DNA of 64,000 nt. Origin: Rheinheimera nanhaiensis E407-8. Lineage in GTDB: Bacteria > Pseudomonadota > Gammaproteobacteria > Enterobacterales > Alteromonadaceae. Shown one piece after another: positions 1 to 64,000 of the stretch. Every line of letters begins with the position of its first letter. Within the stretch, counting starts at the first letter, position 1. The position numbers were made by a program, and so were the translations under genes. The stretch lies in NCBI RefSeq assembly GCF_000296695.1, contig NZ_BAFK01000002.1, forward strand, positions 62,001 through 126,000, written 5' to 3'. The notes beneath the pieces were generated by a model. It was not told where the DNA came from. It made no database searches and worked only from the letters and a program-made list of their open reading frames with translations.

Positions 1-1075
1 CTGAGCCAAGCCATTTTTCAATCTGGCCATAGTTGTCATATACTGCCACGGCGCGGGTCAGGTGCCAGATATATTGACCATCTAAACGGCGAAAACGAAA
101 CTCTATGTTGTACGGATCGCCGGTTCGCAGGCAGTGTTGCCAATGTGACATTACCCGTTCACGGTCTTCCGGGTGGACTATATCCAGCCAGTTTAGCAGT
201 AGCTCTTCTGTTGGCATGCCGCTAAATGTGGTCATCAGTTGGCTGACAAAGGTTAGCTGGCCATCGCTGGCGGCTGTCCACACTACTATGGGCATACTGT
301 CGGCCCATTGTTGAAACCGCTGCTGCGCCTGTATCAGGCGCATTTCGCTCTGGTGTACGGCATTGCTGTCCTGTAGCACACCCTGCAACAGGGCGTTGTC
401 GTCGGCACAGCAATGGCCGATAATCCGCAACCAGCAGGGGGGCGACTCGTTTGGCAGGCATGGGCACTCGATGTCAAAGGCGGTGTATTGCTCCTGACAC
501 GCGGTTAAGGCTTGCTGCAGTGCTGAGCGATAGTCGGGGTGAAATAACTGGCAAAACTGGCTGACAGTAAGTTGCGTATCTGTATTGCCAGCGAGCAGCT
601 TAGCAGCTTGCGGGCTTAGCGTAATCATTTTGCTGTGCGTATCCAGGTACCAGCAGCCAAACCTGGCCAGCTGGCTGGCCAGTTCTAACTGTTGCTGTTG
701 CTGCGTTAAGTTGTCCCGGGTTGCCGATTCGCGCTGTTGTAATTGCATGGCGGAGCGTGTTTGCAGGTAAATCAGTAATAGGCATATGACCGCACCGGCA
801 CGGTTAGCCAGCACATAGACTGATGCAAAACCCGCCGGTGCAGCAGGTGACAACCAGTAACCCAGTACTACTGCCGCCACGGCCAGCACAAAGCTGACAT
901 TAAGCACCTGGGGCTGGTTGAGCAAACTTGCCAACAATAGCAGCGGCGCGTATAGCACACCATGAGCAAAACCAAGCTGGGTTTGGCTGTCGGCAATAAG
1001 GATTAACAGCAACAGTAAGTAAATCAGGTAAGCGGCGTTACTGTTGTCACGAAAATGTTGGATCCAATGACTCAT
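1..1075 (-). CDS. PAS-domain membrane sensor protein, 3' end cut off by window edge
   Basis: The minus-strand frame is open from an ATG at 1075 to the window edge without a stop, so the C-terminus is missing. Another in-frame ATG lies 9 bases upstream (1084); both have weak AGG-type ribosome binding sites. The protein begins MSHWIQHFRD, followed by several hydrophobic segments (about residues 15-120), a Gln-rich linker and a PAS-like region. A second PAS domain of the PAS_3 type follows, recognisable from HPEDRERV, an EFRFRRLDG strand and a W-L-G ending. The protein should be an inner-membrane sensor. The output domain (histidine kinase or diguanylate cyclase) lies outside the window and cannot be named. 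It is divergent from the kelch gene at 1151. Confidence 0.75.
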   Translation of the reverse strand, partial: MSHWIQHFRDNSNAAYLIYLLLLLILIADSQTQLGFAHGVLYAPLLLLASLLNQPQVLNVSFVLAVAAVVLGYWLSPAAPAGFASVYVLANRAGAVICLLLIYLQTRSAMQLQQRESATRDNLTQQQQQLELASQLARFGCWYLDTHSKMITLSPQAAKLLAGNTDTQLTVSQFCQLFHPDYRSALQQALTACQEQYTAFDIECPCLPNESPPCWLRIIGHCCADDNALLQGVLQDSNAVHQSEMRLIQAQQRFQQWADSMPIVVWTAASDGQLTFVSQLMTTFSGMPTEELLLNWLDIVHPEDRERVMSHWQHCLRTGDPYNIEFRFRRLDGQYIWHLTRAVAVYDNYGQIEKWLGS

Positions 1076-1150
1076 TGCCTGCATCCTGCAACCTGGTGTG
1101 GGCTAATTATGGTACAAAGGTTGTAAAGTTGAAAAAAAATGAGGTGTCAG

Positions 1151-2152
1151 ATGTGGAAATTTCTTCAGCTACTGCTGTTATCGGCAGTGTTGTTCCCCGG
1201 TTGTGCCAAAGCCGGCAGCCTGCATTGGCACACGCTGGCGCCAATGCCTGTTGCCGTGCAGGAAATTTACCCGGCAGTACATAACGGCAAAATTTATGTC
1301 GCCGGTGGCTTAAGTGATGCATTGCCAGAGACAGAGCAGCAAATGACTGACGCCGTGCAGCTTTATGATCCGGCTATGGATCGCTGGGCCATGGCACCGG
1401 CACTGCCAGAGCCGCGCCACCATGCTTATTTAGTCTCGGTGGCCAACCAGCTGTTTTTGTTCGGTGGTTTTGTTATTGCCGACGGCGGGCGCTGGAGCGC
1501 CAGTAGCGATGTGTTGCTGCTTGACGAAACCGCACAGCAGTGGCGCAAGGTGGCTAAGCTGCCTAAACCGCTGACGGAAACCGTGGCGGTGGTGCTAAAC
1601 GGCAAAGTACACCTGGCCAGTGGCCGCTCGCCAGCCGGGGCAGAGAATGCGCAGTGGCGCGATCAGGCCGATGTAAACTTGCACTGGCTGTTTGACCCGC
1701 AGAGTTTAAGCGTTACGGACGCCGCGCCCTTGCCGCAGGCGTTTAATAGCGCGACCGGTGTGGTATTAGATGGCCAGTTTTATGTTGTCGGTGGCCGCCA
1801 GGTCGGCGGGGCTAACCTGGCACTGCTACTGCGCTTTGATGCCGCCACCAACAGCTGGCAGCAGCTTAGCGCTATGCCACAGGCACAGGGCGGGCTGGCG
1901 GCGGCCGTGCTGGGTGGCGATCTGCTGGTGTTTGGCGGTGAGTATTTTGACAATGATGGCGGGGTGTACAGCCAGGTGTGGCGATATCAGGTGGCAAAGG
2001 ATCGCTGGCAACAAACAGGCACTATGCCGCTGCCACGCCATGGCTTAGGCGCCGTAAACCTGAATAACCGGGTTTATGTACTGGGCGGTGCGTCCGTGGT
2101 TGGGTTAAAAGCCACCTCTGCCGTGCTTGACGTTGTGACGCAGCCAAACTGA
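1151..2152 (+). CDS. Kelch-repeat exported protein
   Basis: This is a 333-residue protein of Kelch repeats, which fold into a beta-propeller. The repeats show as recurring V-x-G-G motifs (IYVAGGL, LFLFGGF, FYVVGGR, LLVFGGE, VYVLGGA), each followed by a W-containing strand. The N-terminus MWKFLQLLLLSAVLFPGCAKA is a signal peptide with a possible lipobox-like Cys. I chose the ATG at 1151 because GAGG sits six bases upstream; an in-frame ATG at 1139 lacks such a site. Its stop codon overlaps the ABC transporter start by one base (TGATG), suggesting translational coupling. The role is unknown; some bacterial kelch proteins of this type handle sialic acid, but nothing here supports that function. 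Confidence 0.8.
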   Translation: MWKFLQLLLLSAVLFPGCAKAGSLHWHTLAPMPVAVQEIYPAVHNGKIYVAGGLSDALPETEQQMTDAVQLYDPAMDRWAMAPALPEPRHHAYLVSVANQLFLFGGFVIADGGRWSASSDVLLLDETAQQWRKVAKLPKPLTETVAVVLNGKVHLASGRSPAGAENAQWRDQADVNLHWLFDPQSLSVTDAAPLPQAFNSATGVVLDGQFYVVGGRQVGGANLALLLRFDAATNSWQQLSAMPQAQGGLAAAVLGGDLLVFGGEYFDNDGGVYSQVWRYQVAKDRWQQTGTMPLPRHGLGAVNLNNRVYVLGGASVVGLKATSAVLDVVTQPN

Positions 2153-3894
2153 TGAGTGCACCTTATGCGGTAATGCCGTGGCTGCTGGGCTTTTTACTGC
2201 CGTACCGTCGCCGGGTAATACTGGCGCTGCTGTGCTTATTGCTTGGCTCGCTAAGCTGGCTGGCGTTGGGGCAGGGCGTGCGTTTATTGGTAGATGAGGG
2301 CTTTGTTGCCAACAACAGTGCACGGTTAAACCAAATCACGCTGGCCATTTTGCTGCTGTGTGCGCTGACATCACTGGCGGTGTTCTGCCGCTTTTACTTA
2401 ATGACCTGGCTGGGCGAGCGGGTAAGTGCCGATATCCGTAACCGGGTGTATCAGCATATGCTTAAGCTGTCGCCCACCTTTTACAGCCAAATGCGTACCG
2501 GTGAGGTGATCTCGCGTTTTACCGCTGACACTACCTTACTGCAAAGCGTCGTCGGTTCCAGTTTCTCGATGGCACTGCGCTCAGCCGTTACCGCTGTGGG
2601 CGGCTTACTGATGATGGCGCTAACCAGCTTTAAAATGACAGCGCTGGTGCTGCTGGCGGTGCCAATGGTGCTGCTGCCGATTATTATGCTTGGGCGTAAG
2701 GTGCGAAAATTATCGCGCGCCAGTCAGGATAAGCTGGCCGATGTTGGCGCCTATGTTGATGAAAGCCTGCATGAAATTCACACTGTGCAGGCCTATGGCC
2801 ACGAAGCGGTTGATAAACAGCAGTTTGCCAGTCGCATCGAGCAGGTAATGCAGGCAGCACGGCAGCGTATTTTTTACCGCGCCTTGTTAATTGCTGCGGT
2901 GATGTTGCTCAGCATCAGCGCTATGGTGCTGATTAGCTGGGTGGGTGCCAAAGATGTGATGGCCGGTAGCGTCAGCGCCGGTGAGTTAACCGCCTTTATG
3001 TTTTACGCGGTCATGGTGGCCGGCAGCGCCGCCACCATCAGCGAAGTGATTGGCGATATTCAGCGCGCCGCCGGTGCTACTGAGCGGCTGATTGAGCTGG
3101 CCAGTGCACCGGTTGATATTGCCTCGCCGGCCACGCCTGCCGCGCTGCCTGCGGCGGTGGCAGGGGCGCTTAGTATCCGCCGGTTAAGTTTTGCCTACCC
3201 GCAAGTGGCCGATAAAACGGTATTGCAGCATCTCAGCATGGAGATTGAGCCAGGCGAGCGTATTGCTTTAGTTGGCCCCAGCGGCGGCGGTAAAACCACC
3301 TTGTTTCAGTTGCTGCAGCGCTTTTACCAGCCAACCGCAGGGCAGATCTTGCTCGATGGGGTGGATATCAGTACGCTGGATTTAGCCCAGCTACGTGCCC
3401 AGTTTGCCTTAGTGCCGCAAGACGCGGTCATTTTTGCTACGTCAGTGCTGGAAAACGTGCGCTATGGCCGGCCGGATGCCAGTGAGCAGGAAGTGATTGA
3501 CGCCTGTGTTGCGGCGCGGGCTGATGAATTTATCCGCCAGTTTAGCCAGGGGTATGCCACACAACTTGGTGAGCGTGGCGTGCGTTTATCCGGCGGGCAA
3601 AAGCAGCGTATCGCTATTGCCCGTGCCATGCTGGCAAACCGGCCACTGCTGTTGTTAGATGAAGCCACCAGTGCGCTGGACGCCATTAGCGAGCAACAGG
3701 TACAGCAAGCGCTGGAGCAGTTAATGCAGGGCAAAACCAGCCTGATCATTGCCCATCGTTTAAGCACGGTAATTAATGCCGACCGTATTATGCTGCTGGA
3801 TCAGGGTAAGTTACTGGCCGTGGGCACGCATCAACAATTGCTGCAGCAAAGCCCGCTATATCAGCAGTTGGCCGAGCTGCAGCTGTTAAGTTAA
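2152..3894 (+). CDS. ABC exporter, fused membrane and ATP-binding domains (MsbA/BmrA-like)
   Basis: This 580-residue half-transporter exports a hydrophobic substrate, probably as a homodimer in the inner membrane. The first ~310 residues contain six membrane segments of the ABC type I exporter fold. The nucleotide-binding domain occupies about 345-580, with Walker A (GPSGGGKTT, near 378), Q-loop (LVPQDA), signature LSGGQKQR (near 480), Walker B with D-loop (LLLLDEATSALD, near 500) and the H-loop His (IIAHR). All catalytic residues are present. The substrate cannot be inferred; lipid, drug or peptide are all possible. It overlaps the kelch gene by one base and is followed 15 bases later by moeB, so the four genes from 1151 to 5248 may form one transcript. 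Confidence 0.9.
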   Translation: MSAPYAVMPWLLGFLLPYRRRVILALLCLLLGSLSWLALGQGVRLLVDEGFVANNSARLNQITLAILLLCALTSLAVFCRFYLMTWLGERVSADIRNRVYQHMLKLSPTFYSQMRTGEVISRFTADTTLLQSVVGSSFSMALRSAVTAVGGLLMMALTSFKMTALVLLAVPMVLLPIIMLGRKVRKLSRASQDKLADVGAYVDESLHEIHTVQAYGHEAVDKQQFASRIEQVMQAARQRIFYRALLIAAVMLLSISAMVLISWVGAKDVMAGSVSAGELTAFMFYAVMVAGSAATISEVIGDIQRAAGATERLIELASAPVDIASPATPAALPAAVAGALSIRRLSFAYPQVADKTVLQHLSMEIEPGERIALVGPSGGGKTTLFQLLQRFYQPTAGQILLDGVDISTLDLAQLRAQFALVPQDAVIFATSVLENVRYGRPDASEQEVIDACVAARADEFIRQFSQGYATQLGERGVRLSGGQKQRIAIARAMLANRPLLLLDEATSALDAISEQQVQQALEQLMQGKTSLIIAHRLSTVINADRIMLLDQGKLLAVGTHQQLLQQSPLYQQLAELQLLS

Positions 3895-3909
3895 TGGCAA
3901 AAAGGTGTT

Positions 3910-4704
3910 ATGAGCATAACCACTAAGGACAAAGAGCTGGACCCGGCGCAGGCAATGCGCTACAGCCGCCAGTTGATGTTGCCGCAGATGGACTTTCGTG
4001 GCCAGGAGGTATTGCTGGCCAGCTCAGTGCTGCTAATTGGTCTGGGCGGTTTAGGCTGCGCGGCGGCACCTTACCTGGTGGCCAGTGGCGTGGGTCATAT
4101 CACCCTGGTTGATGACGATACCATTGACCGTAGCAATTTACAGCGGCAAATACTGTACCGCGAAGCCGATATTGGCCTAAGCAAAGCAGCGCAGGCCGCG
4201 GCAAGCTTAAGCCAGCTGAATTCTGATATTGTTATTGAAGCGCGGTGCCAGCGCTTAACGGCTGATGACTTAGCGCAGCTGGTGCCGCAATATTCGCTGG
4301 TGCTGGATTGCACTGATAACTTAGTTAGCCGCAATGCGATTAACGCCGCTTGTGTAAAGGCTAAAGTACCGCTGGTATCCGGCGCCGCTATCCGTTTTGA
4401 AGGCCAGCTGGCCAGTTTTAGTATGCAGGGCGACAGTGCCTGTTATCACTGTTTAAGCCAGCTGTTTGGCGAGCAGCAACTTAGCTGTATGGAAGCGGGT
4501 ATTTTAAGCCCGGTAGTGGGTATCGTCGGCGTAATGCAGGCATTGGAGGCGGTAAAAATCCTTGCTGGTGTTGGTACACCCCTGTATGGCAAATTGCAGC
4601 TTTTTGATGGTTTAACCAGCCAGTGGCGCCAGTTTAATCTGGCAAAAGATCCCGCATGCAGTGTCTGTGGTTCAGACAACGAATACGGCTGGCAGTACAG
4701 CTAA
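3910..4704 (+). CDS. moeB: Molybdopterin-synthase adenylyltransferase-like protein (HesA/MoeB/ThiF family)
   Basis: This 264-residue E1-like enzyme adenylates the C-terminal Gly-Gly of a small sulfur carrier (MoaD for MoeB, ThiS for ThiF). The nucleotide-binding loop is G44-L-G-G-L-G, followed by the V-D-D-D acidic strand end (67-70) and the R-x-x-L-Q-R-Q segment. Zinc-binding cysteines are at C178/C181 and C250/C253. C193, in S-C-M-E-A-G-I-L-S-P, corresponds to the reactive-loop cysteine of E. coli MoeB. Length and ending fit MoeB better than ThiF, and no thiamine genes are adjacent. No other molybdenum-cofactor gene is nearby except the modC fragment at 22 kb, so the carrier partner is inferred. 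Confidence 0.82.
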   Translation: MSITTKDKELDPAQAMRYSRQLMLPQMDFRGQEVLLASSVLLIGLGGLGCAAAPYLVASGVGHITLVDDDTIDRSNLQRQILYREADIGLSKAAQAAASLSQLNSDIVIEARCQRLTADDLAQLVPQYSLVLDCTDNLVSRNAINAACVKAKVPLVSGAAIRFEGQLASFSMQGDSACYHCLSQLFGEQQLSCMEAGILSPVVGIVGVMQALEAVKILAGVGTPLYGKLQLFDGLTSQWRQFNLAKDPACSVCGSDNEYGWQYS

Positions 4705-4717
4705 AGGAGGCTGAATA

Positions 4718-5248
4718 ATGAGCGCACATCAACAGCAAATGCAGGCTTTTGCCAAATATAACCGCGAGTTTAATGCCCGGCTGTATCAGCTGGTGGCAGG
4801 GTTAAGCGATAGCGAGCGCAAAAACGATCTCGGCGCTTTTTTCGGCTCCATTCACGGTACGCTCAATCATATTCTGCTGGCTGATCGCATCTGGCTTGGC
4901 CGCTTTGCCAGCGCCTTTCCTGCGATGGAGTCGTTGCAGCAGGCGCAACTGGTGCAGCAGTTTAGTTCATTAGGCGATGAGCTGTATGCCGACTTTACTG
5001 AACTTAGCGCCCAAAGGCTGGCGACCGACAAGGTGATAACGCAGTTTGCCGATGAGCTAACCGCTGTGCAGCTGGCCGGTACCATGAAGTACCACAATTC
5101 TCAGGGTAAGTTACGCCAACACCCCACCTGGGTGGCGGTGGCGCATATGTTTAACCATCAAACCCATCACCGCGGCCAGCTAACCACGCTGTTGCACCAG
5201 TTGGGGCATGACGTTGGTGTCACCGATTTTGTTGCTTATGTAACTTAA
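4718..5248 (+). CDS. DinB-family metal-binding four-helix protein
   Basis: This 176-residue protein of the DinB/YfiT-like four-helix bundle family binds a metal through three histidines, here probably H51 (T-L-N-H), H147 and H151 (N-H-Q-T-H-H-R-G-Q). Family members are often thiol-dependent transferases or of unknown activity. The name comes from a Bacillus damage-inducible gene and does not mean DNA polymerase IV. The start is supported by a strong AAAGGAGG about seven bases upstream. It is the last gene of the run that begins with the kelch gene; the 235 bases to hemN contain no convincing gene. Confidence 0.85.
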   Translation: MSAHQQQMQAFAKYNREFNARLYQLVAGLSDSERKNDLGAFFGSIHGTLNHILLADRIWLGRFASAFPAMESLQQAQLVQQFSSLGDELYADFTELSAQRLATDKVITQFADELTAVQLAGTMKYHNSQGKLRQHPTWVAVAHMFNHQTHHRGQLTTLLHQLGHDVGVTDFVAYVT

Positions 5249-5483
5249 AAGGCGTTGGTAAATATGACGATACAGCCAAAGGTAGTCAGTGCCATTTGCT
5301 GTCTGCTATCCCGCTAAAATAGCGCAGTATATTCTGCCATCACTTTTCAGAAGTTTGTTTAATACACCGTCCGCTAATAATTTTAAACCGGCTTGTCGCC
5401 TGCGGCAGATCAAAGTTACCCCGGCGAAATGACGTTATACTGGCGCTTCGCACCCTAAGCTAAGCGTAATTACAGAGGTCAAG

Positions 5484-6857
5484 ATGGCGCCGGATACAAA
5501 CAAGCTGCAGTGGGACCCTAAGTTAATCAGCAAATATAATATTAACGGCCCGCGTTATACCTCTTACCCCACCGCGCTGGCATTAAGCCCTGATTTTGCT
5601 CACACACAGATCCAAACCGCCATCGGCCAAAGCTCAAACGCGCTTAGCCTGTATTTGCATATCCCGTTTTGTCATAAGCTTTGTTATTACTGCGGTTGCA
5701 ATAAGGTGGTGACACGGCATCAGCATAAGGCCGATATTTACCTTGATGCGTTGGCGCAGGAGATGGCGTTGTATGCGCCGCTACTGGACAGTAAACGTAT
5801 TAATCAGCTGCATTTAGGTGGTGGGACGCCCACCTTTTTAACTGAAGTACAGTTAAGCCGGTTAATGGCGCTGCTGCAGCAACATTTTGCTGTAAATACT
5901 GATGCGGAAATCAGTATTGAAATTGACCCGCGCAGTTGCAGTGACGACAAGCTGCGGCATTTGCGTACGCTGGGCTTTAACCGGGTAAGCTTTGGCGTGC
6001 AGGATTTAGACGAAAAAGTGCAAATTGCCATTAACCGGCAACAAGACACCGACCTTATCCGCCATCAGGTCGCGCTTAGCCGCGAGCTCGGCTTTAGCTC
6101 GATAAACCTGGATCTTATCTATGGTTTGCCATTTCAGCAGAGCGCCAGTTTTGCTGAAACGGTCGAGGAAATTATCCGCCTTACTCCCGACCGGATCTCG
6201 TTATTTAGCTATGCGCATATCCCTGAGCGTTTTGCTGCGCAGCGTAAAATTGCCGATAGCAGCCTGCCGGATGCGCCGTTAAAGCTGGAGCTGATGCAGC
6301 TGGCCATTAACCGCTTTGTTGCGACCGGCTATCAGTTTATTGGCATGGACCACTTCGCCCGGCCAGGTGACGCCTTAGCCAAAGCCCGGCAAGCCGGTAA
6401 GCTGCAGCGTAATTTTCAGGGCTATACCACCGCAGGGCAAGATGCGTTAATTGGCCTGGGGGTGTCCAGCATTAGCCAGGTAAGTGGCGTATTGTGGCAA
6501 AACAGTAAAAATTTGCCTGATTATTACAGTGCGATTAGTGCCGGCACACTGCCGGTAGAGCGCGGTTTTAGCTTAAATAGCGACGACAAACTGCGCGCGG
6601 CGCTAATCAGTCAGCTTATCTGTCACTTCGAGTTGGATGTTGAAGCCTTTAGCGAGCGCTGGCACATTAATGGCTTCTGGCAATACTTCGCCGAGGCACT
6701 AGAGCGCTTGCAGCCGTTTATGGAAGATGGTTTGGTAGAAGTGTATGCCGGGCGCATTAAGGTAACCGAGGCCGGCCGGTTGTGGGTGCGCAGCATCTGC
6801 GCCTGTTTTGATGCCTATTTAACCCAGGGCCAGCAACGGTACTCTAAAGTGGTGTAA
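5484..6857 (+). CDS. hemN: Oxygen-independent coproporphyrinogen III oxidase (radical SAM)
   Basis: This 457-residue enzyme oxidatively decarboxylates coproporphyrinogen III to protoporphyrinogen IX without oxygen, a step of heme synthesis in the cytoplasm. The radical-SAM cysteines are C63-x3-C67-x2-C70 (C-H-K-L-C-Y-Y-C-G-C). They are preceded by the YLHIPFC strand and followed by the LHLGGGTPTFL loop, both hallmarks of HemN. The GPRYTSYPTA segment near residue 22 is specific to true HemN rather than HemW. Length matches the family. It stands alone between two intergenic gaps. I looked for an FNR site upstream and found only a half-site, so oxygen control is not demonstrated. Confidence 0.95.
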   Translation: MAPDTNKLQWDPKLISKYNINGPRYTSYPTALALSPDFAHTQIQTAIGQSSNALSLYLHIPFCHKLCYYCGCNKVVTRHQHKADIYLDALAQEMALYAPLLDSKRINQLHLGGGTPTFLTEVQLSRLMALLQQHFAVNTDAEISIEIDPRSCSDDKLRHLRTLGFNRVSFGVQDLDEKVQIAINRQQDTDLIRHQVALSRELGFSSINLDLIYGLPFQQSASFAETVEEIIRLTPDRISLFSYAHIPERFAAQRKIADSSLPDAPLKLELMQLAINRFVATGYQFIGMDHFARPGDALAKARQAGKLQRNFQGYTTAGQDALIGLGVSSISQVSGVLWQNSKNLPDYYSAISAGTLPVERGFSLNSDDKLRAALISQLICHFELDVEAFSERWHINGFWQYFAEALERLQPFMEDGLVEVYAGRIKVTEAGRLWVRSICACFDAYLTQGQQRYSKVV

Positions 6858-6979
6858 GCCGGCTGTTAAACACGCTTACACTTTTTTTCTTTCTGAACCG
6901 GCAAATGTACGCCATGCTGATAGTTATTTGCGTAGCGTTGATACATGGATAAGGCATCAGCCGGTAAGGGGAGAACAGC

Positions 6980-7660
6980 ATGGCACTTGATACTACAGGC
7001 GTAAAACTTGAAGACAGGCCGATAGCCCAGGTCAGGGAAGAAGTAATAGACCAGCTTATTATGAACTACAGCCACGGCGTGATTTCTGAACAAGCCTTTG
7101 AGCGTCGGCTGGATATTGCCACCAATTCTGATGAGCATCTGCTGTTGGCAGAACAAGTGGCCGATTTAACCTTATTGCCGGATGCGAAATACCGCGCCAT
7201 GTGGGCTCAGAGTTTTGCTAAGCCACAGCCTAAAGCAGAGCGCGGTGCAAATGCGGCCGACAGCGACCGGCTGGTGTCGGTGCTAAGCAGTGATGAGCGC
7301 AGCGGGCCTTGGCGGGTGCCGCAGCAACTGACCATTATTAATGCGTTGTCATCGGTAGAGCTGGATTTTTCCGACGCCGTATTTGACCAGCCGCAGGTAA
7401 CACTGTACACCCGCAACTGGCTTGGCAGTATAGATATTAAGGTGCCGGAGCATGTAGCGGTGCTGAGCGATATTAACAATATCGCTTCGTCCAGCAGCAA
7501 CAGTGTCAGTTCTGACAGGGCGGGGGTAAATAAAACCCACTTTATCCGCATTGAGGGCTATTCGGTTTTAGGCTCGGTGAGCATCAGTGTAAAACGCAGC
7601 CTGACAGAACGCTTCACCGACTTTGCTAACTCGGTACGTTCGGCGTTGGGGTTAAAGTAA
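6980..7660 (+). CDS. DUF1707 / LiaF-like C-terminal domain protein
   Basis: This 226-residue soluble-looking protein has an N-terminal DUF1707 (SHOCT-like) helical segment at about residues 20-65 (ISEQAFERRLDIATNSDEH). Its C-terminal half (about 105-185) resembles the beta-rich LiaF/YvqF cell-wall-stress domain, with V-E-L-D-F-S-D and a G-S-I-D-I-K-V-P strand. In Firmicutes, LiaF restrains an envelope-stress two-component system; in proteobacteria the role of this architecture is unknown. There is no membrane segment, unlike classical LiaF. The start has a GGGGAGA ribosome binding site. It is convergent with the response regulator at 7754, with a short hairpin between them. Confidence 0.65.
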   Translation: MALDTTGVKLEDRPIAQVREEVIDQLIMNYSHGVISEQAFERRLDIATNSDEHLLLAEQVADLTLLPDAKYRAMWAQSFAKPQPKAERGANAADSDRLVSVLSSDERSGPWRVPQQLTIINALSSVELDFSDAVFDQPQVTLYTRNWLGSIDIKVPEHVAVLSDINNIASSSSNSVSSDRAGVNKTHFIRIEGYSVLGSVSISVKRSLTERFTDFANSVRSALGLK

Positions 7661-7681
7661 CGCCGGGATTATCGCGGCGTT
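7659..7681 (+). terminator. Hairpin between convergent genes, weak terminator candidate
   Basis: Inverted repeat AACGCCG (7659-7665) and CGGCGTT (7675-7681) with a 9-base loop, starting at the stop codon of the DUF1707 gene. The stem is G+C-rich but no clear T-run follows, so termination is inferred from position only. Confidence 0.35.
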
Positions 7682-7753
7682 GTTGATATAACGCCATTTA
7701 GCCAGTGTAACAAAGCCTGTGTTAGCTATGTGCTAAATTGGGGGGTGCACAGG

Positions 7754-9028
7754 CTAGGGTGCCAGTGCAATTACCTGATTGCGGCCTTGCTGTTTTGCCT
7801 GATACAGCGCTTTGTCGGCACGGGCAAATACCTCATCGAAGTATTCTTCCCGCGCTGTGCTAAGACAAGCCACACCGATACTGACACTGGTGTTGATGCC
7901 TTCTGGTTGCAGCTGTTGCAAGGCTTGGCACAGTTGCTGGGCTTTGTCGTGTGCTGTACTGAGATTGCAATCTGGTAACAACAGCACAAACTCTTCGCCG
8001 CCAAAACGCGCCAGGTATTGCTCTGTTGTGCACTGCGCTTGTAGCGCAGTGGCGACACGTTTTAAGACTTTATCACCGGTTTGATGGCCAAACTGATCAT
8101 TTATCTGTTTAAAGTGATCAATATCCAGTACCAACACAGCCAGTGCCTGTTGCTGGCGGTTAGCCTCGGCAAAACGGCGCTTGGCCAGCTCAGTGAGAAA
8201 GTGGCGGTTATACAAGCCGGTCAGGTGGTCTTTCGTCGCCAGCTCCAGCAGCCGCTGCCGTTCGCGCGTTAATTGTTCGATTAAACGGGTGGCAGAGATC
8301 AGGTTATTTATCCGGGCAAACAGCTCTTCGTCCAGCACCGGCTTGGAAATATAGTCATTGGCGCCGGATTGCAGCGCCTGAATACGGCGGTGCACGCTCT
8401 CCAGGCTGGTAACGGCCAGGATCGGTGTTTGCGCAAAACGGTTGTCGGCGCGCAGCCGCTGAATAAAATCAATACCGGTTTCGTTATCCTGCAGCACGAT
8501 GTCGGTCATGATCAGTTCGTACTTATTGTTGTCGAGTAACTGCAGTGCCTGTTGGATGGAAAAAGCATGATCCATCTGCAAGCCCAGCCGTTTTAACTTC
8601 GCATCTGTGGCTTTGGCAACCGTCAGGCTGTCTTCCAGGTACAGTGCTTTACCGCTGATGTTGTAACGAAATGGTCCCAGCGGAATAAGCGCATGCAGGC
8701 TTTCTTCCAGCCGCGGTAAATCATCTTTACGGATGATATCGCTGGCACCGGCCGTCAGTGCAGATGACAGCAGTTCCGGATCCGTCTCTGAGGTCACAAT
8801 AAAGATCGGTACCTCGCTGTTACGCTGACGCACGTGCTGGCAAAAGTCGATACCGGTAAGATCTGGCAGGTACATGGCAACGCAAATCATCTGGAATTGA
8901 TGCTGCGTTAAAGCGCGAAAGCCGGCAGTGGCAGAGTCGACAAAGGTAAGTTGAAAGTCATAACTTTCCAGCATTCGGGATAAAATGCGCTGATAAGTGG
9001 GGCTGGGTTCAACAATCAGAGCTTGCAT
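7754..9028 (-). CDS. Double-receiver diguanylate cyclase (PleD-like)
   Basis: This 424-residue response regulator makes cyclic-di-GMP from two GTP. Receiver 1 (about 1-118) has lost the phospho-acceptor: the position normally Asp is A51 (V-A-M-Y-L-P-D). Receiver 2 (about 127-245) keeps D176 (M-T-D-I-V-L). A short coiled linker leads to the GGDEF domain (about 265-424), whose active-site motif is GGEEF at 343-347 and should be active. The usual R-x-x-D inhibitory site ahead of that motif is absent, so product feedback is probably lacking. Architecture (REC-REC-GGDEF) matches Caulobacter PleD. The gene is divergent from the phosphatase-type response regulator at 9241, and the two may share a phosphorelay or c-di-GMP pathway. 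Confidence 0.9.
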   Translation of the reverse strand: MQALIVEPSPTYQRILSRMLESYDFQLTFVDSATAGFRALTQHQFQMICVAMYLPDLTGIDFCQHVRQRNSEVPIFIVTSETDPELLSSALTAGASDIIRKDDLPRLEESLHALIPLGPFRYNISGKALYLEDSLTVAKATDAKLKRLGLQMDHAFSIQQALQLLDNNKYELIMTDIVLQDNETGIDFIQRLRADNRFAQTPILAVTSLESVHRRIQALQSGANDYISKPVLDEELFARINNLISATRLIEQLTRERQRLLELATKDHLTGLYNRHFLTELAKRRFAEANRQQQALAVLVLDIDHFKQINDQFGHQTGDKVLKRVATALQAQCTTEQYLARFGGEEFVLLLPDCNLSTAHDKAQQLCQALQQLQPEGINTSVSIGVACLSTAREEYFDEVFARADKALYQAKQQGRNQVIALAP

Positions 9029-9240
9029 GTGCTACTCGCTAATTGCGGTTGTGAGCTTAAGTCTATCGTAAGATAATAGTGTTGTGAAAAAAATGCTGCA
9101 AAAGTACCTGTTTTAGCGTGTTGCTGCAAAGTGCAGCGCATAATTCTGTGTAGTAAAAACAGCCGCTGCTGTTAACATCGCGCACCCTGTGCCTGGCAGC
9201 TATAGTTAATGCAGTTGTCAGGCAGTACAAGGGAGGCCAG

Positions 9241-10569
9241 ATGTCGCAGCACGCTGATGCTACGCAGAAAAACAATACGGATGACGATGTTCTGCTATTC
9301 GCCGCTGACCGTGATGAACCAGAGCAAGCGCTGGCCAGCTGGAAGGTATTAATTGTCGATGATGACACAGAAATACACCAGATCACCCGGCTGGCGCTGC
9401 GTGATTTTAATTTTTTACAGCACAAACTTGAGTTTATCAGTGCTTACAGTGCCGCTGAAGCGCGTGAGATATTGGCGCAACATGCTGATATTGCTTTAAT
9501 TTTGCTGGATGTGGTGATGGAAACCGATGACGCCGGTTTAACCTTAGTGCGCTATATCCGTGAGCAGCTGCATAACGATGTGGTACGCATTATTCTGCGC
9601 ACCGGCCAGCCTGGTCAGGCACCGGAGCAGCGCGTGGTGCAGGATTACGATATTAACGATTATCGCGCCAAAACCGAGCTTACTGTGCAGCGCCTTAGCA
9701 CCACAGTGGTGTCGGCACTGCGCGCCTTTGTCGCGATAGAGCAACTGGCGCAGTTAAATGCCAGCTTAGAGCAGCAGGTAACGGCCAGAACGGCTGAGCT
9801 TGAAGCCAGTAATCAGCAGTTGCAGCAAACGCTGGCTGAGCTGGAAGCCGGCGAGCGCGCCGGTAAGCAGGTGCAATTTAAAATGCTGCCACCGCCAGAG
9901 GCGAGTTTTGGCGCTTATCAGTTTAGCCATGTGCTGTATCCGTCCGAATTTATGAGTGGCGACTTTGTTGACTACTTTGCTGCCGACGAGCACAAAGTGG
10001 TGTTTTATATTGCCGATGTGTCGGGCCACGGCGTGGCGTCGGCCTTTGTTACCGTGTACTTAAAACGTTTTATCAGTGCCAACCTGGAGCGTTACCGCCG
10101 CGGCAGCTCTGCAATATTGCTCGATCCCGCACAACTGCTGGCGGCGTTAAACCGTGAATTACTGCAGGAAAAAATCGGCAAATATATTGCGCTGTTTTAT
10201 GCCGTACTGGATACCGAAAACGGCGGGCTAAGCTATGCCAATGCCGGTGCCTTTCCGTGGCCGTTGCTGCATCAGGGGGCGGATGCCCGTTATCTGCCGC
10301 TAAAAAGTACACCGGTCGGCATGTTTGATTTTGCCAGCTACACTAACCACAGCCTGCAACTGCAGCGCGATAGCCGCCTGGTGTTAGTGTCTGACGGTAT
10401 GCTGGATATGCTGCCGCCGGCAGATAATGAGGAAAAACTGCAGTATTTAGTTGGTATTAGCCAGCAGCATACGGCTATCAGCGGCGTGTTACAGGCACTG
10501 GCAATAACGCCGGAGCAGCCGCTGCCGGATGATTTAACGATACTGCAGTTAGCCTGTGGTTTGCCGTAA
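9241..10569 (+). CDS. Response regulator with SpoIIE/PP2C-type serine phosphatase output
   Basis: In this 442-residue protein a receiver domain (about 34-155; acidic pocket D40-D41-D42, phospho-acceptor D90) is joined through a coiled coil (about 165-200, Glu/Gln-rich) to a PPM-family phosphatase domain (about 205-440). Metal-binding motifs are visible as M-S-G-D-F-V-D, D-V-S-G-H-G-V-A-S-A and V-S-D-G-M-L-D. Such proteins dephosphorylate STAS-domain anti-anti-sigma factors in partner-switching systems, and a STAS gene follows 45 bases downstream. Start is fixed by GGGAGG four bases before the ATG. The sensor kinase is not in the window. Confidence 0.9.
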   Translation: MSQHADATQKNNTDDDVLLFAADRDEPEQALASWKVLIVDDDTEIHQITRLALRDFNFLQHKLEFISAYSAAEAREILAQHADIALILLDVVMETDDAGLTLVRYIREQLHNDVVRIILRTGQPGQAPEQRVVQDYDINDYRAKTELTVQRLSTTVVSALRAFVAIEQLAQLNASLEQQVTARTAELEASNQQLQQTLAELEAGERAGKQVQFKMLPPPEASFGAYQFSHVLYPSEFMSGDFVDYFAADEHKVVFYIADVSGHGVASAFVTVYLKRFISANLERYRRGSSAILLDPAQLLAALNRELLQEKIGKYIALFYAVLDTENGGLSYANAGAFPWPLLHQGADARYLPLKSTPVGMFDFASYTNHSLQLQRDSRLVLVSDGMLDMLPPADNEEKLQYLVGISQQHTAISGVLQALAITPEQPLPDDLTILQLACGLP

Positions 10570-10614
10570 AGGTTACTGTAACGGCAGCCAGGGTTGGCAA
10601 ACGGGGGAGGTGAT

Positions 10615-11109
10615 ATGACACAGCAACAACAACTGCTGTTTGCCTGTATCGAGAACTGCTGCTACTTCAAGCTAAGTGGTGAGCTGCGCTACACCAATGC
10701 CAGCGGTATGGATGACCTGGTCGAGCGCTTATTCACCAGCAAGCTGAACTGTCAGCAACTGGTGGTCGATTTAAACGATGTCAGTTTTATGGACAGTACC
10801 TATATTGGTTTACTGGCCAGTCTGGCGCGTTTTTGTCAGCAACAGCAGTTGCCGCGGCCAACACTGTTTTCTACCAACAGTGATGTCAATGAGCTGTTGT
10901 ACAGCCTGTGTCTGGAGCAGGCGTTTGATATCGTGCAGCAAGCGACCTCAGCGGCGGTTGAGCTGTCTGCTGTCAGCGCTCAGCACTACAGCGAGCAGCA
11001 GCACGGCCAGATGATCCTGCGCGCCCACCAGGCATTAATCGCGCTGAACGATAAAAATAAAGCTGCTTTTCAGCCGGTGGTAGATTTACTGAAACAGCAG
11101 TTAAAGTGA
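10615..11109 (+). CDS. STAS-domain protein, probable anti-sigma-factor antagonist
   Basis: This is a 164-residue protein with an N-terminal STAS domain (about 5-100). The segment V-S-F-M-D-S-T-Y-I-G-L-L holds the conserved serine that is normally phosphorylated and dephosphorylated in SpoIIAA/RsbV-type proteins. About 60 further residues form a helical tail. It is the likely substrate of the upstream phosphatase. I place the start at the ATG at 10615 behind a strong GGGGGAGG; a TTG at 10594 is less likely. The matching anti-sigma kinase (HATPase_c) is not encoded nearby, so the target sigma factor or effector is unknown. Confidence 0.85.
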   Translation: MTQQQQLLFACIENCCYFKLSGELRYTNASGMDDLVERLFTSKLNCQQLVVDLNDVSFMDSTYIGLLASLARFCQQQQLPRPTLFSTNSDVNELLYSLCLEQAFDIVQQATSAAVELSAVSAQHYSEQQHGQMILRAHQALIALNDKNKAAFQPVVDLLKQQLK

Positions 11110-11243
11110 CACCGGCAGGTCGTCGCTTGCCAGCTATAGTAAAACCGCTGTTAAGCTCAGTGTACCTATAGTAAGCAGACAGCTATGGCTAATAGCCAAA
11201 CGGGCGGCGCAAATATGGGGTTAATGACCGCGTTAGACGGTGT

Positions 11244-12419
11244 TTAGGCTATTTCGCTGTCGAAGAAGCGGTATCCGCCGCGGCCGGCGTTTTTCATCTG
11301 GTACATAGCAGCATCGGCTTTCTCCAACAAGTCGGCAAAAGCGGTGCCATGTTTGGGGTAAAGGCTGATGCCGATACTGGCGCCAAGCTGATAAGTTTTA
11401 CCTTCAACAATATAAGGCTGTTGCAGACAATGCAGAATTTTCTTTGCAATCTCTGCAGCCTGCTGTTGCTGTTCCAGTTGGGTGGCAATCACAACAAACT
11501 CGTCACCACCAATACGGGCACAAATGTCGGTGCTGCGCAGGCAGGCTTGCATCCGCTGCGCCACTTGTTGCAGCACCAAATCGCCCACTTTGTGGCCGGC
11601 CTGGTCGTTAACCGGCTTAAACTTATCTAAATCAATATAATACAGTGCCAGAAACTGATGTGGCCGGGTGGCCAGTTGCAGTGCCTTGCCAAACAGCGCA
11701 TCAACATAACGCTTATTGCTCAGGCCGGTAAGCGGATCTTTATATGCCAGCTCCAGCGCTTTGCTTTCTGAGTCGAGTAAACGTTTTTGAAACAGCGACA
11801 ACACTGCGGCAATTAACGCTGTGTACTGCATCACCACCAGAGCAGTGCCAATAATAAAGGCCACCGTGCGCCAGTCGTGATAAACCATTCTGGAGATGGG
11901 TACAAATAGCAGCCAGTGCAGCATTAACAGAGCACAGGTCAGTATAATGGTGAGCTTAATACCACCGTGTAGCGCTACGGTACCGCGTAAAACAGAGATA
12001 ATAAACAGCAGCAGGCAGCTGGCGTTAAATAATGCCAGGCCGGAACTGTACACTGCAGAAGAGTACTGATAAAAATGCGCGCTTAGCAGCCATAGCTGCA
12101 TCAATAGCGTCATCAGTAATAAAATACGGGGGCTGAGCACGGTAGCAAAAAAGCGTGCCGCGCCAATCAGTAGCAACAGTTTTTCAGTAATGCTGAGCAG
12201 GGCATACAATAGTTTTGCCAGGGCGGCATCATCTGCCTGTACGCTTAGAAATGCCAACCGGGCGACGAAAGCAACGAAAATGGCGGCAGCCCACCAGCCA
12301 CAGCCCGGGTTAGTGCGCGGCACCCGGCTGGCAAGTAGCAGCAAAATAGAAAACACAAAATAAATTGCGCTTCCGGCGCTGTGAACTATCTGAAACAGCA
12401 TAAAAACCTGCACTTCCAT
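11244..12419 (-). CDS. Membrane-bound diguanylate cyclase
   Basis: In this 391-residue protein about seven hydrophobic segments (roughly residues 1-210) precede a GGDEF domain (about 225-391). The active motif R-I-G-G-D-E-F is intact, and R-S-T-D just ahead of it is the inhibitory I-site, so both synthesis and product feedback are expected. The membrane part is not a named sensor domain that I recognise. The start ATG has AGG nine bases upstream; an internal ATG at residue 7 is possible. No EAL domain is present. It is transcribed alone and faces the STAS gene. Confidence 0.88.
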   Translation of the reverse strand: MEVQVFMLFQIVHSAGSAIYFVFSILLLLASRVPRTNPGCGWWAAAIFVAFVARLAFLSVQADDAALAKLLYALLSITEKLLLLIGAARFFATVLSPRILLLMTLLMQLWLLSAHFYQYSSAVYSSGLALFNASCLLLFIISVLRGTVALHGGIKLTIILTCALLMLHWLLFVPISRMVYHDWRTVAFIIGTALVVMQYTALIAAVLSLFQKRLLDSESKALELAYKDPLTGLSNKRYVDALFGKALQLATRPHQFLALYYIDLDKFKPVNDQAGHKVGDLVLQQVAQRMQACLRSTDICARIGGDEFVVIATQLEQQQQAAEIAKKILHCLQQPYIVEGKTYQLGASIGISLYPKHGTAFADLLEKADAAMYQMKNAGRGGYRFFDSEIA

Positions 12420-12655
12420 TTGCGTCTGCCTGCTGGCAACCTTGCCCGTGTGGCTAACGGTTGGTTTACTGCACTGTCAAGCGGTGCTCCGTTTGCTCTG
12501 TTGTTAACAATAGCCAGTAGTGGCACAAGTGCAACTATTTTTACTGTCGGCGCAAGGTTTGCAAACTGCCTGTTTACGCGTTAGTGTTTTAGACCAAAAA
12601 TGGAAATTTAATATGGTCTGAGCTAACTGTGGCGGCGCCGGGCAGATGAACATCT

Positions 12656-12874
12656 ATGCCGGAGCACGCCGAGCATGATGCCTGGCACGATACCACCACC
12701 ATCGCCCGGCTGGACTGGATCCACTGGAACACCTCGGCCAAACAGGCGAAAACCCGTGCTGAGCGGGTCAGTGATGCCTGCAATATGCTGGCTGAAGGCA
12801 AACGGCGGGTGTGTTGTTTTGACCCGTCCGGTTTTTACAGCAAAGCCTTTAGCGCGCCCAAGGCAGCGGACTAA
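12656..12874 (+). CDS. Small ORF resembling the C-terminal tail of YdeI/OmpD-associated proteins (possible remnant)
   Basis: This is a 72-residue frame. The segment L-D-W-I-H-W, then K-T-R-A-E-R-V-S-D-A, then G-K-R-R-V-C-C-F-D resembles the C-terminal 'W-I ... TRxxRI ... G-x-R-R-x-C-C-F' tail of YdeI/OmpD-associated (bacteriocin-protection-like) proteins. The upstream catalytic or fold-bearing part of that family (over 100 residues) is absent, and a TGA lies four codons before the ATG. It is therefore either a short stand-alone variant or a decayed gene. No strong ribosome binding site is visible. The rest of the 12420-12897 gap holds only a short inverted repeat (AGACCA / TGGTCT) near 12590-12620. 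Confidence 0.4.
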   Translation: MPEHAEHDAWHDTTTIARLDWIHWNTSAKQAKTRAERVSDACNMLAEGKRRVCCFDPSGFYSKAFSAPKAAD

Positions 12875-12897
12875 CATTAGGTGCCTGCAGGCAGAGT

Positions 12898-13770
12898 TTA
12901 ACTAACGCAGTGCAGTTGCTGCCTGGCGGTGGTGGTAATTTGTTGCCGCAACTGCGCCATTAACGGGCTTTCACTTTGCCAGTAGTGCCAGTACAGCGGG
13001 GTATCCAGGTGATAGTGTGGCGTTAAATCAACCAGCTGTTTAGTTTGCAGATAGGGCTGCATTTGCAGCTCTGGCAGCAAACCAAAACCCAGTCCGGCCA
13101 GGGCTGCGCGTAAAAAACCTTCTGACGAGGGGCATAAATGGGTTTGTTGCGGTGGCTTACCACAGACATCCTGCAGGTACTGATGCTGCAATTGATCATC
13201 CTGATTAAACACCAAACACGGCGCCTGCGGCAGTTGTGTCAGCAGTTGCTGATCTAAGCGGTAACGGCGGATAAAATCCGGGCTGGCCACAGCGCGGTAA
13301 CGCAGCGCCCCCAGCGCCTGCACTTTAGCGCCGTTTACCGGCTGGCTGCTGGCACAGAGGCAGGCCATTACATCGCCCTGTTTCATTCGTTTTAATCCGA
13401 CCGACTGATCCTCGACGACAAAGTCAAAGCACAGCTGCGGGTAGTGCGGCATTACCAATGCCTGTGGCAACCAGGTCGCCAGTGAGTCGGCATTTACCGC
13501 CAGTCTTAGCGTAGTCACGCTGGTCGCCTCCAGCCCCAGTGTGGCTTCCATTTGCCGTACCTGCTGCAAATGGTTCAGCAGCCGTTGCCCGGTCGGCGTC
13601 GCCACCGGCGGCGCAGTGCGCAGTAACACCGGCTGGCCGGCAAGGGCTTCAAGCTGCTTAATGCGGTGGCTAACCGCCGACTGTGTCAGACACAATAGTT
13701 TTGCTGCCCGCTCAAAACCACCTTGTTCCACCACGGCAGACAGTGCCTGCAATAAATGATAATCAATCAT
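12898..13770 (-). CDS. argP: LysR-family regulator ArgP
   Basis: In this 290-residue LysR-type regulator the N-terminal winged helix-turn-helix (about 2-60) reads G-F-E-R-A-A-K-L-L-C-L-T-Q-S-A-V-S-H-R-I-K, followed by a co-inducer-binding domain. Sequence and length fit ArgP (IciA), which activates the arginine exporter gene argO in response to arginine and is inhibited by lysine. The divergent neighbour across 95 bases is an ArgO-type exporter, the classic arrangement, so the identification is supported by both sequence and context. Confidence 0.88.
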   Translation of the reverse strand: MIDYHLLQALSAVVEQGGFERAAKLLCLTQSAVSHRIKQLEALAGQPVLLRTAPPVATPTGQRLLNHLQQVRQMEATLGLEATSVTTLRLAVNADSLATWLPQALVMPHYPQLCFDFVVEDQSVGLKRMKQGDVMACLCASSQPVNGAKVQALGALRYRAVASPDFIRRYRLDQQLLTQLPQAPCLVFNQDDQLQHQYLQDVCGKPPQQTHLCPSSEGFLRAALAGLGFGLLPELQMQPYLQTKQLVDLTPHYHLDTPLYWHYWQSESPLMAQLRQQITTTARQQLHCVS

Positions 13771-13865
13771 TAATTTTATTCATCTGTACATAAAATAATT
13801 CGTTGGATTAATGATAGTGGCAAAGGGTATGGTCTGCACCAGGTTTTATAGGGTGAGTTAGCAGC

Positions 13866-14462
13866 ATGACGTTTTTATTGGGGTTTGGTGTCGGTTTAAG
13901 TTTAATCGTTGCCATCGGCGCGCAAAATATCTGGGTGTTAAGCCAAAGCATGGCCGGGGCCAACCGGCTGGTTATTGCTACCGTGTGTATTGTCTGTGAC
14001 TGCCTGCTGATTGTGCTCGGCGTATTTGCCGTGCAGCAAATGCAGCTATGGGTGCCGCCGCTGGTACCGCTATTAACCTGGCTGGGGGTGGCCTTACTGT
14101 TGTGGCTGGCGTGGCAGGCAGCCAGCCGCGCCTGGGCTGGCGGCAAAGGCTTGCAAACCGATACCGGTACTCAGGTAATGAGCAACAGCAAAACCGCGCT
14201 AACGGCACTGGCCATTACCTTATTAAACCCGCATGTGTATTTAGATACAGTATTTTTAATCGGCGGCGTAGCAAATCAGCAAGCCGCACCGCTATGGTTT
14301 ATGGCCGGCGCCTGTATGGCATCGCTGCTGTGGTTTTCCTCACTAACCGCTTTGGCGCCCAAGCTTAAAATCTGGCTTAACTCGGCTAAACGCTGGCAGC
14401 TATTTGATAGCGCCATCGCGGTGTTGCTTGGCGGTATCGCGCTTAATCTGGCGCTGCAGTAG
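13866..14462 (+). CDS. argO: Arginine exporter ArgO (LysE family)
   Basis: In this 198-residue inner-membrane exporter with five to six membrane segments, the LysE-family signature G-A-Q-N is at residues 18-21 and the A-L-L-N-P-H-V-Y-L-D-T segment lies in the second half, as in E. coli ArgO. It would export arginine or its toxic analogue canavanine. Divergent from argP, which should control it from the intervening 95 bases. Closely related LysE proteins export lysine; the ArgP neighbour favours arginine. Confidence 0.88.
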   Translation: MTFLLGFGVGLSLIVAIGAQNIWVLSQSMAGANRLVIATVCIVCDCLLIVLGVFAVQQMQLWVPPLVPLLTWLGVALLLWLAWQAASRAWAGGKGLQTDTGTQVMSNSKTALTALAITLLNPHVYLDTVFLIGGVANQQAAPLWFMAGACMASLLWFSSLTALAPKLKIWLNSAKRWQLFDSAIAVLLGGIALNLALQ

Positions 14463-14560
14463 CCCAGTGCAGTTCTGCTGATCGGTTTTACCGGCCTCGT
14501 TATCAGCTTTATAAAGTGGTGCATAGCAAGGAAATACATTTATTGCTTTTTGCTTGATAG

Positions 14561-14576
14561 GAAACTAATATGTTTC
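14561..14576. promoter_or_regulatory. Palindrome at hipB 5' end, candidate HipB operator
   Basis: GAAAC and GTTTC arms separated by six bases. It overlaps the first possible hipB start codon (14570). HipB-type antitoxins repress their own operon through such palindromes, so this is a candidate operator by position; only one copy is visible. Confidence 0.4.
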
Positions 14577-14935
14577 TTATTGATGCAAAAGCAATATATA
14601 TAACTACTAATATGGTCTCTATTCTGCAACAAATAAAACAGCGCCGGCTGACACTGGGTTTAAAGCAGAACGATATGCTGCTGCGTGTCGGGGTATCACG
14701 TCAGCAGTACCAGCGCCTTGAAGCCAAGGGTAACCCTAGATTGAACACTCTTGAGCTGATAGCGCAGGGGCTAAACAGCGAACTGCTGCTGATCCCAAGA
14801 GAAAAGCTCAGTGCAGTAATGGATGTACTGGAACAAGAGCCCTCATTGCAACAATCTGCTAAATCTGCCATGGAAAATGCGCAGAAAAGTCTGGCCGATG
14901 ACCCATGGCAGGACTTATTGGGAGACAACCAATGA
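14570..14935 (+). CDS. hipB: HipB-like XRE-family antitoxin
   Basis: This is an up-to-121-residue protein with an XRE helix-turn-helix (L-G-L-K-Q-N-D-M-L-L-R-V-G-V-S-R-Q-Q). It should neutralise the downstream HipA kinase and repress the operon. Two starts are possible. ATG 14570 has AGGA seven bases upstream but lies inside the GAAAC-N6-GTTTC palindrome. ATG 14612 gives a 107-residue protein whose HTH starts almost at once but has no clear ribosome binding site. The stop overlaps the hipA start (ATGA), typical of translationally coupled antitoxin-toxin pairs. Confidence 0.85.
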   Translation: MFLIDAKAIYITTNMVSILQQIKQRRLTLGLKQNDMLLRVGVSRQQYQRLEAKGNPRLNTLELIAQGLNSELLLIPREKLSAVMDVLEQEPSLQQSAKSAMENAQKSLADDPWQDLLGDNQ

Positions 14936-16200
14936 GCAGTGGCCTCGTGGACGAGATAAGTGTTTTAAAGTTAACCTTGCACAACAGGTTAGTGGGCTAC
15001 CTTGCCGGATTTCAAACTGGTAAAAATATATTGAGTTTTGCCGGGGAATTTAAGCAGGATCCTAATCGCCCTACCTTTAGCCTGATAACCCACCCAGCGT
15101 TTCCCAGAGCTGAAAAATTAATGGCTGAATCCTGGTCAAGAAACCAAAGGTTGCACCCTATACTATCCAATCTGCTGCCGGAAGGTGCGTTAAGGGAGTT
15201 AATAGCACAAGGGCTTAAAGTGCATGTCGACAACGAATTCCATATTCTTTCCTATTTGGGCGCGGATTTGCCTGGTGCTCTGGTAGCTGAGCCTATGGAA
15301 CCAGACGACGTGCCGGACACCGTGCTTAGCGTACACCACAACGTCAGAGCCGTTAAATTTAATAAAACTGTAACAGAGAACAAGTTTTCGCTGGCGGGTG
15401 TGCAGATGAAGTTTTCCATGAAGGAAAAGGATGGACGCTACAACCTGGCCAAAGGTGATGTGTTGGGAGACTGGATAATCAAAACACCGTCGACCAAACA
15501 TAAAAATGTACCGCTGAACGAGTACACTGCAATGAAACTTGCAGCACTAATTGGCATCGACATTCCCGACATCAAGCTGGTTGAACTGAATAAACTGGAC
15601 AACCTTCCGCCGATAAATCTGCCTGATGAAAAGCTGGCCTTTGCGATAAAACGGTTTGATCGCAACGATAATATCCGTATTCACATGGAAGATTTTGCCC
15701 AGGTATTAGTGAAGTATCCGCATGAAAAATACCAATCGGCAAACTATGAGCAAATTGGCAAGATTATCTATGATTTTTCCGGAGATGGCCTGGCTGACGC
15801 GCAACAATTTGCCAGACGGCTGTTGGGCAATATCCTGCTAGCCAACGGCGATGCGCACCTGAAAAATTGGAGCTTGCTCTATGCTGATCAAGTCACGCCA
15901 CGGCTGTCACCGGCTTACGACATCGTCACAACCAGTGTATATATTGACGGCGAACGGCACTTTGCCCTTAATTTAGGCAAAACCAAACAATGGTACGACG
16001 TTTCGCTGGCAAACTTTCAGTTGTGGGCTGACCGCGCCGGCATCCCATGGCGAGCCATTAAACCTCATCTGGATGATGCAATAGCAAAAGCCAGAAGCCT
16101 TTGGCCGGATGCCATCAACGACCTGCCAATGCATGACGATCACAAACGTAAGCTAAAGCAGCACTGGCGCAATTTGACAGAAGATTTTCAGATCAAATGA
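14932..16200 (+). CDS. hipA: HipA-family serine/threonine kinase toxin
   Basis: This is a 422-residue type II toxin kinase. E. coli HipA phosphorylates glutamyl-tRNA synthetase and induces persistence; the target here is not known. The N-terminal domain (about 8-110) is the couple_hipA type. F-S-L-A-G-V-Q-M-K-F-S near residue 152 is the conserved ATP-binding loop. N-G-D-A-H-L-K-N near 304 carries the catalytic Asp, and P-A-Y-D-I-V is the metal-binding Asp. All key residues are present, so the kinase should be active. Start ATG 14932 overlaps the hipB stop by four bases and has GGGAG upstream. It marks the left end of a toxin-antitoxin-rich island. Confidence 0.9.
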   Translation: MSSGLVDEISVLKLTLHNRLVGYLAGFQTGKNILSFAGEFKQDPNRPTFSLITHPAFPRAEKLMAESWSRNQRLHPILSNLLPEGALRELIAQGLKVHVDNEFHILSYLGADLPGALVAEPMEPDDVPDTVLSVHHNVRAVKFNKTVTENKFSLAGVQMKFSMKEKDGRYNLAKGDVLGDWIIKTPSTKHKNVPLNEYTAMKLAALIGIDIPDIKLVELNKLDNLPPINLPDEKLAFAIKRFDRNDNIRIHMEDFAQVLVKYPHEKYQSANYEQIGKIIYDFSGDGLADAQQFARRLLGNILLANGDAHLKNWSLLYADQVTPRLSPAYDIVTTSVYIDGERHFALNLGKTKQWYDVSLANFQLWADRAGIPWRAIKPHLDDAIAKARSLWPDAINDLPMHDDHKRKLKQHWRNLTEDFQIK

Positions 16201-16448
16201 AATGGCCAGTTGCTCTGCGTCACGCAATGCCAAACGGGGCGCAAGCCTAACAGTATCAGCTTCAGCAATGCGCTGACTGGCGGTATTGTGCTTAAAGTTA
16301 GCCCAATGGTGGCAACGGTTTTTACTGGCAGGTAAGTTGTTGAGCAATATATTGACTTCTTCCGCGCAGAGGCCTGAATCACTCAGTATTTCAATATATA
16401 AGCTTGTATGTTAACGCTATGAAAAATATTGAAATAAATGGAAAAATA

Positions 16449-17639
16449 ATGACAAAAAGGAATATTGCCAAGAGCATCGCTGCATTTATCGTTTTTTCAG
16501 TGATGACGTCATCTGTTTTTGAGCAGCAGGCGTCAGGTGCCAGTGGTGACTACACACTGCTGACAGAAACACTGCACTCTGCCGTGCTCAACGAGAGCCG
16601 AACCATTACAGTACAACTTCCCAAAAGCTATGCTTCCACGCCCAACAAAAAGTATCCGGTTATCTATCGGCTTGATGGTAAAGGCAATATCCCGCTTATT
16701 ACGGCGGTTTTAGAAAAACTGCAAGACGCAAGCGCTGCGCCTGAGGTGATCATTGTTGCAATTGAAAATACCGACAGGATGCGGGATTTGTTTCCAACCG
16801 TTAATCAAGAGCCACAGGGCCCGGTCGGTATCGGCGGCGGAGCGCCAAAGTTCTTAACTTTTATAGAAAAAGAACTTATCCCTTTCGTGGACAAAAAATA
16901 CCGTACGCATAACTTTAAAGTTATTGCCGGGGCGTCTGCCGCTGGCGTATTCGTACTTTATGCTCTGCAAACCAAGCCTGAGCTTTTTCAGGCGCATTTG
17001 GCCTACAGTGCCGCAGTTTGGTGGGATCACGGCGCATCGGTAAAAAGCACAAAAGCCTTTATGGCTAACACAAAAAACCTAGACAACTATTTATACATGA
17101 ACATTGGTGAAGAAAGCGGCTTTATGCGACATCGCTATGACGATTTGCAACACTTCATGTCGTCTAATACGCCCAAGGGCTTAACCTTTATTAGTGAAGA
17201 GTTCGCCACTGTGCCACACGGCTTAACATCAGTTGCCGGTATTTTTAACGCCTATCACCAGCTGTTCTTACCGTTGCGTATGCCGCTGCGCGCCTTTACC
17301 AGCGACACCCGCTCTATTGCCGATTATTACAACCGGCTGTCGCAGCAATATGGCGAACAAACTTCGCCGCCGGAATGGCTGGTACGCGAGCTGGGTTACC
17401 ACTTCGTCAATACCGGCAATCTTGAACAAGCTATTAAGCTGTTTGAATACGGCATAACGCTCTATCCCGACAAACCAGATGCTTACAACGGTCTGGCTTA
17501 TGGCTACGAGCAGGGCGAGCGGTACGAAGAGTCACTCGCACAGGTCAACAAAGCGCTCGCGTTAGCGGCGCAGGGCTATGATGGCTATGACGTTTACCTG
17601 GCCCGAAAAGAGCAGTTACTTAAACTATTGGCGCAGTAA
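16449..17639 (+). CDS. Exported alpha/beta-hydrolase (esterase D / IroE-like) with TPR tail
   Basis: In this 396-residue protein a signal peptide (about 1-27) precedes a putative-esterase domain (about 40-290) of the Fes/IroE type: P-V-I-Y-R-L-D-G, then a nucleophile elbow G-A-S-A-A-G (family usual form G-H-S-x-G-G) and a catalytic His likely in V-P-H-G-L. The last ~70 residues carry tetratricopeptide-like helices (G-N-L-E-Q-A-I-K-L-F and R-Y-E-E-S-L-A-Q-V-N-K-A-L). Start 16449 is supported by GGA six bases upstream; in-frame alternatives are ATG 16419 and TTG 16404. No siderophore genes are adjacent, so the substrate is unknown. The 248 bases upstream hold no recognisable gene. Confidence 0.72.
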   Translation: MTKRNIAKSIAAFIVFSVMTSSVFEQQASGASGDYTLLTETLHSAVLNESRTITVQLPKSYASTPNKKYPVIYRLDGKGNIPLITAVLEKLQDASAAPEVIIVAIENTDRMRDLFPTVNQEPQGPVGIGGGAPKFLTFIEKELIPFVDKKYRTHNFKVIAGASAAGVFVLYALQTKPELFQAHLAYSAAVWWDHGASVKSTKAFMANTKNLDNYLYMNIGEESGFMRHRYDDLQHFMSSNTPKGLTFISEEFATVPHGLTSVAGIFNAYHQLFLPLRMPLRAFTSDTRSIADYYNRLSQQYGEQTSPPEWLVRELGYHFVNTGNLEQAIKLFEYGITLYPDKPDAYNGLAYGYEQGERYEESLAQVNKALALAAQGYDGYDVYLARKEQLLKLLAQ

Positions 17640-17713
17640 ACGCCAGATCAGAGCCTGCTTTAGACGCCCTGTAAACAATGTCGCTAATTCACTTATAGCG
17701 GCTAAAGCGATTG

Positions 17714-17726
17714 CAGGGGCAGGTTT
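17714..17726 (+). repeat. Short shared repeat segment (copy 1 of 3)
   Basis: CAGGGGCAGGTTT at 17714-17726 is matched at 20331-20344 and, with one change (GGAGCAGGTTTT), near 21508-21519. All three lie in gaps next to antitoxin remnants. They could be scars of a REP-like or cassette repeat; the family is not established. Confidence 0.35.
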
Positions 17727-17736
17727 AATTTTGTTC

Positions 17737-17770
17737 TGACCCCCAATAGCTACTGACCCCCAATAGCTAC
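17737..17770. repeat. Exact 17-bp tandem duplication
   Basis: TGACCCCCAATAGCTAC occurs twice back to back (17737-17753 and 17754-17770), immediately before the surviving tail of the toxin gene at 17771. The duplication is at the breakpoint where the toxin was lost. Confidence 0.8.
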
Positions 17771-17851
17771 AGTTTACTGGCCGCCAATGAGCAACAGATA
17801 CAAAAAGATATACAGGCAGGTTTATTAATAGAGGTCGGTAGTGAAAGATAA
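17771..17851 (+). pseudogene. C-terminal remnant of a RelE/HigB-type toxin
   Basis: The open frame encodes S-L-L-A-A-N-E-Q-Q-I-Q-K-D-I-Q-A-G, then L-L-I-E-V-G-S-E-R and a stop. This matches the usual C-terminus of RelE/ParE-family HigB-like toxins, which end in 'x-G-x-L-x-E-V'. It overlaps the following antitoxin start (GTG at 17841) by 11 bases, exactly as an intact toxin-first operon would. A TAG lies 21 bases upstream in frame at 17747 and nothing toxin-like precedes it. The catalytic body is therefore missing, and the break falls in a 17-bp tandem duplication. Confidence 0.6.
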
Positions 17852-18149
17852 TAGACTTGAAAGAATTCAGCAGATGGCAGAACATTTTCATCAAACGGGC
17901 ACCATCGATAAAGTCACAATGCGGCAAATCAATGCGCTGACAGAGCAGGCAAAACCGCCGCAAATGAGTGCGGAAGATATCCGGACTTTACGGATACGCG
18001 AAGGCATTAGCCAGGGCGTGTTGGCTACCATTCTGAATATGAGCAGTGAAAGTGTGCAGAAGTGGGAGCAGGGTAAATCCAAACCACAAGGTGCGGCCCT
18101 GCGTTTATTGTCCATCATCCAGCGCAACGGTGTAAAAGCCGTTATTTAA
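17841..18149 (+). CDS. HigA-like XRE-family antitoxin, orphan
   Basis: This is a 102-residue protein with a helix-turn-helix at about 48-95 (R-E-G-I-S-Q-G-V-L-A-T-I-L-N-M-S-S-E-S-V-Q-K-W-E-Q-G). The W-E-Q-G-K-S-K-P-Q-G-A-A-L-R-L-L ending is characteristic of antitoxins that follow HigB/RelE-type toxins. The GTG start has GAGG six bases upstream. It overlaps the decapitated toxin remnant, so it probably persists as an antitoxin without a partner, possibly still binding DNA or protecting against a related toxin elsewhere. The 195 bases after it hold no gene I can support. Confidence 0.82.
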   Translation: MKDNRLERIQQMAEHFHQTGTIDKVTMRQINALTEQAKPPQMSAEDIRTLRIREGISQGVLATILNMSSESVQKWEQGKSKPQGAALRLLSIIQRNGVKAVI

Positions 18150-18344
18150 CTGATTAACCATCAAGGCAAACCAGCGTTATCCAGCCAACTAAGATTATGC
18201 TATTTAAATGCTTGACCAAGTGTGTTTTTTCGGTAAATTTAACAGCTGGTTTAAGGTTAAATCAGTTCTTTATTTTGTTGTGGTAGGGAATGGTAAAAGC
18301 AATACCAGACCCTGGGTGCTCGATAGTACTAAAATGTGTTTAGT

Positions 18345-19313
18345 CTATTTTCCGTCAAATGCCGTAAGCTGGCTCAATATTAGTTTGGTTGTATCGAATA
18401 GTGATTCTGGTGAAGGTAGAACTTCACCTACAACCATTTTCTTAAAATCACCATGATAGGTGACCTCAAGTTGCCCCCAAATAGATTCAAGATCGTAAAA
18501 TACAATGGCTTGTGCCAGCGGTTGATCGAACCAAGGCACTGAAGTAAAAGTGCGTCGATCACTTTCAATCACTCTAATTGCCATATCTGTAAAGCCATTT
18601 GATAGTAAAAATTTCTTCGTAAATTCATCATTTATCAGAAAATGGATATCGTACAAATGACGAATTTTATTGTTTATGTTATTGATATGATTGTCACCAT
18701 AGGAGGCTTTAATCATTCCCATGATTTTTTCACAGAGCGTTCTGGAGGTGCATAGAACATTCATTTCAAAAGGTTCAAGTGAGTATTGAGCAATTACCTC
18801 TTGGCGACCAGTAGATATAAGAAAATCAGCTACATAACTAGAGATCTGCATCATTCTATGAGGTTCAGGATCAGCGAATGCGTTGACCTCAAGTAACAGA
18901 CTGTTGGTAATTTGGCCTTGTGGTTCAACTGTCTCATCTAGCCTAGGATACTGGAAACGAATCTTGCGGAAATGTGAGTTTTTCGTTGTATCAGGTGATT
19001 CAATTTCTTCAAAACATTCTGGCAATATAGTACAAGCTTTTTTGACTTGTCTTCTAACTTGATTTGTAGATAAAGAGTCAGTAAAAACAGCAATATCAAC
19101 GTCTTCGGAGAATCGAGAGATCAAGCCATACGCTTTGCTTAACGACGTGCCGCCTTTAAAAACAATATTTTTGCTAATATCAGAGTTGGCCAATGCTTTA
19201 AGAGCGAGAGTTACCCAGTAATCCTTTTCCACATACGTCATCGGTAAAGAAAGATGTTGCGCAGTAGCACGGATAGCCTCTTCGAAAATCCCTCTATCGT
19301 TATGTAATTCCAC
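18345..19313 (-). CDS. abiEii: AbiEii/AbiGii-family nucleotidyltransferase toxin
   Basis: This 322-residue toxin half of an AbiE-type system belongs to the DNA polymerase beta-like nucleotidyltransferase family. AbiEii proteins act as GTP- or tRNA-directed nucleotidyltransferases and abort phage infection. Motifs seen: V-E-K-D-Y-W-V (28-34), the nucleotide-binding G-G-T-S-L-S-K (54-60), the catalytic pair D71/D73 in F-S-E-D-V-D, and L-L-L-E-V-N-A-F-A-D-P further on. All are intact. It lies 15 bases downstream of the antitoxin gene. The pair is visibly richer in A+T than the flanking genes, suggesting horizontal acquisition. Confidence 0.88.
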   Translation of the reverse strand: MELHNDRGIFEEAIRATAQHLSLPMTYVEKDYWVTLALKALANSDISKNIVFKGGTSLSKAYGLISRFSEDVDIAVFTDSLSTNQVRRQVKKACTILPECFEEIESPDTTKNSHFRKIRFQYPRLDETVEPQGQITNSLLLEVNAFADPEPHRMMQISSYVADFLISTGRQEVIAQYSLEPFEMNVLCTSRTLCEKIMGMIKASYGDNHINNINNKIRHLYDIHFLINDEFTKKFLLSNGFTDMAIRVIESDRRTFTSVPWFDQPLAQAIVFYDLESIWGQLEVTYHGDFKKMVVGEVLPSPESLFDTTKLILSQLTAFDGK

Positions 19314-19328
19314 TAATTTACCTTTATT

Positions 19329-20069
19329 CTATTTGCTAAATATAAGATGCCAGTGCTTTTTAGCATTTGGCATTTTATATGAATAGGAAAAGTAATATGT
19401 GGACGTCGGGTTTAATGACCTATATAGCTTTTCACTAAAATGATGTAAATAATGCTCTAGAAATGTGCCAAGTAACGCTTTTGTTCTTTCGGAATATGCT
19501 TCTGTGGCGATGCCTTCCATCTCTTCTATTGAAGATTGAGAAAATTGTTTCAATTTTAAACTCAACTTACTAGAAACGTCGTCTACATTGGCATCAGGAA
19601 TTCGTTCGATGTTATTCAACACATCTAAAAATTGCAGTAACTCTATATTGCTACTAGTAACACCCTTGTATCGAGCAGGAATAGTAGTTATACGTAACCC
19701 TGAAAGATTTGCTTTTTCCTGTTTTGATGTTGCTGTAGCAACGGTTACTTCCGCAGGAACTTGAGTGGTTAATCCCCAACGATAATAGAGAGCAGGTCCT
19801 GTGACATAACCAACAGTACGACTTTCACGCTTGGTGAAATATTGGATGACTTCACTTTCCTTAGGAGCCATTGGCCCAAACCGACCAACTTCAGCCTTAT
19901 AGAAAAGCCCTTTTTTAACTTTGATTAATCCAAGCTTACTGACATTGCGATTTACAGCTTTAACTACCGCATCGCTATGTTCTGCATACACATCAAGATC
20001 CTGATAAGAAAACAACTTACCCGGTTTGATATGTTCGATTTCTTTATAAACGGATTTTGCAATAGTCAT
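19329..20069 (-). CDS. AbiEi-type antitoxin / DUF6088 protein
   Basis: This 246-residue partner of the AbiEii toxin has an N-terminal winged helix (about 1-60: F-S-Y-Q-D-L-D ... V-K-A-V-N-R-N-V-S-K-L-G-L-I-K-V-K-K-G-L-F-Y) of the kind that lets AbiEi proteins repress their own promoter. The body (about 75-150: Y-V-T-G-P-A-L-Y-Y-R-W-G-L-T-T-Q, then R-I-T-T-I-P-A-R) matches DUF6088. ATG 20069 is supported by GGAG six bases upstream. The promoter and a palindrome between its -35 and -10 elements lie just upstream, giving a self-consistent autoregulated operon. Confidence 0.82.
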   Translation of the reverse strand: MTIAKSVYKEIEHIKPGKLFSYQDLDVYAEHSDAVVKAVNRNVSKLGLIKVKKGLFYKAEVGRFGPMAPKESEVIQYFTKRESRTVGYVTGPALYYRWGLTTQVPAEVTVATATSKQEKANLSGLRITTIPARYKGVTSSNIELLQFLDVLNNIERIPDANVDDVSSKLSLKLKQFSQSSIEEMEGIATEAYSERTKALLGTFLEHYLHHFSEKLYRSLNPTSTYYFSYSYKMPNAKKHWHLIFSK

Positions 20070-20089
20070 AGATATCTCCAGATAATGAG

Positions 20090-20119
20090 ATTCTATTCCG
20101 ATGCACCGGAAAATGTCCA
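20090..20119 (-). promoter_or_regulatory. Promoter of the AbiE-type operon with embedded operator
   Basis: On the minus strand TGGACA (20114-20119) and TAGAAT (20090-20095) are separated by 18 bases, a near-consensus sigma-70 promoter. The spacer contains the 16-bp palindrome TTCCG-N6-CGGAA (20096-20111), with a TGCA core. That is ideally placed for autorepression by the AbiEi-type protein. Two TGTCTTTT direct repeats lie farther upstream. Confidence 0.65.
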
Positions 20120-20330
20120 GTTTTTTGAAAAAAAAAAAGACATTTTTGTTGTAAAAGACAGATGGCGCATCAGCGTCGCCTGTTGTAGCTTAGCTAGAAT
20201 ATGCTCTGCTCGCTCAGCGCTGAAGGATGAGACTTGCCATATACTTCAGCTAACTTCGAGCGAGAGACATAGGTGTAAATTTGTGTAGTCTAAATATAAG
20301 CGTGCCTCAACATCTCCCACTTCAGCACCT

Positions 20331-20344
20331 CAGGGGCAGGTTTT
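20331..20344 (+). repeat. Short shared repeat segment (copy 2 of 3)
   Basis: CAGGGGCAGGTTTT, matching 17714-17726. It lies 69 bases before the end of HigA remnant copy 1 at 20413. The 20120-20330 stretch around it shows nothing else I can support. Confidence 0.35.
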
Positions 20345-20412
20345 GCTTTTTGCCACTCAAAAAAGCAGCACAGAGACGCTGATAACTTCCGTTTAAATGT
20401 ACCACTAAGACA

Positions 20413-20574
20413 TTAAACAAACATCGCCGCCGGTATACCAAACCGCTTGGATAAAGCGCGGGTACAGCCGGGCGTTAGCGAGCGCTTGCCGCTGAGTATT
20501 TCTGATACCAGCGATTTACCACCTATTTCCTGCTGAAAATCACTTTGCATAAGGCCGTGCAGCGTGGCTATGAC
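20413..20574 (-). pseudogene. HigA-type antitoxin remnant, copy 1
   Basis: The minus-strand frame encodes H-G-L-M-Q-S-D-F-Q-Q-E-I-G-G-K-S-L-V-S-E and then I-L-S-G-K-R-S-L-T. It ends in A-L-S-K-R-F-G-I-P-A-A-M-F-V and a stop: the C-terminal helix-turn-helix of a HigA antitoxin (intact members are about 130-140 residues). A TAA closes the frame at 20575-20577. Compared with copy 2 (21566-21808) an 18-base in-frame segment is missing just before H-G-L. No start codon or toxin is present, so this is a decayed fragment. Confidence 0.75.
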
Positions 20575-20654
20575 TTAGAAAAGAATCTTGTGGTATCGTA
20601 ATTATTGCTAACGTATAGTTAACGCAAATTATCCATTTCAGCAAAGGAACTGTT

Positions 20655-21197
20655 ATGAACCTGGCTCATCAACATGCCGAGAATAAATACCAATCATTCA
20701 GAACACATGCCATTGCGGCGGCTCAAGCTGCACTACCACAACACTTTCAGGATTCCGTGTCACTAAGAAATATCGATACCGAAGCGTTGCAACAGGCCAG
20801 GATCTGGGAAGCTCGCAGGCAAATTTTGGGAACTCCAGTGCCGTGGTCTTTTGCCAGAAGTTATCCAGCGTGGAGCTCCCGTCACCCGAACAGACTGGAT
20901 GTTGCCACCTGGAGTAGAACTACACTTTGCGGGCTGGCAATTGGCATTCCAACAAAAACCGGAAAATCAATGCGGCTAGATGTCATAGAAGCCAATCCCG
21001 ACCAAACACCCTGTTCAGGCCAGGTTTTCACTATTGCGATGACCGCTTTTGAAGCCTATGCTGACGCTATTGGCGCGACACAAATTAAGATTATGCGCCC
21101 GTTAAATCAGCGGCTCATTTCGTTGTACCAACAAAAAGGCTTTATTTATCAGAAAAGCAAAGGTAGCAACCCCGAGCATTTGTGGAGATGGTTATGA
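20655..21197 (+). CDS. Acetyltransferase-like (GNAT-fold) protein of unknown role
   Basis: This 180-residue protein was not matched with certainty to a named family. Its second half has a GNAT-like order: strand L-C-G-L-A-I-G-I-P, strand M-R-L-D-V-I-E-A-N-P, helix F-T-I-A-M-T-A-F-E-A-Y-A-D-A-I-G-A, strand I-K-I-M-R-P, then L-I-S-L-Y-Q-Q-K-G-F-I-Y-Q, the usual final helix-strand. The R/Q-x-x-G-x-G/A acetyl-CoA loop is not obvious. The first half is helical. Start is supported by AAAGGA six bases before the ATG. It overlaps the next gene by four bases (ATGA) and the pair is bracketed by two HigA-type remnants. Toxin, tailoring enzyme and simple acetyltransferase are all possible. Confidence 0.6.
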   Translation: MNLAHQHAENKYQSFRTHAIAAAQAALPQHFQDSVSLRNIDTEALQQARIWEARRQILGTPVPWSFARSYPAWSSRHPNRLDVATWSRTTLCGLAIGIPTKTGKSMRLDVIEANPDQTPCSGQVFTIAMTAFEAYADAIGATQIKIMRPLNQRLISLYQQKGFIYQKSKGSNPEHLWRWL

Positions 21198-21484
21198 GTG
21201 AAAAAAACTCTGTGAAACCCAGGCCGGTGCATAGTAAACAGCCTGAACCACGCCCTGAACCTGGTACACCAGAATTTGAAGCCTGGCTACTTAAACGTGC
21301 CAAAGAACGGGCGGCTGAATATTTTTCGGGTGACTACGATTTGGGTGATGATGAACGCGGCATACTTGCCGGTGGCTATGAGCGTTTACTGATGTCTGAT
21401 GAGGAGCTTGCTGAAGAAGAAGAAGCTATGGAGCAAGCCCAAAAGCAAGAGCGGCGTAAACACCTTAAACCTGTTAATAAATAA
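21194..21484 (+). CDS. Small acidic protein coupled to the acetyltransferase-like gene
   Basis: This 96-residue protein is of no recognised family. A Pro-rich N-terminus (about 8-26) is followed by a helical charged region (F-E-A-W-L-L-K-R-A-K-E-R-A-A-E-Y-F) and a D-Y-D-L-G-D-D-E-R-G-I-L-A-G-G-Y-E-R-L-L segment. A run of Glu (E-E-L-A-E-E-E-E-A-M-E) and a basic tail complete it. I place the start at ATG 21194, overlapping the upstream stop (ATGA) with GGAG nearby. Co-translation with the upstream gene suggests a partner or inhibitor, but no motif proves it. Confidence 0.6.
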   Translation: MSEKNSVKPRPVHSKQPEPRPEPGTPEFEAWLLKRAKERAAEYFSGDYDLGDDERGILAGGYERLLMSDEELAEEEEAMEQAQKQERRKHLKPVNK

Positions 21485-21506
21485 CGGCTCTTGATTCTCA
21501 AACCTT

Positions 21507-21519
21507 GGGAGCAGGTTTT
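21507..21519 (+). repeat. Short shared repeat segment (copy 3 of 3)
   Basis: GGGAGCAGGTTTT variant of the segment at 17714 and 20331. As with copy 2, a HigA remnant end follows (47 bases later, at 21566), so the repeat and the remnant appear to have been duplicated together. Confidence 0.35.
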
Positions 21520-21565
21520 AAATTTTGCATTTTATTGCCTGCCTCTTAAATGTGCTTGGAAGCAA

Positions 21566-21808
21566 TTAAACAAACATAGCCGCTGGTATACCAAACCGCT
21601 TGGACAATGCCCGGATATGGCCGAGTGTTAGCGAGCGCTTGCCGCTGAGTATTTGTGATACCAGCGATTTACCGCCTATCTCCTGCTGAAAATCACTTTG
21701 CGTCAGGCCGTGCTGATCTATCAGTTGCCGCAACATGGCTATGCCCGGGTCTAAATCTTCTATCCGCTGATTTGCATTGCAGTCTGCAAAATTTGGTGTA
21801 AGTCCGTG
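21566..21808 (-). pseudogene. HigA-type antitoxin remnant, copy 2
   Basis: The minus-strand frame encodes D-L-D-P-G-I-A-M-L-R-Q-L-I-D-Q-H-G-L-T-Q and S-D-F-Q-Q-E-I-G-G-K-S-L-V-S. It continues through I-L-S-G-K-R-S-L-T-L-G-H-I-R-A-L-S-K-R-F-G-I-P and ends A-A-M-F-V-stop: the C-terminal half of a HigA antitoxin. An in-frame TGA at 21809-21811 closes it and the N-terminal ~70 residues are missing. An internal ATG at 21736 could still give a 56-residue HTH peptide. It is a near-duplicate of copy 1, offset about 1.15 kb, in the same orientation. Confidence 0.75.
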
Positions 21809-21854
21809 TCAGCGTGTAGACTATTCAAACAAATAATTTGCTGCTGGGGTATTT

Positions 21855-22109
21855 ATGTTACCTGCCACTAAGCTGATTGAATCTGAGGCGCTTTCTCTTC
21901 CTGTGTCAGAACGTGCAGAACTGGTTGTGCATCTGCTGAACAGTCTGGAACCCCGCCCAACGGCTGCTCCTGCTCAGGTTGAAAATATCTGGGTGCACGA
22001 GGCCAATCGACGTTACCAGTCCTACCTGCACGGAGAGGAGGAGTCTTATTCTGCTGACGAAGTTTTCTCAGAATTACGGACAGATGACGATTTAAGCCAA
22101 TTTAGTTAA
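21855..22109 (+). CDS. Putative addiction-module antitoxin (Unstab_antitox family), orphan
   Basis: This 84-residue protein begins with the family pattern: a short helix, then A-L-S-L-P-V-S-E-R-A-E-L-V-V-H-L-L-N-S-L-E (about 12-32), and an acidic C-terminus. This is the TIGR02574-type 'putative addiction module component', normally followed at once by a RelE/ParE-family toxin. Here the next gene downstream is a minus-strand modC remnant that overlaps its end by four bases, so the toxin is absent. GGGG five bases before the ATG could serve as ribosome binding site. Probably an orphan antitoxin. Confidence 0.72.
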   Translation: MLPATKLIESEALSLPVSERAELVVHLLNSLEPRPTAAPAQVENIWVHEANRRYQSYLHGEEESYSADEVFSELRTDDDLSQFS

Positions 22110-22571
22110 TCCAACGCTACCGCTTTTATCTGCGCATAGACTTGCTGCCCAACCTTTAACCCCAATCGCTCTACCGATTGTTTAGTTAGCAGTGCCTGCA
22201 GTGGCTGGCCTGCCAGTGTTAGCTGCACCAGGGTTTCGGCCGGGTGGGGGGCGTTGTTAAAGCCGCTGATGCTGACTTGCAACTGATTGCTGACTGAGCT
22301 GTCGTTAAGTGGCGTCAGGCTAAGCGCGACATCGCGCGCCTGAATACGTAAGCGGTAGCAAGTGGGGGAGTAGTTAACGCTATCGCTATGTAGCGGTGCC
22401 GGTAGTTGCAACTGCTGTTGGCCAAGGCTGAGTTTAAGCAGGTGGTTAGTGCTGCCGTGGCTTTTGGCATGCAATAGCGACATAGCGCCGATAGCGGCTA
22501 GTTGTGGTTGTAGCAATTGCTGTTGCAACGGGCCTTGGCTGTGAATGCGACCATGTTGCGTCAGGCTGTGT
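22106..22571 (-). pseudogene. modC: C-terminal (TOBE domain) remnant of molybdate ABC ATPase ModC
   Basis: The minus-strand frame reads S-L-T-Q-H-G-R-I-H-S-Q-G-P-L, which is the ModC region just after the ATPase domain. It then shows the molybdate-binding TOBE domain with R-I-Q-A-R-D-V-A-L-S-L-T, V-Q-L-T-L-A-G-Q-P-L and the typical ending G-Q-Q-V-Y-A-Q-I-K-A-V-A-L-D. A TAA closes the frame upstream, so the whole ATP-binding domain is gone. An internal TTG at 22528 could in principle start a 140-residue TOBE-only protein. I consider it a truncated gene cut at the right end of the island. Confidence 0.7.
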
Positions 22572-22607
22572 TACCCTTAATACAGTACTGCAACCACAGG
22601 AGAGCTT

Positions 22608-24140
22608 ATGGAAGCCAATCATGTTGAAGTGCGTCATCTGACCCATGAGGATATGACGGCGCTGCGTAAAGCGTCTGAGCAGGTGTATCAGGATGCACCT
22701 TTACTTGCCTGGACTGAGCCGGTGGTTAATACGCTGCTGACCAAGTTTCCGGAAGGCCAGCTGTGTGTTTGTGTCGATGGCAAGGTAGTAGGCTGCGCCT
22801 TTTCGCTGATTATTGATTACAGCAAATTTGGTGACGAGCATACTTATGATCAAATCGTCACTGGCTTTTCTTTTAAAAACCATGACCCTAACGGTGATGT
22901 GCTGTACGGCATAGAAGTGTTTATTCACCCCGATTACCGCGGCCTGCGCCTGGCGCGGCGCTTGTACGATGCCCGCAAAGAGCTGTGCGAAAATCTGAAT
23001 TTACGCGCCATTATGGCTGGCGGCCGGATGCCGAACTATAACGAATATGCCGACAAAATGAGTGCCAAGCAATATATTGAAAAAGTGAAGGTGCGGGAAA
23101 TTCATGATCCGGTACTGAGCTTTCAGCTGGCCAATGGTTTTCATGTGCGTAAGTTACTTAAAGGCTATCTGCGCGGTGATACCCAGTCACAGGAATATGC
23201 TACCTTGCTGGAGTGGGCCAATATTTACTATACCAAGTCGGTTAAACTGATTAATGCCCCTAAAGCAGAGGTGCGTTTAGGCCTGGTGCAGTGGCAAATG
23301 CGCAATATGAAAGATATAAACCAGTTGTTTGCGCAAATGGAGTTTTTTGTTGATGCGGTATCTGATTACAAAAGCGATTTTATTCTGTTTCCTGAACTGT
23401 TTGCCGCGCCTTTAATGGAGCATTACAACCATTTAAGCGTGACCGAAAGCATTCGCCAGCTGGCAAAATACACTGAAACCATCCGTGATAAGTTTGTCGA
23501 ATTTGCCATTGCCTATAACATTAACATCATCACCGGCAGCATGCCGTATCTGATAGATGGCAAGCTGTATAACAGCGGCTTTTTATGTCGCCGCGATGGC
23601 AGCTGGGAGCAGTATGACAAAGTACATGTAACCCCGGCAGAAAAACGTAACTGGGCGATGACCGGCGGCAGTAAGGTTGAAGTGTTTGACACCGATTGCG
23701 GCAAAATTGGCATTATGATTTGCTACGACGTCGAGTTTCCGGAATACGCCCGGCTGTTGTCCGATCAGGGCATGAATATTTTGTTTGTACCATTTTTAAC
23801 CGATACGCAAAACGGTTATACCCGGGTGCGCCACTGCGCTATGGCCCGCGCGATAGAAAACGAATGTTATGTTGCTATTGCCGGGGCGGTGGGGAATTTG
23901 GCGCGGGTGAATAATATGGATATTCAGTATGCGCAGTCGGCGCTGTTTACGCCATCGGATTTTGCCTTTCCGACCACCGGCATTAAAGCCGAGGCCACGC
24001 CTAACTCTGAGATGCTGCTGATTGTTGATGTCGACCTGGATGCGCTAAAAGAGCTGCACACCCATGGCAGTGTTAATACCATGAAAGACCGGCGCCATGA
24101 TGTGTATCAGTTGTCTTTGGTTAAGCCACTGAAGAAATAG
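22608..24140 (+). CDS. GNAT acetyltransferase - carbon-nitrogen hydrolase fusion
   Basis: In this 510-residue bifunctional protein the N-terminal GNAT domain (about 5-190) contains Y-R-G-L-R-L-A-R-R-L-Y, the acetyl-CoA loop. The C-terminal nitrilase-superfamily domain (about 222-505) carries the Glu-Lys-Cys triad at E263 (F-P-E-L-F), K338 (Y-D-K-V-H) and C372 (I-C-Y-D-V-E-F-P-E). This domain pair is a known architecture in bacteria, but its substrate is not settled. Ribosome binding site AGGAG precedes the ATG. It stands as a single gene at the boundary where the core-like genes resume. Confidence 0.9.
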   Translation: MEANHVEVRHLTHEDMTALRKASEQVYQDAPLLAWTEPVVNTLLTKFPEGQLCVCVDGKVVGCAFSLIIDYSKFGDEHTYDQIVTGFSFKNHDPNGDVLYGIEVFIHPDYRGLRLARRLYDARKELCENLNLRAIMAGGRMPNYNEYADKMSAKQYIEKVKVREIHDPVLSFQLANGFHVRKLLKGYLRGDTQSQEYATLLEWANIYYTKSVKLINAPKAEVRLGLVQWQMRNMKDINQLFAQMEFFVDAVSDYKSDFILFPELFAAPLMEHYNHLSVTESIRQLAKYTETIRDKFVEFAIAYNINIITGSMPYLIDGKLYNSGFLCRRDGSWEQYDKVHVTPAEKRNWAMTGGSKVEVFDTDCGKIGIMICYDVEFPEYARLLSDQGMNILFVPFLTDTQNGYTRVRHCAMARAIENECYVAIAGAVGNLARVNNMDIQYAQSALFTPSDFAFPTTGIKAEATPNSEMLLIVDVDLDALKELHTHGSVNTMKDRRHDVYQLSLVKPLKK

Positions 24141-24292
24141 CAGTGCAGCAAGCAAAAGGGCAGCGCTTGTCGCTCAATTTTCGCTTTCATTTGTGCATTA
24201 GGCCTGCTTTGCTACTGCTGTGCACCCTTTGCAAGGGGCGTTGGCACCGTTATTACTGCGCCAGCGCGGCAGGCGAACAACCTTACATGCTG

Positions 24293-24320
24293 AATAAACG
24301 AAAGTTAGGTTTCGTTTATT
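24293..24320. promoter_or_regulatory. Perfect 11-bp inverted repeat upstream of the porin gene
   Basis: AATAAACGAAA and TTTCGTTTATT flank a 6-base loop (GTTAGG). A possible promoter follows (TTGGTC, 16 bases, TATAGT near 24328-24355). No T-run follows, so an operator or mRNA hairpin is more likely than a terminator. The remainder of the 24141-24474 gap shows nothing else. Confidence 0.45.
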
Positions 24321-24474
24321 CTAATTTGGTCGTGTCGTTATCTGTCCTATAGTGCAGGGTACAGCGAACAACTACTTAAGACAAAATCGCTAAACACGGT
24401 TTTACTGAGTGGGTTGTTAAACAGAGGCAAGCACAGTGCAGCATAATCAGTATTCTGCGCTGTGTGGGGTGGAA

Positions 24475-25851
24475 ATGTTGATTAGATTCTATGTTGCGTT
24501 GCAAAAAATCTGCTTAAGTGTTGCCGGCGTTGTTGTCATGACAGTGACCGCTTCGGCAAGCTCTCCACCAGCTTACGAGCGACTGCGGCAAGATGAAAAT
24601 TGGTCTGCTTGGTGTCGTGACAACCCCGATAGCGAGTACCCATACAAATGTTTGCGTCCGACAAAGGAGAGTTTGCTCAGTGTCGGGGGGGAAGGCCGCT
24701 GGCGATATGCGGTCACAAACGGTGCGAATTGGCAGGATGACACCGATGGTAGCGATGGCGCATTCCTGCAACGCTATGTTGTGTTTGCAGACTGGCGTCT
24801 TTCGCCTTCTGTTCGAATTTATACCCAGCTGTACAGTGCGCTGTCGGCAGGATTAGAACAGGGTCCATCTCCTTTAGATGAAAACCGGTTGAGTTTTCAA
24901 CAGGTATTTGTTCAGTTCTCAGATGATGAACGTTGGCAAGTGAGGCTGGGCCGGCAAGAGCTTGCTTTTGGAACAGGCCGTTTAGTTGACGCACGAGAAG
25001 GACCAAACGTGCGGCGCCGCTATGACGCGTTACGGCTGACGTCACAGGTTAAATCCTGGCAGATAGACGCTTTCGTTGGCCGCCCGTGGCAAACTTTCCA
25101 AGGTAGCTTTGATGACAGATTAGATCATAAGCAGGCTTTTTGGGGTATTTACGCGGTTAACGATGATGATGAGTGGCACAACCTTGACCTTTACTACCTT
25201 GGTTATAGAAATGATGAAGCCAATTATTTGCAAGGGAGTGGTGCAGAGCACAGGCACACTTTAGGCACCCGATTGGCGGGAACAAGCGGGGGGCTAACCC
25301 TTAATTGGGAACTGGCGTTCCAGTTTGGCCGGTTTAATGAGCAGGATATCAGGGCCTGGACCATTGCTGCAGATACCCGTTTTGCGTTGAAGCGTTACCC
25401 ATTGACCAGTGTAGGGGTCTCTGCAAATGTTGCCAGCGGCGATAAAAATCCGGACGATAATACCTTGGGGACTTTTAATCCACTGTTTCCCAGAGGGAAT
25501 TATTTTTCAGAATTAGCGCTCCTTGGTCCGAGAAATTTCTATAACGTTCAACCGTATCTTACTTTTCAACCGCATTCCGCCGTTGAGGTTACCTCTGCCG
25601 TCAATTTTTATTGGCGCTTGTCTACTGAGGATGGCGTCTATGGCCCGGGCGGTAATTTATTAAACGTAGACAGTACGTCAGACAGGCGTTACGTGGCGAC
25701 AGAGTTTTCTCTCAGTACAAAAGTCAGCTTAACGGACGCAACAACATTGTCACTGGTTTATGGCCGCTCTTTTCCTGCGGCTCTGGTGCAACAAACCGGT
25801 AACCGGGGGGAGACGGATTATGTGGAGTTTACCGCTAAAGTGCTGTTTTGA
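24475..25851 (+). CDS. Outer-membrane porin of the alginate-export family
   Basis: In this 458-residue protein a signal peptide (about 1-22, ending A-S-A) is followed by an alginate-export-type beta-barrel: V-G-G-E-G-R-W-R-Y near residue 60, then Q-V-F-V-Q-F and L-G-R-Q-E-L-A-F-G-T-G-R-L-V near 165. It ends in a strand finishing with Phe (V-E-F-T-A-K-V-L-F), the usual outer-membrane assembly signal. The family includes AlgE and many porins of unrelated substrates; no alginate genes are present, so export of alginate is not implied. ATG 24475 has GGGGTGGA before it; an upstream in-frame GTG (24436) is less likely. Confidence 0.82.
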   Translation: MLIRFYVALQKICLSVAGVVVMTVTASASSPPAYERLRQDENWSAWCRDNPDSEYPYKCLRPTKESLLSVGGEGRWRYAVTNGANWQDDTDGSDGAFLQRYVVFADWRLSPSVRIYTQLYSALSAGLEQGPSPLDENRLSFQQVFVQFSDDERWQVRLGRQELAFGTGRLVDAREGPNVRRRYDALRLTSQVKSWQIDAFVGRPWQTFQGSFDDRLDHKQAFWGIYAVNDDDEWHNLDLYYLGYRNDEANYLQGSGAEHRHTLGTRLAGTSGGLTLNWELAFQFGRFNEQDIRAWTIAADTRFALKRYPLTSVGVSANVASGDKNPDDNTLGTFNPLFPRGNYFSELALLGPRNFYNVQPYLTFQPHSAVEVTSAVNFYWRLSTEDGVYGPGGNLLNVDSTSDRRYVATEFSLSTKVSLTDATTLSLVYGRSFPAALVQQTGNRGETDYVEFTAKVLF

Positions 25852-25893
25852 TTGCAATTAGACTACGGGCCCGTTGGTCTACTTATCGCAAAA

Positions 25894-26295
25894 TCAAGCA
25901 ATGATAGCGGTTACCCGTATTTCGATACGCATCTCTGGCAACCCTAAAGATTCCACGCCCAGCTGTGTCCATATCGGCGCATGGTTAGGCATGTAGTGGC
26001 GATAGAGTTTAGTCATGGTTACATTCACTATTGGCGGGAAGCCACCGACATGATAGGAGTTAACGTGTACAACGTGCTGCCAACTCGCACCGGCAGTGGC
26101 CAGTGTACGCTCCACATTGTGGAATGCCTGAGCGATTTCTTCTTCAACCGAGGCTGGTATCTTTAAATCATCATCCCAGCCGCCCTGGCCTGAGGTTTCT
26201 ACACGATTGCCGATTTTTAAGGCTTGCGAGTAATGTAAAGCTTTCAGCATGGTTTCGCCGTAGCCAGGGGTGACTAATAATGTTGGTTTTTCCAT
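25894..26295 (-). CDS. RidA-family protein (1)
   Basis: In this 133-residue protein of the RidA/YjgF/UK114 family, members hydrolyse reactive enamine or imine intermediates or act in degradation pathways. The segments S-G-Q-G-G-W-D, V-E-R-T-L-A-T-A-G-A-S-W-Q-H-V-V and the C-terminal E-I-R-V-T-A-I are characteristic. The Arg that binds the substrate carboxylate in true RidA (R105 in E. coli) appears to be represented in the M-R-I-E-I-R segment, but alignment by eye is uncertain. It lies 43 bases behind a second RidA paralogue and is probably in the same transcript. Confidence 0.88.
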   Translation of the reverse strand: MEKPTLLVTPGYGETMLKALHYSQALKIGNRVETSGQGGWDDDLKIPASVEEEIAQAFHNVERTLATAGASWQHVVHVNSYHVGGFPPIVNVTMTKLYRHYMPNHAPIWTQLGVESLGLPEMRIEIRVTAIIA

Positions 26296-26338
26296 GGTAT
26301 TTCTCCGTTAGTTGCTTAATTTGGCAGGTTTACAATGC

Positions 26339-26737
26339 TCAATTTTTTGTGGGAATACGTGCGATAACTTTGATTTCGAAATCAAAGCCGGACAGCCAGG
26401 TTACGCCAACTGCAGTCCAGTTTGGGTAGGGGGCCGACGGAAACATCTTTTGTTTTACCGCCATAATTGTATCGAACTGGTGTTGAGGATCGGTATGGAA
26501 TGTTGTGACATCGACAATATCATTGAGCGTGCACCCTGCAGCACTTAGCGTGGCTTGCAGGTTAGCAAACGCCAATTCAACCTGGCGTTTAAAGTCGGGC
26601 TCTGGCTTGCCATCGGGCAGGCTGCCTACTTGCCCTGAGACAAATAGCAAATCGCCGGATTTAATAGCGGCTGAGTAAGCATGTTGCTCGTAAAGAGCAT
26701 GTCTGCCCTCAGGAGTGATGATTTCACGTTTAGTCAT
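26339..26737 (-). CDS. RidA-family protein (2)
   Basis: This is a 132-residue RidA-family protein with V-S-G-Q-V-G, L-Q-A-T-L-S-A-A-G-C-T-L-N-D-I-V-D-V and F-E-I-K-V-I-A near the end. ATG 26737 is chosen because GAGG lies seven bases upstream; an in-frame start at 26755 lacks one. It is the first gene of a two-RidA unit, divergent from a TetR regulator with repeated palindromes between them. Having two different RidA paralogues in one unit suggests a catabolic or detoxifying role for one specific imine rather than housekeeping. Confidence 0.88.
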   Translation of the reverse strand: MTKREIITPEGRHALYEQHAYSAAIKSGDLLFVSGQVGSLPDGKPEPDFKRQVELAFANLQATLSAAGCTLNDIVDVTTFHTDPQHQFDTIMAVKQKMFPSAPYPNWTAVGVTWLSGFDFEIKVIARIPTKN

Positions 26738-26774
26738 TTTGAAACCTCGGTACATTGATATTTGCAGACTGTGC

Positions 26775-26868
26775 TATGCGCCGTGCATAAAAATAATTTA
26801 ATATACACGCCGTATGTATGGTATTTCACATTCGTGTCGTATGTCAATTTAATTTATACGTGTCGTAT
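26775..26868. promoter_or_regulatory. Cluster of palindromic TetR-type operators
   Basis: Related palindromes fill the gap between the RidA unit and the TetR gene: TATGC-N5-GCATA (26775-26789), ATAC-N5-GTAT (26803-26815), ATTCG-TGT-CGTAT (26830-26842) and ATACG-TGT-CGTAT (26856-26868). The last two are extended by an identical GTCAA. They are placed to control both divergent promoters. Confidence 0.6.
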
Positions 26869-26885
26869 GTCAAAGTGGGGTTACG

Positions 26886-27476
26886 ATGAATCAACGTTTG
26901 AAAACTATGGCTGAGAACCGGGCAAAGCTGATCTTAGCCGCTCGAAAAGCTTTTGCAGAAAAAGGCTATGCAGCCTCATCAATGGATGATTTAACCGCCG
27001 ATGTTGGCTTGACACGCGGTGCGCTTTATCACAACTTCGGCGACAAACGTGGATTGTTGGCGGCAGTTGTTGAGCAAATTGATTCAGAAATGGCGGCTCA
27101 TGCTAAAAAAGCCCGGGCAAAGGCGGGTGATGGTTGGCAGGGGCTTCTGGCTGAAGGTGTAGCTTATATCGAGCTTGCTCTTGACCCTGAGGTACAGCGC
27201 ATAGTGCTGCTGGATGGCCCGGCAGTTTTGGGCGATCCATCACAGTGGCCAAGTCAGAGTAGTTGTCTGGAGTCAACAAAGCTGATTGTTGAAAGGTTAA
27301 TTGCTGAGGGAACATTAAAACAAATTGATGCTGAAGCTGCGGCGCGTTTGCTCAATGGTGCGGCGCTTAACGCCGCATTGTGGGTTGCAGCAAGTGCAGC
27401 CCCGCAGGACGTGCTACCAAAAGCTGTTGCAGCGTTTTCTGCACTGGCGACGGGGCTGCTGAAAGCGCCTGCTTGA
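26886..27476 (+). CDS. TetR-family transcriptional repressor
   Basis: In this 196-residue protein the N-terminal TetR helix-turn-helix (about 10-60) reads A-R-K-A-F-A-E-K-G-Y-A-A-S-S-M-D-D-L-T, then G-L-T-R-G-A-L-Y-H-N-F-G-D-K-R, with every position expected for a functional DNA-binding domain. The C-terminal ligand-binding part is Ala-rich and specific to this regulator. It is divergent from the RidA unit, and the palindromes between are the natural operators. The inducer is unknown; a substrate or product of the RidA proteins is the simplest guess. Confidence 0.9.
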   Translation: MNQRLKTMAENRAKLILAARKAFAEKGYAASSMDDLTADVGLTRGALYHNFGDKRGLLAAVVEQIDSEMAAHAKKARAKAGDGWQGLLAEGVAYIELALDPEVQRIVLLDGPAVLGDPSQWPSQSSCLESTKLIVERLIAEGTLKQIDAEAAARLLNGAALNAALWVAASAAPQDVLPKAVAAFSALATGLLKAPA

Positions 27477-27513
27477 GTAAACACAAAGTCTAATAATAAG
27501 TGTGTAATTGAAT

Positions 27514-28536
27514 TCATGGGGTGTTTTTAGCCGACGCCCCTGGCACTCCCATGCGGATGATTCGGGAGAAGTTGTGTTTTTCTGCAGCGTCACTTTCTTT
27601 GGCACGGGCATTGATATACCCCAGTTCCTGTAATTGTGTATAGCTATACTCAGGTATCAATGCGCCTAAATCGTAAGCATACTCGGCAAAGTGGCCTGAT
27701 AACACCAGCCGGTAATCCAGCGGGAGCTCAGGTGCTATCTGGCGGGCTAAATCAAACACTATTGTTGTGCAGTTGCTGGTTAAGCTGTTGTAAAAATCAG
27801 GTTCAGTGCGCAGCGTCTCAGCAGCCTCTAAGTAGCCCAGAAACAGCGTCCGCAGTTGCTCCGGGTTCATGGTCAGACGATACAGGTAAACGTCTTCATT
27901 ACGCGCGTTGCTGCGGGTGCGAATGATGTCCTGCTCATCTGCGGCGATGATCACCTGCTCAAACTGGCGAAAAAAGCCGCCGATAGCGGAGAACGACTCA
28001 TGACGTTCTTTACGTATCTCCATAGAAAAAGCAAGTTGCCGGCCATCGTTAAAACCGAATGAAACCAGCGTATGCGCAATGTGCGGCCCCATCCAGTATG
28101 AGAGGATCAGATCGGCAGAAACCAGCTGGTTCAAATTGTAATGGCGGGTTTCCCAGTTAGGTGTGTAATCAGTTTCAGTACGCCAGTCGAAATTACGGAC
28201 ATTATGCAGCGTGATTTGATCACCCTGTATTTCGGCTTGCAGCAGATAAGCAACATCATCGGCCCAATCCCGTTGGTGCGAAGGCGGAATGTTGTACCAC
28301 CAAACCAGTAACAGCGTGGCCGACAGCGTATAAGCGCCAAGTAAACTGCGGCGGTAGCGTGCTTGATAACGCCAGAAAAGCGTGAAAGCAGAAATTGCAC
28401 CCAGCAGGCCCCAGACGCCTAATACTATCAAACCAAGAGCGGTAAACTGGCGGGGTAGCTGAAACCACAATGCCAGGCAACCCCAGGCCGTTGCTACGAG
28501 CACTATCAGACCAACTACTGTTTGTCCCCATCGCAT
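27514..28536 (-). CDS. DUF4105 inner-membrane protein
   Basis: In this 340-residue protein three hydrophobic segments in the first ~85 residues anchor a large domain that belongs to DUF4105. Conserved features are N-F-D-W-R-T, then S-F-G-F-N-D-G-R, I-R-K-E, the R-Y-L-Y-like V-Y-L-Y-R-L and Y-N-S-L-T-S-N-C-T-T with a conserved Cys. The N-C-T-T segment resembles a nucleophile region of a hydrolase or peptidase fold, but no activity is established. It is transcribed alone and convergent with the TetR gene. Confidence 0.8.
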   Translation of the reverse strand: MRWGQTVVGLIVLVATAWGCLALWFQLPRQFTALGLIVLGVWGLLGAISAFTLFWRYQARYRRSLLGAYTLSATLLLVWWYNIPPSHQRDWADDVAYLLQAEIQGDQITLHNVRNFDWRTETDYTPNWETRHYNLNQLVSADLILSYWMGPHIAHTLVSFGFNDGRQLAFSMEIRKERHESFSAIGGFFRQFEQVIIAADEQDIIRTRSNARNEDVYLYRLTMNPEQLRTLFLGYLEAAETLRTEPDFYNSLTSNCTTIVFDLARQIAPELPLDYRLVLSGHFAEYAYDLGALIPEYSYTQLQELGYINARAKESDAAEKHNFSRIIRMGVPGASAKNTP

Positions 28537-28744
28537 ACACTTTCTCCATTTACCGCGTTTTACTTAGCTTATCCTCTAAGCTTGTTTCCGGCTATCTGCA
28601 ATTGATATACATAAGTATAGGTTTGGGCTATCAAGGGAACGAGCCCGGCAGCAGGTACTTATCGGGGCTGCGGTATATTTATTCAGCAGGCGGTAGCAAG
28701 CTCTGCGCCTTGATAAAGCATAATGCGCCGTGCTGCAATGTTAT

Positions 28745-29398
28745 TCAGTTGGAAGAAATGGTTCCAACCGCTTTTGGTATCGGCGTACTTCCCTCCGTCA
28801 GTTCAAGTATCTTTCGGCTTACTGCGGGTGTGTGGATTAGCTCTGCGAGCGTTGCCGCAACATCGTCACGGCGAACCTCAGTATGAATTTGTGCGACACC
28901 AAGGCTAATCGTTCCTGTGCCGGGATCGTTTTTCAGGGCGGATGGACGCAAGATAACCCAGTCCAGGTCGCTTTTTGAGAGCGCGATGTCGGCCTGTTTT
29001 TTCACCATGATGTAATGTTCGAAGCCTTCATCCATGTGCCTTTCACGCCATGCCTCGGGAAATACCGAAACAAGAAAGAAACGCTTGATGCCTGCCAGCT
29101 TGGCCGCCGCGATTGACTTGGTAACGCCTTCGCCGTCAATCGCTTTGGTCATCGCATGACTATCGCCACCAGCGCCTGCGCTGAAAACAATAGTATCACT
29201 TCCGCGCATGGCGTCAGCCAACTGCCGTGGCTCAATGCTCACAAGATCGCCTAAGGTGGCTGTTACACCAATGCTATTAAGTGCCTTAGTCTGGTTTGGG
29301 CTTCTGTAGAGGCCATTAACTTCATCACCACCTAGCTTAAGGATACGTGCCAGACGAAATCCTATCCCGCCGGTAATTCCAACAATAAAAATCTTCAT
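28745..29398 (-). CDS. NAD(P)-binding atypical short-chain dehydrogenase (NmrA/YwnB-like)
   Basis: In this 217-residue Rossmann protein the dinucleotide loop G-I-T-G-G-I-G is at residues 7-13, and V-F-S-A-G-A-G-G marks the fourth strand. The fold resembles atypical SDRs of the YwnB/BVR-B type, which reduce small carbonyls, flavins or quinones. The classical Y-x-x-x-K pair is not obvious. It is 86 bases downstream of another SDR gene and follows the electrophile-response cluster, so detoxification is plausible. Confidence 0.82.
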   Translation of the reverse strand: MKIFIVGITGGIGFRLARILKLGGDEVNGLYRSPNQTKALNSIGVTATLGDLVSIEPRQLADAMRGSDTIVFSAGAGGDSHAMTKAIDGEGVTKSIAAAKLAGIKRFFLVSVFPEAWRERHMDEGFEHYIMVKKQADIALSKSDLDWVILRPSALKNDPGTGTISLGVAQIHTEVRRDDVAATLAELIHTPAVSRKILELTEGSTPIPKAVGTISSN

Positions 29399-29484
29399 CT
29401 TAGTTTCTCCTTATCAACCCCCTTATTGCCGGCAGTTAAGCACTTGAACGTCAAGCGCGTAACGCCGGACACAGCGCTGGTTAA

Positions 29485-30225
29485 TCAGAACTCTTGCTTA
29501 GTCGGACGCAGCACAATTTCATTGATATCGACATCGGCCGGTTGCTCAATGGCAAATGCAATGGCGCGTGCCACTGAACTGGCCGGAATAGCGTCTTTGT
29601 AAAAATTCAACACGGTTTCAGCGGCAGTGCCGGAAGTGCTGTATTTAAGATCGCTGTCAACTGCACCAGGCTGAATAGAGGTGACGCGGATTTTCTCGCC
29701 GACTTCCTGCCGTAACCCGTCAGAGATGGCCCGAACTGCAAACTTGGTACCCGAATATACAGTGCCGCCGGGTGCGAAAACCTTGATACCGGCTACTGAA
29801 CTCAGGTTAATAATATGGCCACTCTCTTGTGCAATGAAGCGCGGCAGCACGGCGGCGATGCCATACAATGTGCCTTTAAGGTTTACATCGATCATTGCAT
29901 CCCACTCGTCGGTATTGACTTCGGCCATGGGGCGGATCGGCATCAAGCCGGCGTTATTGATCAGAACGTCAATCTTGCCAAAATCAGCAACCACAGCGGC
30001 CACAGTCGCCTCTACCTGCGCTTTGTTTGTTACGTCAAGCTCATAGGCCCGGCCAGTACCACCACTGGCGTTAATATCGTTAACCACTTCATCAAGTTTA
30101 GTTTTACGGCGGGCGGCTACAGCCACTTTTGCGCCGCGGGAAGCAAGAAAGCGTGCAGTTTCAGCGCCCAGGCCAGTGCTGCCGCCGGTGATCAGGATAA
30201 CTTTGTTTTCAATACCGTTGCTCAT
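29485..30225 (-). CDS. Classical short-chain dehydrogenase/reductase
   Basis: In this 246-residue SDR the cofactor loop T-G-G-S-T-G-L-G is near residues 14-21. N-N-A-G is near 90, and the catalytic Ser and Y-S-G-T-K sit near 140-160 (I-N-L-S-S-V-A-G ... V-Y-S-G-T-K), all intact. The motif set fits NADP(H)-dependent oxidation or reduction of an alcohol/carbonyl; the substrate is unknown. It lies downstream of the DJ-1 gene in the same direction with a 124-base gap that shows no shared operator, so it may be read through from upstream or have its own promoter. Confidence 0.88.
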   Translation of the reverse strand: MSNGIENKVILITGGSTGLGAETARFLASRGAKVAVAARRKTKLDEVVNDINASGGTGRAYELDVTNKAQVEATVAAVVADFGKIDVLINNAGLMPIRPMAEVNTDEWDAMIDVNLKGTLYGIAAVLPRFIAQESGHIINLSSVAGIKVFAPGGTVYSGTKFAVRAISDGLRQEVGEKIRVTSIQPGAVDSDLKYSTSGTAAETVLNFYKDAIPASSVARAIAFAIEQPADVDINEIVLRPTKQEF

Positions 30226-30349
30226 AAAATCGCCTTTTCGTAGTGGGGTGATGTTTTGGAATTTATCAATGAGTCATCCTCAAACCCCAGTTGCACGCTA
30301 CGGTTGCTCGTGGCAGGGGTAGAGGGTGACTGCTGGTAAAAAACACTTA

Positions 30350-31039
30350 TTATTTCGTGCTATTACTTAACTGTGCGATTAACGCCTCAGCGGCAGGTGC
30401 TGATGATGCCGGGTTCTGACCAGTGATTAACAGGCCATCGCTAACAACATAAGGAGCCCAATCTTCGCCCTTCAGGAAGATGCCGCCTTTGGCGGTAAAG
30501 TCATCTTCAATCAGAAATGGCACCACGTCAGTTAAGCCGACAGCCGCTTCTTCACTGTTGGTAAATCCGGTGACTTTTTTACCTTCAACCAGCGGACGGC
30601 CATCAGCTGTCCTGACGTGGCGCAGCACGCCAGGTGCATGACATACCAGAGCAACGGGTTTAGCCGCAGCAAAGAAAGACTGGATCAACGCAATTGAGTG
30701 TTTGTCTTCAGCCAGATCCCACAGCGGGCCGTGCCCACCCGGATAGAATACTGTGTCGAAGTCAGCCTGTGACACGCTGTCCAGGCGCACGGTGCTGGCA
30801 AGTTGTGCCTGAGCATCAGCATCAGCTTCAAAACGACGGGTCAGTTCGGTCTGAAAGGCCGGCTCGTTACTTTTGGGATCAAGTGGCGGCTGGCCACCTT
30901 TAGGTGATGCTAATACGATCTCGGCTCCGGCATCTTTGAAGGTATAGTAGGGAGCAGCCAGCTCTTCAAGCCAAAAGCCTGTTTTGCGGCCGGTATTACC
31001 CAGTTGGTCGTGTGAAGTTAAAACCATTAATACTTTCAT
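30350..31039 (-). CDS. DJ-1/PfpI-family protein (type 1 glutamine amidotransferase-like)
   Basis: In this 229-residue protein of the DJ-1/PfpI superfamily the nucleophile elbow is A-L-V-C-H-A-P-G-V-L (Cys at about 136), the acidic partner lies in the early A-S-P-K-G-G segment, and F-Y-P-G-G-H-G-P-L-W-D precedes it. Related proteins (HchA/Hsp31, YhbO and plant GLX3-like) remove methylglyoxal or repair glycated groups. A copy of the regulator palindrome (31080-31093) lies about 40 bases upstream of the start over the likely promoter, tying it to the NemR-like regulon. Confidence 0.85.
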   Translation of the reverse strand: MKVLMVLTSHDQLGNTGRKTGFWLEELAAPYYTFKDAGAEIVLASPKGGQPPLDPKSNEPAFQTELTRRFEADADAQAQLASTVRLDSVSQADFDTVFYPGGHGPLWDLAEDKHSIALIQSFFAAAKPVALVCHAPGVLRHVRTADGRPLVEGKKVTGFTNSEEAAVGLTDVVPFLIEDDFTAKGGIFLKGEDWAPYVVSDGLLITGQNPASSAPAAEALIAQLSNSTK

Positions 31040-31079
31040 GTTGTGTCTCCAGTTTGCTAGTTAAGTAGTACATTTATAT

Positions 31080-31093
31080 TAGACCGGTCGTAT
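31080..31093. promoter_or_regulatory. NemR-like operator upstream of the DJ-1 gene
   Basis: TAGACCGGTCGTAT, a copy of the TAGAC-NN-GTCGTCTA palindrome with a mismatch in the last positions. On the minus strand it abuts a TAATAT/TATAAA-like -10 region, so binding would block the promoter of the 31039 gene. Confidence 0.6.
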
Positions 31094-31150
31094 TTTGATT
31101 TGATTCAAAAAAACACTTCAAACGAAGTGATTTTTAAAACCTTTCCCCGG

Positions 31151-31732
31151 TCAGGTGGAAAGGTTAAGAACCTGGCGAGTTGTCCGCATGGCCGTCTCAA
31201 AAGGTTGCTTGGTGCGTACAATTTTCACCATCACACTAGCGCCAAGCCATAACTGATACAGGCTTTGTGCTGTGCTATAGGGATCACCGTCGATTGAAAG
31301 TGAACCTTCTTTCATACCTGTTTCAATAGCCCGCGCCAAACGCTCGATAATTCCGGCGGTGCCGCGTTTGAGCGCCAATCGCATTGCTTCTGATAAGTCT
31401 GCGACTTCTGCGCCTAGTTTGACCGCAAGGCATTTGCCCTGACAGTCGAAGGAAACCTGGTTATCTTGCCAGTCCTGCCAATAATTCATCAGGCGTTCTG
31501 CCATTGTCTGCGCAGGCTGATTGAGTGTCCGGTCAAGCTCGGCAAGATACTCCTCAAAATAGCTTTCCAGCATCGCTTCTCCGAACGCTTCCTTTGAACC
31601 AAAGTAATGGTAAAAAGAGCCTTTCGGCACGCCAGCCGTCGCCAGTATTTCATTTAAACCAACACCCGAGAAACCTTTGCCAGCGATAATACGTTGGCCT
31701 GTAGCAAGGATGTTTTCACGTACATCAGACAT
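31151..31732 (-). CDS. nemR: NemR-like TetR-family electrophile/HOCl-responsive repressor
   Basis: This 193-residue TetR regulator reads like E. coli NemR through most of its length: G-V-P-K-G-S-F-Y-H-Y-F-G-S-K-E-A-F-G in the helix-turn-helix and A-V-K-L-G-A-E-V-A-D-L-S-E-A-M-R in the core. C101 and K170 fall at the positions of NemR C106 and K175 (both shifted by five), the pair known to sense bleach and electrophiles through a reversible Cys-Lys bond. It should repress genes carrying the TAGAC-NN-GTCGTCTA palindrome, including its own (31778-31792). Context is a nemA-like ene-reductase and other detoxification genes. Confidence 0.85.
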   Translation of the reverse strand: MSDVRENILATGQRIIAGKGFSGVGLNEILATAGVPKGSFYHYFGSKEAFGEAMLESYFEEYLAELDRTLNQPAQTMAERLMNYWQDWQDNQVSFDCQGKCLAVKLGAEVADLSEAMRLALKRGTAGIIERLARAIETGMKEGSLSIDGDPYSTAQSLYQLWLGASVMVKIVRTKQPFETAMRTTRQVLNLST

Positions 31733-31777
31733 GTTGTGTGTAGCTCCAGCGTTAATGTGCGTTACTTTAACTCAAAA

Positions 31778-31792
31778 TAGACAAGTCGTCTA
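31778..31792. promoter_or_regulatory. NemR-like operator upstream of the nemR-like gene
   Basis: TAGACAAGTCGTCTA with TAGAC and GTCTA arms, 45 bases upstream of the regulator start (31732). Its position between the MFS gene stop and the regulator gene indicates autoregulation and a separate promoter for the regulator. Confidence 0.7.
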
Positions 31793-31846
31793 GTAATTGT
31801 TTTAAATAATTTTAACGTCCTGCACAGGCTTAGTTCTATCTGTACT

Positions 31847-33085
31847 TTAGGGTGAAATCAGTACCTTATTATTGCGGTTAGGTTTAAGAAAAGGTGTAAC
31901 GAGCAACATTACCGCACCTATAACTACCAGCACCCACAACGATAGATGAAAACTGTCGCCCAGGTCCCGTAAAAATCCAACTAACAAAGGCCCTACGGCG
32001 GCCACTATATAACTGGGTAGCATAACAAAAGCACTCCAGGCACCCGCTTCCTCCGGAGTAGAGGCATTATCCAGCGGCAGCGTCATCGCGAGGGTGAAAG
32101 CACCGCCTGTGCCAAATGCCGCCAGCGGAACCCATAACATGGGTAAGGTGTTAGGTGCCACGGCTATAGCGAGGCTGCCCAGCAGAGCAATACCGGCACT
32201 TACAGCCAAAACTATACGCCGATCTTCGTTTCGGCTGATAAAGCCAAACAGTGGCGTGGCCACCATAAAGCCCAGGGTATAGCCTGCTAAAATCATGCCC
32301 GCTGCGGTTGGTGTGTTACCAAGTTCTATATATATCGGCGCAAGCCAGGCGATCATGGCGTAAAACACCAAATTGTTACAAGCAAAAAACAGCGCAATCA
32401 GCCAGGCAGTCGGGTTACGTAAAGGCAGACGAGGTGCCACAGACAAGGCTCCGGATGCACGTTTCTGACGCCCGTTACGCTCAATAAACAGCCAGGCACC
32501 GATAGCTAACGCAACGGGTAGCACCCAGAATCCGGCAGCCCAACGCCAATTTTCCGCAGCTTCAGCCAAAGGGCCGGTAGAGGCCGCTGCCAGGGTGCTG
32601 CCCAGTGCTATGGATGTTGTATAAAGTCCCATAAATATAGCAACTTTGGTCGGAAAACGGGCTTTGACATAACCGGATAGCAAAGTGCCGGCGATAGCAA
32701 TACCGGCTCCTACGCCGGCAGTTGCGAAGAACAACTGTCCGATTGATCCGACTAAGGTTCTCAAGCCAATCGAAGCGCCCAGCACGAGCAGTGCGGCCAG
32801 AATGACACGGTCGCGACCAAAGCGATGAGCGAGCCAGGGCGCGGGTATAGCCAAAGCTCCCATCAGCAAGGTCGGGATACTGGTTAAAAGCGCGGCTTGA
32901 ATATAGCTTAACCCCAGCTCCTGTATGATTGCCGGTAGTAAGGGGCCAATAGAGACAATACCCGGGCGCAGCGTTAGCGCCACCAGTACAATACATAAAA
33001 CGGCTATTGCAATAGATGGTCCCTTGGCTTCTTCAAGCAATGGGTTTACCGCCGTTTGGGGTAAGGTTTTGCACTGCACTAACAT
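31847..33085 (-). CDS. MFS transporter of the CynX/NimT type
   Basis: In this 412-residue protein twelve hydrophobic segments span most of the length, with L-R-P-G-I-V-S-I-G-P-L-L in the first helix, a hallmark of the CynX-like (cyanate / nitroimidazole) branch. It should be an inner-membrane exporter or importer of a small molecule. ATG 33085 is supported by GGAG eight bases upstream; the longer frame starting at 33133 lacks a site. It follows the ene-reductase gene (stop at 33173) in the same direction, suggesting co-transcription. The transported compound is not known. Confidence 0.85.
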   Translation of the reverse strand: MLVQCKTLPQTAVNPLLEEAKGPSIAIAVLCIVLVALTLRPGIVSIGPLLPAIIQELGLSYIQAALLTSIPTLLMGALAIPAPWLAHRFGRDRVILAALLVLGASIGLRTLVGSIGQLFFATAGVGAGIAIAGTLLSGYVKARFPTKVAIFMGLYTTSIALGSTLAAASTGPLAEAAENWRWAAGFWVLPVALAIGAWLFIERNGRQKRASGALSVAPRLPLRNPTAWLIALFFACNNLVFYAMIAWLAPIYIELGNTPTAAGMILAGYTLGFMVATPLFGFISRNEDRRIVLAVSAGIALLGSLAIAVAPNTLPMLWVPLAAFGTGGAFTLAMTLPLDNASTPEEAGAWSAFVMLPSYIVAAVGPLLVGFLRDLGDSFHLSLWVLVVIGAVMLLVTPFLKPNRNNKVLISP

Positions 33086-33172
33086 ACTCAAATCTCCAAT
33101 CAGTTGTGTGCGACACCGGCGTCGCGCTTTCAATTGCCATTGATAAAGCGCGGTTATGCCCGGTGGCTTGTG

Positions 33173-34297
33173 TTAGTCACGATACGCCGGGTAATCGGTA
33201 AGCCCTTGCTCAGCACCACCATAAACAGTGGCGGGATCGACAGAATTCAACGGCCAACCATTGGCTATTCTTGTCGGCAAGTCCGGATTGGCGATAAAGG
33301 GGCGGCCAAAGGCCACGAGATCGCCCAGCCCGGAGTCAATCAAGCGCTCTGCGCGCTCTGCGGTATAACGACCGGCGTAGATAATGCAGCCACTGAACGT
33401 CTGACGAACCGCACGGCGAAAGGATTCAGGCAGGTCCGGTGCGTTGTCCCAGTCGGCTTCGGCAATGGATAAGTAAGCTACGCCGGCGGCTTCCAATACC
33501 TTGATCGCTTCGACGTATGTGGTATGCGGGTCTTCTTCAACCAAGCCAATGTAAACCCGGTCCTGCTCTGTACTGGTAAACAGCGGTGTGAAACGTACCC
33601 CCAGACGATCAGCGCCAACGGCGTCCGCTACGGCAGCGACTATCTCGCGCAAAAAGCGCAAACGGTTATGCAGCGAGCCGCCATATTCGTCATCACGCTG
33701 GTTGGCGTGGGCCGAGATAAACTGATTAACCAGATAGCCGTTAGCGGCATGAATTTCTACCCCGTCGAAACCGGCTGCAATCGCATTGCGGGCGGCCTGA
33801 GCATACTGCGCGACCAACTGCTGGATCTCTGTTACGCTAAGCGCACGCGGCACCGGTGGCTGAACCAGTTCGCCAGTGCCCGGGCCGGTTTGGATAAAGG
33901 CTTTGACTTTCTGAGCCTGGATGGCCGAAGGTGCTACCGGAGCTTCGCCGCCGGGTTGCAGCTCGTTGTGTGAAACGCGTCCGACATGCCATAGCTGGGC
34001 AAAAATAACGCCGCCTTCGGCATGTACTGCCTCTGTCACTTTACGCCAGCCGTCAATTTGCGCCTGAGTGTAAATACCGGGCGTCCAGGCATAGCCTTGG
34101 CCACGCGGCTCGATTTGGGTGCCTTCGCTAACCATAAAGCCGGCGCTGGCGCGTTGACGGTAATAAGTGGCCATCAGTTCGGTGGCAATATCGCCCGGCT
34201 GAGCGCTGCGTTGCCTTGTAAGAGGCGGCAGCACGATACGATTTTTTAACGTGTGGCGCCCCAGGTTAATTGAGGTAAAAAGCTTTTGGTGTTTCAT
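33173..34297 (-). CDS. nemA: Alkene reductase / N-ethylmaleimide reductase, Old Yellow Enzyme family
   Basis: In this 374-residue FMN-dependent flavoprotein that reduces activated C=C bonds, nitro groups and maleimides with NADPH, motifs visible are L-K-N-R-I-V-L-P-P-L-T-R near residue 20 and Q-L-W-H-V-G-R. The substrate-binding H-A-A-N-G-Y-L pair (His/Asn) appears near residue 185, followed by R-D-D-E-Y-G-G. The C-terminal F-G-R-P-F-I-A-N-P-D-L-P closes the FMN phosphate site. Length and motifs match E. coli NemA, and the NemR-like regulator nearby supports that name. It is downstream of the aldehyde dehydrogenase by about 100 bases. Confidence 0.88.
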   Translation of the reverse strand: MKHQKLFTSINLGRHTLKNRIVLPPLTRQRSAQPGDIATELMATYYRQRASAGFMVSEGTQIEPRGQGYAWTPGIYTQAQIDGWRKVTEAVHAEGGVIFAQLWHVGRVSHNELQPGGEAPVAPSAIQAQKVKAFIQTGPGTGELVQPPVPRALSVTEIQQLVAQYAQAARNAIAAGFDGVEIHAANGYLVNQFISAHANQRDDEYGGSLHNRLRFLREIVAAVADAVGADRLGVRFTPLFTSTEQDRVYIGLVEEDPHTTYVEAIKVLEAAGVAYLSIAEADWDNAPDLPESFRRAVRQTFSGCIIYAGRYTAERAERLIDSGLGDLVAFGRPFIANPDLPTRIANGWPLNSVDPATVYGGAEQGLTDYPAYRD

Positions 34298-34356
34298 GTT
34301 CTGTGTCCTATCTATATTGAGTGTGTTAGCTAACCGTTGGGTGCGCGAACGGGAAA

Positions 34357-34380
34357 AGCGGATACACAGAGGTATCCGCT
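34357..34380 (-). terminator. Strong hairpin between aldehyde dehydrogenase and ene-reductase genes
   Basis: Perfect 9-bp stem AGCGGATAC / GTATCCGCT with a 6-base loop. On the minus strand it is followed by TTTT CCC, so it could act as a weak terminator or attenuator that lowers expression of the downstream genes relative to the dehydrogenase. Confidence 0.5.
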
Positions 34381-34395
34381 ACGTCATACCAATGA

Positions 34396-35856
34396 TCAGA
34401 ATGATTTTTTGATCAACAGGGTTTTGGGATTGGTAAACAACAGGCGTCCTTCATGGCCTTGCTCTGTGCCAATACCTGACTGCTTGTGACCACCGAAAGG
34501 AATATCCACGCCCTGGGTATGGATTTCGTTCACCCATACCATGCCTGCTTCTACCCGATTCGCGACGGCAACCGCGGCCTTGGTATCACGCCCCCAAACC
34601 GAGCCGCCTAAGCCGTAGATAGAGGCGTTGGCACGATTCACAGCGTCGTCGATATCGTCATAAACGATAATTGGGATGATAGGACCGAATTGCTCTTCCT
34701 GAACGATTTTGCTGTGCTCTGGCGGGTTGTCGACAACGGTGATCGGGAAGAAGTAGCCAGACTGCGTTTCGTCAATATCACCACCAAATGCAATCTTCTG
34801 ACCGTTTGCCTTGATGTCGTCAAGGAAGGTTTTTAGCTTGTCAAACTGCATCTGGTTTTGCACTGGCCCCAGACCAACTTCCGGATCAAGACCGTCGCCA
34901 ACTTTCACTGTTTTGGCGTAGTCAACGAAAGCAGCTACGAAATCGGCATGGAATGAGCGGTGGATGTAAAGCCGCTTAATACCCACACACCACTGGCCCT
35001 GGTTACCAAAGGCGCCCCAGAAAAGCTGTGGGATAATGGCTTTGTAGTCTGCATCTGGCAGGACTATTGCTGCATCGTTGCCGCCAAGTTCCAGGGTTAC
35101 GCGCTTAACGGTTCCGGCCGCCGAACGCAGCACGTGCTTGCCGGTTTCTGTTGAACCGGTGAAGCTAATCTTGGCAATATCCGGGTGGTTAGTCATCTGT
35201 GGGCCTAAGTGATCACCACCAGATACGACAGACAGGACACCGGCAGGAAGTACGCTTTGTGCTATCTGACCAAAACGCAAAGCCGTTAACGGCGTATATG
35301 GCGTGGGTTTAAGTACAAAGGTGTTACCGGTGATCAGGGCAGGTGCCACTTTCCACAGGGCAAGCAGCACGGGGAAATTCCAGGGTGTGATGCCACCTAC
35401 AACGCCAAGCGGAACATGGTGCAGCTCAACGACATGCGAGTCGTTTTCTTCAACAATTTCAACCGGAATACGACGAGCCGCAATCTGGCGGATATAGGAG
35501 ATAGCCTGATCGACTTCTGGCGCAGCCATGCTATTAAGTGGTTTGCCTTGCTCTAAGGTTAACAGGCGAACCAGCTCATCGCGGTGTTGCTGTAATGCGT
35601 CAGCATAGCGATCCAAATAGACCTGACGCTCGTCATAGCTGATGGCTGACCACGTTTTAAATGCCGTTTTGGCCGCAGTGATGGCTGCTTCAAGTTGTTC
35701 GGCTGAGGCTGCTGGTGCTTTAGCAAACACCTTGCCGGTTGCCGGGTTGATTACATCAAAACTGTCTTTGGCCTCTACCAGCTTGCCAGCGATGCTCAGA
35801 TAGTAGGGACCATCGAAAATACTGACACTGTGTGATGTTTGTGCTGCTGTGGACAT
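34396..35856 (-). CDS. Aldehyde dehydrogenase family protein
   Basis: In this 486-residue NAD(P)-dependent dehydrogenase the N-terminal cofactor domain contains P-W-N-F-P, the catalytic Glu is in V-T-L-E-L-G-G-N-D and the catalytic Cys is in N-Q-G-Q-W-C-V-G-I. All are intact. The usual N-x-G-Q-x-C motif is present with an aromatic W before the Cys. ATG 35856 is chosen because AGGAG sits seven bases upstream and the sequence after it matches the family start; the frame extends upstream to 35982 without support. Two copies of the regulator palindrome lie about 165-205 bases upstream, so it heads the electrophile-response unit. Confidence 0.9.
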   Translation of the reverse strand: MSTAAQTSHSVSIFDGPYYLSIAGKLVEAKDSFDVINPATGKVFAKAPAASAEQLEAAITAAKTAFKTWSAISYDERQVYLDRYADALQQHRDELVRLLTLEQGKPLNSMAAPEVDQAISYIRQIAARRIPVEIVEENDSHVVELHHVPLGVVGGITPWNFPVLLALWKVAPALITGNTFVLKPTPYTPLTALRFGQIAQSVLPAGVLSVVSGGDHLGPQMTNHPDIAKISFTGSTETGKHVLRSAAGTVKRVTLELGGNDAAIVLPDADYKAIIPQLFWGAFGNQGQWCVGIKRLYIHRSFHADFVAAFVDYAKTVKVGDGLDPEVGLGPVQNQMQFDKLKTFLDDIKANGQKIAFGGDIDETQSGYFFPITVVDNPPEHSKIVQEEQFGPIIPIIVYDDIDDAVNRANASIYGLGGSVWGRDTKAAVAVANRVEAGMVWVNEIHTQGVDIPFGGHKQSGIGTEQGHEGRLLFTNPKTLLIKKSF

Positions 35857-36020
35857 AAATATACTCCTGATTATAGCGTTTTCCGTTTGGTAGCTATCTT
35901 CATTGGTAGCCACCTGGCGGGTGATAGGTGTTAACAGCGCCCGACATTGGGCTTGCCTGCGACGGACAGCGCTTCTGGACACATGCAGGGAAACGGGGAA
36001 TGTTTTGCATTGCGCTAGAA

Positions 36021-36060
36021 TAGACCAGTCGTCTTGGTGTCATCTTAGACCGGTCGTCTA
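36021..36060. promoter_or_regulatory. Tandem NemR-like operators upstream of the aldehyde dehydrogenase
   Basis: TAGACCAGTCGTCTT (36021-36035) and TAGACCGGTCGTCTA (36046-36060), centres 25 bases apart. The first covers a TATTCT-like -10 on the minus strand. These are the best copies of the shared palindrome and suggest cooperative repression. Confidence 0.7.
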
Positions 36061-36210
36061 TAGTTTGCAACTGATAAATACACGACTAATTAAAAAATTC
36101 AGAAATGGCTTTACTGGTGCGCCGTGCTTTTTACGCCATCTTGGTAGCTAAACGGAACTAAAGACGAGTCGACGCCTGACGGGATAACTTGGCGCAAAAG
36201 CTTTGGTTAA

Positions 36211-36660
36211 TTAGCTCTTTAGCTCCAGGAAATAATGATAAGCACCTGTGTCTCTTATATACCCTAAAGATTCGTAGAGTTTTTGAGCACTAGTGTTGTC
36301 TTTGGCTGTTTCCAACGATAGACCTTTGGCCTGTGTCGCGATAGCGAAAGTTCTTGCCGCATCCATCAGCTTTTTTGCTACCCCTGTACGTCTGGCTTCA
36401 ATGGCAACGTATAAGTCGTTCAGGATCCATGTACGACAGACTGAAATTGATGAGAAAGCGGGATACAGCTGAGTGAAGCCCACAGCCACACCATGCTCAT
36501 TTTTGGCTACAAAAATGACGGACTCATTATTTTGTAAGCGCTCTTTCAGAAAAGTACGGGCCTTGTCTAAGTTGTTATTCTGCCCATAGAAAACCCTGTA
36601 CAAGTTAAAGAGAGGGCTGATTAAGTCCAGATCATCAATGCTTGCTTTTACAATTTGCAT
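36211..36660 (-). CDS. GNAT family N-acetyltransferase
   Basis: In this 149-residue single-domain acetyltransferase the acetyl-CoA loop is A-R-R-T-G-V-A-K-K-L-M (near residues 85-95), preceded by the strand L-N-D-L-Y-V. It is followed by the S-L-E-T-A-K-D-N-T-S-A-Q-K-L-Y-E-S-L-G-Y motif typical of GNATs that modify amino or antibiotic groups. Nothing around it identifies a substrate. It is a single gene with its own ~140-base upstream gap. Confidence 0.88.
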   Translation of the reverse strand: MQIVKASIDDLDLISPLFNLYRVFYGQNNNLDKARTFLKERLQNNESVIFVAKNEHGVAVGFTQLYPAFSSISVCRTWILNDLYVAIEARRTGVAKKLMDAARTFAIATQAKGLSLETAKDNTSAQKLYESLGYIRDTGAYHYFLELKS

Positions 36661-36797
36661 ATTATAAATGCTCCAAATGAATCGTTATCTGTAACCTAGG
36701 CACTTCCCAGCCGTTTCTGGGCTATCCATTGCAGTAGCCTGGTCAGAGTAGTGTCTTCAGGCCACAAAACTGATCAACAGGGCCTCTTAAATAGATA

Positions 36798-37613
36798 CTA
36801 TTGCTGTTGCAACCACTCTCTGGGGCTGGCGCCGGTTTTACGCCTGAACGCCCGCGCCAGCGCGGATGGGCTTTCGTAGCCCACTTCATCGGCAATCAGC
36901 GCTATAGGCCGGCCTTCGCGCAAGCGTTTTTGCGTCAGGCTAACACGCCAGCTTAGCAGGTAGTCGGCCGGGGTTTTACCTACCACTTTATGAAACTGCG
37001 CCGCAAAACTGGCGCGCGACATACTGGCGGCGCTGGCTAATTCTGCCACCGACCAGGGCCTGGCGGGTTGATCGTGCATTAGCGTAACCGCGCGGGCCAA
37101 GCGTAAATCGGCCAGCCCGGCCATCATACCGGATGACAAGCTGCTACTGGCCATGATATGGCGCAGCAGCTGGATCATCACCAGCTCAAACAGCCGGTTT
37201 AACACCGCGTTTTTACCGCAGTTTTGCTCAGCGGCTTCGCTGAATAACCACAATAGGCTGTCGCCCAAAATGGGTAACTCACTAACCGGCAGCAGCATAT
37301 AGTCAGGTAAGGCGGTGGTTAACGGATTATCCAGGCCGCCGTCGAAACTTAGCGCCGCACTGACCAACTGGGTATTGTCTGTCGCTACCGCACTTAGCTG
37401 GTGTTTACAGGGCCTGGGAATAAACAGCAGGCTGGGCTGGCTAATCACAATCTCCTGTTTGGCGATATGCAACCGGGCCTTACCGCTATTAAACAAATGC
37501 AGCTTGCCGCTGTGCTCCCGGGTGTCAAAGGCCAGCTCACCACTAAAAGTGCCGGCATAAAAAGTTGTAGCGTGCATGCCAAACTGCGCCAGTAAGGTTG
37601 AAAGCCGGTCCAT
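36798..37613 (-). CDS. AraC-family transcriptional regulator with cupin sensor domain
   Basis: In this 271-residue protein the first ~165 residues match the AraC-binding cupin type (cupin_6: F-N-S-G-K-A-R-L-H-I ... F-I-P-R-P-C-K-H). The C-terminal two-helix-turn-helix domain (about 175-270) contains S-M-S-R-A-S-F-A-A-Q-F-H-K-V-V-G-K-T-P and E-V-G-Y-E-S-P-S-A-L-A-R-A-F-R-R-K-T-G. ATG 37613 is chosen for the GAGG five bases upstream; the frame continues to 37664. It is divergent from a secreted alpha/beta-hydrolase gene and is its probable regulator. Confidence 0.88.
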   Translation of the reverse strand: MDRLSTLLAQFGMHATTFYAGTFSGELAFDTREHSGKLHLFNSGKARLHIAKQEIVISQPSLLFIPRPCKHQLSAVATDNTQLVSAALSFDGGLDNPLTTALPDYMLLPVSELPILGDSLLWLFSEAAEQNCGKNAVLNRLFELVMIQLLRHIMASSSLSSGMMAGLADLRLARAVTLMHDQPARPWSVAELASAASMSRASFAAQFHKVVGKTPADYLLSWRVSLTQKRLREGRPIALIADEVGYESPSALARAFRRKTGASPREWLQQQ

Positions 37614-37782
37614 AACCACCTCAATTAGACTATCTGCAGCATAATTTAGACAGTATGGCGCCAAAAGGCAAGGTTAACCGCCTAATATACTGCCAACGCT
37701 TACAACTGAGTTGAAGCTAAGTAGTACGCCACTTCAGGCATGACGTTAACCAACGAAAACACTATTAACAGAACAGGAATAC

Positions 37783-38577
37783 ATGATGACTAAGTTCAAA
37801 TTTCGCCACATCGCCGCTGCGGTTGCTACAGCAGCTTTAACATTAAGCAGTGCCGCCTTTGCTGCCGAAAAGCCCACAGTGGTGCTGGTGCATGGCGCCT
37901 TTGCTGAATCGTCCAGCTGGAACGGCGTAGCCGCTAACCTGCTGCAACAAGGCTACCCGGTAGTGGCGGTGGCTAACCCGCTGCGCAGTTTAACGGCCGA
38001 TGCCGACTATGTTGCCAGCCTGGTAAAACAGACCAGCGGCCCGGTGGTATTGGTTGGCCACTCCTACGGTGGCGCGGTGATCAGCAACGCCGTGCAGGAC
38101 AATACGAATGTTAGCGCCCTGGTCTATGTTGCCGCTTTTGCCCCGGAGCAGGGGGAAACGGTACTGGAATTATCCGGCCGTTACCCGGGCAGCACTTTAG
38201 GCCCGACACTGGCGGCACCGGTGCTGTTAAAAGACGGCAGTAAAGACTTATACATCCAGCAGGATAAGTTCGCTGCACAGTTTGCTGCTGATGTACCGGC
38301 CGCAGAGGCCGTGCTGATGGCCGCCACCCAGCGCCCGGTTACCGAACTGGCGTTAACTGAGGCCGCCGGCCAGCCCGCCTGGCACACAGTGCCGTCATGG
38401 GCCATTTATGGTACCGCCGACAAGAATATTCCGGCGGTAGCAATGAAGTTTATGGCACAGCGGGCTAAAGCGAAAAAAATTGTTGAAGTGCCGGGCGCTT
38501 CGCATGTGGTGATGACATCTCACCCGGACAAAGTTGCTGCGCTGATTGTTGAAGCGGCAACCGCTACCAGCAAATAA
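37783..38577 (+). CDS. Exported alpha/beta-hydrolase (1)
   Basis: In this 264-residue protein a signal peptide (about 1-27, cleaved after A-F-A) precedes an alpha/beta-hydrolase domain. The oxyanion segment is V-L-V-H-G-A-F-A, the nucleophile G-H-S-Y-G-G (Ser near 88) and the catalytic His is in G-A-S-H-V-V-M-T-S-H. Active-site residues are intact. A periplasmic esterase or amidase role is likely. It is followed 62 bases later by a second secreted hydrolase, and both are probably controlled by the divergent AraC regulator. Confidence 0.85.
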   Translation: MMTKFKFRHIAAAVATAALTLSSAAFAAEKPTVVLVHGAFAESSSWNGVAANLLQQGYPVVAVANPLRSLTADADYVASLVKQTSGPVVLVGHSYGGAVISNAVQDNTNVSALVYVAAFAPEQGETVLELSGRYPGSTLGPTLAAPVLLKDGSKDLYIQQDKFAAQFAADVPAAEAVLMAATQRPVTELALTEAAGQPAWHTVPSWAIYGTADKNIPAVAMKFMAQRAKAKKIVEVPGASHVVMTSHPDKVAALIVEAATATSK

Positions 38578-38638
38578 CGGCCATATAAACGGCACACTTA
38601 ACTGTAACCAAATTAACTGAATTATTGAGGACACCACC

Positions 38639-39652
38639 ATGAAAACATTAAACACTGTGATCACTGCCAGCCTGTTAGCCTTAAGTATCGGCAATGTGTT
38701 TGCCGCCGGCTCACCGGGCGTTGAAACTAAAACCCAGGGCTTTTTAACTGCGTTGGCCCAGGGCGGCGGTAAGCCACTGGAGCAGTTATCGGTAGCCGAC
38801 GCCCGTGCTGTGCTGATAGGTGCTCAGCAAGGTGCGGTTTTGCCGGCAGCTGATGTCAGCGAGAAAATTATCAAGGTAGATGGCCAGAGCATTAAACTGG
38901 TGATTGTAAAACCACAAGGCACTAAAGGCACTTTGCCGGCCTTTATGTTCTTCCACGGTGGTGGCTGGGTATTGGGTGATTTTCCCACGCACGAGCGTTT
39001 AATCCGTGACTTAGTACAGCGCTCTGGCGCAGTAGCGGTTTACGTTGATTACACCCCGTCACCGGAGGCCAAATACCCCACGGCGATTAACCAGGCCTAT
39101 GCGGCAACCCAATGGGTGGCAACGCATGGTAAAGAGATTGGCGTGGATGGCAGCCGTTTAGCGGTAGCGGGGAACAGTGTCGGCGGTAATATGGCCGCGG
39201 TAGTGGCGTTAAAAGCCAAAGCCGCAGGTACACCAAGGCTGAAATTCCAGTTATTGCTGTGGCCGGTTACCGATGCCAGCTTTAATAACAGCTCGTATCA
39301 AACCTATGCCGAGGGCCACTTTTTAACCCGCAATATGATGCAGTGGTTTTGGGATAATTACACCACGTCGCAGGAGCAGCGCAACGACATTTACGCCTCG
39401 CCACTGCGCGCCACCACTGAGCAGTTACGGGGATTACCACCGGCGCTTATTCAAACCGCAGAAATGGACGTGCTGCGCGATGAAGGTGAAGCCTATGGCC
39501 GTCATCTGAATGCGGCCGGTGTTGCCGTGACGACAGTGCGCTATAACGGCATGATCCACGACTTTGGCTTGCTGAATGTACTAAGCGACGTACCGGCAGT
39601 ACAGGATGCGTTAGATCAGGCCGGTCGTGAGCTGAAGGACCATCTGAAATAA
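38639..39652 (+). CDS. Exported alpha/beta-hydrolase (2), hormone-sensitive-lipase type
   Basis: In this 337-residue protein a signal peptide (about 1-22) precedes a family IV esterase fold with oxyanion motif F-H-G-G-G-W (near 104), nucleophile G-N-S-V-G-G-N (near 180) and catalytic Asp/His near the C-terminus (Q-T-A-E-M-D-V-L-R-D, then M-I-H-D-F-G). All key residues are present. It should hydrolyse short-chain esters in the periplasm or outside the cell. It is the second gene of a two-hydrolase unit. Confidence 0.87.
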   Translation: MKTLNTVITASLLALSIGNVFAAGSPGVETKTQGFLTALAQGGGKPLEQLSVADARAVLIGAQQGAVLPAADVSEKIIKVDGQSIKLVIVKPQGTKGTLPAFMFFHGGGWVLGDFPTHERLIRDLVQRSGAVAVYVDYTPSPEAKYPTAINQAYAATQWVATHGKEIGVDGSRLAVAGNSVGGNMAAVVALKAKAAGTPRLKFQLLLWPVTDASFNNSSYQTYAEGHFLTRNMMQWFWDNYTTSQEQRNDIYASPLRATTEQLRGLPPALIQTAEMDVLRDEGEAYGRHLNAAGVAVTTVRYNGMIHDFGLLNVLSDVPAVQDALDQAGRELKDHLK

Positions 39653-39683
39653 CTGAAACAATACAAATTTGTTTTGACGAAAG

Positions 39684-39714
39684 GTTGCCACTTTAGTTAG
39701 TGCTAAGTGGCAAC
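39684..39714 (+). terminator. Hairpin after the hydrolase unit
   Basis: Perfect 10-bp arms GTTGCCACTT and AAGTGGCAAC with an 11-base loop, 32 bases after the hydrolase stop. No U-run follows, so this is a candidate stabilising or weak terminator structure. Confidence 0.4.
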
Positions 39715-39916
39715 AAATCACTTTGCTTTAGGTCTGGTAACTACAGCAGTAGTTAAGGTTAAAACTGTAGGCAGCATTCTTTTCGTAATCATAGCCACTG
39801 TTTACGGTATGGTTGGCAAATTTGTCTTGTAACCTTTATGATCCAGGTTAAGTGGTTACTGTCGTGAGTCTGACTTAATTTAAGTAACCGCACATAATGT
39901 CGTCTAAAGGTTGCTT

Positions 39917-40513
39917 ATGTTGATATCTGAAATTTTGCATGACAAAAATATAACTGATGCCCCCTTGCTGGGAGACCACTTAGCAATGGACTTACTCAAT
40001 ACTGAAGCTCGTAGTGGAGATAAGATAGTTGATTACTGGACTAGTGATGCCGCTGTGCTGAGATGGCTGGGCCAGAATGACATCTTTCCTGCTGCGCAGC
40101 AGCGCGCCTTGGCTGATGGTGAGTTACTCTCGCAAGCTAAGGCTTTAAGAGCGCTTGCGCATCAGCTGATTACAGCGTTTAAGCAGCAAAAAACACCGGA
40201 CATCAGCGAGCTGAATACTTACCTGCATAGCTATGTTAGCGCGCCGCATCTGGCACCTGACAGCGATGGCAAGCTGGAAATAACTCGTCTCTCATGTGGT
40301 GACACTGCGGCTTCTATGCTGGGACAGGTTGCCGAAGCGGTGGCTCAGTTGTTGGTTGAAGGTGACGCGACACTGGTTAAGCAATGCGAACACCCGGACT
40401 GTATTTTGTGGTTTTATGATCGGACAAAAGCGCATAAACGGCGTTGGTGCAGTATGGCAACCTGTGGCAATCGTTATAAAGCTGCGCAGTTCAGGAAACG
40501 AAACAGTGATTAG
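39917..40513 (+). CDS. CGNR zinc-finger / ABATE-domain transcriptional regulator
   Basis: In this 198-residue protein the N-terminal stress-response ABATE-like domain (about 15-130) begins L-A-M-D-L-L-N-T, and the C-terminal CGNR zinc finger shows C-E-H-P-D-C and W-C-S-M-A-T-C-G-N-R with Y-K-A-A-Q-F-R-K-R. All four Cys of the finger are present. Such proteins are inferred DNA-binding regulators. Start 39917 is supported by AAAGG six bases upstream. Repeated AAGTAACC elements occur both upstream of this gene (about 39850-39895) and upstream of the following hydrolase, so it may control both. Confidence 0.82.
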   Translation: MLISEILHDKNITDAPLLGDHLAMDLLNTEARSGDKIVDYWTSDAAVLRWLGQNDIFPAAQQRALADGELLSQAKALRALAHQLITAFKQQKTPDISELNTYLHSYVSAPHLAPDSDGKLEITRLSCGDTAASMLGQVAEAVAQLLVEGDATLVKQCEHPDCILWFYDRTKAHKRRWCSMATCGNRYKAAQFRKRNSD

Positions 40514-40582
40514 CCCGAAGCTGTAATGCTGTTGTCAGCCTCTAAAATACCCTTACCTAATAAGTAACCTTTATAACTTTAC

Positions 40583-40616
40583 TTTAGAGGTTATAAAGTT
40601 TAAAGTAACCTCTAAA
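40583..40616. promoter_or_regulatory. Perfect 11-bp inverted repeat upstream of the third hydrolase
   Basis: TTTAGAGGTTA (40583-40593) and TAACCTCTAAA (40606-40616) with a 12-base spacer. The arms contain the AGTAACC/GGTTA element seen again near 39850-39895 ahead of the CGNR regulator and near 40564. Likely operator for that regulator or for another factor. Confidence 0.55.
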
Positions 40617-40645
40617 TTTTTATTTATATGGTTACGAGGTTGTTT

Positions 40646-41596
40646 ATGCAATCAAAAACAATTCCAGCGATGTTACTTGCCAGCGGCATGGTGAGTGGAG
40701 TGGCATTAGCTGATCAGAGCAATAACGCTACTAAGCCGCATGTGCGTTTTAACTATGAGCAAGTAGACAACGTCAATATTTTCTACCGAGAGGTTGGACG
40801 TAAAGATTCACCAACAATTCTGATGTTGCACGGCTATGCGGCCTCGTCTTTTATGTGGCGTGATGTCATCGATGCACTAGCTGCTGACTATCATGTTATC
40901 GCTTTAGATTTGCCTGCCTTTGGCTTTACAGAGTCTCCGGCAAGAGAAGACTATGAGTACACCTTTGCCAACCTTGCAAATACTGTAGATAAATTTATCA
41001 AGCAAAAAGGGCTTAACTCTTTTGCCATTGCAGTTCACGATTACGGTGCCCCCGTCGGCTGGCGCCTGGCGCTGAAAAACCCTGGTAAAGTAACAGCGAT
41101 CATCTCGCAAAATGGCAATGCTTACGAAGAAGGTTTAGCCGATGGCTGGGGACCGATTAAAAAATACTGGCAAAACCCTTCCAGCGAAAATAGAGCAGCC
41201 CTGAGCGACTTCCCGACAGCAGCATCCATTAAATGGCAATACGTGGAAGGGGTACCCGATCTAACCAAAGTTTCTCCGGATGGCTACACCCTGGAAGGAC
41301 TACACGTATCAAAGCCCGGCATGGCCGATATTCAGTTGGACTTGTTGCTTGATTATAAATCCAACGTAGAGCAGTATCCGCAATATCAGGCATATTTCCG
41401 TCAATACCAGCCGCCACTTCTGGCAGTTTGGGGAAAGCACGATCCTTTCTTCTCACCAGAGGGTGCGCAAGCCTGGAAGAGGGATATCCCTAAGGCTGAA
41501 ATCCACTTTTTTGATACTGGCCACTTTGCATTGGAGACCCACCACTCAGAGATCATTGCGGTGATCAAAGATTTCCTGCAACGCCACGTAAAGTAA
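40646..41596 (+). CDS. Exported alpha/beta-hydrolase (3), epoxide-hydrolase / dehalogenase type
   Basis: In this 316-residue protein a signal peptide (about 1-22) precedes an alpha/beta-hydrolase whose nucleophile elbow is V-H-D-Y-G-A-P, that is, an Asp nucleophile as in epoxide hydrolases and haloalkane dehalogenases. The oxyanion segment is L-H-G-Y-A-A-S, and the acid and His appear in W-G-K-H-D-P-F-F and D-T-G-H-F-A-L-E. A periplasmic location is unusual for these enzymes but the signal peptide is clear. ATG 40646 has GAGG six bases upstream; an earlier in-frame ATG (40628) does not. It is 133 bases downstream of the CGNR regulator. Confidence 0.85.
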   Translation: MQSKTIPAMLLASGMVSGVALADQSNNATKPHVRFNYEQVDNVNIFYREVGRKDSPTILMLHGYAASSFMWRDVIDALAADYHVIALDLPAFGFTESPAREDYEYTFANLANTVDKFIKQKGLNSFAIAVHDYGAPVGWRLALKNPGKVTAIISQNGNAYEEGLADGWGPIKKYWQNPSSENRAALSDFPTAASIKWQYVEGVPDLTKVSPDGYTLEGLHVSKPGMADIQLDLLLDYKSNVEQYPQYQAYFRQYQPPLLAVWGKHDPFFSPEGAQAWKRDIPKAEIHFFDTGHFALETHHSEIIAVIKDFLQRHVK

Positions 41597-41693
41597 CTCA
41601 ATCACGGCGATGGAGCCATTAATCAGGCCCATTCGCCTTTCCCCGCCACTCCTTGTATAATACGCGCCCTTGTTACGCTCAGGTGCTTAATTT

Positions 41694-43991
41694 ATGTCCA
41701 CTGCTGCTCCCGTTTCCCGCAAGTCTGCCCCTGTAGCACGCATGGCGCCTGAGCGCGATTTATTCTCCTACCCGAAATACTGGGCCGAGTGCTATGGCAC
41801 GGCACCGTTTTTACCGATGTCACGCGCTGAGATGGATAAACTGGGCTGGGACAGCTGCGATGTGATTCTGGTTGTCGGTGATGCCTATGTAGACCACCCC
41901 AGCTTTGGTATGGCGGTAGTCGGGCGCATGTTAGAAGCGCAGGGCTACCGGGTAGGCATTATTGCCCAGCCTAACTGGCACAGCAAAGATGACTTTATGC
42001 GCCTGGGCAAGCCCAACCTGTTTTTTGGCGTGTCGGCCGGCAATATGGACTCGATGATTAACCGCTACACCGCCGATAAAAAGCTGCGCCACGACGATGC
42101 TTATACGCCGGGCGATGTCGGCGGCAAACGGCCGGACCGCGCGGTTACCGTGTATACCCAGCGCTGTAAAGAAGCGTTTAAAGAGGTGCCGGTGATTATC
42201 GGCGGTATAGAGGCCAGTTTGCGCCGTATTGCCCATTATGATTACTGGTCAGAGAAAGTGCGCCGCTCGGTGATTTTTGACGCCAAGGCCGATATCTTAA
42301 TTTACGGCAATGCTGAGCGCCCGTTGGTAGAAGTGGCACACCGCATTGCTTCGGGTGTGCCGGTAAGTGAGATACAGGATGTGCGCGGCACGGCGGTTAT
42401 TCGTAAAGAGCCACTGCCGGGCTGGCGCGGGGTGGATTCCACTGCGATAGATAAAATCGGCAAAATTGACCCCATTCCAAACCCCTATGGCGCCGATGAT
42501 GTGGGTTGCAGCAGCTATTCAGAATTTGCCAAAGCCGGTATCGATTTAACTAAGCCACAAGAGGTTGAAGCCAAGCCGATTTTAGTACAGCCGCCACGAC
42601 AAAAGCCGTGGGAGCAAACCTATGTGAAGTTACCGGCCTTTGAGCAGGTAAGCGTAAATAAGCCACTGTATGCTCATGCTTCGCGCATTTTGCACCAGGA
42701 AACCAACCCCGGCTGCGCCCGCGCCATTATGCAGCGCCATGGCGACCGGCACATTTGGGTGAACCCGCCGGCCTTTCCGCTGAGTACCGAAGAGATGGAT
42801 TTGGTATTTGGCCTGCCGTATCAGCGTGTGCCGCACCCGGTATATGGCAAGGAAAAAATTCCGGCCTACGAGATGATTAAAACCTCGGTCAATATCATGC
42901 GTGGCTGTTTTGGCGGCTGCTCGTTCTGCTCTATTACCGAGCATGAAGGCCGTATTATTCAAAGCCGGTCGAAAGAGTCGATTATGCAGGAGATCAAGGA
43001 TATTCGCGACAAAGTGCCGGGTTTTACCGGCGTGATATCCGATTTGGGTGGCCCAACGGCCAATATGTACCGCTTAAACTGTAAAAACCCCAAAGCCGAG
43101 CAAACCTGCCGCAGGCCATCTTGTGTATACCCGACCATTTGCGAGCATATGGACACCGACCAGAGCCCGACGGTAGAGCTGTACCGCGAGGCACGTAATT
43201 TACCCGGCATTAAAAAGGTGCTGGTGGCCTCAGGCGTGCGTTACGATTTAGCGGTAGAAGATCCGAACTATGTGCGCGAGCTGGTGCAGCATCATGTTGG
43301 CGGCTATTTAAAAATAGCGCCGGAGCATACCGAAGAAGGCCCGCTATCGAAGATGATGAAGCCGGGCATGGGGGCTTATGACAAGTTTAAAGAAATGTTC
43401 GACCGCTTTAGTAAAGAAGCCGGTAAACAGCAGTTTTTAATTCCGTATTTTATTGCCGCCCACCCCGGTACCACTGATATGGATATGATAAACCTGGCGC
43501 TGTGGCTGAAAGAGCGTGATTTTAAGCTGGATCAGGTACAAAACTTTTACCCCAGCCCAATGGCGAATGCGACCACCATTTACCATACCGAGATGAACTC
43601 GCTGAAAAACATCAATAAAGCCAATACCGAACAGGTGCCGGTACCTAAAGGTGAACGTCAGCGCCGCTTGCACAAAGCCATACTGCGCTACCATGACCCA
43701 AAAGGCTGGCCGATGATCCGCGAAGCCCTGGTTAAAATGGGCCTGGCGCATTTAATTGGCCGCACTAAAGGCTGCTTAGTGCCGCCCGAGAGCAAAGACG
43801 AGCAGTTTAAAAAGCCGCGCAGCGGTGGCAAACCGGCGCTGAGCCGTCACACCGGTTTAAACCCGGCGGCCAAGGCGACAGCCAAGCACACCGACAAAAC
43901 CGCTAAAAAGCCATTTAATACCAAGCCTGCTGCAAAAGCAGTCGCCGGCAAACCTCATGGCGCTAAAGCGCCTAAACGGTCTAATGGCTAA
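41694..43991 (+). CDS. ygiQ: YgiQ-family radical SAM protein
   Basis: In this 765-residue protein the radical-SAM cluster motif C-F-G-G-C-S-F-C is in the middle of the protein (near residue 405), within the [14 protein letters not shown] segment typical of the UPF0313/YgiQ family. The N-terminal region (about 25-300) and the C-terminal basic tail (Lys/Ala-rich, from ~715) fit the family. Function is unknown; E. coli ygiQ is non-essential. It overlaps the thpR start by one base, suggesting coupling. Confidence 0.93.
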
Positions 43992-44527
43992 TGCAGCGGC
44001 TGTTTTTCAGCCTTAAATTTATCCCTGAGCAGCAACAGCTGTTGCTGCCTTATCAACAGCAGGCGCTTGATTTGTGTCCGGCGGCTAAAGCCGTTGATGT
44101 CGATAATTTGCACTTAACGCTGTTTTTCTTGGGTCAGGTTGATGCAACACAGCAACAGCGGCTGATTAGCGCAGCACAGCAGATTACTATTCCGCCGTTT
44201 AGCCTGACACTGGATACGTTAAGCAGTTTTATCAAACCGAAAATTTTGTATCTGGCACCGTCGCAGCAGCCTGATGCACTGTTGCAGTTGCAGCAACAAG
44301 TGGCACAGTGTTGTAAGGCCTTGGGCTTTAGTGATATCCATGATAAATACCGGCCGCATATTACCCTGGCGCGGCACGCCGTGTGCGATGCTGCATTGCA
44401 GCAGCCGGTGGAGCCATTAACTCTGCTGGTTAGTGAGTTTGCGCTTTATCAGTCGGTGAATATTAACGGTGCAGTGCGATACCTGCCTGAAACTGTGTTT
44501 GGTGAAAGGCACTCAGGTACAGCTTAA
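43991..44527 (+). CDS. thpR: RNA 2',3'-cyclic phosphodiesterase
   Basis: In this 178-residue 2H phosphoesterase the two H-x-T motifs are H-L-T-L-F-F-L-G (near 37) and H-I-T-L-A-R (near 120), giving both catalytic His. It hydrolyses 2',3'-cyclic phosphates at RNA ends and shows 2'-5' RNA ligase activity in vitro. It starts at the ATG overlapping the ygiQ stop (TAATG). Confidence 0.9.
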   Translation: MQRLFFSLKFIPEQQQLLLPYQQQALDLCPAAKAVDVDNLHLTLFFLGQVDATQQQRLISAAQQITIPPFSLTLDTLSSFIKPKILYLAPSQQPDALLQLQQQVAQCCKALGFSDIHDKYRPHITLARHAVCDAALQQPVEPLTLLVSEFALYQSVNINGAVRYLPETVFGERHSGTA

Positions 44528-44549
44528 CCTGAGTGTTATTGGTAGTTGT

Positions 44550-44909
44550 TCAGAAACCGGTTTCAAAGTAAGCCGTTGCTTGTACTGATGTCCAGGTGCC
44601 ATCGGTATAAAGAACTATGGCTTTACCGACATGTTCCATATAAGGCCGGATTGGTTTGGTGCAATAGGTAGAGCTTGAAGCACAGCCGCTGGCAGCTTCA
44701 GACCAGATCACGGATGAAATAGGCTTTGTGGTACCAACCACCCGCCAGATGGCATCATTTGGATTGTTGTCCATGGTATATTCTAAGCTGATACAATAAC
44801 CTTGTGACCAATTATCATAAGCGGCGGTGTCAACCATACATTCCATTTGTGCTGCCATGGTTGAACCTGATGCCAATAACAAACCTAAAGCAGTAAGTAT
44901 CTTTTTCAT
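44550..44909 (-). CDS. Small exported Cys-containing protein of unknown function
   Basis: In this 119-residue protein a clear signal peptide (about 1-19: M-K-K-I-L-T-A-L-G-L-L-L-A-S, cleaved after M-A) precedes a mature part with Cys at M-E-C, G-Y-C, S-G-C and Y-C, probably forming disulfides. It is rich in Ser/Thr/Trp/Tyr. I do not recognise a family. ATG 44909 is chosen because AAGGA lies seven bases upstream; the in-frame start at 44927 lacks this. The gene is isolated, convergent with thpR. Confidence 0.7.
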   Translation of the reverse strand: MKKILTALGLLLASGSTMAAQMECMVDTAAYDNWSQGYCISLEYTMDNNPNDAIWRVVGTTKPISSVIWSEAASGCASSSTYCTKPIRPYMEHVGKAIVLYTDGTWTSVQATAYFETGF

Positions 44910-45240
44910 TATATTTTCCTTATTCAATATATTATGTAAACCCTGATTGTTTTGCTTGAAGCCTGTTCAGTCAACAACGGAAATATAATTGCGTCAAATG
45001 ATAATTTCGTATCATATGTTTATCATTTATTTATCTTTTTGCGCGCTATGGTAGCCAGGTGGCAGTGACGCATTTTTGCGGCAAAGCATGCATGCCGGTA
45101 ATAAACCGGCGGTATAACAACTCTTTACCAGCACAGACTTAAGCCTTAATCGCTTTGCTGCTATAGTTCATCGGTGATTAACCTTCACCGTCTATACTCG
45201 CTTAACAGTTTGCTTTACTGCCCGTTTACAAGGATGGCTT
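44910..45240. other. Gene-free gap with short palindromes
   Basis: No gene seen in 331 bases. It holds ATGATA-N6-TATCAT (44998-45015) inside an A+T-rich stretch that probably carries the promoter of the minus-strand exported-protein gene. A small hairpin GCCGGT / ACCGGC (45094-45110) also lies here. The promoter of the A2M gene is expected in its right half (for example around 45195-45240). Confidence 0.4.
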
Positions 45241-48200
45241 ATGTCTGGCTCTTTGTCGTTTTTTCATAGATTGTTTCGAACGCTGTTTGGTGCTATTAGC
45301 TGGAGCGCGCCAGCCTGGCTTAAGCGGCTTAAACACTGCGCTAACCAGCAACCGCTAAAGTTTTACAGCGCACTGTTATTGCTGCTGGCGGGCTTAGCCG
45401 CACTGACGGGCGGTTATTACTACTACCAACAGCTGCCCAAGCCGTTACAGGTGATTGCCAGTGTAGAAGCACCGCTGATTGGCGATTATGTTGATGATAC
45501 TGAGCAACCGACACCGTTAACCCTGCGCTTTGCTTACGATACGCCTGACAGTCCCGCACAAAGTATGCCGGCTACGCCATTATCCGCCGCCCGGCTGGAT
45601 TTAATTGGCGAGGTGATAACGAAAGGCGTTAGCTTAAGCCCGGCACTTGCCGGTAAATGGTCATGGCAGGATGACAATAGCCTAGTTTTTACCCCTGAGC
45701 AGGCCTGGCCGGCTGGCACCGCCTATACCGTTAACCTGGATAACACCATTTTTGCGCCTGCCACCAGGCTGGCGCAACGCCAGTACCGCTTTAGCACGAA
45801 GGACCTCACCGTAGACATTGAGCAGCTGCGCTTTTATCAACACCCCACCGAGCAAACAACGCGGCAGGTGGTGGCGACACTGAATTTTAGCCACCCGGTA
45901 CAGCTTGACAGCGTAAAGCGCAACCTATCACTGCTGATGCGCCCCTCTGGTGCTGATGTTAACAGCAAAGGCCAGCCGCTGGGGTTTAACGTAACAGCCG
46001 ATAACAGTGACCGTCAGTTGTATCTGCAGTCTGATGCGCTGACCTTACCCGCACAAGAGCAATATTTAACCCTGAGCTTAAAGCAAGGCGTGGCTGCCAG
46101 TAATGGAAAGGCCAGCACTTCGCAAGCTCTGGAGCAGCAGCTGCTGATCCCCGATAAAAGCAGCTTTTTAAAAGTAGCCGAGCTTAAAACCGATATCGTT
46201 AGAAATGAAGCACAGGAGCCCGAGCAGGTGCTGCTGTTAAGCTTTACCGACCGCATTAACCGCACTGAGCTTGGGCAAAAACTGAAGCTGTATCAGCTGC
46301 CGAAGCATCCAAGGCGCAGTTCAAACTACTGGGCGCCGGGCGAGGTGACCAGCGCCGTGTTACAGCAGGCCAGCTTATTAAACTATCAGCTGATGCCAAC
46401 GAGCGAAGCGCACGACAGTGCCTTTAGTATTAAGCTGGATTTACCGCCCGGCCAAAGCCTGTTTGTTAGCCTGCAAAAGGGCATGGCGTCATTTAATGAT
46501 TTCACCTTAGCCAATGAATACCGCGCCGTGGTGCAGGCACCGCAATACCCGAAAGAAGCCCGCATTAACGGTGAAGGGGCGCTGCTTACGCTAAGCGGCG
46601 AGCAAACGCTGCAGCTGTTAAGCCGCGGCGTAAAAGGTGTGCGGGTAAGCTTAAATAAGCTGTTGCCCGGTGAGCTGCAGCATTTTATCAGCCAGAGCGG
46701 CGGCGATATCAGTAAGCCGTATTTTTATAACTATGAATTTGATGCCAGCAATATTAGCCACCGCTTCGACAAAACCTTTACCCTGGCCAATAGCCACGCC
46801 AAAGCGGCCAATTATCTGGCGCTGCCGTTAAAGCCCTATCTGGCCGAGGCGGGTATGGGCGTGTTCTTTATTGAGCTGACTGAATATGACCCGGCGCGGC
46901 CGGATGACACCGGCCAGACGCTGGACAAGCGGGTAGTGCTGGTGACCGACTTAGGCTTATTGGTAAAACACAATAATGATAGCAGCCAGCAGGTATTTGT
47001 TATGTCACTGGCCAGCGGCAAACCGCTTGCCGGTGCTAAAGTGGCGCTGCTGGGTAAAAACGGCTTGCCGGTATTAAGCGGCAGTACCGACGAGCGCGGC
47101 AGTGTGATGCTGGGTAAAACCAATGGCTTTAACCGCGAGCGCCAGCCGGTGGTGTATCTGGTTAGCCACAGCGCCAACGGCGTCAGCGACAGCAGTTTTA
47201 TTCCTTATGACAGATACAGCCGGCAGCTGGATTACTCGAAATTTGACACCAGTGGCCGTTATCAGCAGGAGCAAACTGACAAAGCGCTCAGTGCCTATAT
47301 GTTTAGCGACCGCGGCATTTACCGCCCCGGCGAGCAGGTACAGTTGGCAGCTATTATCCGCCATAACGATTTATCCGCCGCGGCGCAGCAACTGCCACTG
47401 AGAATACAGGTGCAGGGCCCGCGCGGCGCCACCTTTTATCAGCAAAACTTTAGTTTATCCGGTCGCGGACTACATAGCTTTAGCCTGGATACCCAGCCCT
47501 ACAGCGACACCGGTAATTACCATGCCAGTATCAGCCTGCTGGATAAAGACGGCAATGCCAGTCACTACCTGGGCTCGGTCAGCTTTGCGCTGGAAGAGTT
47601 TATGCCCGACAGCTTGAAAATTAGCAGCCGCTTTAATCAGGCACTGGCTAATAATGAGCCGGGTTGGCTATCGCCAACCGATTTGGTCGCGCAGGTGCAG
47701 TTAGATAACTTATTTGGCACGCCGGCACAGCAGCGCCGCGTCAGTGCGCGCTTTGAGCTTATTCCCAGCCGTTTTAGTTTCAGCCAGTATCCGGATCATA
47801 TTTTTATTGCGCCGCAGGATGAGAACGCCGAAAAAGCCGGCCGGGTCAGGCAGAGCCTGGATGATCAGCAAACCGACGCCGAAGGCAAAGCCCGCTTTGC
47901 GCTGCCACTGGCGCAATACAGCGGTGGCAGCTACCGTTTGCTGTTAACCACCGAAGGCTTTGACGGTGCCGGCGGGCGCAGTGTGCAGCATATCAGCAGC
48001 GCCCTGGTGTCACCGCTGAACAGCCTGGTGGGGGTAAGAACCGATGGCGGGCTCAGCTACCTGAAAAAGCAGCAAAGCCGCAGCGTACAGTTTATTGCCA
48101 TAGATAACCGCCTGGCGCAGGTGGCGCTGGATGATCTTAAGCTAAGCCTGATAGAAAAGCGGCCGCTGTCCAGCCTGGTGAAACAACGCGACGGCACCTA

Positions 48201-51081
48201 TCAGTACCAGAGCATAGTGCAGCAGGTTAAGCTTAATGAAACGCCTTTTAGCATTGCTGCAACGGGCAGCAACTATAGCCTGCCGACTGACACGCCGGGC
48301 GATTTTGAGCTGCAGCTGCATCAGGGCCAGCAGCTATTGGGCACGCTGAGCTTTAGCGTGGTGGGCGAAGGTAATATTAACGCCATGCTGGAGAAAAACG
48401 CTGCCCTTAGCGTAAAACTGGATAAAACTGACTATAAAGCCGGCGACTGGATAGAGCTTAATATTACCGCGCCGTACACCGGCAGCGGCCTTATCAGCAT
48501 TGAAAGTGACAAAGTACACGCCTTTAGCTGGTTTAACAGTGACAGCACCAGCAGTATTCAGCGCATTGCGCTGCCCGAAGGCATTGAAGGCAATGCTTAT
48601 ATTAATGTCAGCTTTGTCCGCGCAGCGGACTCAGATGAACTCTTTGTCAGTCCGCTAAGCTATGCAGTCGTGCCGTTTAATATTGACCGCAGCCGCCGCC
48701 AGCTGACCATCACGCTTAGCGCGCCTGAAGAGGTGCGGCCGGGTAAAGCCTTTAACGTGCAGTACCAAAGCGGCCAAAGCGCCGATATGCTGTTGTACGG
48801 CGTAGACGAGGGCATTTTGCAGGTGGCCGGTTATCAGCTACCCGATCCGTTATCGCATTACCTGCAAAAGCGCGCCTTGCAGGTACGCAGCATGCAAATG
48901 CTTGATCTGTTGTTGCCGGAGTTTAGCCTGCTGAAGCGCCAGTTAGCCGGTGTTGGTGGCGATACCGAACGCATGGCGATGGCCAGTATGATGATGGATA
49001 AAAACCTCAACCCCTTTGCCCGGCGCGCCGAGCAGCCAGGGGTATTTTGGCTGGGCCGCTTAACGGCAGGCCCTGAGCTTAAAACGGCGCAAGTCAGCCT
49101 GCCGGCCAGCTTTAGCGGTAATGTGAAACTGATGGCGGTGGCGGTAAGTGACACGGCGCTGGGCTCTGCGGTAACGGATATCCGCGTGCGCGGCCCCTTT
49201 GTGCTAACGCCGGATGTGCTGTTAAGCGCCGCACCGGGGGATGAGTTTGATGTTAGCATCACGGTGGCTAATGGCATTAAAGGCTCTGGCGCCGCTGCGC
49301 CGGTAAACGTAAGCCTTAACCTGCCGGCGAACCTGAGCGTTGTCGGGCCTGATAAGGCCACACTGGCCATTAGTGAAGGCAGTGAGCAAAGTGCGCGCTT
49401 CCGGTTAAAAGCCGGCCCGGCGCTGGGCAGTGTCGATCTTGGCTTTACGGCGCGGTATCAACAAGGCGGGGTAACTGAAGAGGCCAGCCGCAATGTCAGT
49501 ATCAGCATTCGTCCGGCCAGCGCCTATCAAACCACATTAACCGCTGGCTATGCCGACAAAGGCCCGCTGAGTATTGACACCCGCTATCCGCTGTATGGCG
49601 AATTTGCTCAGCTTAACGTAACGGCATCAAGCAACCCGCTGGTGCTGGCTGAGGCCTTTACCCATTATCTGGCGCAATACCCGCATGGCTGTACCGAGCA
49701 GGTGGTATCGCAAGTGTTCCCCTGGATTGGTTTGGTGCAGCAGGACGCTTATCAGGCGCAGTGGCCGGCACTGAATGAAAAATTTGCCGTGCTGGTGCAA
49801 AAGCTGGCCGAGCGCCAGCAAAGCGATGGCGGCTTTAGTTTCTGGCCGGGCGGTTATCACAGTGCTGATTTTCCCAGCATTTACGTGATGCACTTTTTAC
49901 TGGCCGCGCGTGAGCAGGGCCTGGCAGTGCCGGATTATCTGTATCAGCAGGGGCTTGACTATCTGCGCGGCGTGGCGCGGCAAAGTGGCGCTAACCTTTA
50001 TCAGGCCAGGCTAAGGGCTAATGCCATTTACCTGTTAACCCGCAGCGGCGAAGTGACCACCAATTATCTTACCGCGCTGCACGAGCGGCTGGAAAAGCAG
50101 CACCAGCAGGGCTGGCAAGGCGATATTACCGCGGTGTATATGGCGGCCACCTATCAGCTGCTGCAACAACCGGCCCTGGCAAACGGCCTGCTGGCGGGCT
50201 ACCGGCTGGGCAAGCCCTCGGGTTTGCAAAGCCAGTATCTGGCGCGTATTGCCCAGCCACTGCCAGCTTTTGCCAACCCGGCGTTTCAGTCACAGCTAAG
50301 TTTAGATGCGCAGTATGTTTACCTGTTAGCCAGCCATTTTGCCGACAAGGCGCGTGCACTAGATGGCGGGCAAATATTACAGCTGCTGCAGCCGGCCTTT
50401 AGTGGCCAGTACAACACCATCGCCAGCGCTTATACGGTACTGGCATTGTCGGCCTATGCCAGGTTAAGCGGCGATGCTGAGCTGACTGCACCGGCGTTTT
50501 ATCAGCGCCTGGCCGATGGCAGCGAAGTGCCGCTTAGCCCGGCAGATAACCACAGCGCGATGCCTAAAGTTGCCTTTGATCATCAGGCGACGCAGATCCT
50601 GCTACAAAGCCAGCAAGCAATGTTTTATGCGCTAAGCGAAGCCGGTTTTGCTAAAACTGCGCCCGAAAAAGCCGTATCGGCTAGCCTTGAGCTGGTGCGC
50701 GATTATCTGGACAGCGACGGCAAGGTGGTGACACAGGCCAAGCAAGGTGATGAGCTGACGGTGCGCTTAAGGCTGCGCAGCACCGATGGCCAGTGGCATA
50801 ACAATATCGCCTTAATTGACTTACTGCCGGCCGGTTTTAGCATAGTGCGCAGCTCAGTAGCGCGGCAAAGCGGGCCCTGGCGTGCCGATTATGTCGATAT
50901 CCGCGAAGACCGTCTGGTGTATTACGCTAGTTTCGGCAGCCAGATGACTGAGCTTAGCTACCAGGTAAAACTGACGGCGGCCGGTAACTTTACCCTGCCC
51001 ACGGCGCAGGCGCAGTCGATGTACGATCCGGCGGTGCATGCCAGCACTGCCGCCGGGCGTTTTGTGGTTGACGCCAGATAA
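45241..51081 (+). CDS. yfhM: Alpha-2-macroglobulin family protein (YfhM-like)
   Basis: In this 1946-residue periplasmic protease trap, an N-terminal membrane segment (about 40-65, L-L-L-L-A-G-L-A) anchors a long stack of macroglobulin domains. The thioester motif C1484-T-E-Q1487 sits in P-H-G-C-T-E-Q, and the alpha-toroid region (about 1480-1800) follows. A Met-rich stretch near residue 1240-1260 (M-A-M-A-S-M-M-M-D-K) may be the bait-region equivalent. It is longer than E. coli YfhM (about 1650). It is followed after 12 bases by pbpC, a conserved pairing thought to couple protease trapping to peptidoglycan repair. Confidence 0.93.
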   Translation: MSGSLSFFHRLFRTLFGAISWSAPAWLKRLKHCANQQPLKFYSALLLLLAGLAALTGGYYYYQQLPKPLQVIASVEAPLIGDYVDDTEQPTPLTLRFAYDTPDSPAQSMPATPLSAARLDLIGEVITKGVSLSPALAGKWSWQDDNSLVFTPEQAWPAGTAYTVNLDNTIFAPATRLAQRQYRFSTKDLTVDIEQLRFYQHPTEQTTRQVVATLNFSHPVQLDSVKRNLSLLMRPSGADVNSKGQPLGFNVTADNSDRQLYLQSDALTLPAQEQYLTLSLKQGVAASNGKASTSQALEQQLLIPDKSSFLKVAELKTDIVRNEAQEPEQVLLLSFTDRINRTELGQKLKLYQLPKHPRRSSNYWAPGEVTSAVLQQASLLNYQLMPTSEAHDSAFSIKLDLPPGQSLFVSLQKGMASFNDFTLANEYRAVVQAPQYPKEARINGEGALLTLSGEQTLQLLSRGVKGVRVSLNKLLPGELQHFISQSGGDISKPYFYNYEFDASNISHRFDKTFTLANSHAKAANYLALPLKPYLAEAGMGVFFIELTEYDPARPDDTGQTLDKRVVLVTDLGLLVKHNNDSSQQVFVMSLASGKPLAGAKVALLGKNGLPVLSGSTDERGSVMLGKTNGFNRERQPVVYLVSHSANGVSDSSFIPYDRYSRQLDYSKFDTSGRYQQEQTDKALSAYMFSDRGIYRPGEQVQLAAIIRHNDLSAAAQQLPLRIQVQGPRGATFYQQNFSLSGRGLHSFSLDTQPYSDTGNYHASISLLDKDGNASHYLGSVSFALEEFMPDSLKISSRFNQALANNEPGWLSPTDLVAQVQLDNLFGTPAQQRRVSARFELIPSRFSFSQYPDHIFIAPQDENAEKAGRVRQSLDDQQTDAEGKARFALPLAQYSGGSYRLLLTTEGFDGAGGRSVQHISSALVSPLNSLVGVRTDGGLSYLKKQQSRSVQFIAIDNRLAQVALDDLKLSLIEKRPLSSLVKQRDGTYQYQSIVQQVKLNETPFSIAATGSNYSLPTDTPGDFELQLHQGQQLLGTLSFSVVGEGNINAMLEKNAALSVKLDKTDYKAGDWIELNITAPYTGSGLISIESDKVHAFSWFNSDSTSSIQRIALPEGIEGNAYINVSFVRAADSDELFVSPLSYAVVPFNIDRSRRQLTITLSAPEEVRPGKAFNVQYQSGQSADMLLYGVDEGILQVAGYQLPDPLSHYLQKRALQVRSMQMLDLLLPEFSLLKRQLAGVGGDTERMAMASMMMDKNLNPFARRAEQPGVFWLGRLTAGPELKTAQVSLPASFSGNVKLMAVAVSDTALGSAVTDIRVRGPFVLTPDVLLSAAPGDEFDVSITVANGIKGSGAAAPVNVSLNLPANLSVVGPDKATLAISEGSEQSARFRLKAGPALGSVDLGFTARYQQGGVTEEASRNVSISIRPASAYQTTLTAGYADKGPLSIDTRYPLYGEFAQLNVTASSNPLVLAEAFTHYLAQYPHGCTEQVVSQVFPWIGLVQQDAYQAQWPALNEKFAVLVQKLAERQQSDGGFSFWPGGYHSADFPSIYVMHFLLAAREQGLAVPDYLYQQGLDYLRGVARQSGANLYQARLRANAIYLLTRSGEVTTNYLTALHERLEKQHQQGWQGDITAVYMAATYQLLQQPALANGLLAGYRLGKPSGLQSQYLARIAQPLPAFANPAFQSQLSLDAQYVYLLASHFADKARALDGGQILQLLQPAFSGQYNTIASAYTVLALSAYARLSGDAELTAPAFYQRLADGSEVPLSPADNHSAMPKVAFDHQATQILLQSQQAMFYALSEAGFAKTAPEKAVSASLELVRDYLDSDGKVVTQAKQGDELTVRLRLRSTDGQWHNNIALIDLLPAGFSIVRSSVARQSGPWRADYVDIREDRLVYYASFGSQMTELSYQVKLTAAGNFTLPTAQAQSMYDPAVHASTAAGRFVVDAR

Positions 51082-51093
51082 CCGGCGCTAACG

Positions 51094-53445
51094 ATGTTAA
51101 ACCGGTTAAGTAAAAAACCGCGCTTACTGGCATTGCTGGTCGCTGTGCCGGCGGCGCTGTTGGCGTTGGTTTTGTTGCTGCTGAGCCTATCGCCCAGGCC
51201 AGAGCTGTACAGCGGTTACCGGCAAAGCGGCGCCTATTTTGCCGCCGGCGGCGAGCTGTTAAGCCTGCGTTTGGCGCAGGATCAGCGCTACCGGCTTAAA
51301 GTGACACTGGACGATATCGCCCCCACGCTACAACAGGCCACCTTACTGTATGAAGACCGGCGTTTTTACCAGCATGTTGGTGTGGATCTGACGGCCGTCG
51401 GTCGTGCCTTCTGGCAAAGCATAGTAAAAAGCGGCCGCCGTCAGGGCGCATCGACCATTACCATGCAGCTGGCGCGGCTGCGCTATGGTTTAAATACCAG
51501 TACCTTCGCCGGTAAGCTACAGCAGCTGGTGCTGGCGCTGTATCTGGAATGGCACCTGAGCAAAGCCGATATTTTACAGGGCTATTTTAATTACGCCCCT
51601 TATGGCGGCAATATTGAAAGCGCCGCTGCCGCCAGCCTGATCTACTTTGGCAAAGAAGTAAGCCGCCTTAGCCTGCCCGAAGCGCTGGCGCTAAGTGTAA
51701 TACCACAAAACCCTAACCAGCGCAGCCCGTTAAGTACAACCGGCCGTGAGCAGCTGGAGCGGGCGCGACAGCGTTTAGCTGCGCTTTGGCTGGCGCAGTA
51801 CGGCCAAGCCGTTGAGGATGCCCGTTTAAGCCTGCCGCTGCACTATTATCAGCGTAGCGATCTCACCAACCAGGCACCGCACTTTGTTACTCAGTTACAG
51901 CAGGGCGGCGAGCTACTAACGGCAGATGCCGGCACTGAAGGCCGCTTTTATACCAGTTTGCAGTTACCGTTGCAGCAGGTGTTGGCGCAGCAGGTTAACC
52001 GCTATTTGCGCCGCCAGCAGCAAGCCGGTTTTACCAATGCCAGCGCGCTGTTGATAAAGCGCAGCAGCATGCAGGTGCTGGCCTGGCTGGGGTCGGCCGA
52101 TTTTAACAATGCCGCTATTTTAGGCCAGGTCGATGGCGTGAGCGCTTTGCGCTCGCCAGGCTCGGCGTTAAAGCCCTTTGTCTATGCGCTGGCGCTGCAA
52201 CAAGGGCTTATTCACCCGCAAAGTCTACTTAGCGATATACCGCGCCGTTATGGCAGCTTTAACCCGGAGAATTTCGACGGCAAGTTTGCCGGCCCGCTGC
52301 CGGCAACCGAGGCGCTGATTAACAGCCGCAATGTGCCGGCGGTGCAGTTACAGGCGCAGTTAACCGCGCCGGATTTTTATCACTGGCTAAAACTCGCCGG
52401 GGTACACCTGCCAAAAGGGCCCGGGCATTATGGCCTGGCGCTGGTATTGGGCGGCATGGAAATTAGCATGGCGCAGCTGGTGCAGCTGTATGCCACTTTG
52501 GGCAATGGCGGAAGCTGGCAGGCGCTGCAGTGGCAGGCCATGCCTGTAGCAAGCAAGAGCCAGGCACTGCTTAGCCCTGAGGCGGCATTTTTAACGCTGG
52601 ATATGCTGCGTCAGCACCCCAGGCCACAGGCGGGGCTTGTACACAAGTTGGTTGAGCAACTGCCGGTCGCCTGGAAAACCGGCACCTCTTATGCCTTTCG
52701 CGATGCCTGGGCTATTGGTTTAACCGGCGACTATGTACTGGCGGTATGGTTGGGTAACTTTGATGGCAGCAGTAACCCTAATCTGGTCGGTTTAACTGCC
52801 GCCGGCCCCTTGCTGTTTGAGCTGTTAGCCTTGTTACCGGCAGATAACGACGCCAACAAAGCGCTGTTTACGCCGTCAGGCAAGCTTAATATTCAGCAGG
52901 TCGCGCTCTGTAGCCGCAGCGGACAGTTGCCAAATAAATATTGCCCGCACACCACACCCGGCTGGTTTATTCCGGGGGTGTCGCCAATAAAGGTTTCTGA
53001 CGTGCACCGCGCGGTGCCGGTGTATACCGACAGCGGCCTTAGAGCTTGTCGCCATCAGCCGCCAAAAACTGAGCTTAAGGTGTATGAATTTTGGCCGTCA
53101 GATATAGCGCGGGCTTATCAGCAGGCCGGGCTTATGCTGCAAACTGCGCCTGAGTATCAGCAACCCTGTACGTTGCAGCAACTGGCCGGTCAGCCACCGC
53201 AGATCCGCACACCTCAGCCGGATCTGATCTATCAGTTGGGCAATACGCCACAGCAGCGGCAAATTGCGCTAAAGGCCAGCTTTGATGGCGGCGTGAGCCG
53301 GGCGCACTGGTTTATCGATCAGCGTTATATCGGCGCAGTCAGCCCGGGGGAAACCCTGCTCTGGCCGGCAGAAAGTGGCCAGTTTCAGCTAAGAGTGGTG
53401 GATGATTTAGGCGGCGTCGCTACCCAACGCCTGCAGGTGCAGTAA
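51094..53445 (+). CDS. pbpC: Penicillin-binding protein 1C, transglycosylase-transpeptidase
   Basis: In this 783-residue class A-type PBP a membrane anchor (about 8-32) precedes a GT51 glycosyltransferase domain whose catalytic Glu is in Y-E-D-R-R-F-Y-Q-H-V-G (E87), followed by G-A-S-T-I-T-M-Q-L-A-R. The transpeptidase domain carries S357-A-L-K360, N-S-R-N and K528-T-G-T-S. A C-terminal BiPBP_C-type domain (about 690-783) completes the PbpC layout. All catalytic residues are present. It follows the A2M gene, as in many gammaproteobacteria. Confidence 0.95.
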   Translation: MLNRLSKKPRLLALLVAVPAALLALVLLLLSLSPRPELYSGYRQSGAYFAAGGELLSLRLAQDQRYRLKVTLDDIAPTLQQATLLYEDRRFYQHVGVDLTAVGRAFWQSIVKSGRRQGASTITMQLARLRYGLNTSTFAGKLQQLVLALYLEWHLSKADILQGYFNYAPYGGNIESAAAASLIYFGKEVSRLSLPEALALSVIPQNPNQRSPLSTTGREQLERARQRLAALWLAQYGQAVEDARLSLPLHYYQRSDLTNQAPHFVTQLQQGGELLTADAGTEGRFYTSLQLPLQQVLAQQVNRYLRRQQQAGFTNASALLIKRSSMQVLAWLGSADFNNAAILGQVDGVSALRSPGSALKPFVYALALQQGLIHPQSLLSDIPRRYGSFNPENFDGKFAGPLPATEALINSRNVPAVQLQAQLTAPDFYHWLKLAGVHLPKGPGHYGLALVLGGMEISMAQLVQLYATLGNGGSWQALQWQAMPVASKSQALLSPEAAFLTLDMLRQHPRPQAGLVHKLVEQLPVAWKTGTSYAFRDAWAIGLTGDYVLAVWLGNFDGSSNPNLVGLTAAGPLLFELLALLPADNDANKALFTPSGKLNIQQVALCSRSGQLPNKYCPHTTPGWFIPGVSPIKVSDVHRAVPVYTDSGLRACRHQPPKTELKVYEFWPSDIARAYQQAGLMLQTAPEYQQPCTLQQLAGQPPQIRTPQPDLIYQLGNTPQQRQIALKASFDGGVSRAHWFIDQRYIGAVSPGETLLWPAESGQFQLRVVDDLGGVATQRLQVQ

Positions 53446-53510
53446 AGCCTTATGTTAACGCGGCAGCTGCGCTAAAATGGCGGTGTTTTTTCTAAGATGT
53501 CGGATCTGCC

Positions 53511-54653
53511 ATGTACTGCGCCCATTTTGCGGCTAAACGCTGTCAGTCTTGCCACTGGCTGGACAAACCCTATGCTGAGCAGCTAAGCCTGAAGCAGCAA
53601 CACCTTACTGCTTTGTTAGCGCCTGCAAACGATGTTGAGCTGCTATCGCCGGTGGCCTCCGCCGAGCAGGGCTTTCGTTATAAAGCCAAAATGGTGGTGC
53701 AGGGCAGTGCTGATGCGCCCATATTGGGCATTATCAATGCACAGGGCGAGGCGGTAGACTTAGCCGATTGCCCGCTGTACCCAGCGGCGTTTGCTACTGC
53801 CTTTGATCTTTGTAAAGCCTTTATTCGCAAGGCGAAGTTAACACCCTACGATATTAATGCCCGCCGCGGCGAGCTTAAATACCTGCTGCTTAGCCAAAGC
53901 CTGCACAGCGGCCGCTTTATGCTGCGTTTGGTGCTGCGCTCGAAAAACTGTCTGGCATCGATTGAAAAACATTTACCCTGGCTGTTGGCGCAGTGGCCTG
54001 AACTTGACGTGTGCTCGGTGAATTTGCAGCCCAAGCCGGCCGCGCTTTTAGAAGGCGATGAAGAAATTGTGCTAAGCGTACAGCATCAGCTGGCCGAGCA
54101 GCTAAATCAGGTGCCGCTGTATTTAACGCCACAAAGCTTTTTTCAAACCCAGCCGGTGGTGGCGGCCAGCTTATATCAGACCGCCGCACAGTGGGCCACA
54201 GAGCTGCAGCAAGAACACACCTTTAGTGAAATTTGGGATTTATTTTGTGGTGTCGGCGGTTTTGGCCTGCATGTGGCAACGCCAGCGCAGCAACTGGTGG
54301 GCATCGAAATTGCCTCTAATGCCATTGCCAGTGCCAGCCGCTCGGCAGCAGAGCTGGGGCTTAGCAAAGTAAACTTTCAGGCGCTGGATGCCGGTGCCTT
54401 TGCCAATGCCGCGGCCAAAGCGCCGGATCTGCTACTGGTTAACCCGCCACGGCGTGGCCTGGGTGCGACACTGTGCCAGGATATTCAGCGGCTGGCTCCG
54501 CGCTGGCTAATGTACTCAAGCTGTAATGCAGCCAGCCTGGCGCAGGATTTGGCCCAGCTGACTGATTATAAGTTACTCAAAGTGCAACTGTTCGATATGC
54601 TCGCCCACAGCAGCCACTATGAAGTGCTGACCTTATTACGCCGTAATCATTAG
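53511..54653 (+). CDS. rlmC: 23S rRNA (uracil(747)-C(5))-methyltransferase RlmC
   Basis: In this 380-residue SAM-dependent RNA methyltransferase of the RumB/RlmC type, the N-terminal Fe-S cluster region starts M-Y-C-A-H-F and has C-Q-S-C-H-W. The SAM loop is D-L-F-C-G-V-G-G-F-G (near residue 245). The catalytic Cys is in Y-S-S-C-N (near 345), and N-P-P-R-R-G marks the substrate loop. It methylates U747 of 23S rRNA. It stands alone between pbpC and a convergent small gene. Confidence 0.93.
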   Translation: MYCAHFAAKRCQSCHWLDKPYAEQLSLKQQHLTALLAPANDVELLSPVASAEQGFRYKAKMVVQGSADAPILGIINAQGEAVDLADCPLYPAAFATAFDLCKAFIRKAKLTPYDINARRGELKYLLLSQSLHSGRFMLRLVLRSKNCLASIEKHLPWLLAQWPELDVCSVNLQPKPAALLEGDEEIVLSVQHQLAEQLNQVPLYLTPQSFFQTQPVVAASLYQTAAQWATELQQEHTFSEIWDLFCGVGGFGLHVATPAQQLVGIEIASNAIASASRSAAELGLSKVNFQALDAGAFANAAAKAPDLLLVNPPRRGLGATLCQDIQRLAPRWLMYSSCNAASLAQDLAQLTDYKLLKVQLFDMLAHSSHYEVLTLLRRNH

Positions 54654-54665
54654 TGGCCACGCAGG

Positions 54666-54980
54666 TTAGCGATGGCCATCCAGAATACGCACGATTTCTC
54701 TGCTGTGTTCAAACAGTTCGATAATAGTGCCTTCAATTTGCACGGTGATAATGCCGTCAGTAGCCGGGCGGCTGATCACTTTGGCGCGGCGGTAATAGTC
54801 TTCTGCCAGAAATTGGCCTGGTGCCAGTTTCTTCTGCCAGCCAGGGGGCAAGGGTTCACCTTTGGCCAGTTTTTTTGCCAGGCCCGGTGGTAACGACTTG
54901 TCCTGATCCGGTTTTGCCTGTACGGCAAAACTTAAACTCACCATTAAAACACACACCAGGGAAATGAGCGTTTTCATCAT
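54666..54980 (-). CDS. CigR/RcnB-like small periplasmic protein
   Basis: In this 104-residue protein a signal peptide (about 1-22, cleaved after Q-A) precedes the paired repeats L-P-P-G-L-A-K-K-L and L-P-P-G-W-Q-K-K-L, characteristic of the RcnB / CigR-like family. The C-terminus carries the Y-Y-R-R-A-K-V-I domain. Members include an anti-virulence regulator of Salmonella and a metal-related periplasmic protein; which role applies is unknown. Two adjacent ATGs (54980 and 54977) are possible starts behind GGAG. Confidence 0.78.
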   Translation of the reverse strand: MMKTLISLVCVLMVSLSFAVQAKPDQDKSLPPGLAKKLAKGEPLPPGWQKKLAPGQFLAEDYYRRAKVISRPATDGIITVQIEGTIIELFEHSREIVRILDGHR

Positions 54981-55094
54981 TGTCTACTCCGTTTGTTTTC
55001 ACGGTTTTTAACATAGCTGGCTTAATGCCGGCTTAATTGCCTGCCTTAATTACATGCTGTGCTGCACCACTTGCATCCTGCCAGTCTTGTTATA

Positions 55095-55114
55095 TACTGT
55101 ATTTGTATACAGTA
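55095..55114 (+). promoter_or_regulatory. LexA (SOS) box upstream of imuA
   Basis: TACTGTATTTGTATACAGTA, a near-perfect gammaproteobacterial LexA box (CTGT-N8-ACAG at 55097-55112), 12 bases before the imuA ATG at 55127. It indicates DNA-damage control of the downstream cassette. Confidence 0.9.
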
Positions 55115-55126
55115 ATTTGGTGGTGT

Positions 55127-55798
55127 ATGTCGGCAATTATCGCGCAATTAACCCGGCGCCAGCTGTTATGGCAGGGCAATAATCAACAAGCCGCTTATCA
55201 GGCGTTAAGCTCGGGCTTTGCTGAGCTGGACGCCCGCTTAGGCGGTGGCTTTCCGGCCACTGGCTTAATAGAGCTGCAAACGGATGCGGGCATTGGCGAG
55301 CTGCGTGTCATGCTGCCCTATTTAAAACAGCAACAGGCCAGCGGCCGCTTACTGGTACTGATTGCGCCACCGGCTGAGCCTTGTGCTGATATGCTCGCCG
55401 CTGCCGGCATTAACCTGGACGCCCTACTGATCATTAGCCCGGCGAATAATAACGCTATGCTATGGGCCGCTGAGCAGTGTCTGCACAGTGGTTGCTGCGC
55501 TTCGGTGCTATTGTGGCAGCCGCAGCTAAGCCTGGCGCAGGCCCGGCGTTTACAGCTGGCGGCAGAGCAGGGCGCGGCCAGTTTAATAGTGCTGCGAAAG
55601 CCGGCGCAGTATTTAAGCCTGCCGGTAAATTTAAGCCTGGCGTTAACCGCCAAAGCGCAAGGCCTTAGCGTTAAGGTGCTAAAACGTAAAGGTGGCTGGG
55701 CCGGCGAGGTAGTCAATATCAGCATGCAGCAGCACTGGCCGGCGCTGTGTTTAGCTGACAGCAGCGCTGCCACCGCGTTAACGGCTGTCGCAGGTTAG
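55127..55798 (+). CDS. imuA: ImuA, RecA/SulA-like SOS mutagenesis factor
   Basis: This is a 223-residue SulA-like/RecA-like protein, the first gene of the SOS mutasome cassette. G-F-A-E-L-D-A-R-L-G-G-G-F-P (near 30) and the following V-M-L-P-Y-L are the family signature; no complete Walker A is needed. ImuA interacts with ImuB and is required for damage-induced mutagenesis in the systems studied. I place the start at 55127, after the LexA box, rather than at 55037 where the frame opens. ImuB starts five bases after the stop. Confidence 0.88.
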   Translation: MSAIIAQLTRRQLLWQGNNQQAAYQALSSGFAELDARLGGGFPATGLIELQTDAGIGELRVMLPYLKQQQASGRLLVLIAPPAEPCADMLAAAGINLDALLIISPANNNAMLWAAEQCLHSGCCASVLLWQPQLSLAQARRLQLAAEQGAASLIVLRKPAQYLSLPVNLSLALTAKAQGLSVKVLKRKGGWAGEVVNISMQQHWPALCLADSSAATALTAVAG

Positions 55799-55803
55799 CC
55801 GCT

Positions 55804-57249
55804 ATGGCGCTGTATTTGTATTTACAGTTGCCATCTTTGCTGGTCGACTGCGTAAGCCCGCTGCCGGCTAAGGTACCGCTGGCAGTAGCCGATGCGCAGC
55901 ACCGCCTGGTGCAGTTAAACGCAGAAGCCGCCGCGCGTGGTATTACCCTGGGGATGTCGCTAGGCACGGCCGCCGCGCTCTGTGCTGATTTACAGCTGCT
56001 GCCGTATCAGACAGAGCGGCAACAGCAGTTGCTGCAAAGTGTGGCGCAGCAGCTGTATCAGCTGACGGCCGATATCGCGCTGGACCCACCAGATGGCCTG
56101 TATTTACGCCTTTGTGCCATGTTAAGGCTATACCGTGGCCTTAATGGCTACTGGCAGGTGCTTTATAAGGCACTGCAGGCGCTGGGTTATCGTTATCAGT
56201 TTAGTTGTGGCACCACACCACTGGCCGCCAAATGCCTGGCGCGGCAGCAGCTTAACCTGTTAAGTGCCGACAGCACCGGGCTTAGCGCAGCACTAAAACG
56301 CAGCCCGCTTGTGGCGAGCGAGCTGAGCCTGCCATTACAGCAGCAGTTAAAACGGTTGGGTATTAATACCTTAGGCCAGCTGCTGGCGCTGGCACCGGCC
56401 GAGCTGTCGCGCCGCTTCGAGCCTGAGCTGTTAAGCTATCTGGGCAGGCTAAACGGCGATTTTTATCATGCACTTAATTATATTCAGCCGGCGCCGGGTT
56501 TTAGCCGTTATATCGAACTGTTGTACGATATTGCTGACACCCGTGTACTGACTGCTCCACTTAGCAGCCTGCTGCAACAGTTATCCATGCAGCTGAAACA
56601 GCGTGATGCACTGTGTTATCAGTTGCAGCTTAGCTTGCATTTTCGCTCTGGCCGGCCCGCCATAGTGTTAGCGGTTGGCTCGGCGCAGGGCGAATATCTG
56701 CCAGAGCGCTGGTTAATGCTGTGCCAGCTGCAGTTATGCCGGCTTAAGCTGGCCGAGCCGGTCAGCGGCCTTGAGCTTAACTGCGATGATTTTAAGCCGA
56801 GGCAGGCGCAAACCGCGGCCTTATTTGATAACTCAGTGGCTACCCTGTCGCCTTTACAGTTGGTGTCATTGCTTGAAGCCAGGCTGGGGCGTGGAGCTAT
56901 CAGCAGCCTTAGCCTGCAAAACCAACATTTACCTGAGCTGGCCAGCCGCCGGCAACCGCCGTTATGGACGCAGCAGAGCCAACACCAGAAGCAGCAAAAC
57001 CAGAGTGGTGGTGGGGCAGCATTGAAGCCTGTTATACCTTTAGCGTTAAGGCCAGCCTTTATTTTGCCCAGCCCCAGGCCATTAACTGAGCCGGTAGAGA
57101 TCACGTCTGGCCCGGAGCGACTATGCCCAAACGGCTGGCAGCTGGCGGCGCAGCGTGATTATTTTATTGGCCGTAACCGCAAAGGCCAGTGGCTGTGGCT
57201 GTACCGCACGGTGTCGCAGCAGTGGTTTGTGCACGGCCTGTTTAGTTAG
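55804..57249 (+). CDS. imuB: ImuB, catalytically inactive Y-family DNA polymerase adaptor
   Basis: This is a 481-residue Y-family-like protein. At the catalytic positions the usual Asp and Asp-Glu are replaced (start L-Y-L-Y-L-Q-L-P; later D-P-P-D-G-L-Y-L-R-L-C), so polymerase activity is not expected. ImuB links ImuA, DnaE2 and the beta clamp in known systems. The middle helix-hairpin-helix-like part and a C-terminal domain ending in a W-rich segment are present. It sits between imuA (gap 5) and dnaE2 (gap 8), in one operon. Confidence 0.9.
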   Translation: MALYLYLQLPSLLVDCVSPLPAKVPLAVADAQHRLVQLNAEAAARGITLGMSLGTAAALCADLQLLPYQTERQQQLLQSVAQQLYQLTADIALDPPDGLYLRLCAMLRLYRGLNGYWQVLYKALQALGYRYQFSCGTTPLAAKCLARQQLNLLSADSTGLSAALKRSPLVASELSLPLQQQLKRLGINTLGQLLALAPAELSRRFEPELLSYLGRLNGDFYHALNYIQPAPGFSRYIELLYDIADTRVLTAPLSSLLQQLSMQLKQRDALCYQLQLSLHFRSGRPAIVLAVGSAQGEYLPERWLMLCQLQLCRLKLAEPVSGLELNCDDFKPRQAQTAALFDNSVATLSPLQLVSLLEARLGRGAISSLSLQNQHLPELASRRQPPLWTQQSQHQKQQNQSGGGAALKPVIPLALRPAFILPSPRPLTEPVEITSGPERLCPNGWQLAAQRDYFIGRNRKGQWLWLYRTVSQQWFVHGLFS

Positions 57250-57257
57250 CCACCGCC

Positions 57258-60200
57258 ATGGCCTACGCAGAGCTGTTTTGTCAAAGCCACTTTAGTTTTT
57301 TACAGGGCGCATCCAGCCCGCAGGAGCTGGTGCAGCAAGCCGCTGCGCTGGGGTACAGCGCGCTGGCACTGACCGATGAGTGCTCGGTGGCCGGCGTGGT
57401 GCGCGCCTACCGTGAAATTAACGAGCTTAAGCTTAACCTTAAGCTGATTGTCGGCAGTTATTTTCAGCTCGACAGGCTACAGCTGGTGCTGCTGTGCCCG
57501 GATAAAACCGCCTACAGTGAGCTGTGCCGTATTATTACCAATGCCCGCCGGCGCAGCAGCAAAGGCCAGTATCAGCTAACGCCATGGGATCTGATGTCGG
57601 TGAAACACTGTTTGCTGCTGTGGCTGCCCTCGGGCGAGCCTGACAGCGACCAGCACTGGCTGGCCTGGCTGCAAAAATATCACACTGAGCGCTTGTGGTT
57701 AGCGCTGCGGCGTGAGCTTAGCCATAACGAACCGGCTTTTAGCGCTTATTGTCTGGCGCTGGCGGCCCGGCATCAGCTAAGTGTAGTGGCCTGCGGTGCT
57801 GTGTTGATGCACAGCCCCGGCCGGCTGGCACTGCAGCACTGTTTAACCGCCATTAAAGCCGGTATGCCGCTGGCACAACTGGGCCGGCAGCTACTGAGTA
57901 ATGCCGAGCGTGCACTGCGGCCGCTGAGCAAGCTGTCACGCTTATTTACCGCTGAGCAGCTGGCGCAAACGGCATTAATTGCCGCGCGCTGCAGCTTTAA
58001 TTTGAAAGAGCTGAAATACCAATACCCCAGTGAGCTGGTGCCGGTAGGAGAAACGCCTGCCAGTTATCTGGCAAAGCTGGTGGCCGAGGGCGCGCAGCAG
58101 CGCTTTAACCGGCAGGTGCCCACAAAAGTACAGGCGCTGATTGATAAAGAGCTAACACTTATCGCTGAGCTGGGCTACGAGTACTTTTTCCTCACCATTT
58201 ATGATTTGGTATGCTTTGCCAAAAGCCGCGGTATTTTGTATCAGGGCCGCGGCTCAGCAGCCAATTCGGTGGTGTGTTACTGCTTGTTTATCACCGCTGT
58301 TGATCCGGCCAAAGTTGAGGTGCTGTTTGAGCGCTTTTTATCCAAAGAGCGCCGGGAGCCGCCGGATATTGATGTCGATTTTGAGCACGAGCGGCGTGAA
58401 GAAGTGATCCAGTATCTGTACCAGAAATACGGCCGCGAGCGGGCGGCACTGGCCGCTACCGTAATTAGCTACCGCTTTAAAAGTGCCTTTCGGGATGTGG
58501 GGAAAGCGCTGGGGCTGCCGCTTAATCAGCTGGAGTTTTTGCTAAAGCATATTCAGCGGCGCGACCCTGCTGTTAGCTGGCAGCAGCAGTTAAATAGCCT
58601 GGGGCTAAATAGCCATTCGCAGCTCACCCAGCAACTTATCAGCCTGGTGGAGCAGTTACGTGGCTTTCCGCGCCATTTATCGCAGCATGTCGGTGGCTTT
58701 GTTATCTCCAGCGGGCCTTTGTACGAACTGGTGCCACTGGAAAACGCCGCTATGGCCGGCCGTACTGTGATCCAGTGGGATAAGGATGATTTAGAAACAC
58801 TGGAGCTGTTAAAAGTCGATGTGCTGGCGCTTGGCATGTTAACCGCCATTGGTAAGTGTTTTGCGCTGGTAAAACAGCATTTTCAGCAAGAGCTGAGCGT
58901 GGCCGGTATTTGTGGCAAGGGCGATGATGCCAGCGTGTACCAGATGATGCAGCAGGCAGACACCATCGGCGTGTTTCAGATTGAATCACGCGCTCAGATG
59001 AGCATGCTGCCAAGGCTGAAACCCAACTGTTACTACGATTTAGTGGTGCAAATTGCCATAGTACGGCCTGGCCCGATTCAGGGCGATATGGTGCACCCTT
59101 ATTTAAAGCGGCGCGATGGTATAGAAGCGGTGAGCTATCCGTCTGAGGCAGTAAAAGGGGTGCTGGGACGCACCCTGGGCGTGCCGATTTTTCAGGAGCA
59201 GGTAATAGCACTGGCGATGGTAGCAGCCGGTTTTAGCGGCGGTGAGGCCGACCAGCTACGCCGGGCTATGGCCAGCTGGAAGAAAACCGGCGAGCTGTTG
59301 CAGTTTAAACATAAGCTGATTGACGGTATGCAAAGTCGCGGTTATCCGCTTGACTATGCCGGGCGTATTTACCAGCAAATTTGCGGCTTTGGTGAGTATG
59401 GTTTTCCCGAGTCGCATTCGGCCAGTTTTGCCGTGCTGGCCTATGTGTCTGCCTGGCTTAAGTATTATTACCCGGCGGCGTTTTGCGCGGCTTTATTAAA
59501 CAGCCAGCCGATGGGATTTTACTCGCCCTCGCAATTGTTGCAGGATGCGCGCCGCCATGGTGTCACTGTGCTGCCATTGTGTGTTAACCACAGCCAGTGG
59601 CTGTATAGCCTTGAGCAGCAGGGCAAAGCTATCCGGCTGGGGTTAAAGCAAATTAAAGGCCTAAGCCAGGCGGGCGCAGAAAGGCTGCTAACTAAGCGCC
59701 CGGCTAATGGCTATCGCAGCCTGGCTGAGCTAAAACAATTAGGGCTAAGCCGCGCCGATTTACAGGCGCTGGCCAGTGCCAATGCGCTAAAGGCGTTAAG
59801 TGGTGACCGCTATAACAGCCGCTGGCAACTGCTGGATCAGCAGCACAGCCTGCCGCTGTTTGCTGCAGTGACAGAGCCGCAAACCGCTTATCTGGCCCCA
59901 CCGGACCAGCTGGCCAATGTGCTGGAAGATTACGCCGCCACCGGGCTTAGTCTGGAGCAGCACCCGCTGGCCTTGCTGCGCCGCGCCAATAAATTGCCAC
60001 GCAGCAAGCAGGTGGCAGAGCTTAGCAGTGTCAGGCACAACAGCCCGGTGCGGCTAAGTGGCCTGGTCACCTTACGCCAGCGGCCCGGTACCGCAGCGGG
60101 GGTAACCTTTATGTCACTGGAAGATGAAACCGGTACCGCCAATGTGCTGGTGTGGCTGGCCACTGCTCAGGCGCAGCAGCAGGCGTTTTTAACCTCGACC

Positions 60201-60323
60201 ATTTTGCAGGTCGATGGCATTTTGCAGCGCGAAGGCGAGGTAGTGCATATTATCGCCGGTAAGCTGGTTGACTTATCGCCACTTTTGGCTGAACTTAGTT
60301 TAGCCGCGCGGCATTTTCACTGA
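57258..60323 (+). CDS. dnaE2: Error-prone DNA polymerase DnaE2 (ImuC)
   Basis: In this 1021-residue C-family DNA polymerase III alpha-subunit homologue, an N-terminal PHP domain (Q-S-H-F-S-F-L-Q-G-A-S-S-P) is followed by the polymerase domain with D-I-D-V-D-F (metal-binding Asp pair near residue 370). It also has G-V-F-Q-I-E-S and R-P-G-P-I-Q-G-D. The C-terminus ends in an OB-fold after the V-L-V-W-L segment. It is shorter than replicative DnaE and of the length expected for DnaE2. It performs translesion synthesis with ImuA and ImuB and carries the mutagenic activity of the SOS cassette. Confidence 0.95.
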   Translation: MAYAELFCQSHFSFLQGASSPQELVQQAAALGYSALALTDECSVAGVVRAYREINELKLNLKLIVGSYFQLDRLQLVLLCPDKTAYSELCRIITNARRRSSKGQYQLTPWDLMSVKHCLLLWLPSGEPDSDQHWLAWLQKYHTERLWLALRRELSHNEPAFSAYCLALAARHQLSVVACGAVLMHSPGRLALQHCLTAIKAGMPLAQLGRQLLSNAERALRPLSKLSRLFTAEQLAQTALIAARCSFNLKELKYQYPSELVPVGETPASYLAKLVAEGAQQRFNRQVPTKVQALIDKELTLIAELGYEYFFLTIYDLVCFAKSRGILYQGRGSAANSVVCYCLFITAVDPAKVEVLFERFLSKERREPPDIDVDFEHERREEVIQYLYQKYGRERAALAATVISYRFKSAFRDVGKALGLPLNQLEFLLKHIQRRDPAVSWQQQLNSLGLNSHSQLTQQLISLVEQLRGFPRHLSQHVGGFVISSGPLYELVPLENAAMAGRTVIQWDKDDLETLELLKVDVLALGMLTAIGKCFALVKQHFQQELSVAGICGKGDDASVYQMMQQADTIGVFQIESRAQMSMLPRLKPNCYYDLVVQIAIVRPGPIQGDMVHPYLKRRDGIEAVSYPSEAVKGVLGRTLGVPIFQEQVIALAMVAAGFSGGEADQLRRAMASWKKTGELLQFKHKLIDGMQSRGYPLDYAGRIYQQICGFGEYGFPESHSASFAVLAYVSAWLKYYYPAAFCAALLNSQPMGFYSPSQLLQDARRHGVTVLPLCVNHSQWLYSLEQQGKAIRLGLKQIKGLSQAGAERLLTKRPANGYRSLAELKQLGLSRADLQALASANALKALSGDRYNSRWQLLDQQHSLPLFAAVTEPQTAYLAPPDQLANVLEDYAATGLSLEQHPLALLRRANKLPRSKQVAELSSVRHNSPVRLSGLVTLRQRPGTAAGVTFMSLEDETGTANVLVWLATAQAQQQAFLTSTILQVDGILQREGEVVHIIAGKLVDLSPLLAELSLAARHFH

Positions 60324-60338
60324 AGCAAAGGGGCTTGT

Positions 60339-60884
60339 ATGCTAGTTAATCCAGCGCAGAGTCAGGTGTTATTGATTGATATTCAGCAAAAGCTGGCACC
60401 GGCTATTTTCGATGGCAAAGCGGTAGAGCAGGCGGCGGCCTGGGTGCTGCAGGTAGCGTTACAGCTGGATATCCCGCTATGGGCCACCGAGCAATACCCG
60501 CAGGGGCTTGGGCCGACGGTGCCGGCGTTAGCGGAGTTAATTCCACCCGGGCGGGTGCTGCAGAAAATGCACTTTAGCGCCTTAAGAGAGCCGCTGATTG
60601 TCAGTAACCTGGCCTGTACCGAGCGTAAACAGGTGATCGTGCTGGGCACGGAAACCCACGTCTGTGTGCTGCAGTCGGTGCTGGATTTACTGCAACTGGG
60701 CTATCAGGTGTTTGTGGTAGTCGAGGCGGTGGGCTCGCGCAGCGAGCAAAATAAGCAGCTGGCGCTTAGCCGTATGCAGCAGTGCGGCGCTTATATTATC
60801 AGCAAAGAAATGCTGGCGTTTGAGTGGTTAGAGCGCTGCGGCACCGACACCTTTCGCCAAATTAGCAAAGGCTGGATCCGTTAA
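60339..60884 (+). CDS. Isochorismatase-family cysteine hydrolase
   Basis: In this 181-residue protein the catalytic triad of the family is seen as D14 (L-L-I-D-I-Q), Lys in Q-K-M-H-F-S and Cys in T-H-V-C-V-L (near 110), with E-T-H-V-C as the signature. Family members hydrolyse isochorismate, nicotinamide or similar amides; this one is of the YcaC-like short type with unknown substrate. It starts 15 bases after dnaE2, so it may be carried along on the SOS transcript, but no functional link is known. Confidence 0.88.
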   Translation: MLVNPAQSQVLLIDIQQKLAPAIFDGKAVEQAAAWVLQVALQLDIPLWATEQYPQGLGPTVPALAELIPPGRVLQKMHFSALREPLIVSNLACTERKQVIVLGTETHVCVLQSVLDLLQLGYQVFVVVEAVGSRSEQNKQLALSRMQQCGAYIISKEMLAFEWLERCGTDTFRQISKGWIR

Positions 60885-61684
60885 CCTGCAGCAGCTTTAT
60901 CAGCCAACAGCCGCTCAAGCAACATGGCCAAACGCACTGCAGCTTGCATCAGGCGCTGTTCCAGCACTGGCTGATACTGCGCCACATAGTCGGCCTCTAT
61001 CAGCATGCCGGGTTTATAGTCACGATAAATTGCCTGGGTTATTTTGGCCGACTCATTGGCCCAGGCGAGTATGTCTGTTTGTTGCCACTGTGCCTTAAGC
61101 GGCTGGCCCTGTTCGCTGTTAAGCAGGTTTAACAGCGCGCCAGCCCTGGCGGCATCGTCTTCATAGCCCAACTGCTGTAGCATGGCAAAATCCCACACCC
61201 CGTGCAGGTTATTCGGCTGGCCAAAAAAATACACTGCAGTGCGGTTGCCGCCTAAGTCATCGGCAAAGCTGACATGCAGCGGCTGGTGTAAATCGGCAAT
61301 AAAGTGGGCTAAAAACAGCAGCGCCTGCCAGTCGTTATGATCTTGCTTAAGGCGCTGTTGCATAGTGTCAATGGCAGACAAAATACAGCCCTGCGCCGGG
61401 CAATCTGCCGGTGTCACTTCGTGTTTGTCGCGGGCAAAATTGACAAAGTGCAGCGGCGCACTCCAGTGAAATCCGGGCTGTGAGCGCACCTCATCAGGCC
61501 AGACACAAGCGCTGGCAAAATAGGTATAACCGGCCTTGTTGGTTAAGGTGTCCAGTTGCTGGCGGCTGCTGGCGCTAACCAGCTGATACGCCATATCACA
61601 CACCAGCTGATGGCCTGTAGCACCAAATGCCAGCGCCTGTGCCGGGCTGAGTAGCAGCAGGGTTACCAAAATAAACTTGTGCAT
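60881..61684 (-). CDS. S1/P1-type nuclease, exported
   Basis: In this 267-residue protein the signal peptide ends A-L-A and the mature protein probably starts F-G-A-T-G-H. Zinc-ligand motifs of S1/P1 nucleases are present: G-H near the N-terminus, W-P-D-E, L-H-F-V-N, A-H-F-I-A-D-L-H-Q-P-L-H and N-N-L-H-G-V-W-D. In the classical enzymes the mature N-terminal residue is Trp and coordinates zinc through its amino group; here it would be Phe. It should degrade single-stranded DNA and RNA outside the cell. It overlaps the isochorismatase gene end by four bases, tail to tail. Confidence 0.88.
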   Translation of the reverse strand: MHKFILVTLLLLSPAQALAFGATGHQLVCDMAYQLVSASSRQQLDTLTNKAGYTYFASACVWPDEVRSQPGFHWSAPLHFVNFARDKHEVTPADCPAQGCILSAIDTMQQRLKQDHNDWQALLFLAHFIADLHQPLHVSFADDLGGNRTAVYFFGQPNNLHGVWDFAMLQQLGYEDDAARAGALLNLLNSEQGQPLKAQWQQTDILAWANESAKITQAIYRDYKPGMLIEADYVAQYQPVLEQRLMQAAVRLAMLLERLLADKAAAG

Positions 61685-61686
61685 TT

Positions 61687-62523
61687 TTACTCGGCCACCA
61701 GTTGATGCACGCTAAAGTCGCCCTGCGGACTTAGTAGCGGGCTAAGCTCGGTGAGTGCTGTGCGCATGGTATCGGCCAGTGTGTAGGGCGGGTTAACCAC
61801 CAGCATGCCGCTGCCGGTCATGCCAAAACCGCTGCTGTCGGGCAGCGGGCAATATTCAATGCGCAGCATATCTTTAATGCCGGTGCCCACTAAGGCGCTG
61901 ATAAAAGCTTCTACCGCTGCGCGTTCTATTACCGGGTACCAGATAGCATAAGTGGCTTGCGGAAAACGGCTGTAGGCCAGGCTCAGGCCGTGCACGACAT
62001 CCTGATATTCGGTTTTCAGCTCGTAGGGTGGGTCTATCAGCACCAGGCCACGCTTATGCAGCGGTGGTAGCATGGCTTTAAAGCCGGCCCAGGCATCCAT
62101 GTTTTCAATGCGGCTATGGCGGCGGCGTACAAACTGGCTGGCCAGAATAGGGTAGTCGCTTGGGTGCAGCTCGCTGGCCTGGATGCTGTCAGTTGCGCGC
62201 AGCATCAGCGCGGCAATTTTTGGTGAGCCGGGGTAAAACGCCAGTTCGCCATCCGGGTTTAATTGCTTTACCAGTTCAATATAATGCTGCAGCACCGGGC
62301 TTTGCGCCTGATACTGCCACAGTTTGCCAATACCGGTCTGATACTCGCTGGTTTTTTGCGCCTGTTCACCCAGCAAGCTGTATAAGCCGGCGCCGGCATG
62401 GCTGTCGTGGTAGCAAAAGGGTTTATCTTTTTGCAGCAGGTAGTCCAGAATTGCCACCTGCACCAGATGTTTAATAACATCGGCATGGTTGCCGGCATGA
62501 AAACTGTGACGGTAACTCAGCAT
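61687..62523 (-). CDS. rlmJ: 23S rRNA (adenine(2030)-N(6))-methyltransferase RlmJ
   Basis: This is a 278-residue SAM-dependent methyltransferase of the RlmJ type: S-Y-R-H-S-F-H-A-G-N-H-A-D-V-I-K-H at the start, H-D-S-H-A-G-A-G-L-Y in the SAM loop and the catalytic D-P-P-Y near residue 165. Length matches E. coli RlmJ (280). ATG 62523 has AGGA six bases upstream; the frame runs on to 62694 without support. It modifies A2030 in 23S rRNA. The upstream gene overlaps none of it, so it may have its own promoter. Confidence 0.92.
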   Translation of the reverse strand: MLSYRHSFHAGNHADVIKHLVQVAILDYLLQKDKPFCYHDSHAGAGLYSLLGEQAQKTSEYQTGIGKLWQYQAQSPVLQHYIELVKQLNPDGELAFYPGSPKIAALMLRATDSIQASELHPSDYPILASQFVRRRHSRIENMDAWAGFKAMLPPLHKRGLVLIDPPYELKTEYQDVVHGLSLAYSRFPQATYAIWYPVIERAAVEAFISALVGTGIKDMLRIEYCPLPDSSGFGMTGSGMLVVNPPYTLADTMRTALTELSPLLSPQGDFSVHQLVAE

Positions 62524-62626
62524 AAAGGGTCCTGTTGCGGCAAATTTAAAGGCCGCCAGCATACTGCGCGAGCAAAAAATTACAAGTGTTGTTGCAATCT
62601 GCGCCGCGTATTTTCGCGCGCTCAGC

Positions 62627-63730
62627 TTAGCCGCTGCTGCCCCGGCACTGCAGCAAGCGGTCAAAGGCCAGCAGCCAGTCGTCATCGGTGTCAAACAGAA
62701 AACGTTTATCCGCTAATGTCTGGGTTATTTCTGCAGCAGGGCGTGCCGCGAGCAGCATGGCGGTTAGCTGGTAACGGGCGGCACCGGCGTCGTAGGGGGC
62801 CAGCGCGGCGGCGGTGTTAATATCGGCTAAGCCATTGCCGCCCTGGCGAAATTGCGCCATGCCGCGCAGCAGGTAGGCGTCAATTTTAAGCGGAACCCGT
62901 GTTACCGGGTTAGCTATCACCCGGCTAAAACTGCTATGCGCAGCCTGCCAGTCACCACGAAACAGTTGCAACAGGCCGCCGGCCATATCGGCAAATTCAG
63001 AGTTTTTCGCGGAAATTTTTGGCAAAGATACATAGCCTTCCACGCCCTGACTGCGCAATTTGGTTGGTGCATTATTTAAATGACGGTTGAACTCGAGAAA
63101 CTGCAAATCGTCACCGGTGTGACCGATCACCTGTGTCGTGTTTAATGCTGCTGTGATTGGCAAGCCTTTTACGGCGCGGAATTTTTTTACCACATCATCA
63201 TCCAGCACTATACCGGCCATATGATAACGCCGCCGCGGCAGCGGTGTGTACAGGCTGTGCTGTTGGCAGCGCAGCGGCCAAAGTTCGAGATGTTGTTTGC
63301 GGTAATCACAGGGCAGGCGGCTATTGCTGCTGCAGCCCGGATAAGCAGCCTGATAACGCGGCAGCAGTACTTCAACCTCTACCACTACGTTGCTGCCAAA
63401 GCGTTGCGTGCTGCCCAGCACCACCATTTGTGCCAGCAGTTTTGCCTGCTGCGCAGTGCGAATAGCGACATCTTGTTGCGTCAGGCTCAGGCTGTCGGGG
63501 CTCCATTTAATTATGCCGCGGCCAAAATCCAGCTTGTCAGGGTTGTCTGGCCAGGGCGCTTTGCGGCTGGTCTGGGCCAGCTGCAACGACAGCACAGTGC
63601 TGACATTGCGCCCCAAAGTGGTATCGCCGCCAAAGGCCGGAAAAAACACCGTGATCTGATCAGGATTCTGCTGTGCCGATACCGGCAGCAGGCTGCAAAG
63701 CAGGCAGATAGCGCTAAGCAGTTGCTTCAT
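62627..63730 (-). CDS. Exported protein of unknown function with C-terminal helical repeats
   Basis: This is a 367-residue protein. A signal peptide (about 1-19, ending V-S-A) is clear. The body contains F-F-P-A-F-G-G-D-T-T-L-G-R, then a Cys pair (P-G-C-S-S-N ... L-P-C-D-Y). Toward the C-terminus comes a TPR-like helical part (A-H-S-S-F-S-R-V-I, then A-Y-L-L-R-G-M-A-Q-F-R-Q-G). I do not recognise a named family. The start is fixed by the ATGA overlap with the preceding gene, so the two are probably coupled. Confidence 0.65.
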   Translation of the reverse strand: MKQLLSAICLLCSLLPVSAQQNPDQITVFFPAFGGDTTLGRNVSTVLSLQLAQTSRKAPWPDNPDKLDFGRGIIKWSPDSLSLTQQDVAIRTAQQAKLLAQMVVLGSTQRFGSNVVVEVEVLLPRYQAAYPGCSSNSRLPCDYRKQHLELWPLRCQQHSLYTPLPRRRYHMAGIVLDDDVVKKFRAVKGLPITAALNTTQVIGHTGDDLQFLEFNRHLNNAPTKLRSQGVEGYVSLPKISAKNSEFADMAGGLLQLFRGDWQAAHSSFSRVIANPVTRVPLKIDAYLLRGMAQFRQGGNGLADINTAAALAPYDAGAARYQLTAMLLAARPAAEITQTLADKRFLFDTDDDWLLAFDRLLQCRGSSG

Positions 63731-64000
63731 CTGTTGCACTCCGCTTTCAGCGCCAGAATGCTTTGCTCAATTTTTTGCTCCAGCTCGCCTCCCAGCTGCG
63801 GTTGCTGTGTACTAATGGCTTTGGCGCGCTTTAAGGCTTCACTGAGCAGGGCAATAATAGCGGTAAATTTGTTGCACCCGACATCCGGCTGGTTAGCAAT
63901 GGCATACAAAATGGCTACCGAATGGCTATCGAAGGTGGTGTCAAAATAATTGCCGGTTAGTGGCAGCTCGATATCGATCATTTCCTGCGCCACGGCGGGT
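63727..64000 (-). CDS. Uncharacterised protein, partial at window edge
   Basis: The minus-strand frame is open to the right edge; only 88 residues are visible from a possible internal GTG at 63993, so the true start may lie outside. The visible part contains I-E-L-P-L-T-G-N-Y-F-D and ends in a helical K-I-E-Q-S-I-L-A-L-K. Its stop codon overlaps the next gene start (ATGA at 63730-63727), marking an operon. No function can be assigned. Confidence 0.55.
   Translation of the reverse strand, partial: PAVAQEMIDIELPLTGNYFDTTFDSHSVAILYAIANQPDVGCNKFTAIIALLSEALKRAKAISTQQPQLGGELEQKIEQSILALKAECNR

Follow-up and report, generated by a model that had tools for sequence, protein, structure and literature searches.

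A TetR-family gene of Rheinheimera nanhaiensis E407-8 lies among genes for an aldehyde dehydrogenase (ALDH), an ene-reductase and other predicted detoxification proteins, and palindromes of one pattern stand in the promoters around it. Does this regulator control its neighbors through the palindromes, which genes belong to the regulon, and what signal releases it? The initial annotation had proposed a local NemR-like regulon. We analyzed the locus within a 64-kb stretch of DNA (the window), and judging from sequence the regulator is most likely a local repressor acting on about six detoxification genes.

Genes and operator-like sites of the locus

The genes are as follows.

34396..35856, minus strand: ALDH, first gene of the ALDH-OYE-MFS unit (PF00171, 523 bits)
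33173..34297, minus strand: Old yellow enzyme (OYE), NemA-like ene-reductase (N-ethylmaleimide reductase subfamily model)
31847..33085, minus strand: MFS transporter, CynX/NimT-like (PF07690)
31151..31732, minus strand: predicted TetR-family repressor with C101 and K170 (TetR_N and TetR_C_13)
30350..31039, minus strand: DJ-1/PfpI protein, Hsp31/glyoxalase III-like branch (PF01965, 53 bits)
29485..30225, minus strand: short-chain dehydrogenase (SDR), downstream of DJ-1 (PF00106, 190 bits)
28745..29398, minus strand: NAD(P)-binding NmrA-like protein (PF13460, 115 bits)

Signature residues are retained in DJ-1, OYE and ALDH. The ALDH has C290 and E256 within the expected motifs, and reaches no NCBIfam equivalog cut-off among the 25 families listed. 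The OYE has a HAANGY motif at position 183 and scores 412 bits against the N-ethylmaleimide reductase subfamily, exceeding the cut-off of 403. The transporter, whose start we took as the ATG at 33085 (the longest ORF begins with TTG at 33133), scores 257 bits against TIGR00896, below the cut-off of 406. The DJ-1 protein has its family domain and a Cys-His pair at the nucleophile turn (C133 within CHAP, a motif present in 63/63 homologues examined), which places it by sequence in the Hsp31/glyoxalase III branch. Its first PDB relatives are 1u9c and 4p5p, followed by glyoxalase III (4lru) and Hsp31.

The module probably extends beyond the cluster delimited by the initial annotation. SDR homologues adjoin the module in related loci L188 (89%), L040 (85%) and L049 (82%), so that the SDR is a probable co-member behind DJ-1. 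The NmrA-like gene is a possible co-member, with homologues in 5 of 90 loci, a set that includes ten hand-picked extra loci, and 74% in locus L131. Two other regulators are encoded nearby, a TetR at 26886 and an AraC-type protein at 36798.

The four palindromes occur in the promoters named by the initial annotation. Counting mismatches against its pattern, two copies are exact, one is near and the one before DJ-1 is weaker. These sites and the associated signals are listed below.

36046..36060, minus strand: operator-like site, ALDH promoter, distal; TAGACCGGTCGTCTA (minus strand TAGACGACCGGTCTA); 0 mismatches
36021..36035, minus strand: operator-like site, ALDH promoter, proximal; TAGACCAGTCGTCTT (minus strand AAGACGACTGGTCTA); 1 mismatch
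31778..31792, minus strand: operator-like site, regulator promoter; TAGACAAGTCGTCTA (minus strand TAGACGACTTGTCTA); 0 mismatches
31787-31792, minus strand: candidate -35 (TAGACG) of the regulator promoter, within the operator-like site
31764..31769, minus strand: candidate -10 (TAAAGT) of the regulator promoter, 17 bp past the candidate -35
31114..31129, minus strand: terminator-like hairpin between TetR and DJ-1, from a hairpin scan and weak alone
31080..31094, minus strand: operator-like site, DJ-1 promoter, degenerate; TAGACCGGTCGTATT (minus strand AATACGACCGGTCTA); 2 mismatches

The two ALDH-promoter sites are 25 bp apart, a spacing also found in loci L035 and L188. The same two loci have a hairpin and T-run comparable to the one between TetR and DJ-1. 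At the candidate -10, T and A each reach 0.78 in their columns (59 proteobacterial rows). A promoter scan did not report this candidate -10/-35 pair. Because promoter patterns (4 versus 4.8 in shuffles) and terminator patterns (8 versus 6.9) are no commoner in the scanned sequence than in shuffles, we infer both the -35/-10 reading and the terminator.

Distribution of the site

Within the 5061-bp cluster, three matches have at most one mismatch, compared to a mean of 0.003 and a maximum of 1 in 300 shuffles. The whole window has four such matches (40 shuffles: mean 0.075, maximum 3), the fourth being located at 19571-19585 inside a DUF6088 gene next to an AbiEii-like gene. At up to three mismatches the window has 13 matches versus 5.94 in shuffles. 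Given the local excess over shuffles, we rejected a chance repeat.

The initial annotation had suggested a genome-wide scan for the palindrome. Both exact matches in the 4.0-Mb genome are within the cluster, as is one of the two one-mismatch matches, but with two mismatches the pattern is not commoner than a reversed control (18+11 versus 71+58), and there is no genome-wide enrichment over this control at two to three mismatches. In the absence of a genome-wide excess, the evidence consists of local clustering and promoter position. We inspected six off-cluster near matches (L134, L135, L008, L005, L144 and L139), comprising three with two mismatches and three further ones. As all six are inside ORFs, we rejected a genome-wide regulon. 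Among genomes of the class, the exact site occurs in 4/4 that have the regulator versus 11/365 that do not (p 1.8e-6); in this genome set the reversed control is exact in 8 genomes versus 15 for the real pattern. A plasmid survey over 350 records yielded a list of matches, of which one region was examined.

To study conservation, we used 80 related loci. These are the best-scoring 80 of at least 588 confirmed relatives, and are therefore close relatives; they span Proteobacteria and Actinobacteria, and include near-duplicates (several from Burkholderia and Streptomyces). Among these best 80, the site ahead of the regulator is exact in 73, has one mismatch in three and is absent in four. When spacers of 0-12 were tried, the exact site was seen only with 5 bp, as TAGAC-GACYR-GTCTA, and 72 of the 73 exact regulator sites share one orientation. 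Two further sets of matches were examined as loci, for 30/34 and 30/69 matches. In Pseudomonadaceae, 3 of 30 loci examined have no site whatsoever. The site is conserved at corresponding positions beside relatives of the regulator in two phyla.

The sites could in principle be chance occurrences or belong to another regulator. The TetR at 26886 and the AraC-type protein at 36798 are close by, and the genome-wide counts at two to three mismatches favor this explanation. We nonetheless consider it hardly credible, in view of the local excess of sites, their conservation beside the regulator in two phyla and the association across genomes. Moreover, homologues of the TetR at 26886 occur in only 1/90 loci and those of the AraC-type regulator in 3/90.

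Partner genes were counted by tblastn, since the clustering by a greedy ORF caller gave wrong-strand ORFs in GC-rich loci and was dropped. Of the best 80 loci, 64 have DJ-1 beside the regulator; a nemA-like OYE, counted from 60% identity upward, is present in nine. The initial annotation saw a usual nemRA core to which DJ-1 and other genes had been added. The counts reverse this order: DJ-1 is the usual partner, and the OYE is the extra. Locus L188, from a Pseudomonadaceae genome, has a gene order and four-site layout identical to those found here, and in locus L190 the five genes are all behind one site.

A narrower regulon, consisting of the regulator itself and ALDH-OYE-MFS, would leave DJ-1 independent with a decaying site. 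Consistent with this, the DJ-1 site has two mismatches both here and in the sister species R. oceanensis, and the terminator-like hairpin precedes DJ-1. However, the inner GACCGGTCTA is retained by both Rheinheimera, L188 has an exact site before DJ-1, and 38 of the 49 same-strand TetR-DJ-1 gaps below 500 bp contain a site with at most one mismatch (11/49 have none). We therefore regard an independent DJ-1 as improbable.

The regulator and its relatives

The regulator matches PF00440 (TetR_N, 48.5 bits) and PF16925 (TetR_C_13, 55.2 bits) above their cut-offs, which places it by sequence in the TetR_C_13 group with relatives of NemR, CurR and AcuR. As the initial annotation had it, C101 and K170 align with C106 and K175 of NemR. 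The regulator is closer to CurR (PA2196; 56% identity) than to NemR (42%). A quick tree (129 rows, SH-aLRT support only, rows L032 and L130 left out) places it in a 92-row clade (SH-aLRT 95) without NemR, and CurR is also separate. At the positions of C21 and C116, the electrophile cysteines of NemR, the regulator has Ile and Ala. Orthology to NemR is unsupported, as identity, tree, cysteines and spacer are all against it. The CurR model NF058643 is the best among the families listed, but the score of 261 bits is below its cut-off of 300, so membership in CurR was also rejected despite the common operator.

To our knowledge, the nearest characterized relative is CurR-curA of Pseudomonas aeruginosa, and PDB entries 3rd3 and 4l62 are presumably PA2196. 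CurR has the same Cys/Lys pair, and a 90% CurR homologue (locus L157) has the exact 15-bp site upstream, as here. By contrast, the partner genes of CurR-curA are unlike those of our locus. Pfam gives none of 13 scanned proteins around the regulator (two more are at 18-20 kb) the name of a curcumin reductase, the product of curA. CurR has been reported to sense NaOCl and N-ethylmaleimide.

E. coli NemR, of the NemR-nemA-gloA system, shares the half-sites TAGAC/GTCTA and an OYE in its regulon, but K-12 has no DJ-1, ALDH or MFS gene adjoining nemR. In addition, the spacer is 6 bp in the E. coli nemR promoter (16-bp site) versus 5 bp here (15-bp site). All 24 enterobacterial nemR promoters examined have the 16-bp form (TAGAC-N6-GTCTA). 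A 15-bp site also follows nemR in 21 of these 24 loci; E. coli K-12 is without it.

NemR is described as sensing HOCl via Cys106/Lys175. For PA14_36300, the P. aeruginosa NemR homologue, one study reports that no HOCl phenotype was consistent and that neither HOCl nor HOSCN caused induction, but cites another work in which induction was seen. AcuR of Rhodobacter sphaeroides, a related TetR with the same half-sites, is reported to have an operator, TAATAGAC-n6-GTCTATTA, that was proven by mutation and overlaps the promoter. It differs in this 6-bp spacer and in governing an acrylate/DMSP catabolism operon induced by acrylate. AltR of Pantoea ananatis is described as a NemR-related TetR with one key cysteine (Cys100) that controls a thiol-stress cluster; its reported operator differs (CAATCTAC-N6-GTAGATTG), and thiosulfinates induce it, whereas the remaining oxidizers tried there do not. 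DitR and CssR, which we consulted for comparison, are each reported to bind other sequences. In a literature search at the level of listings, with few subscription papers covered, we recognized no account of this motif with such regulators or of the gene module, AcuR being nearest.

C101 and K170 are jointly retained in 80/80 of the best 80 loci, and also occur in the CurR and NemR rows. Since the pair is a trait of the group, it does not single out chlorine sensing for this regulator. The same local regulon might instead be induced by a small ligand that binds reversibly in the C-terminal pocket, such as an aldehyde, an aromatic compound or an unsaturated acid, with C101 and K170 being structural or contacting the ligand. 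AcuR, a more distant relative, is reported to respond to acrylate, and the regulator shares TetR_C_13-like similarity with it (126 bits against model NF051457, below the cut-off of 247). Furthermore, the Cys is present in all seven non-close rows listed, even in the two with Arg in place of K170. However, the joint conservation in the best 80 loci, and the thiol-reactive agents to which NemR and CurR are reported to respond, speak against a small ligand, which we consider rather unlikely.

Proposed mechanism and wider meaning

We propose that the TetR repressor binds the 15-bp TAGAC-GACYR-GTCTA sites ahead of its own gene, ahead of ALDH-OYE-MFS, where they form a tandem pair, and ahead of DJ-1 and the SDR, perhaps with the NmrA-like gene. 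The bound repressor would block RNA polymerase at these three promoters. Reactive chlorine or electrophile stress would modify C101, which would lie close to K170 as in NemR, and the modified repressor would release the DNA, so that the ene-reductase, ALDH, Hsp31/glyoxalase III-like protein, SDR and exporter are co-produced.

The local regulon posited by the initial annotation fits what can be read directly from the sequences: sites that recur beside relatives of the regulator, the gene set, a conserved Cys/Lys pair and intact enzyme signatures. Local regulation by the TetR repressor is very likely on this basis. Homology is what suggests that the regulator binds and represses, that C101 is its switch, and which inducers and enzyme substrates to expect, and we lean only slightly toward HOCl or electrophile sensing through C101. 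The proposal as a whole, a self-contained local regulon released by such stress, is fairly probable.

Both the site and the gene set reappear in distant bacteria, so the locus looks like a variation on a stress switch of a familiar type. The asymmetric conserved middle and fixed orientation of the site may reflect either a pair of overlapping dyads or a promoter signal within the operator. We tentatively put forward the possibility that TAGAC-(n)GACYR-GTCTA is one operator code used, in both Proteobacteria and Actinobacteria, by a whole branch of TetR regulators with thiol switches. The usual, and perhaps ancestral, partner would be a DJ-1/Hsp31-type glyoxalase III-like gene, and spacer length (15- or 16-bp sites) would be a tuning element within single regulons, as with the 16-bp promoter form and the 15-bp site behind enterobacterial nemR. 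The analysis turns a guess about a single locus into a motif with predicted targets for many uncharacterized regulators in two phyla. It also connects DJ-1/Hsp31-like proteins with stress sensing of the NemR kind, and indicates that the E. coli nemR promoter departs from its relatives in spacer length.

Genes and operator-like sites of the cluster

The TetR-family regulator is encoded among seven minus-strand genes accompanied by four operator-like sites. The candidate 15-bp site consists of TAGAC and GTCTA around a 5-bp spacer, GACYR.

Genes and operator-like sites (positions in the window)
34396-35856, minus: aldehyde dehydrogenase (ALDH), first in minus-strand gene order
33173-34297, minus: NemA-like old yellow enzyme (OYE), after ALDH
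31847-33085, minus: MFS transporter, after OYE
31151-31732, minus: TetR regulator, after MFS
30350-31039, minus: DJ-1/PfpI protein (DJ-1), after TetR
29485-30225, minus: short-chain dehydrogenase (SDR), after DJ-1
28745-29398, minus: NmrA-like, after SDR, last of seven
Start 36046: operator-like site, minus-strand reading TAGACGACCGGTCTA, ahead of ALDH
Start 36021: operator-like site, minus-strand reading AAGACGACTGGTCTA, ahead of ALDH
Start 31778: operator-like site, minus-strand reading TAGACGACTTGTCTA
Start 31080: operator-like site, minus-strand reading AATACGACCGGTCTA

The two sites before ALDH are spaced 25 bp apart. Allowing one mismatch, the 5061-bp cluster holds three matches, against a mean of 0.003 and a maximum of 1 in 300 shuffles, and the whole window holds four (mean 0.075, maximum 3; 40 shuffles). 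Both exact matches in the 4.0-Mb genome fall within the cluster, and all six off-cluster near matches inspected lie within ORFs. At 2-3 mismatches, the pattern is not enriched over a reversed control in this genome.

The fourth window match is located within a DUF6088 gene upstream of an AbiEii-like nucleotidyltransferase gene (18345-20069); together they probably act as a type IV toxin-antitoxin or abortive-infection pair. At 25894-27476, two RidA-like genes adjoin a divergent second TetR gene (TetR_C_41). A weak match to the pattern (TATACGTGTCGTATG, three mismatches) falls between them at 26855. In loci L036 and L099, the regulator likewise has a RidA2 homologue nearby.

Conservation and spacing of the site

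A scan of species genomes yielded at least 588 regulator loci. Among the best 80, the 200 bp upstream of TetR contain the 15-bp site exactly in 73 and with one mismatch in three. When spacers of 0-12 were scanned, exact matches occurred with 5 only. The exact-site loci comprise 59 from Proteobacteria and 14 from Actinobacteria, and site orientation is identical in 72 of the 73. Four loci lack the site before TetR: L052 retains TAGACGACCGGTC without the last half-site, in L098 the site precedes a DJ-1 gene that itself stands before TetR, in L109 it follows TetR, and in L113 none was found. Same-strand TetR-DJ-1 gaps within 500 bp contain the site (at most one mismatch) in 38 of 49 cases.

Across 369 genomes of the class, with regulator presence called at E<=1e-45, the exact site occurs in 4/4 genomes with the regulator versus 11/365 without (Fisher p 1.8e-6). 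In eight of these 11, a more distantly related TetR gene lies at the site; in L126, L127 and L128, the ORF caller detected none there. The initial annotation had proposed a local regulon, and the site's excess over shuffles, together with conservation beside the regulator wider than that annotation could see, argues that it is real.

The E. coli nemR site, TAGACCGACTGGTCTA, is 16 bp, whereas the window sites are 15 bp. In 24 NemR loci from one family of the same order, taken as Enterobacteriaceae (49-96% identity to E. coli NemR), the promoter site is always 16 bp (23 exact, one with one mismatch). Of the 24, 21 (range L195-L217) carry in addition a 15-bp site (at most one mismatch) in the 300 bp that follow nemR; none was found there in L194, L211, L214 or E. 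coli K-12 (L115). The six remaining loci of the NemR set, window included, have the 15-bp site. Among 30 Pseudomonadaceae loci, it is upstream (at most one mismatch) in 20 and only downstream in 7 more; L172, L173 and L176 have it in neither position, and the 16-bp form occurs in 0/30. The AcuR operator TAATAGAC-n6-GTCTATTA, established by mutation (PMC3017554), has a 6-bp spacer, unlike the 5-bp spacer in the window, and the AltR operator has a different sequence (PMC13178969).

Identity of the regulator and its partner genes

The regulator has TetR_N and TetR_C_13 domains. Its best PDB relatives are 3rd3 (217 bits), a probable transcriptional regulator that we take to be PA2196, and 4l62 (216 bits), followed by NemR 4yze (166 bits). 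Identity is 56% to the 3rd3 chain (presumably PA2196) and 42% to NemR, and the CurR model scores 261 bits, below its cut-off of 300. A quick tree of 129 rows places the regulator in a 92-row clade (SH-aLRT 95) containing neither PA2196 nor NemR. C101, K105 and K170 are each present in all best 80 loci and C97 in 47; cysteine occurs at the NemR C21 position in none and at the C116 position in one.

A DJ-1 homologue (>100 bits) is found in 64 of these 80 loci, at most 400 bp from TetR in 51. OYE (at least 60% identity) occurs in nine, ALDH (at least 60%) in two and MFS (at least 40%) in two; only R. oceanensis has all four. The cluster had been described as a nemRA core with additions, but given DJ-1 in 64 loci and OYE in nine, it is better described as a system related to those of NemR and CurR and associated with DJ-1. 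The Pseudomonadaceae locus L188 has the window's order, ALDH-OYE-MFS-TetR-DJ-1, with proteins 73-85% identical and an SDR homologue (89%) adjoining DJ-1. It keeps the tandem pair 25 bp apart (one exact, one with a mismatch) and exact sites before both TetR and DJ-1. Another Pseudomonadaceae genome (L190) has TetR-DJ-1-ALDH-OYE-MFS with a single site in front.

OYE scores 412 bits against the N-ethylmaleimide reductase model (cut-off 403). The nearest structures to DJ-1 are 1u9c and 4p5p, then glyoxalase III 4lru and Hsp31; its homologues have CHAP in 63/63 and GFWLEE in 62/63. The MFS protein is CynX/NimT-like, scoring under the model cut-off. From such resemblances we infer the enzyme substrates.

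Proposed regulation and spread

TAGACG, with TAAAGT 17 bp further, could be the -35 and -10 elements of the regulator promoter. Among the proteobacterial rows, the T and the A at these columns each reach a conservation of 0.78; a general promoter scan did not list the pair. A dimer on the promoter site would block transcription. A terminator-like hairpin lies 3' of TetR, and L035 and L188 show one as well; it would set DJ-1 apart as its own transcription unit, in need of its own site.

C101 is likely the sensor residue, by analogy with the Cys106-Lys175 bond of NemR described in PMC8748444 and PMC7464077. Counting against C101 as an HOCl sensor, the P. aeruginosa NemR homologue PA14_36300 had no consistent HOCl phenotype or induction in one study (PMC7950407); the same study cites another in which induction was seen. 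Local regulation of the cluster by the regulator is well supported by the sequence comparisons, and the inducer assignment, made by analogy, is only moderately supported.

R. oceanensis GL-53 carries the regulator at 99% identity. A search of 30 congeners found it in one (G002, 99%) and a relative of 54% identity in two. Regulator loci L091 and L094 are nearly identical, with one record assigned to Yersinia alsatica and the other to an uncultured Glaciecola, suggesting recent transfer or a mixed record. Among the rows listed, 218 Acinetobacter plasmid records (e.g. H40-H53) have a relative of ~41-43% identity. Plasmid records with a relative number 350, of which 325 are below 60% identity, and the matches listed include relatives of 77-81% in Vreelandella, Cupriavidus and Mesorhizobium. 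Because of these relatives and the plasmid-borne ones, the regulator has likely spread horizontally.
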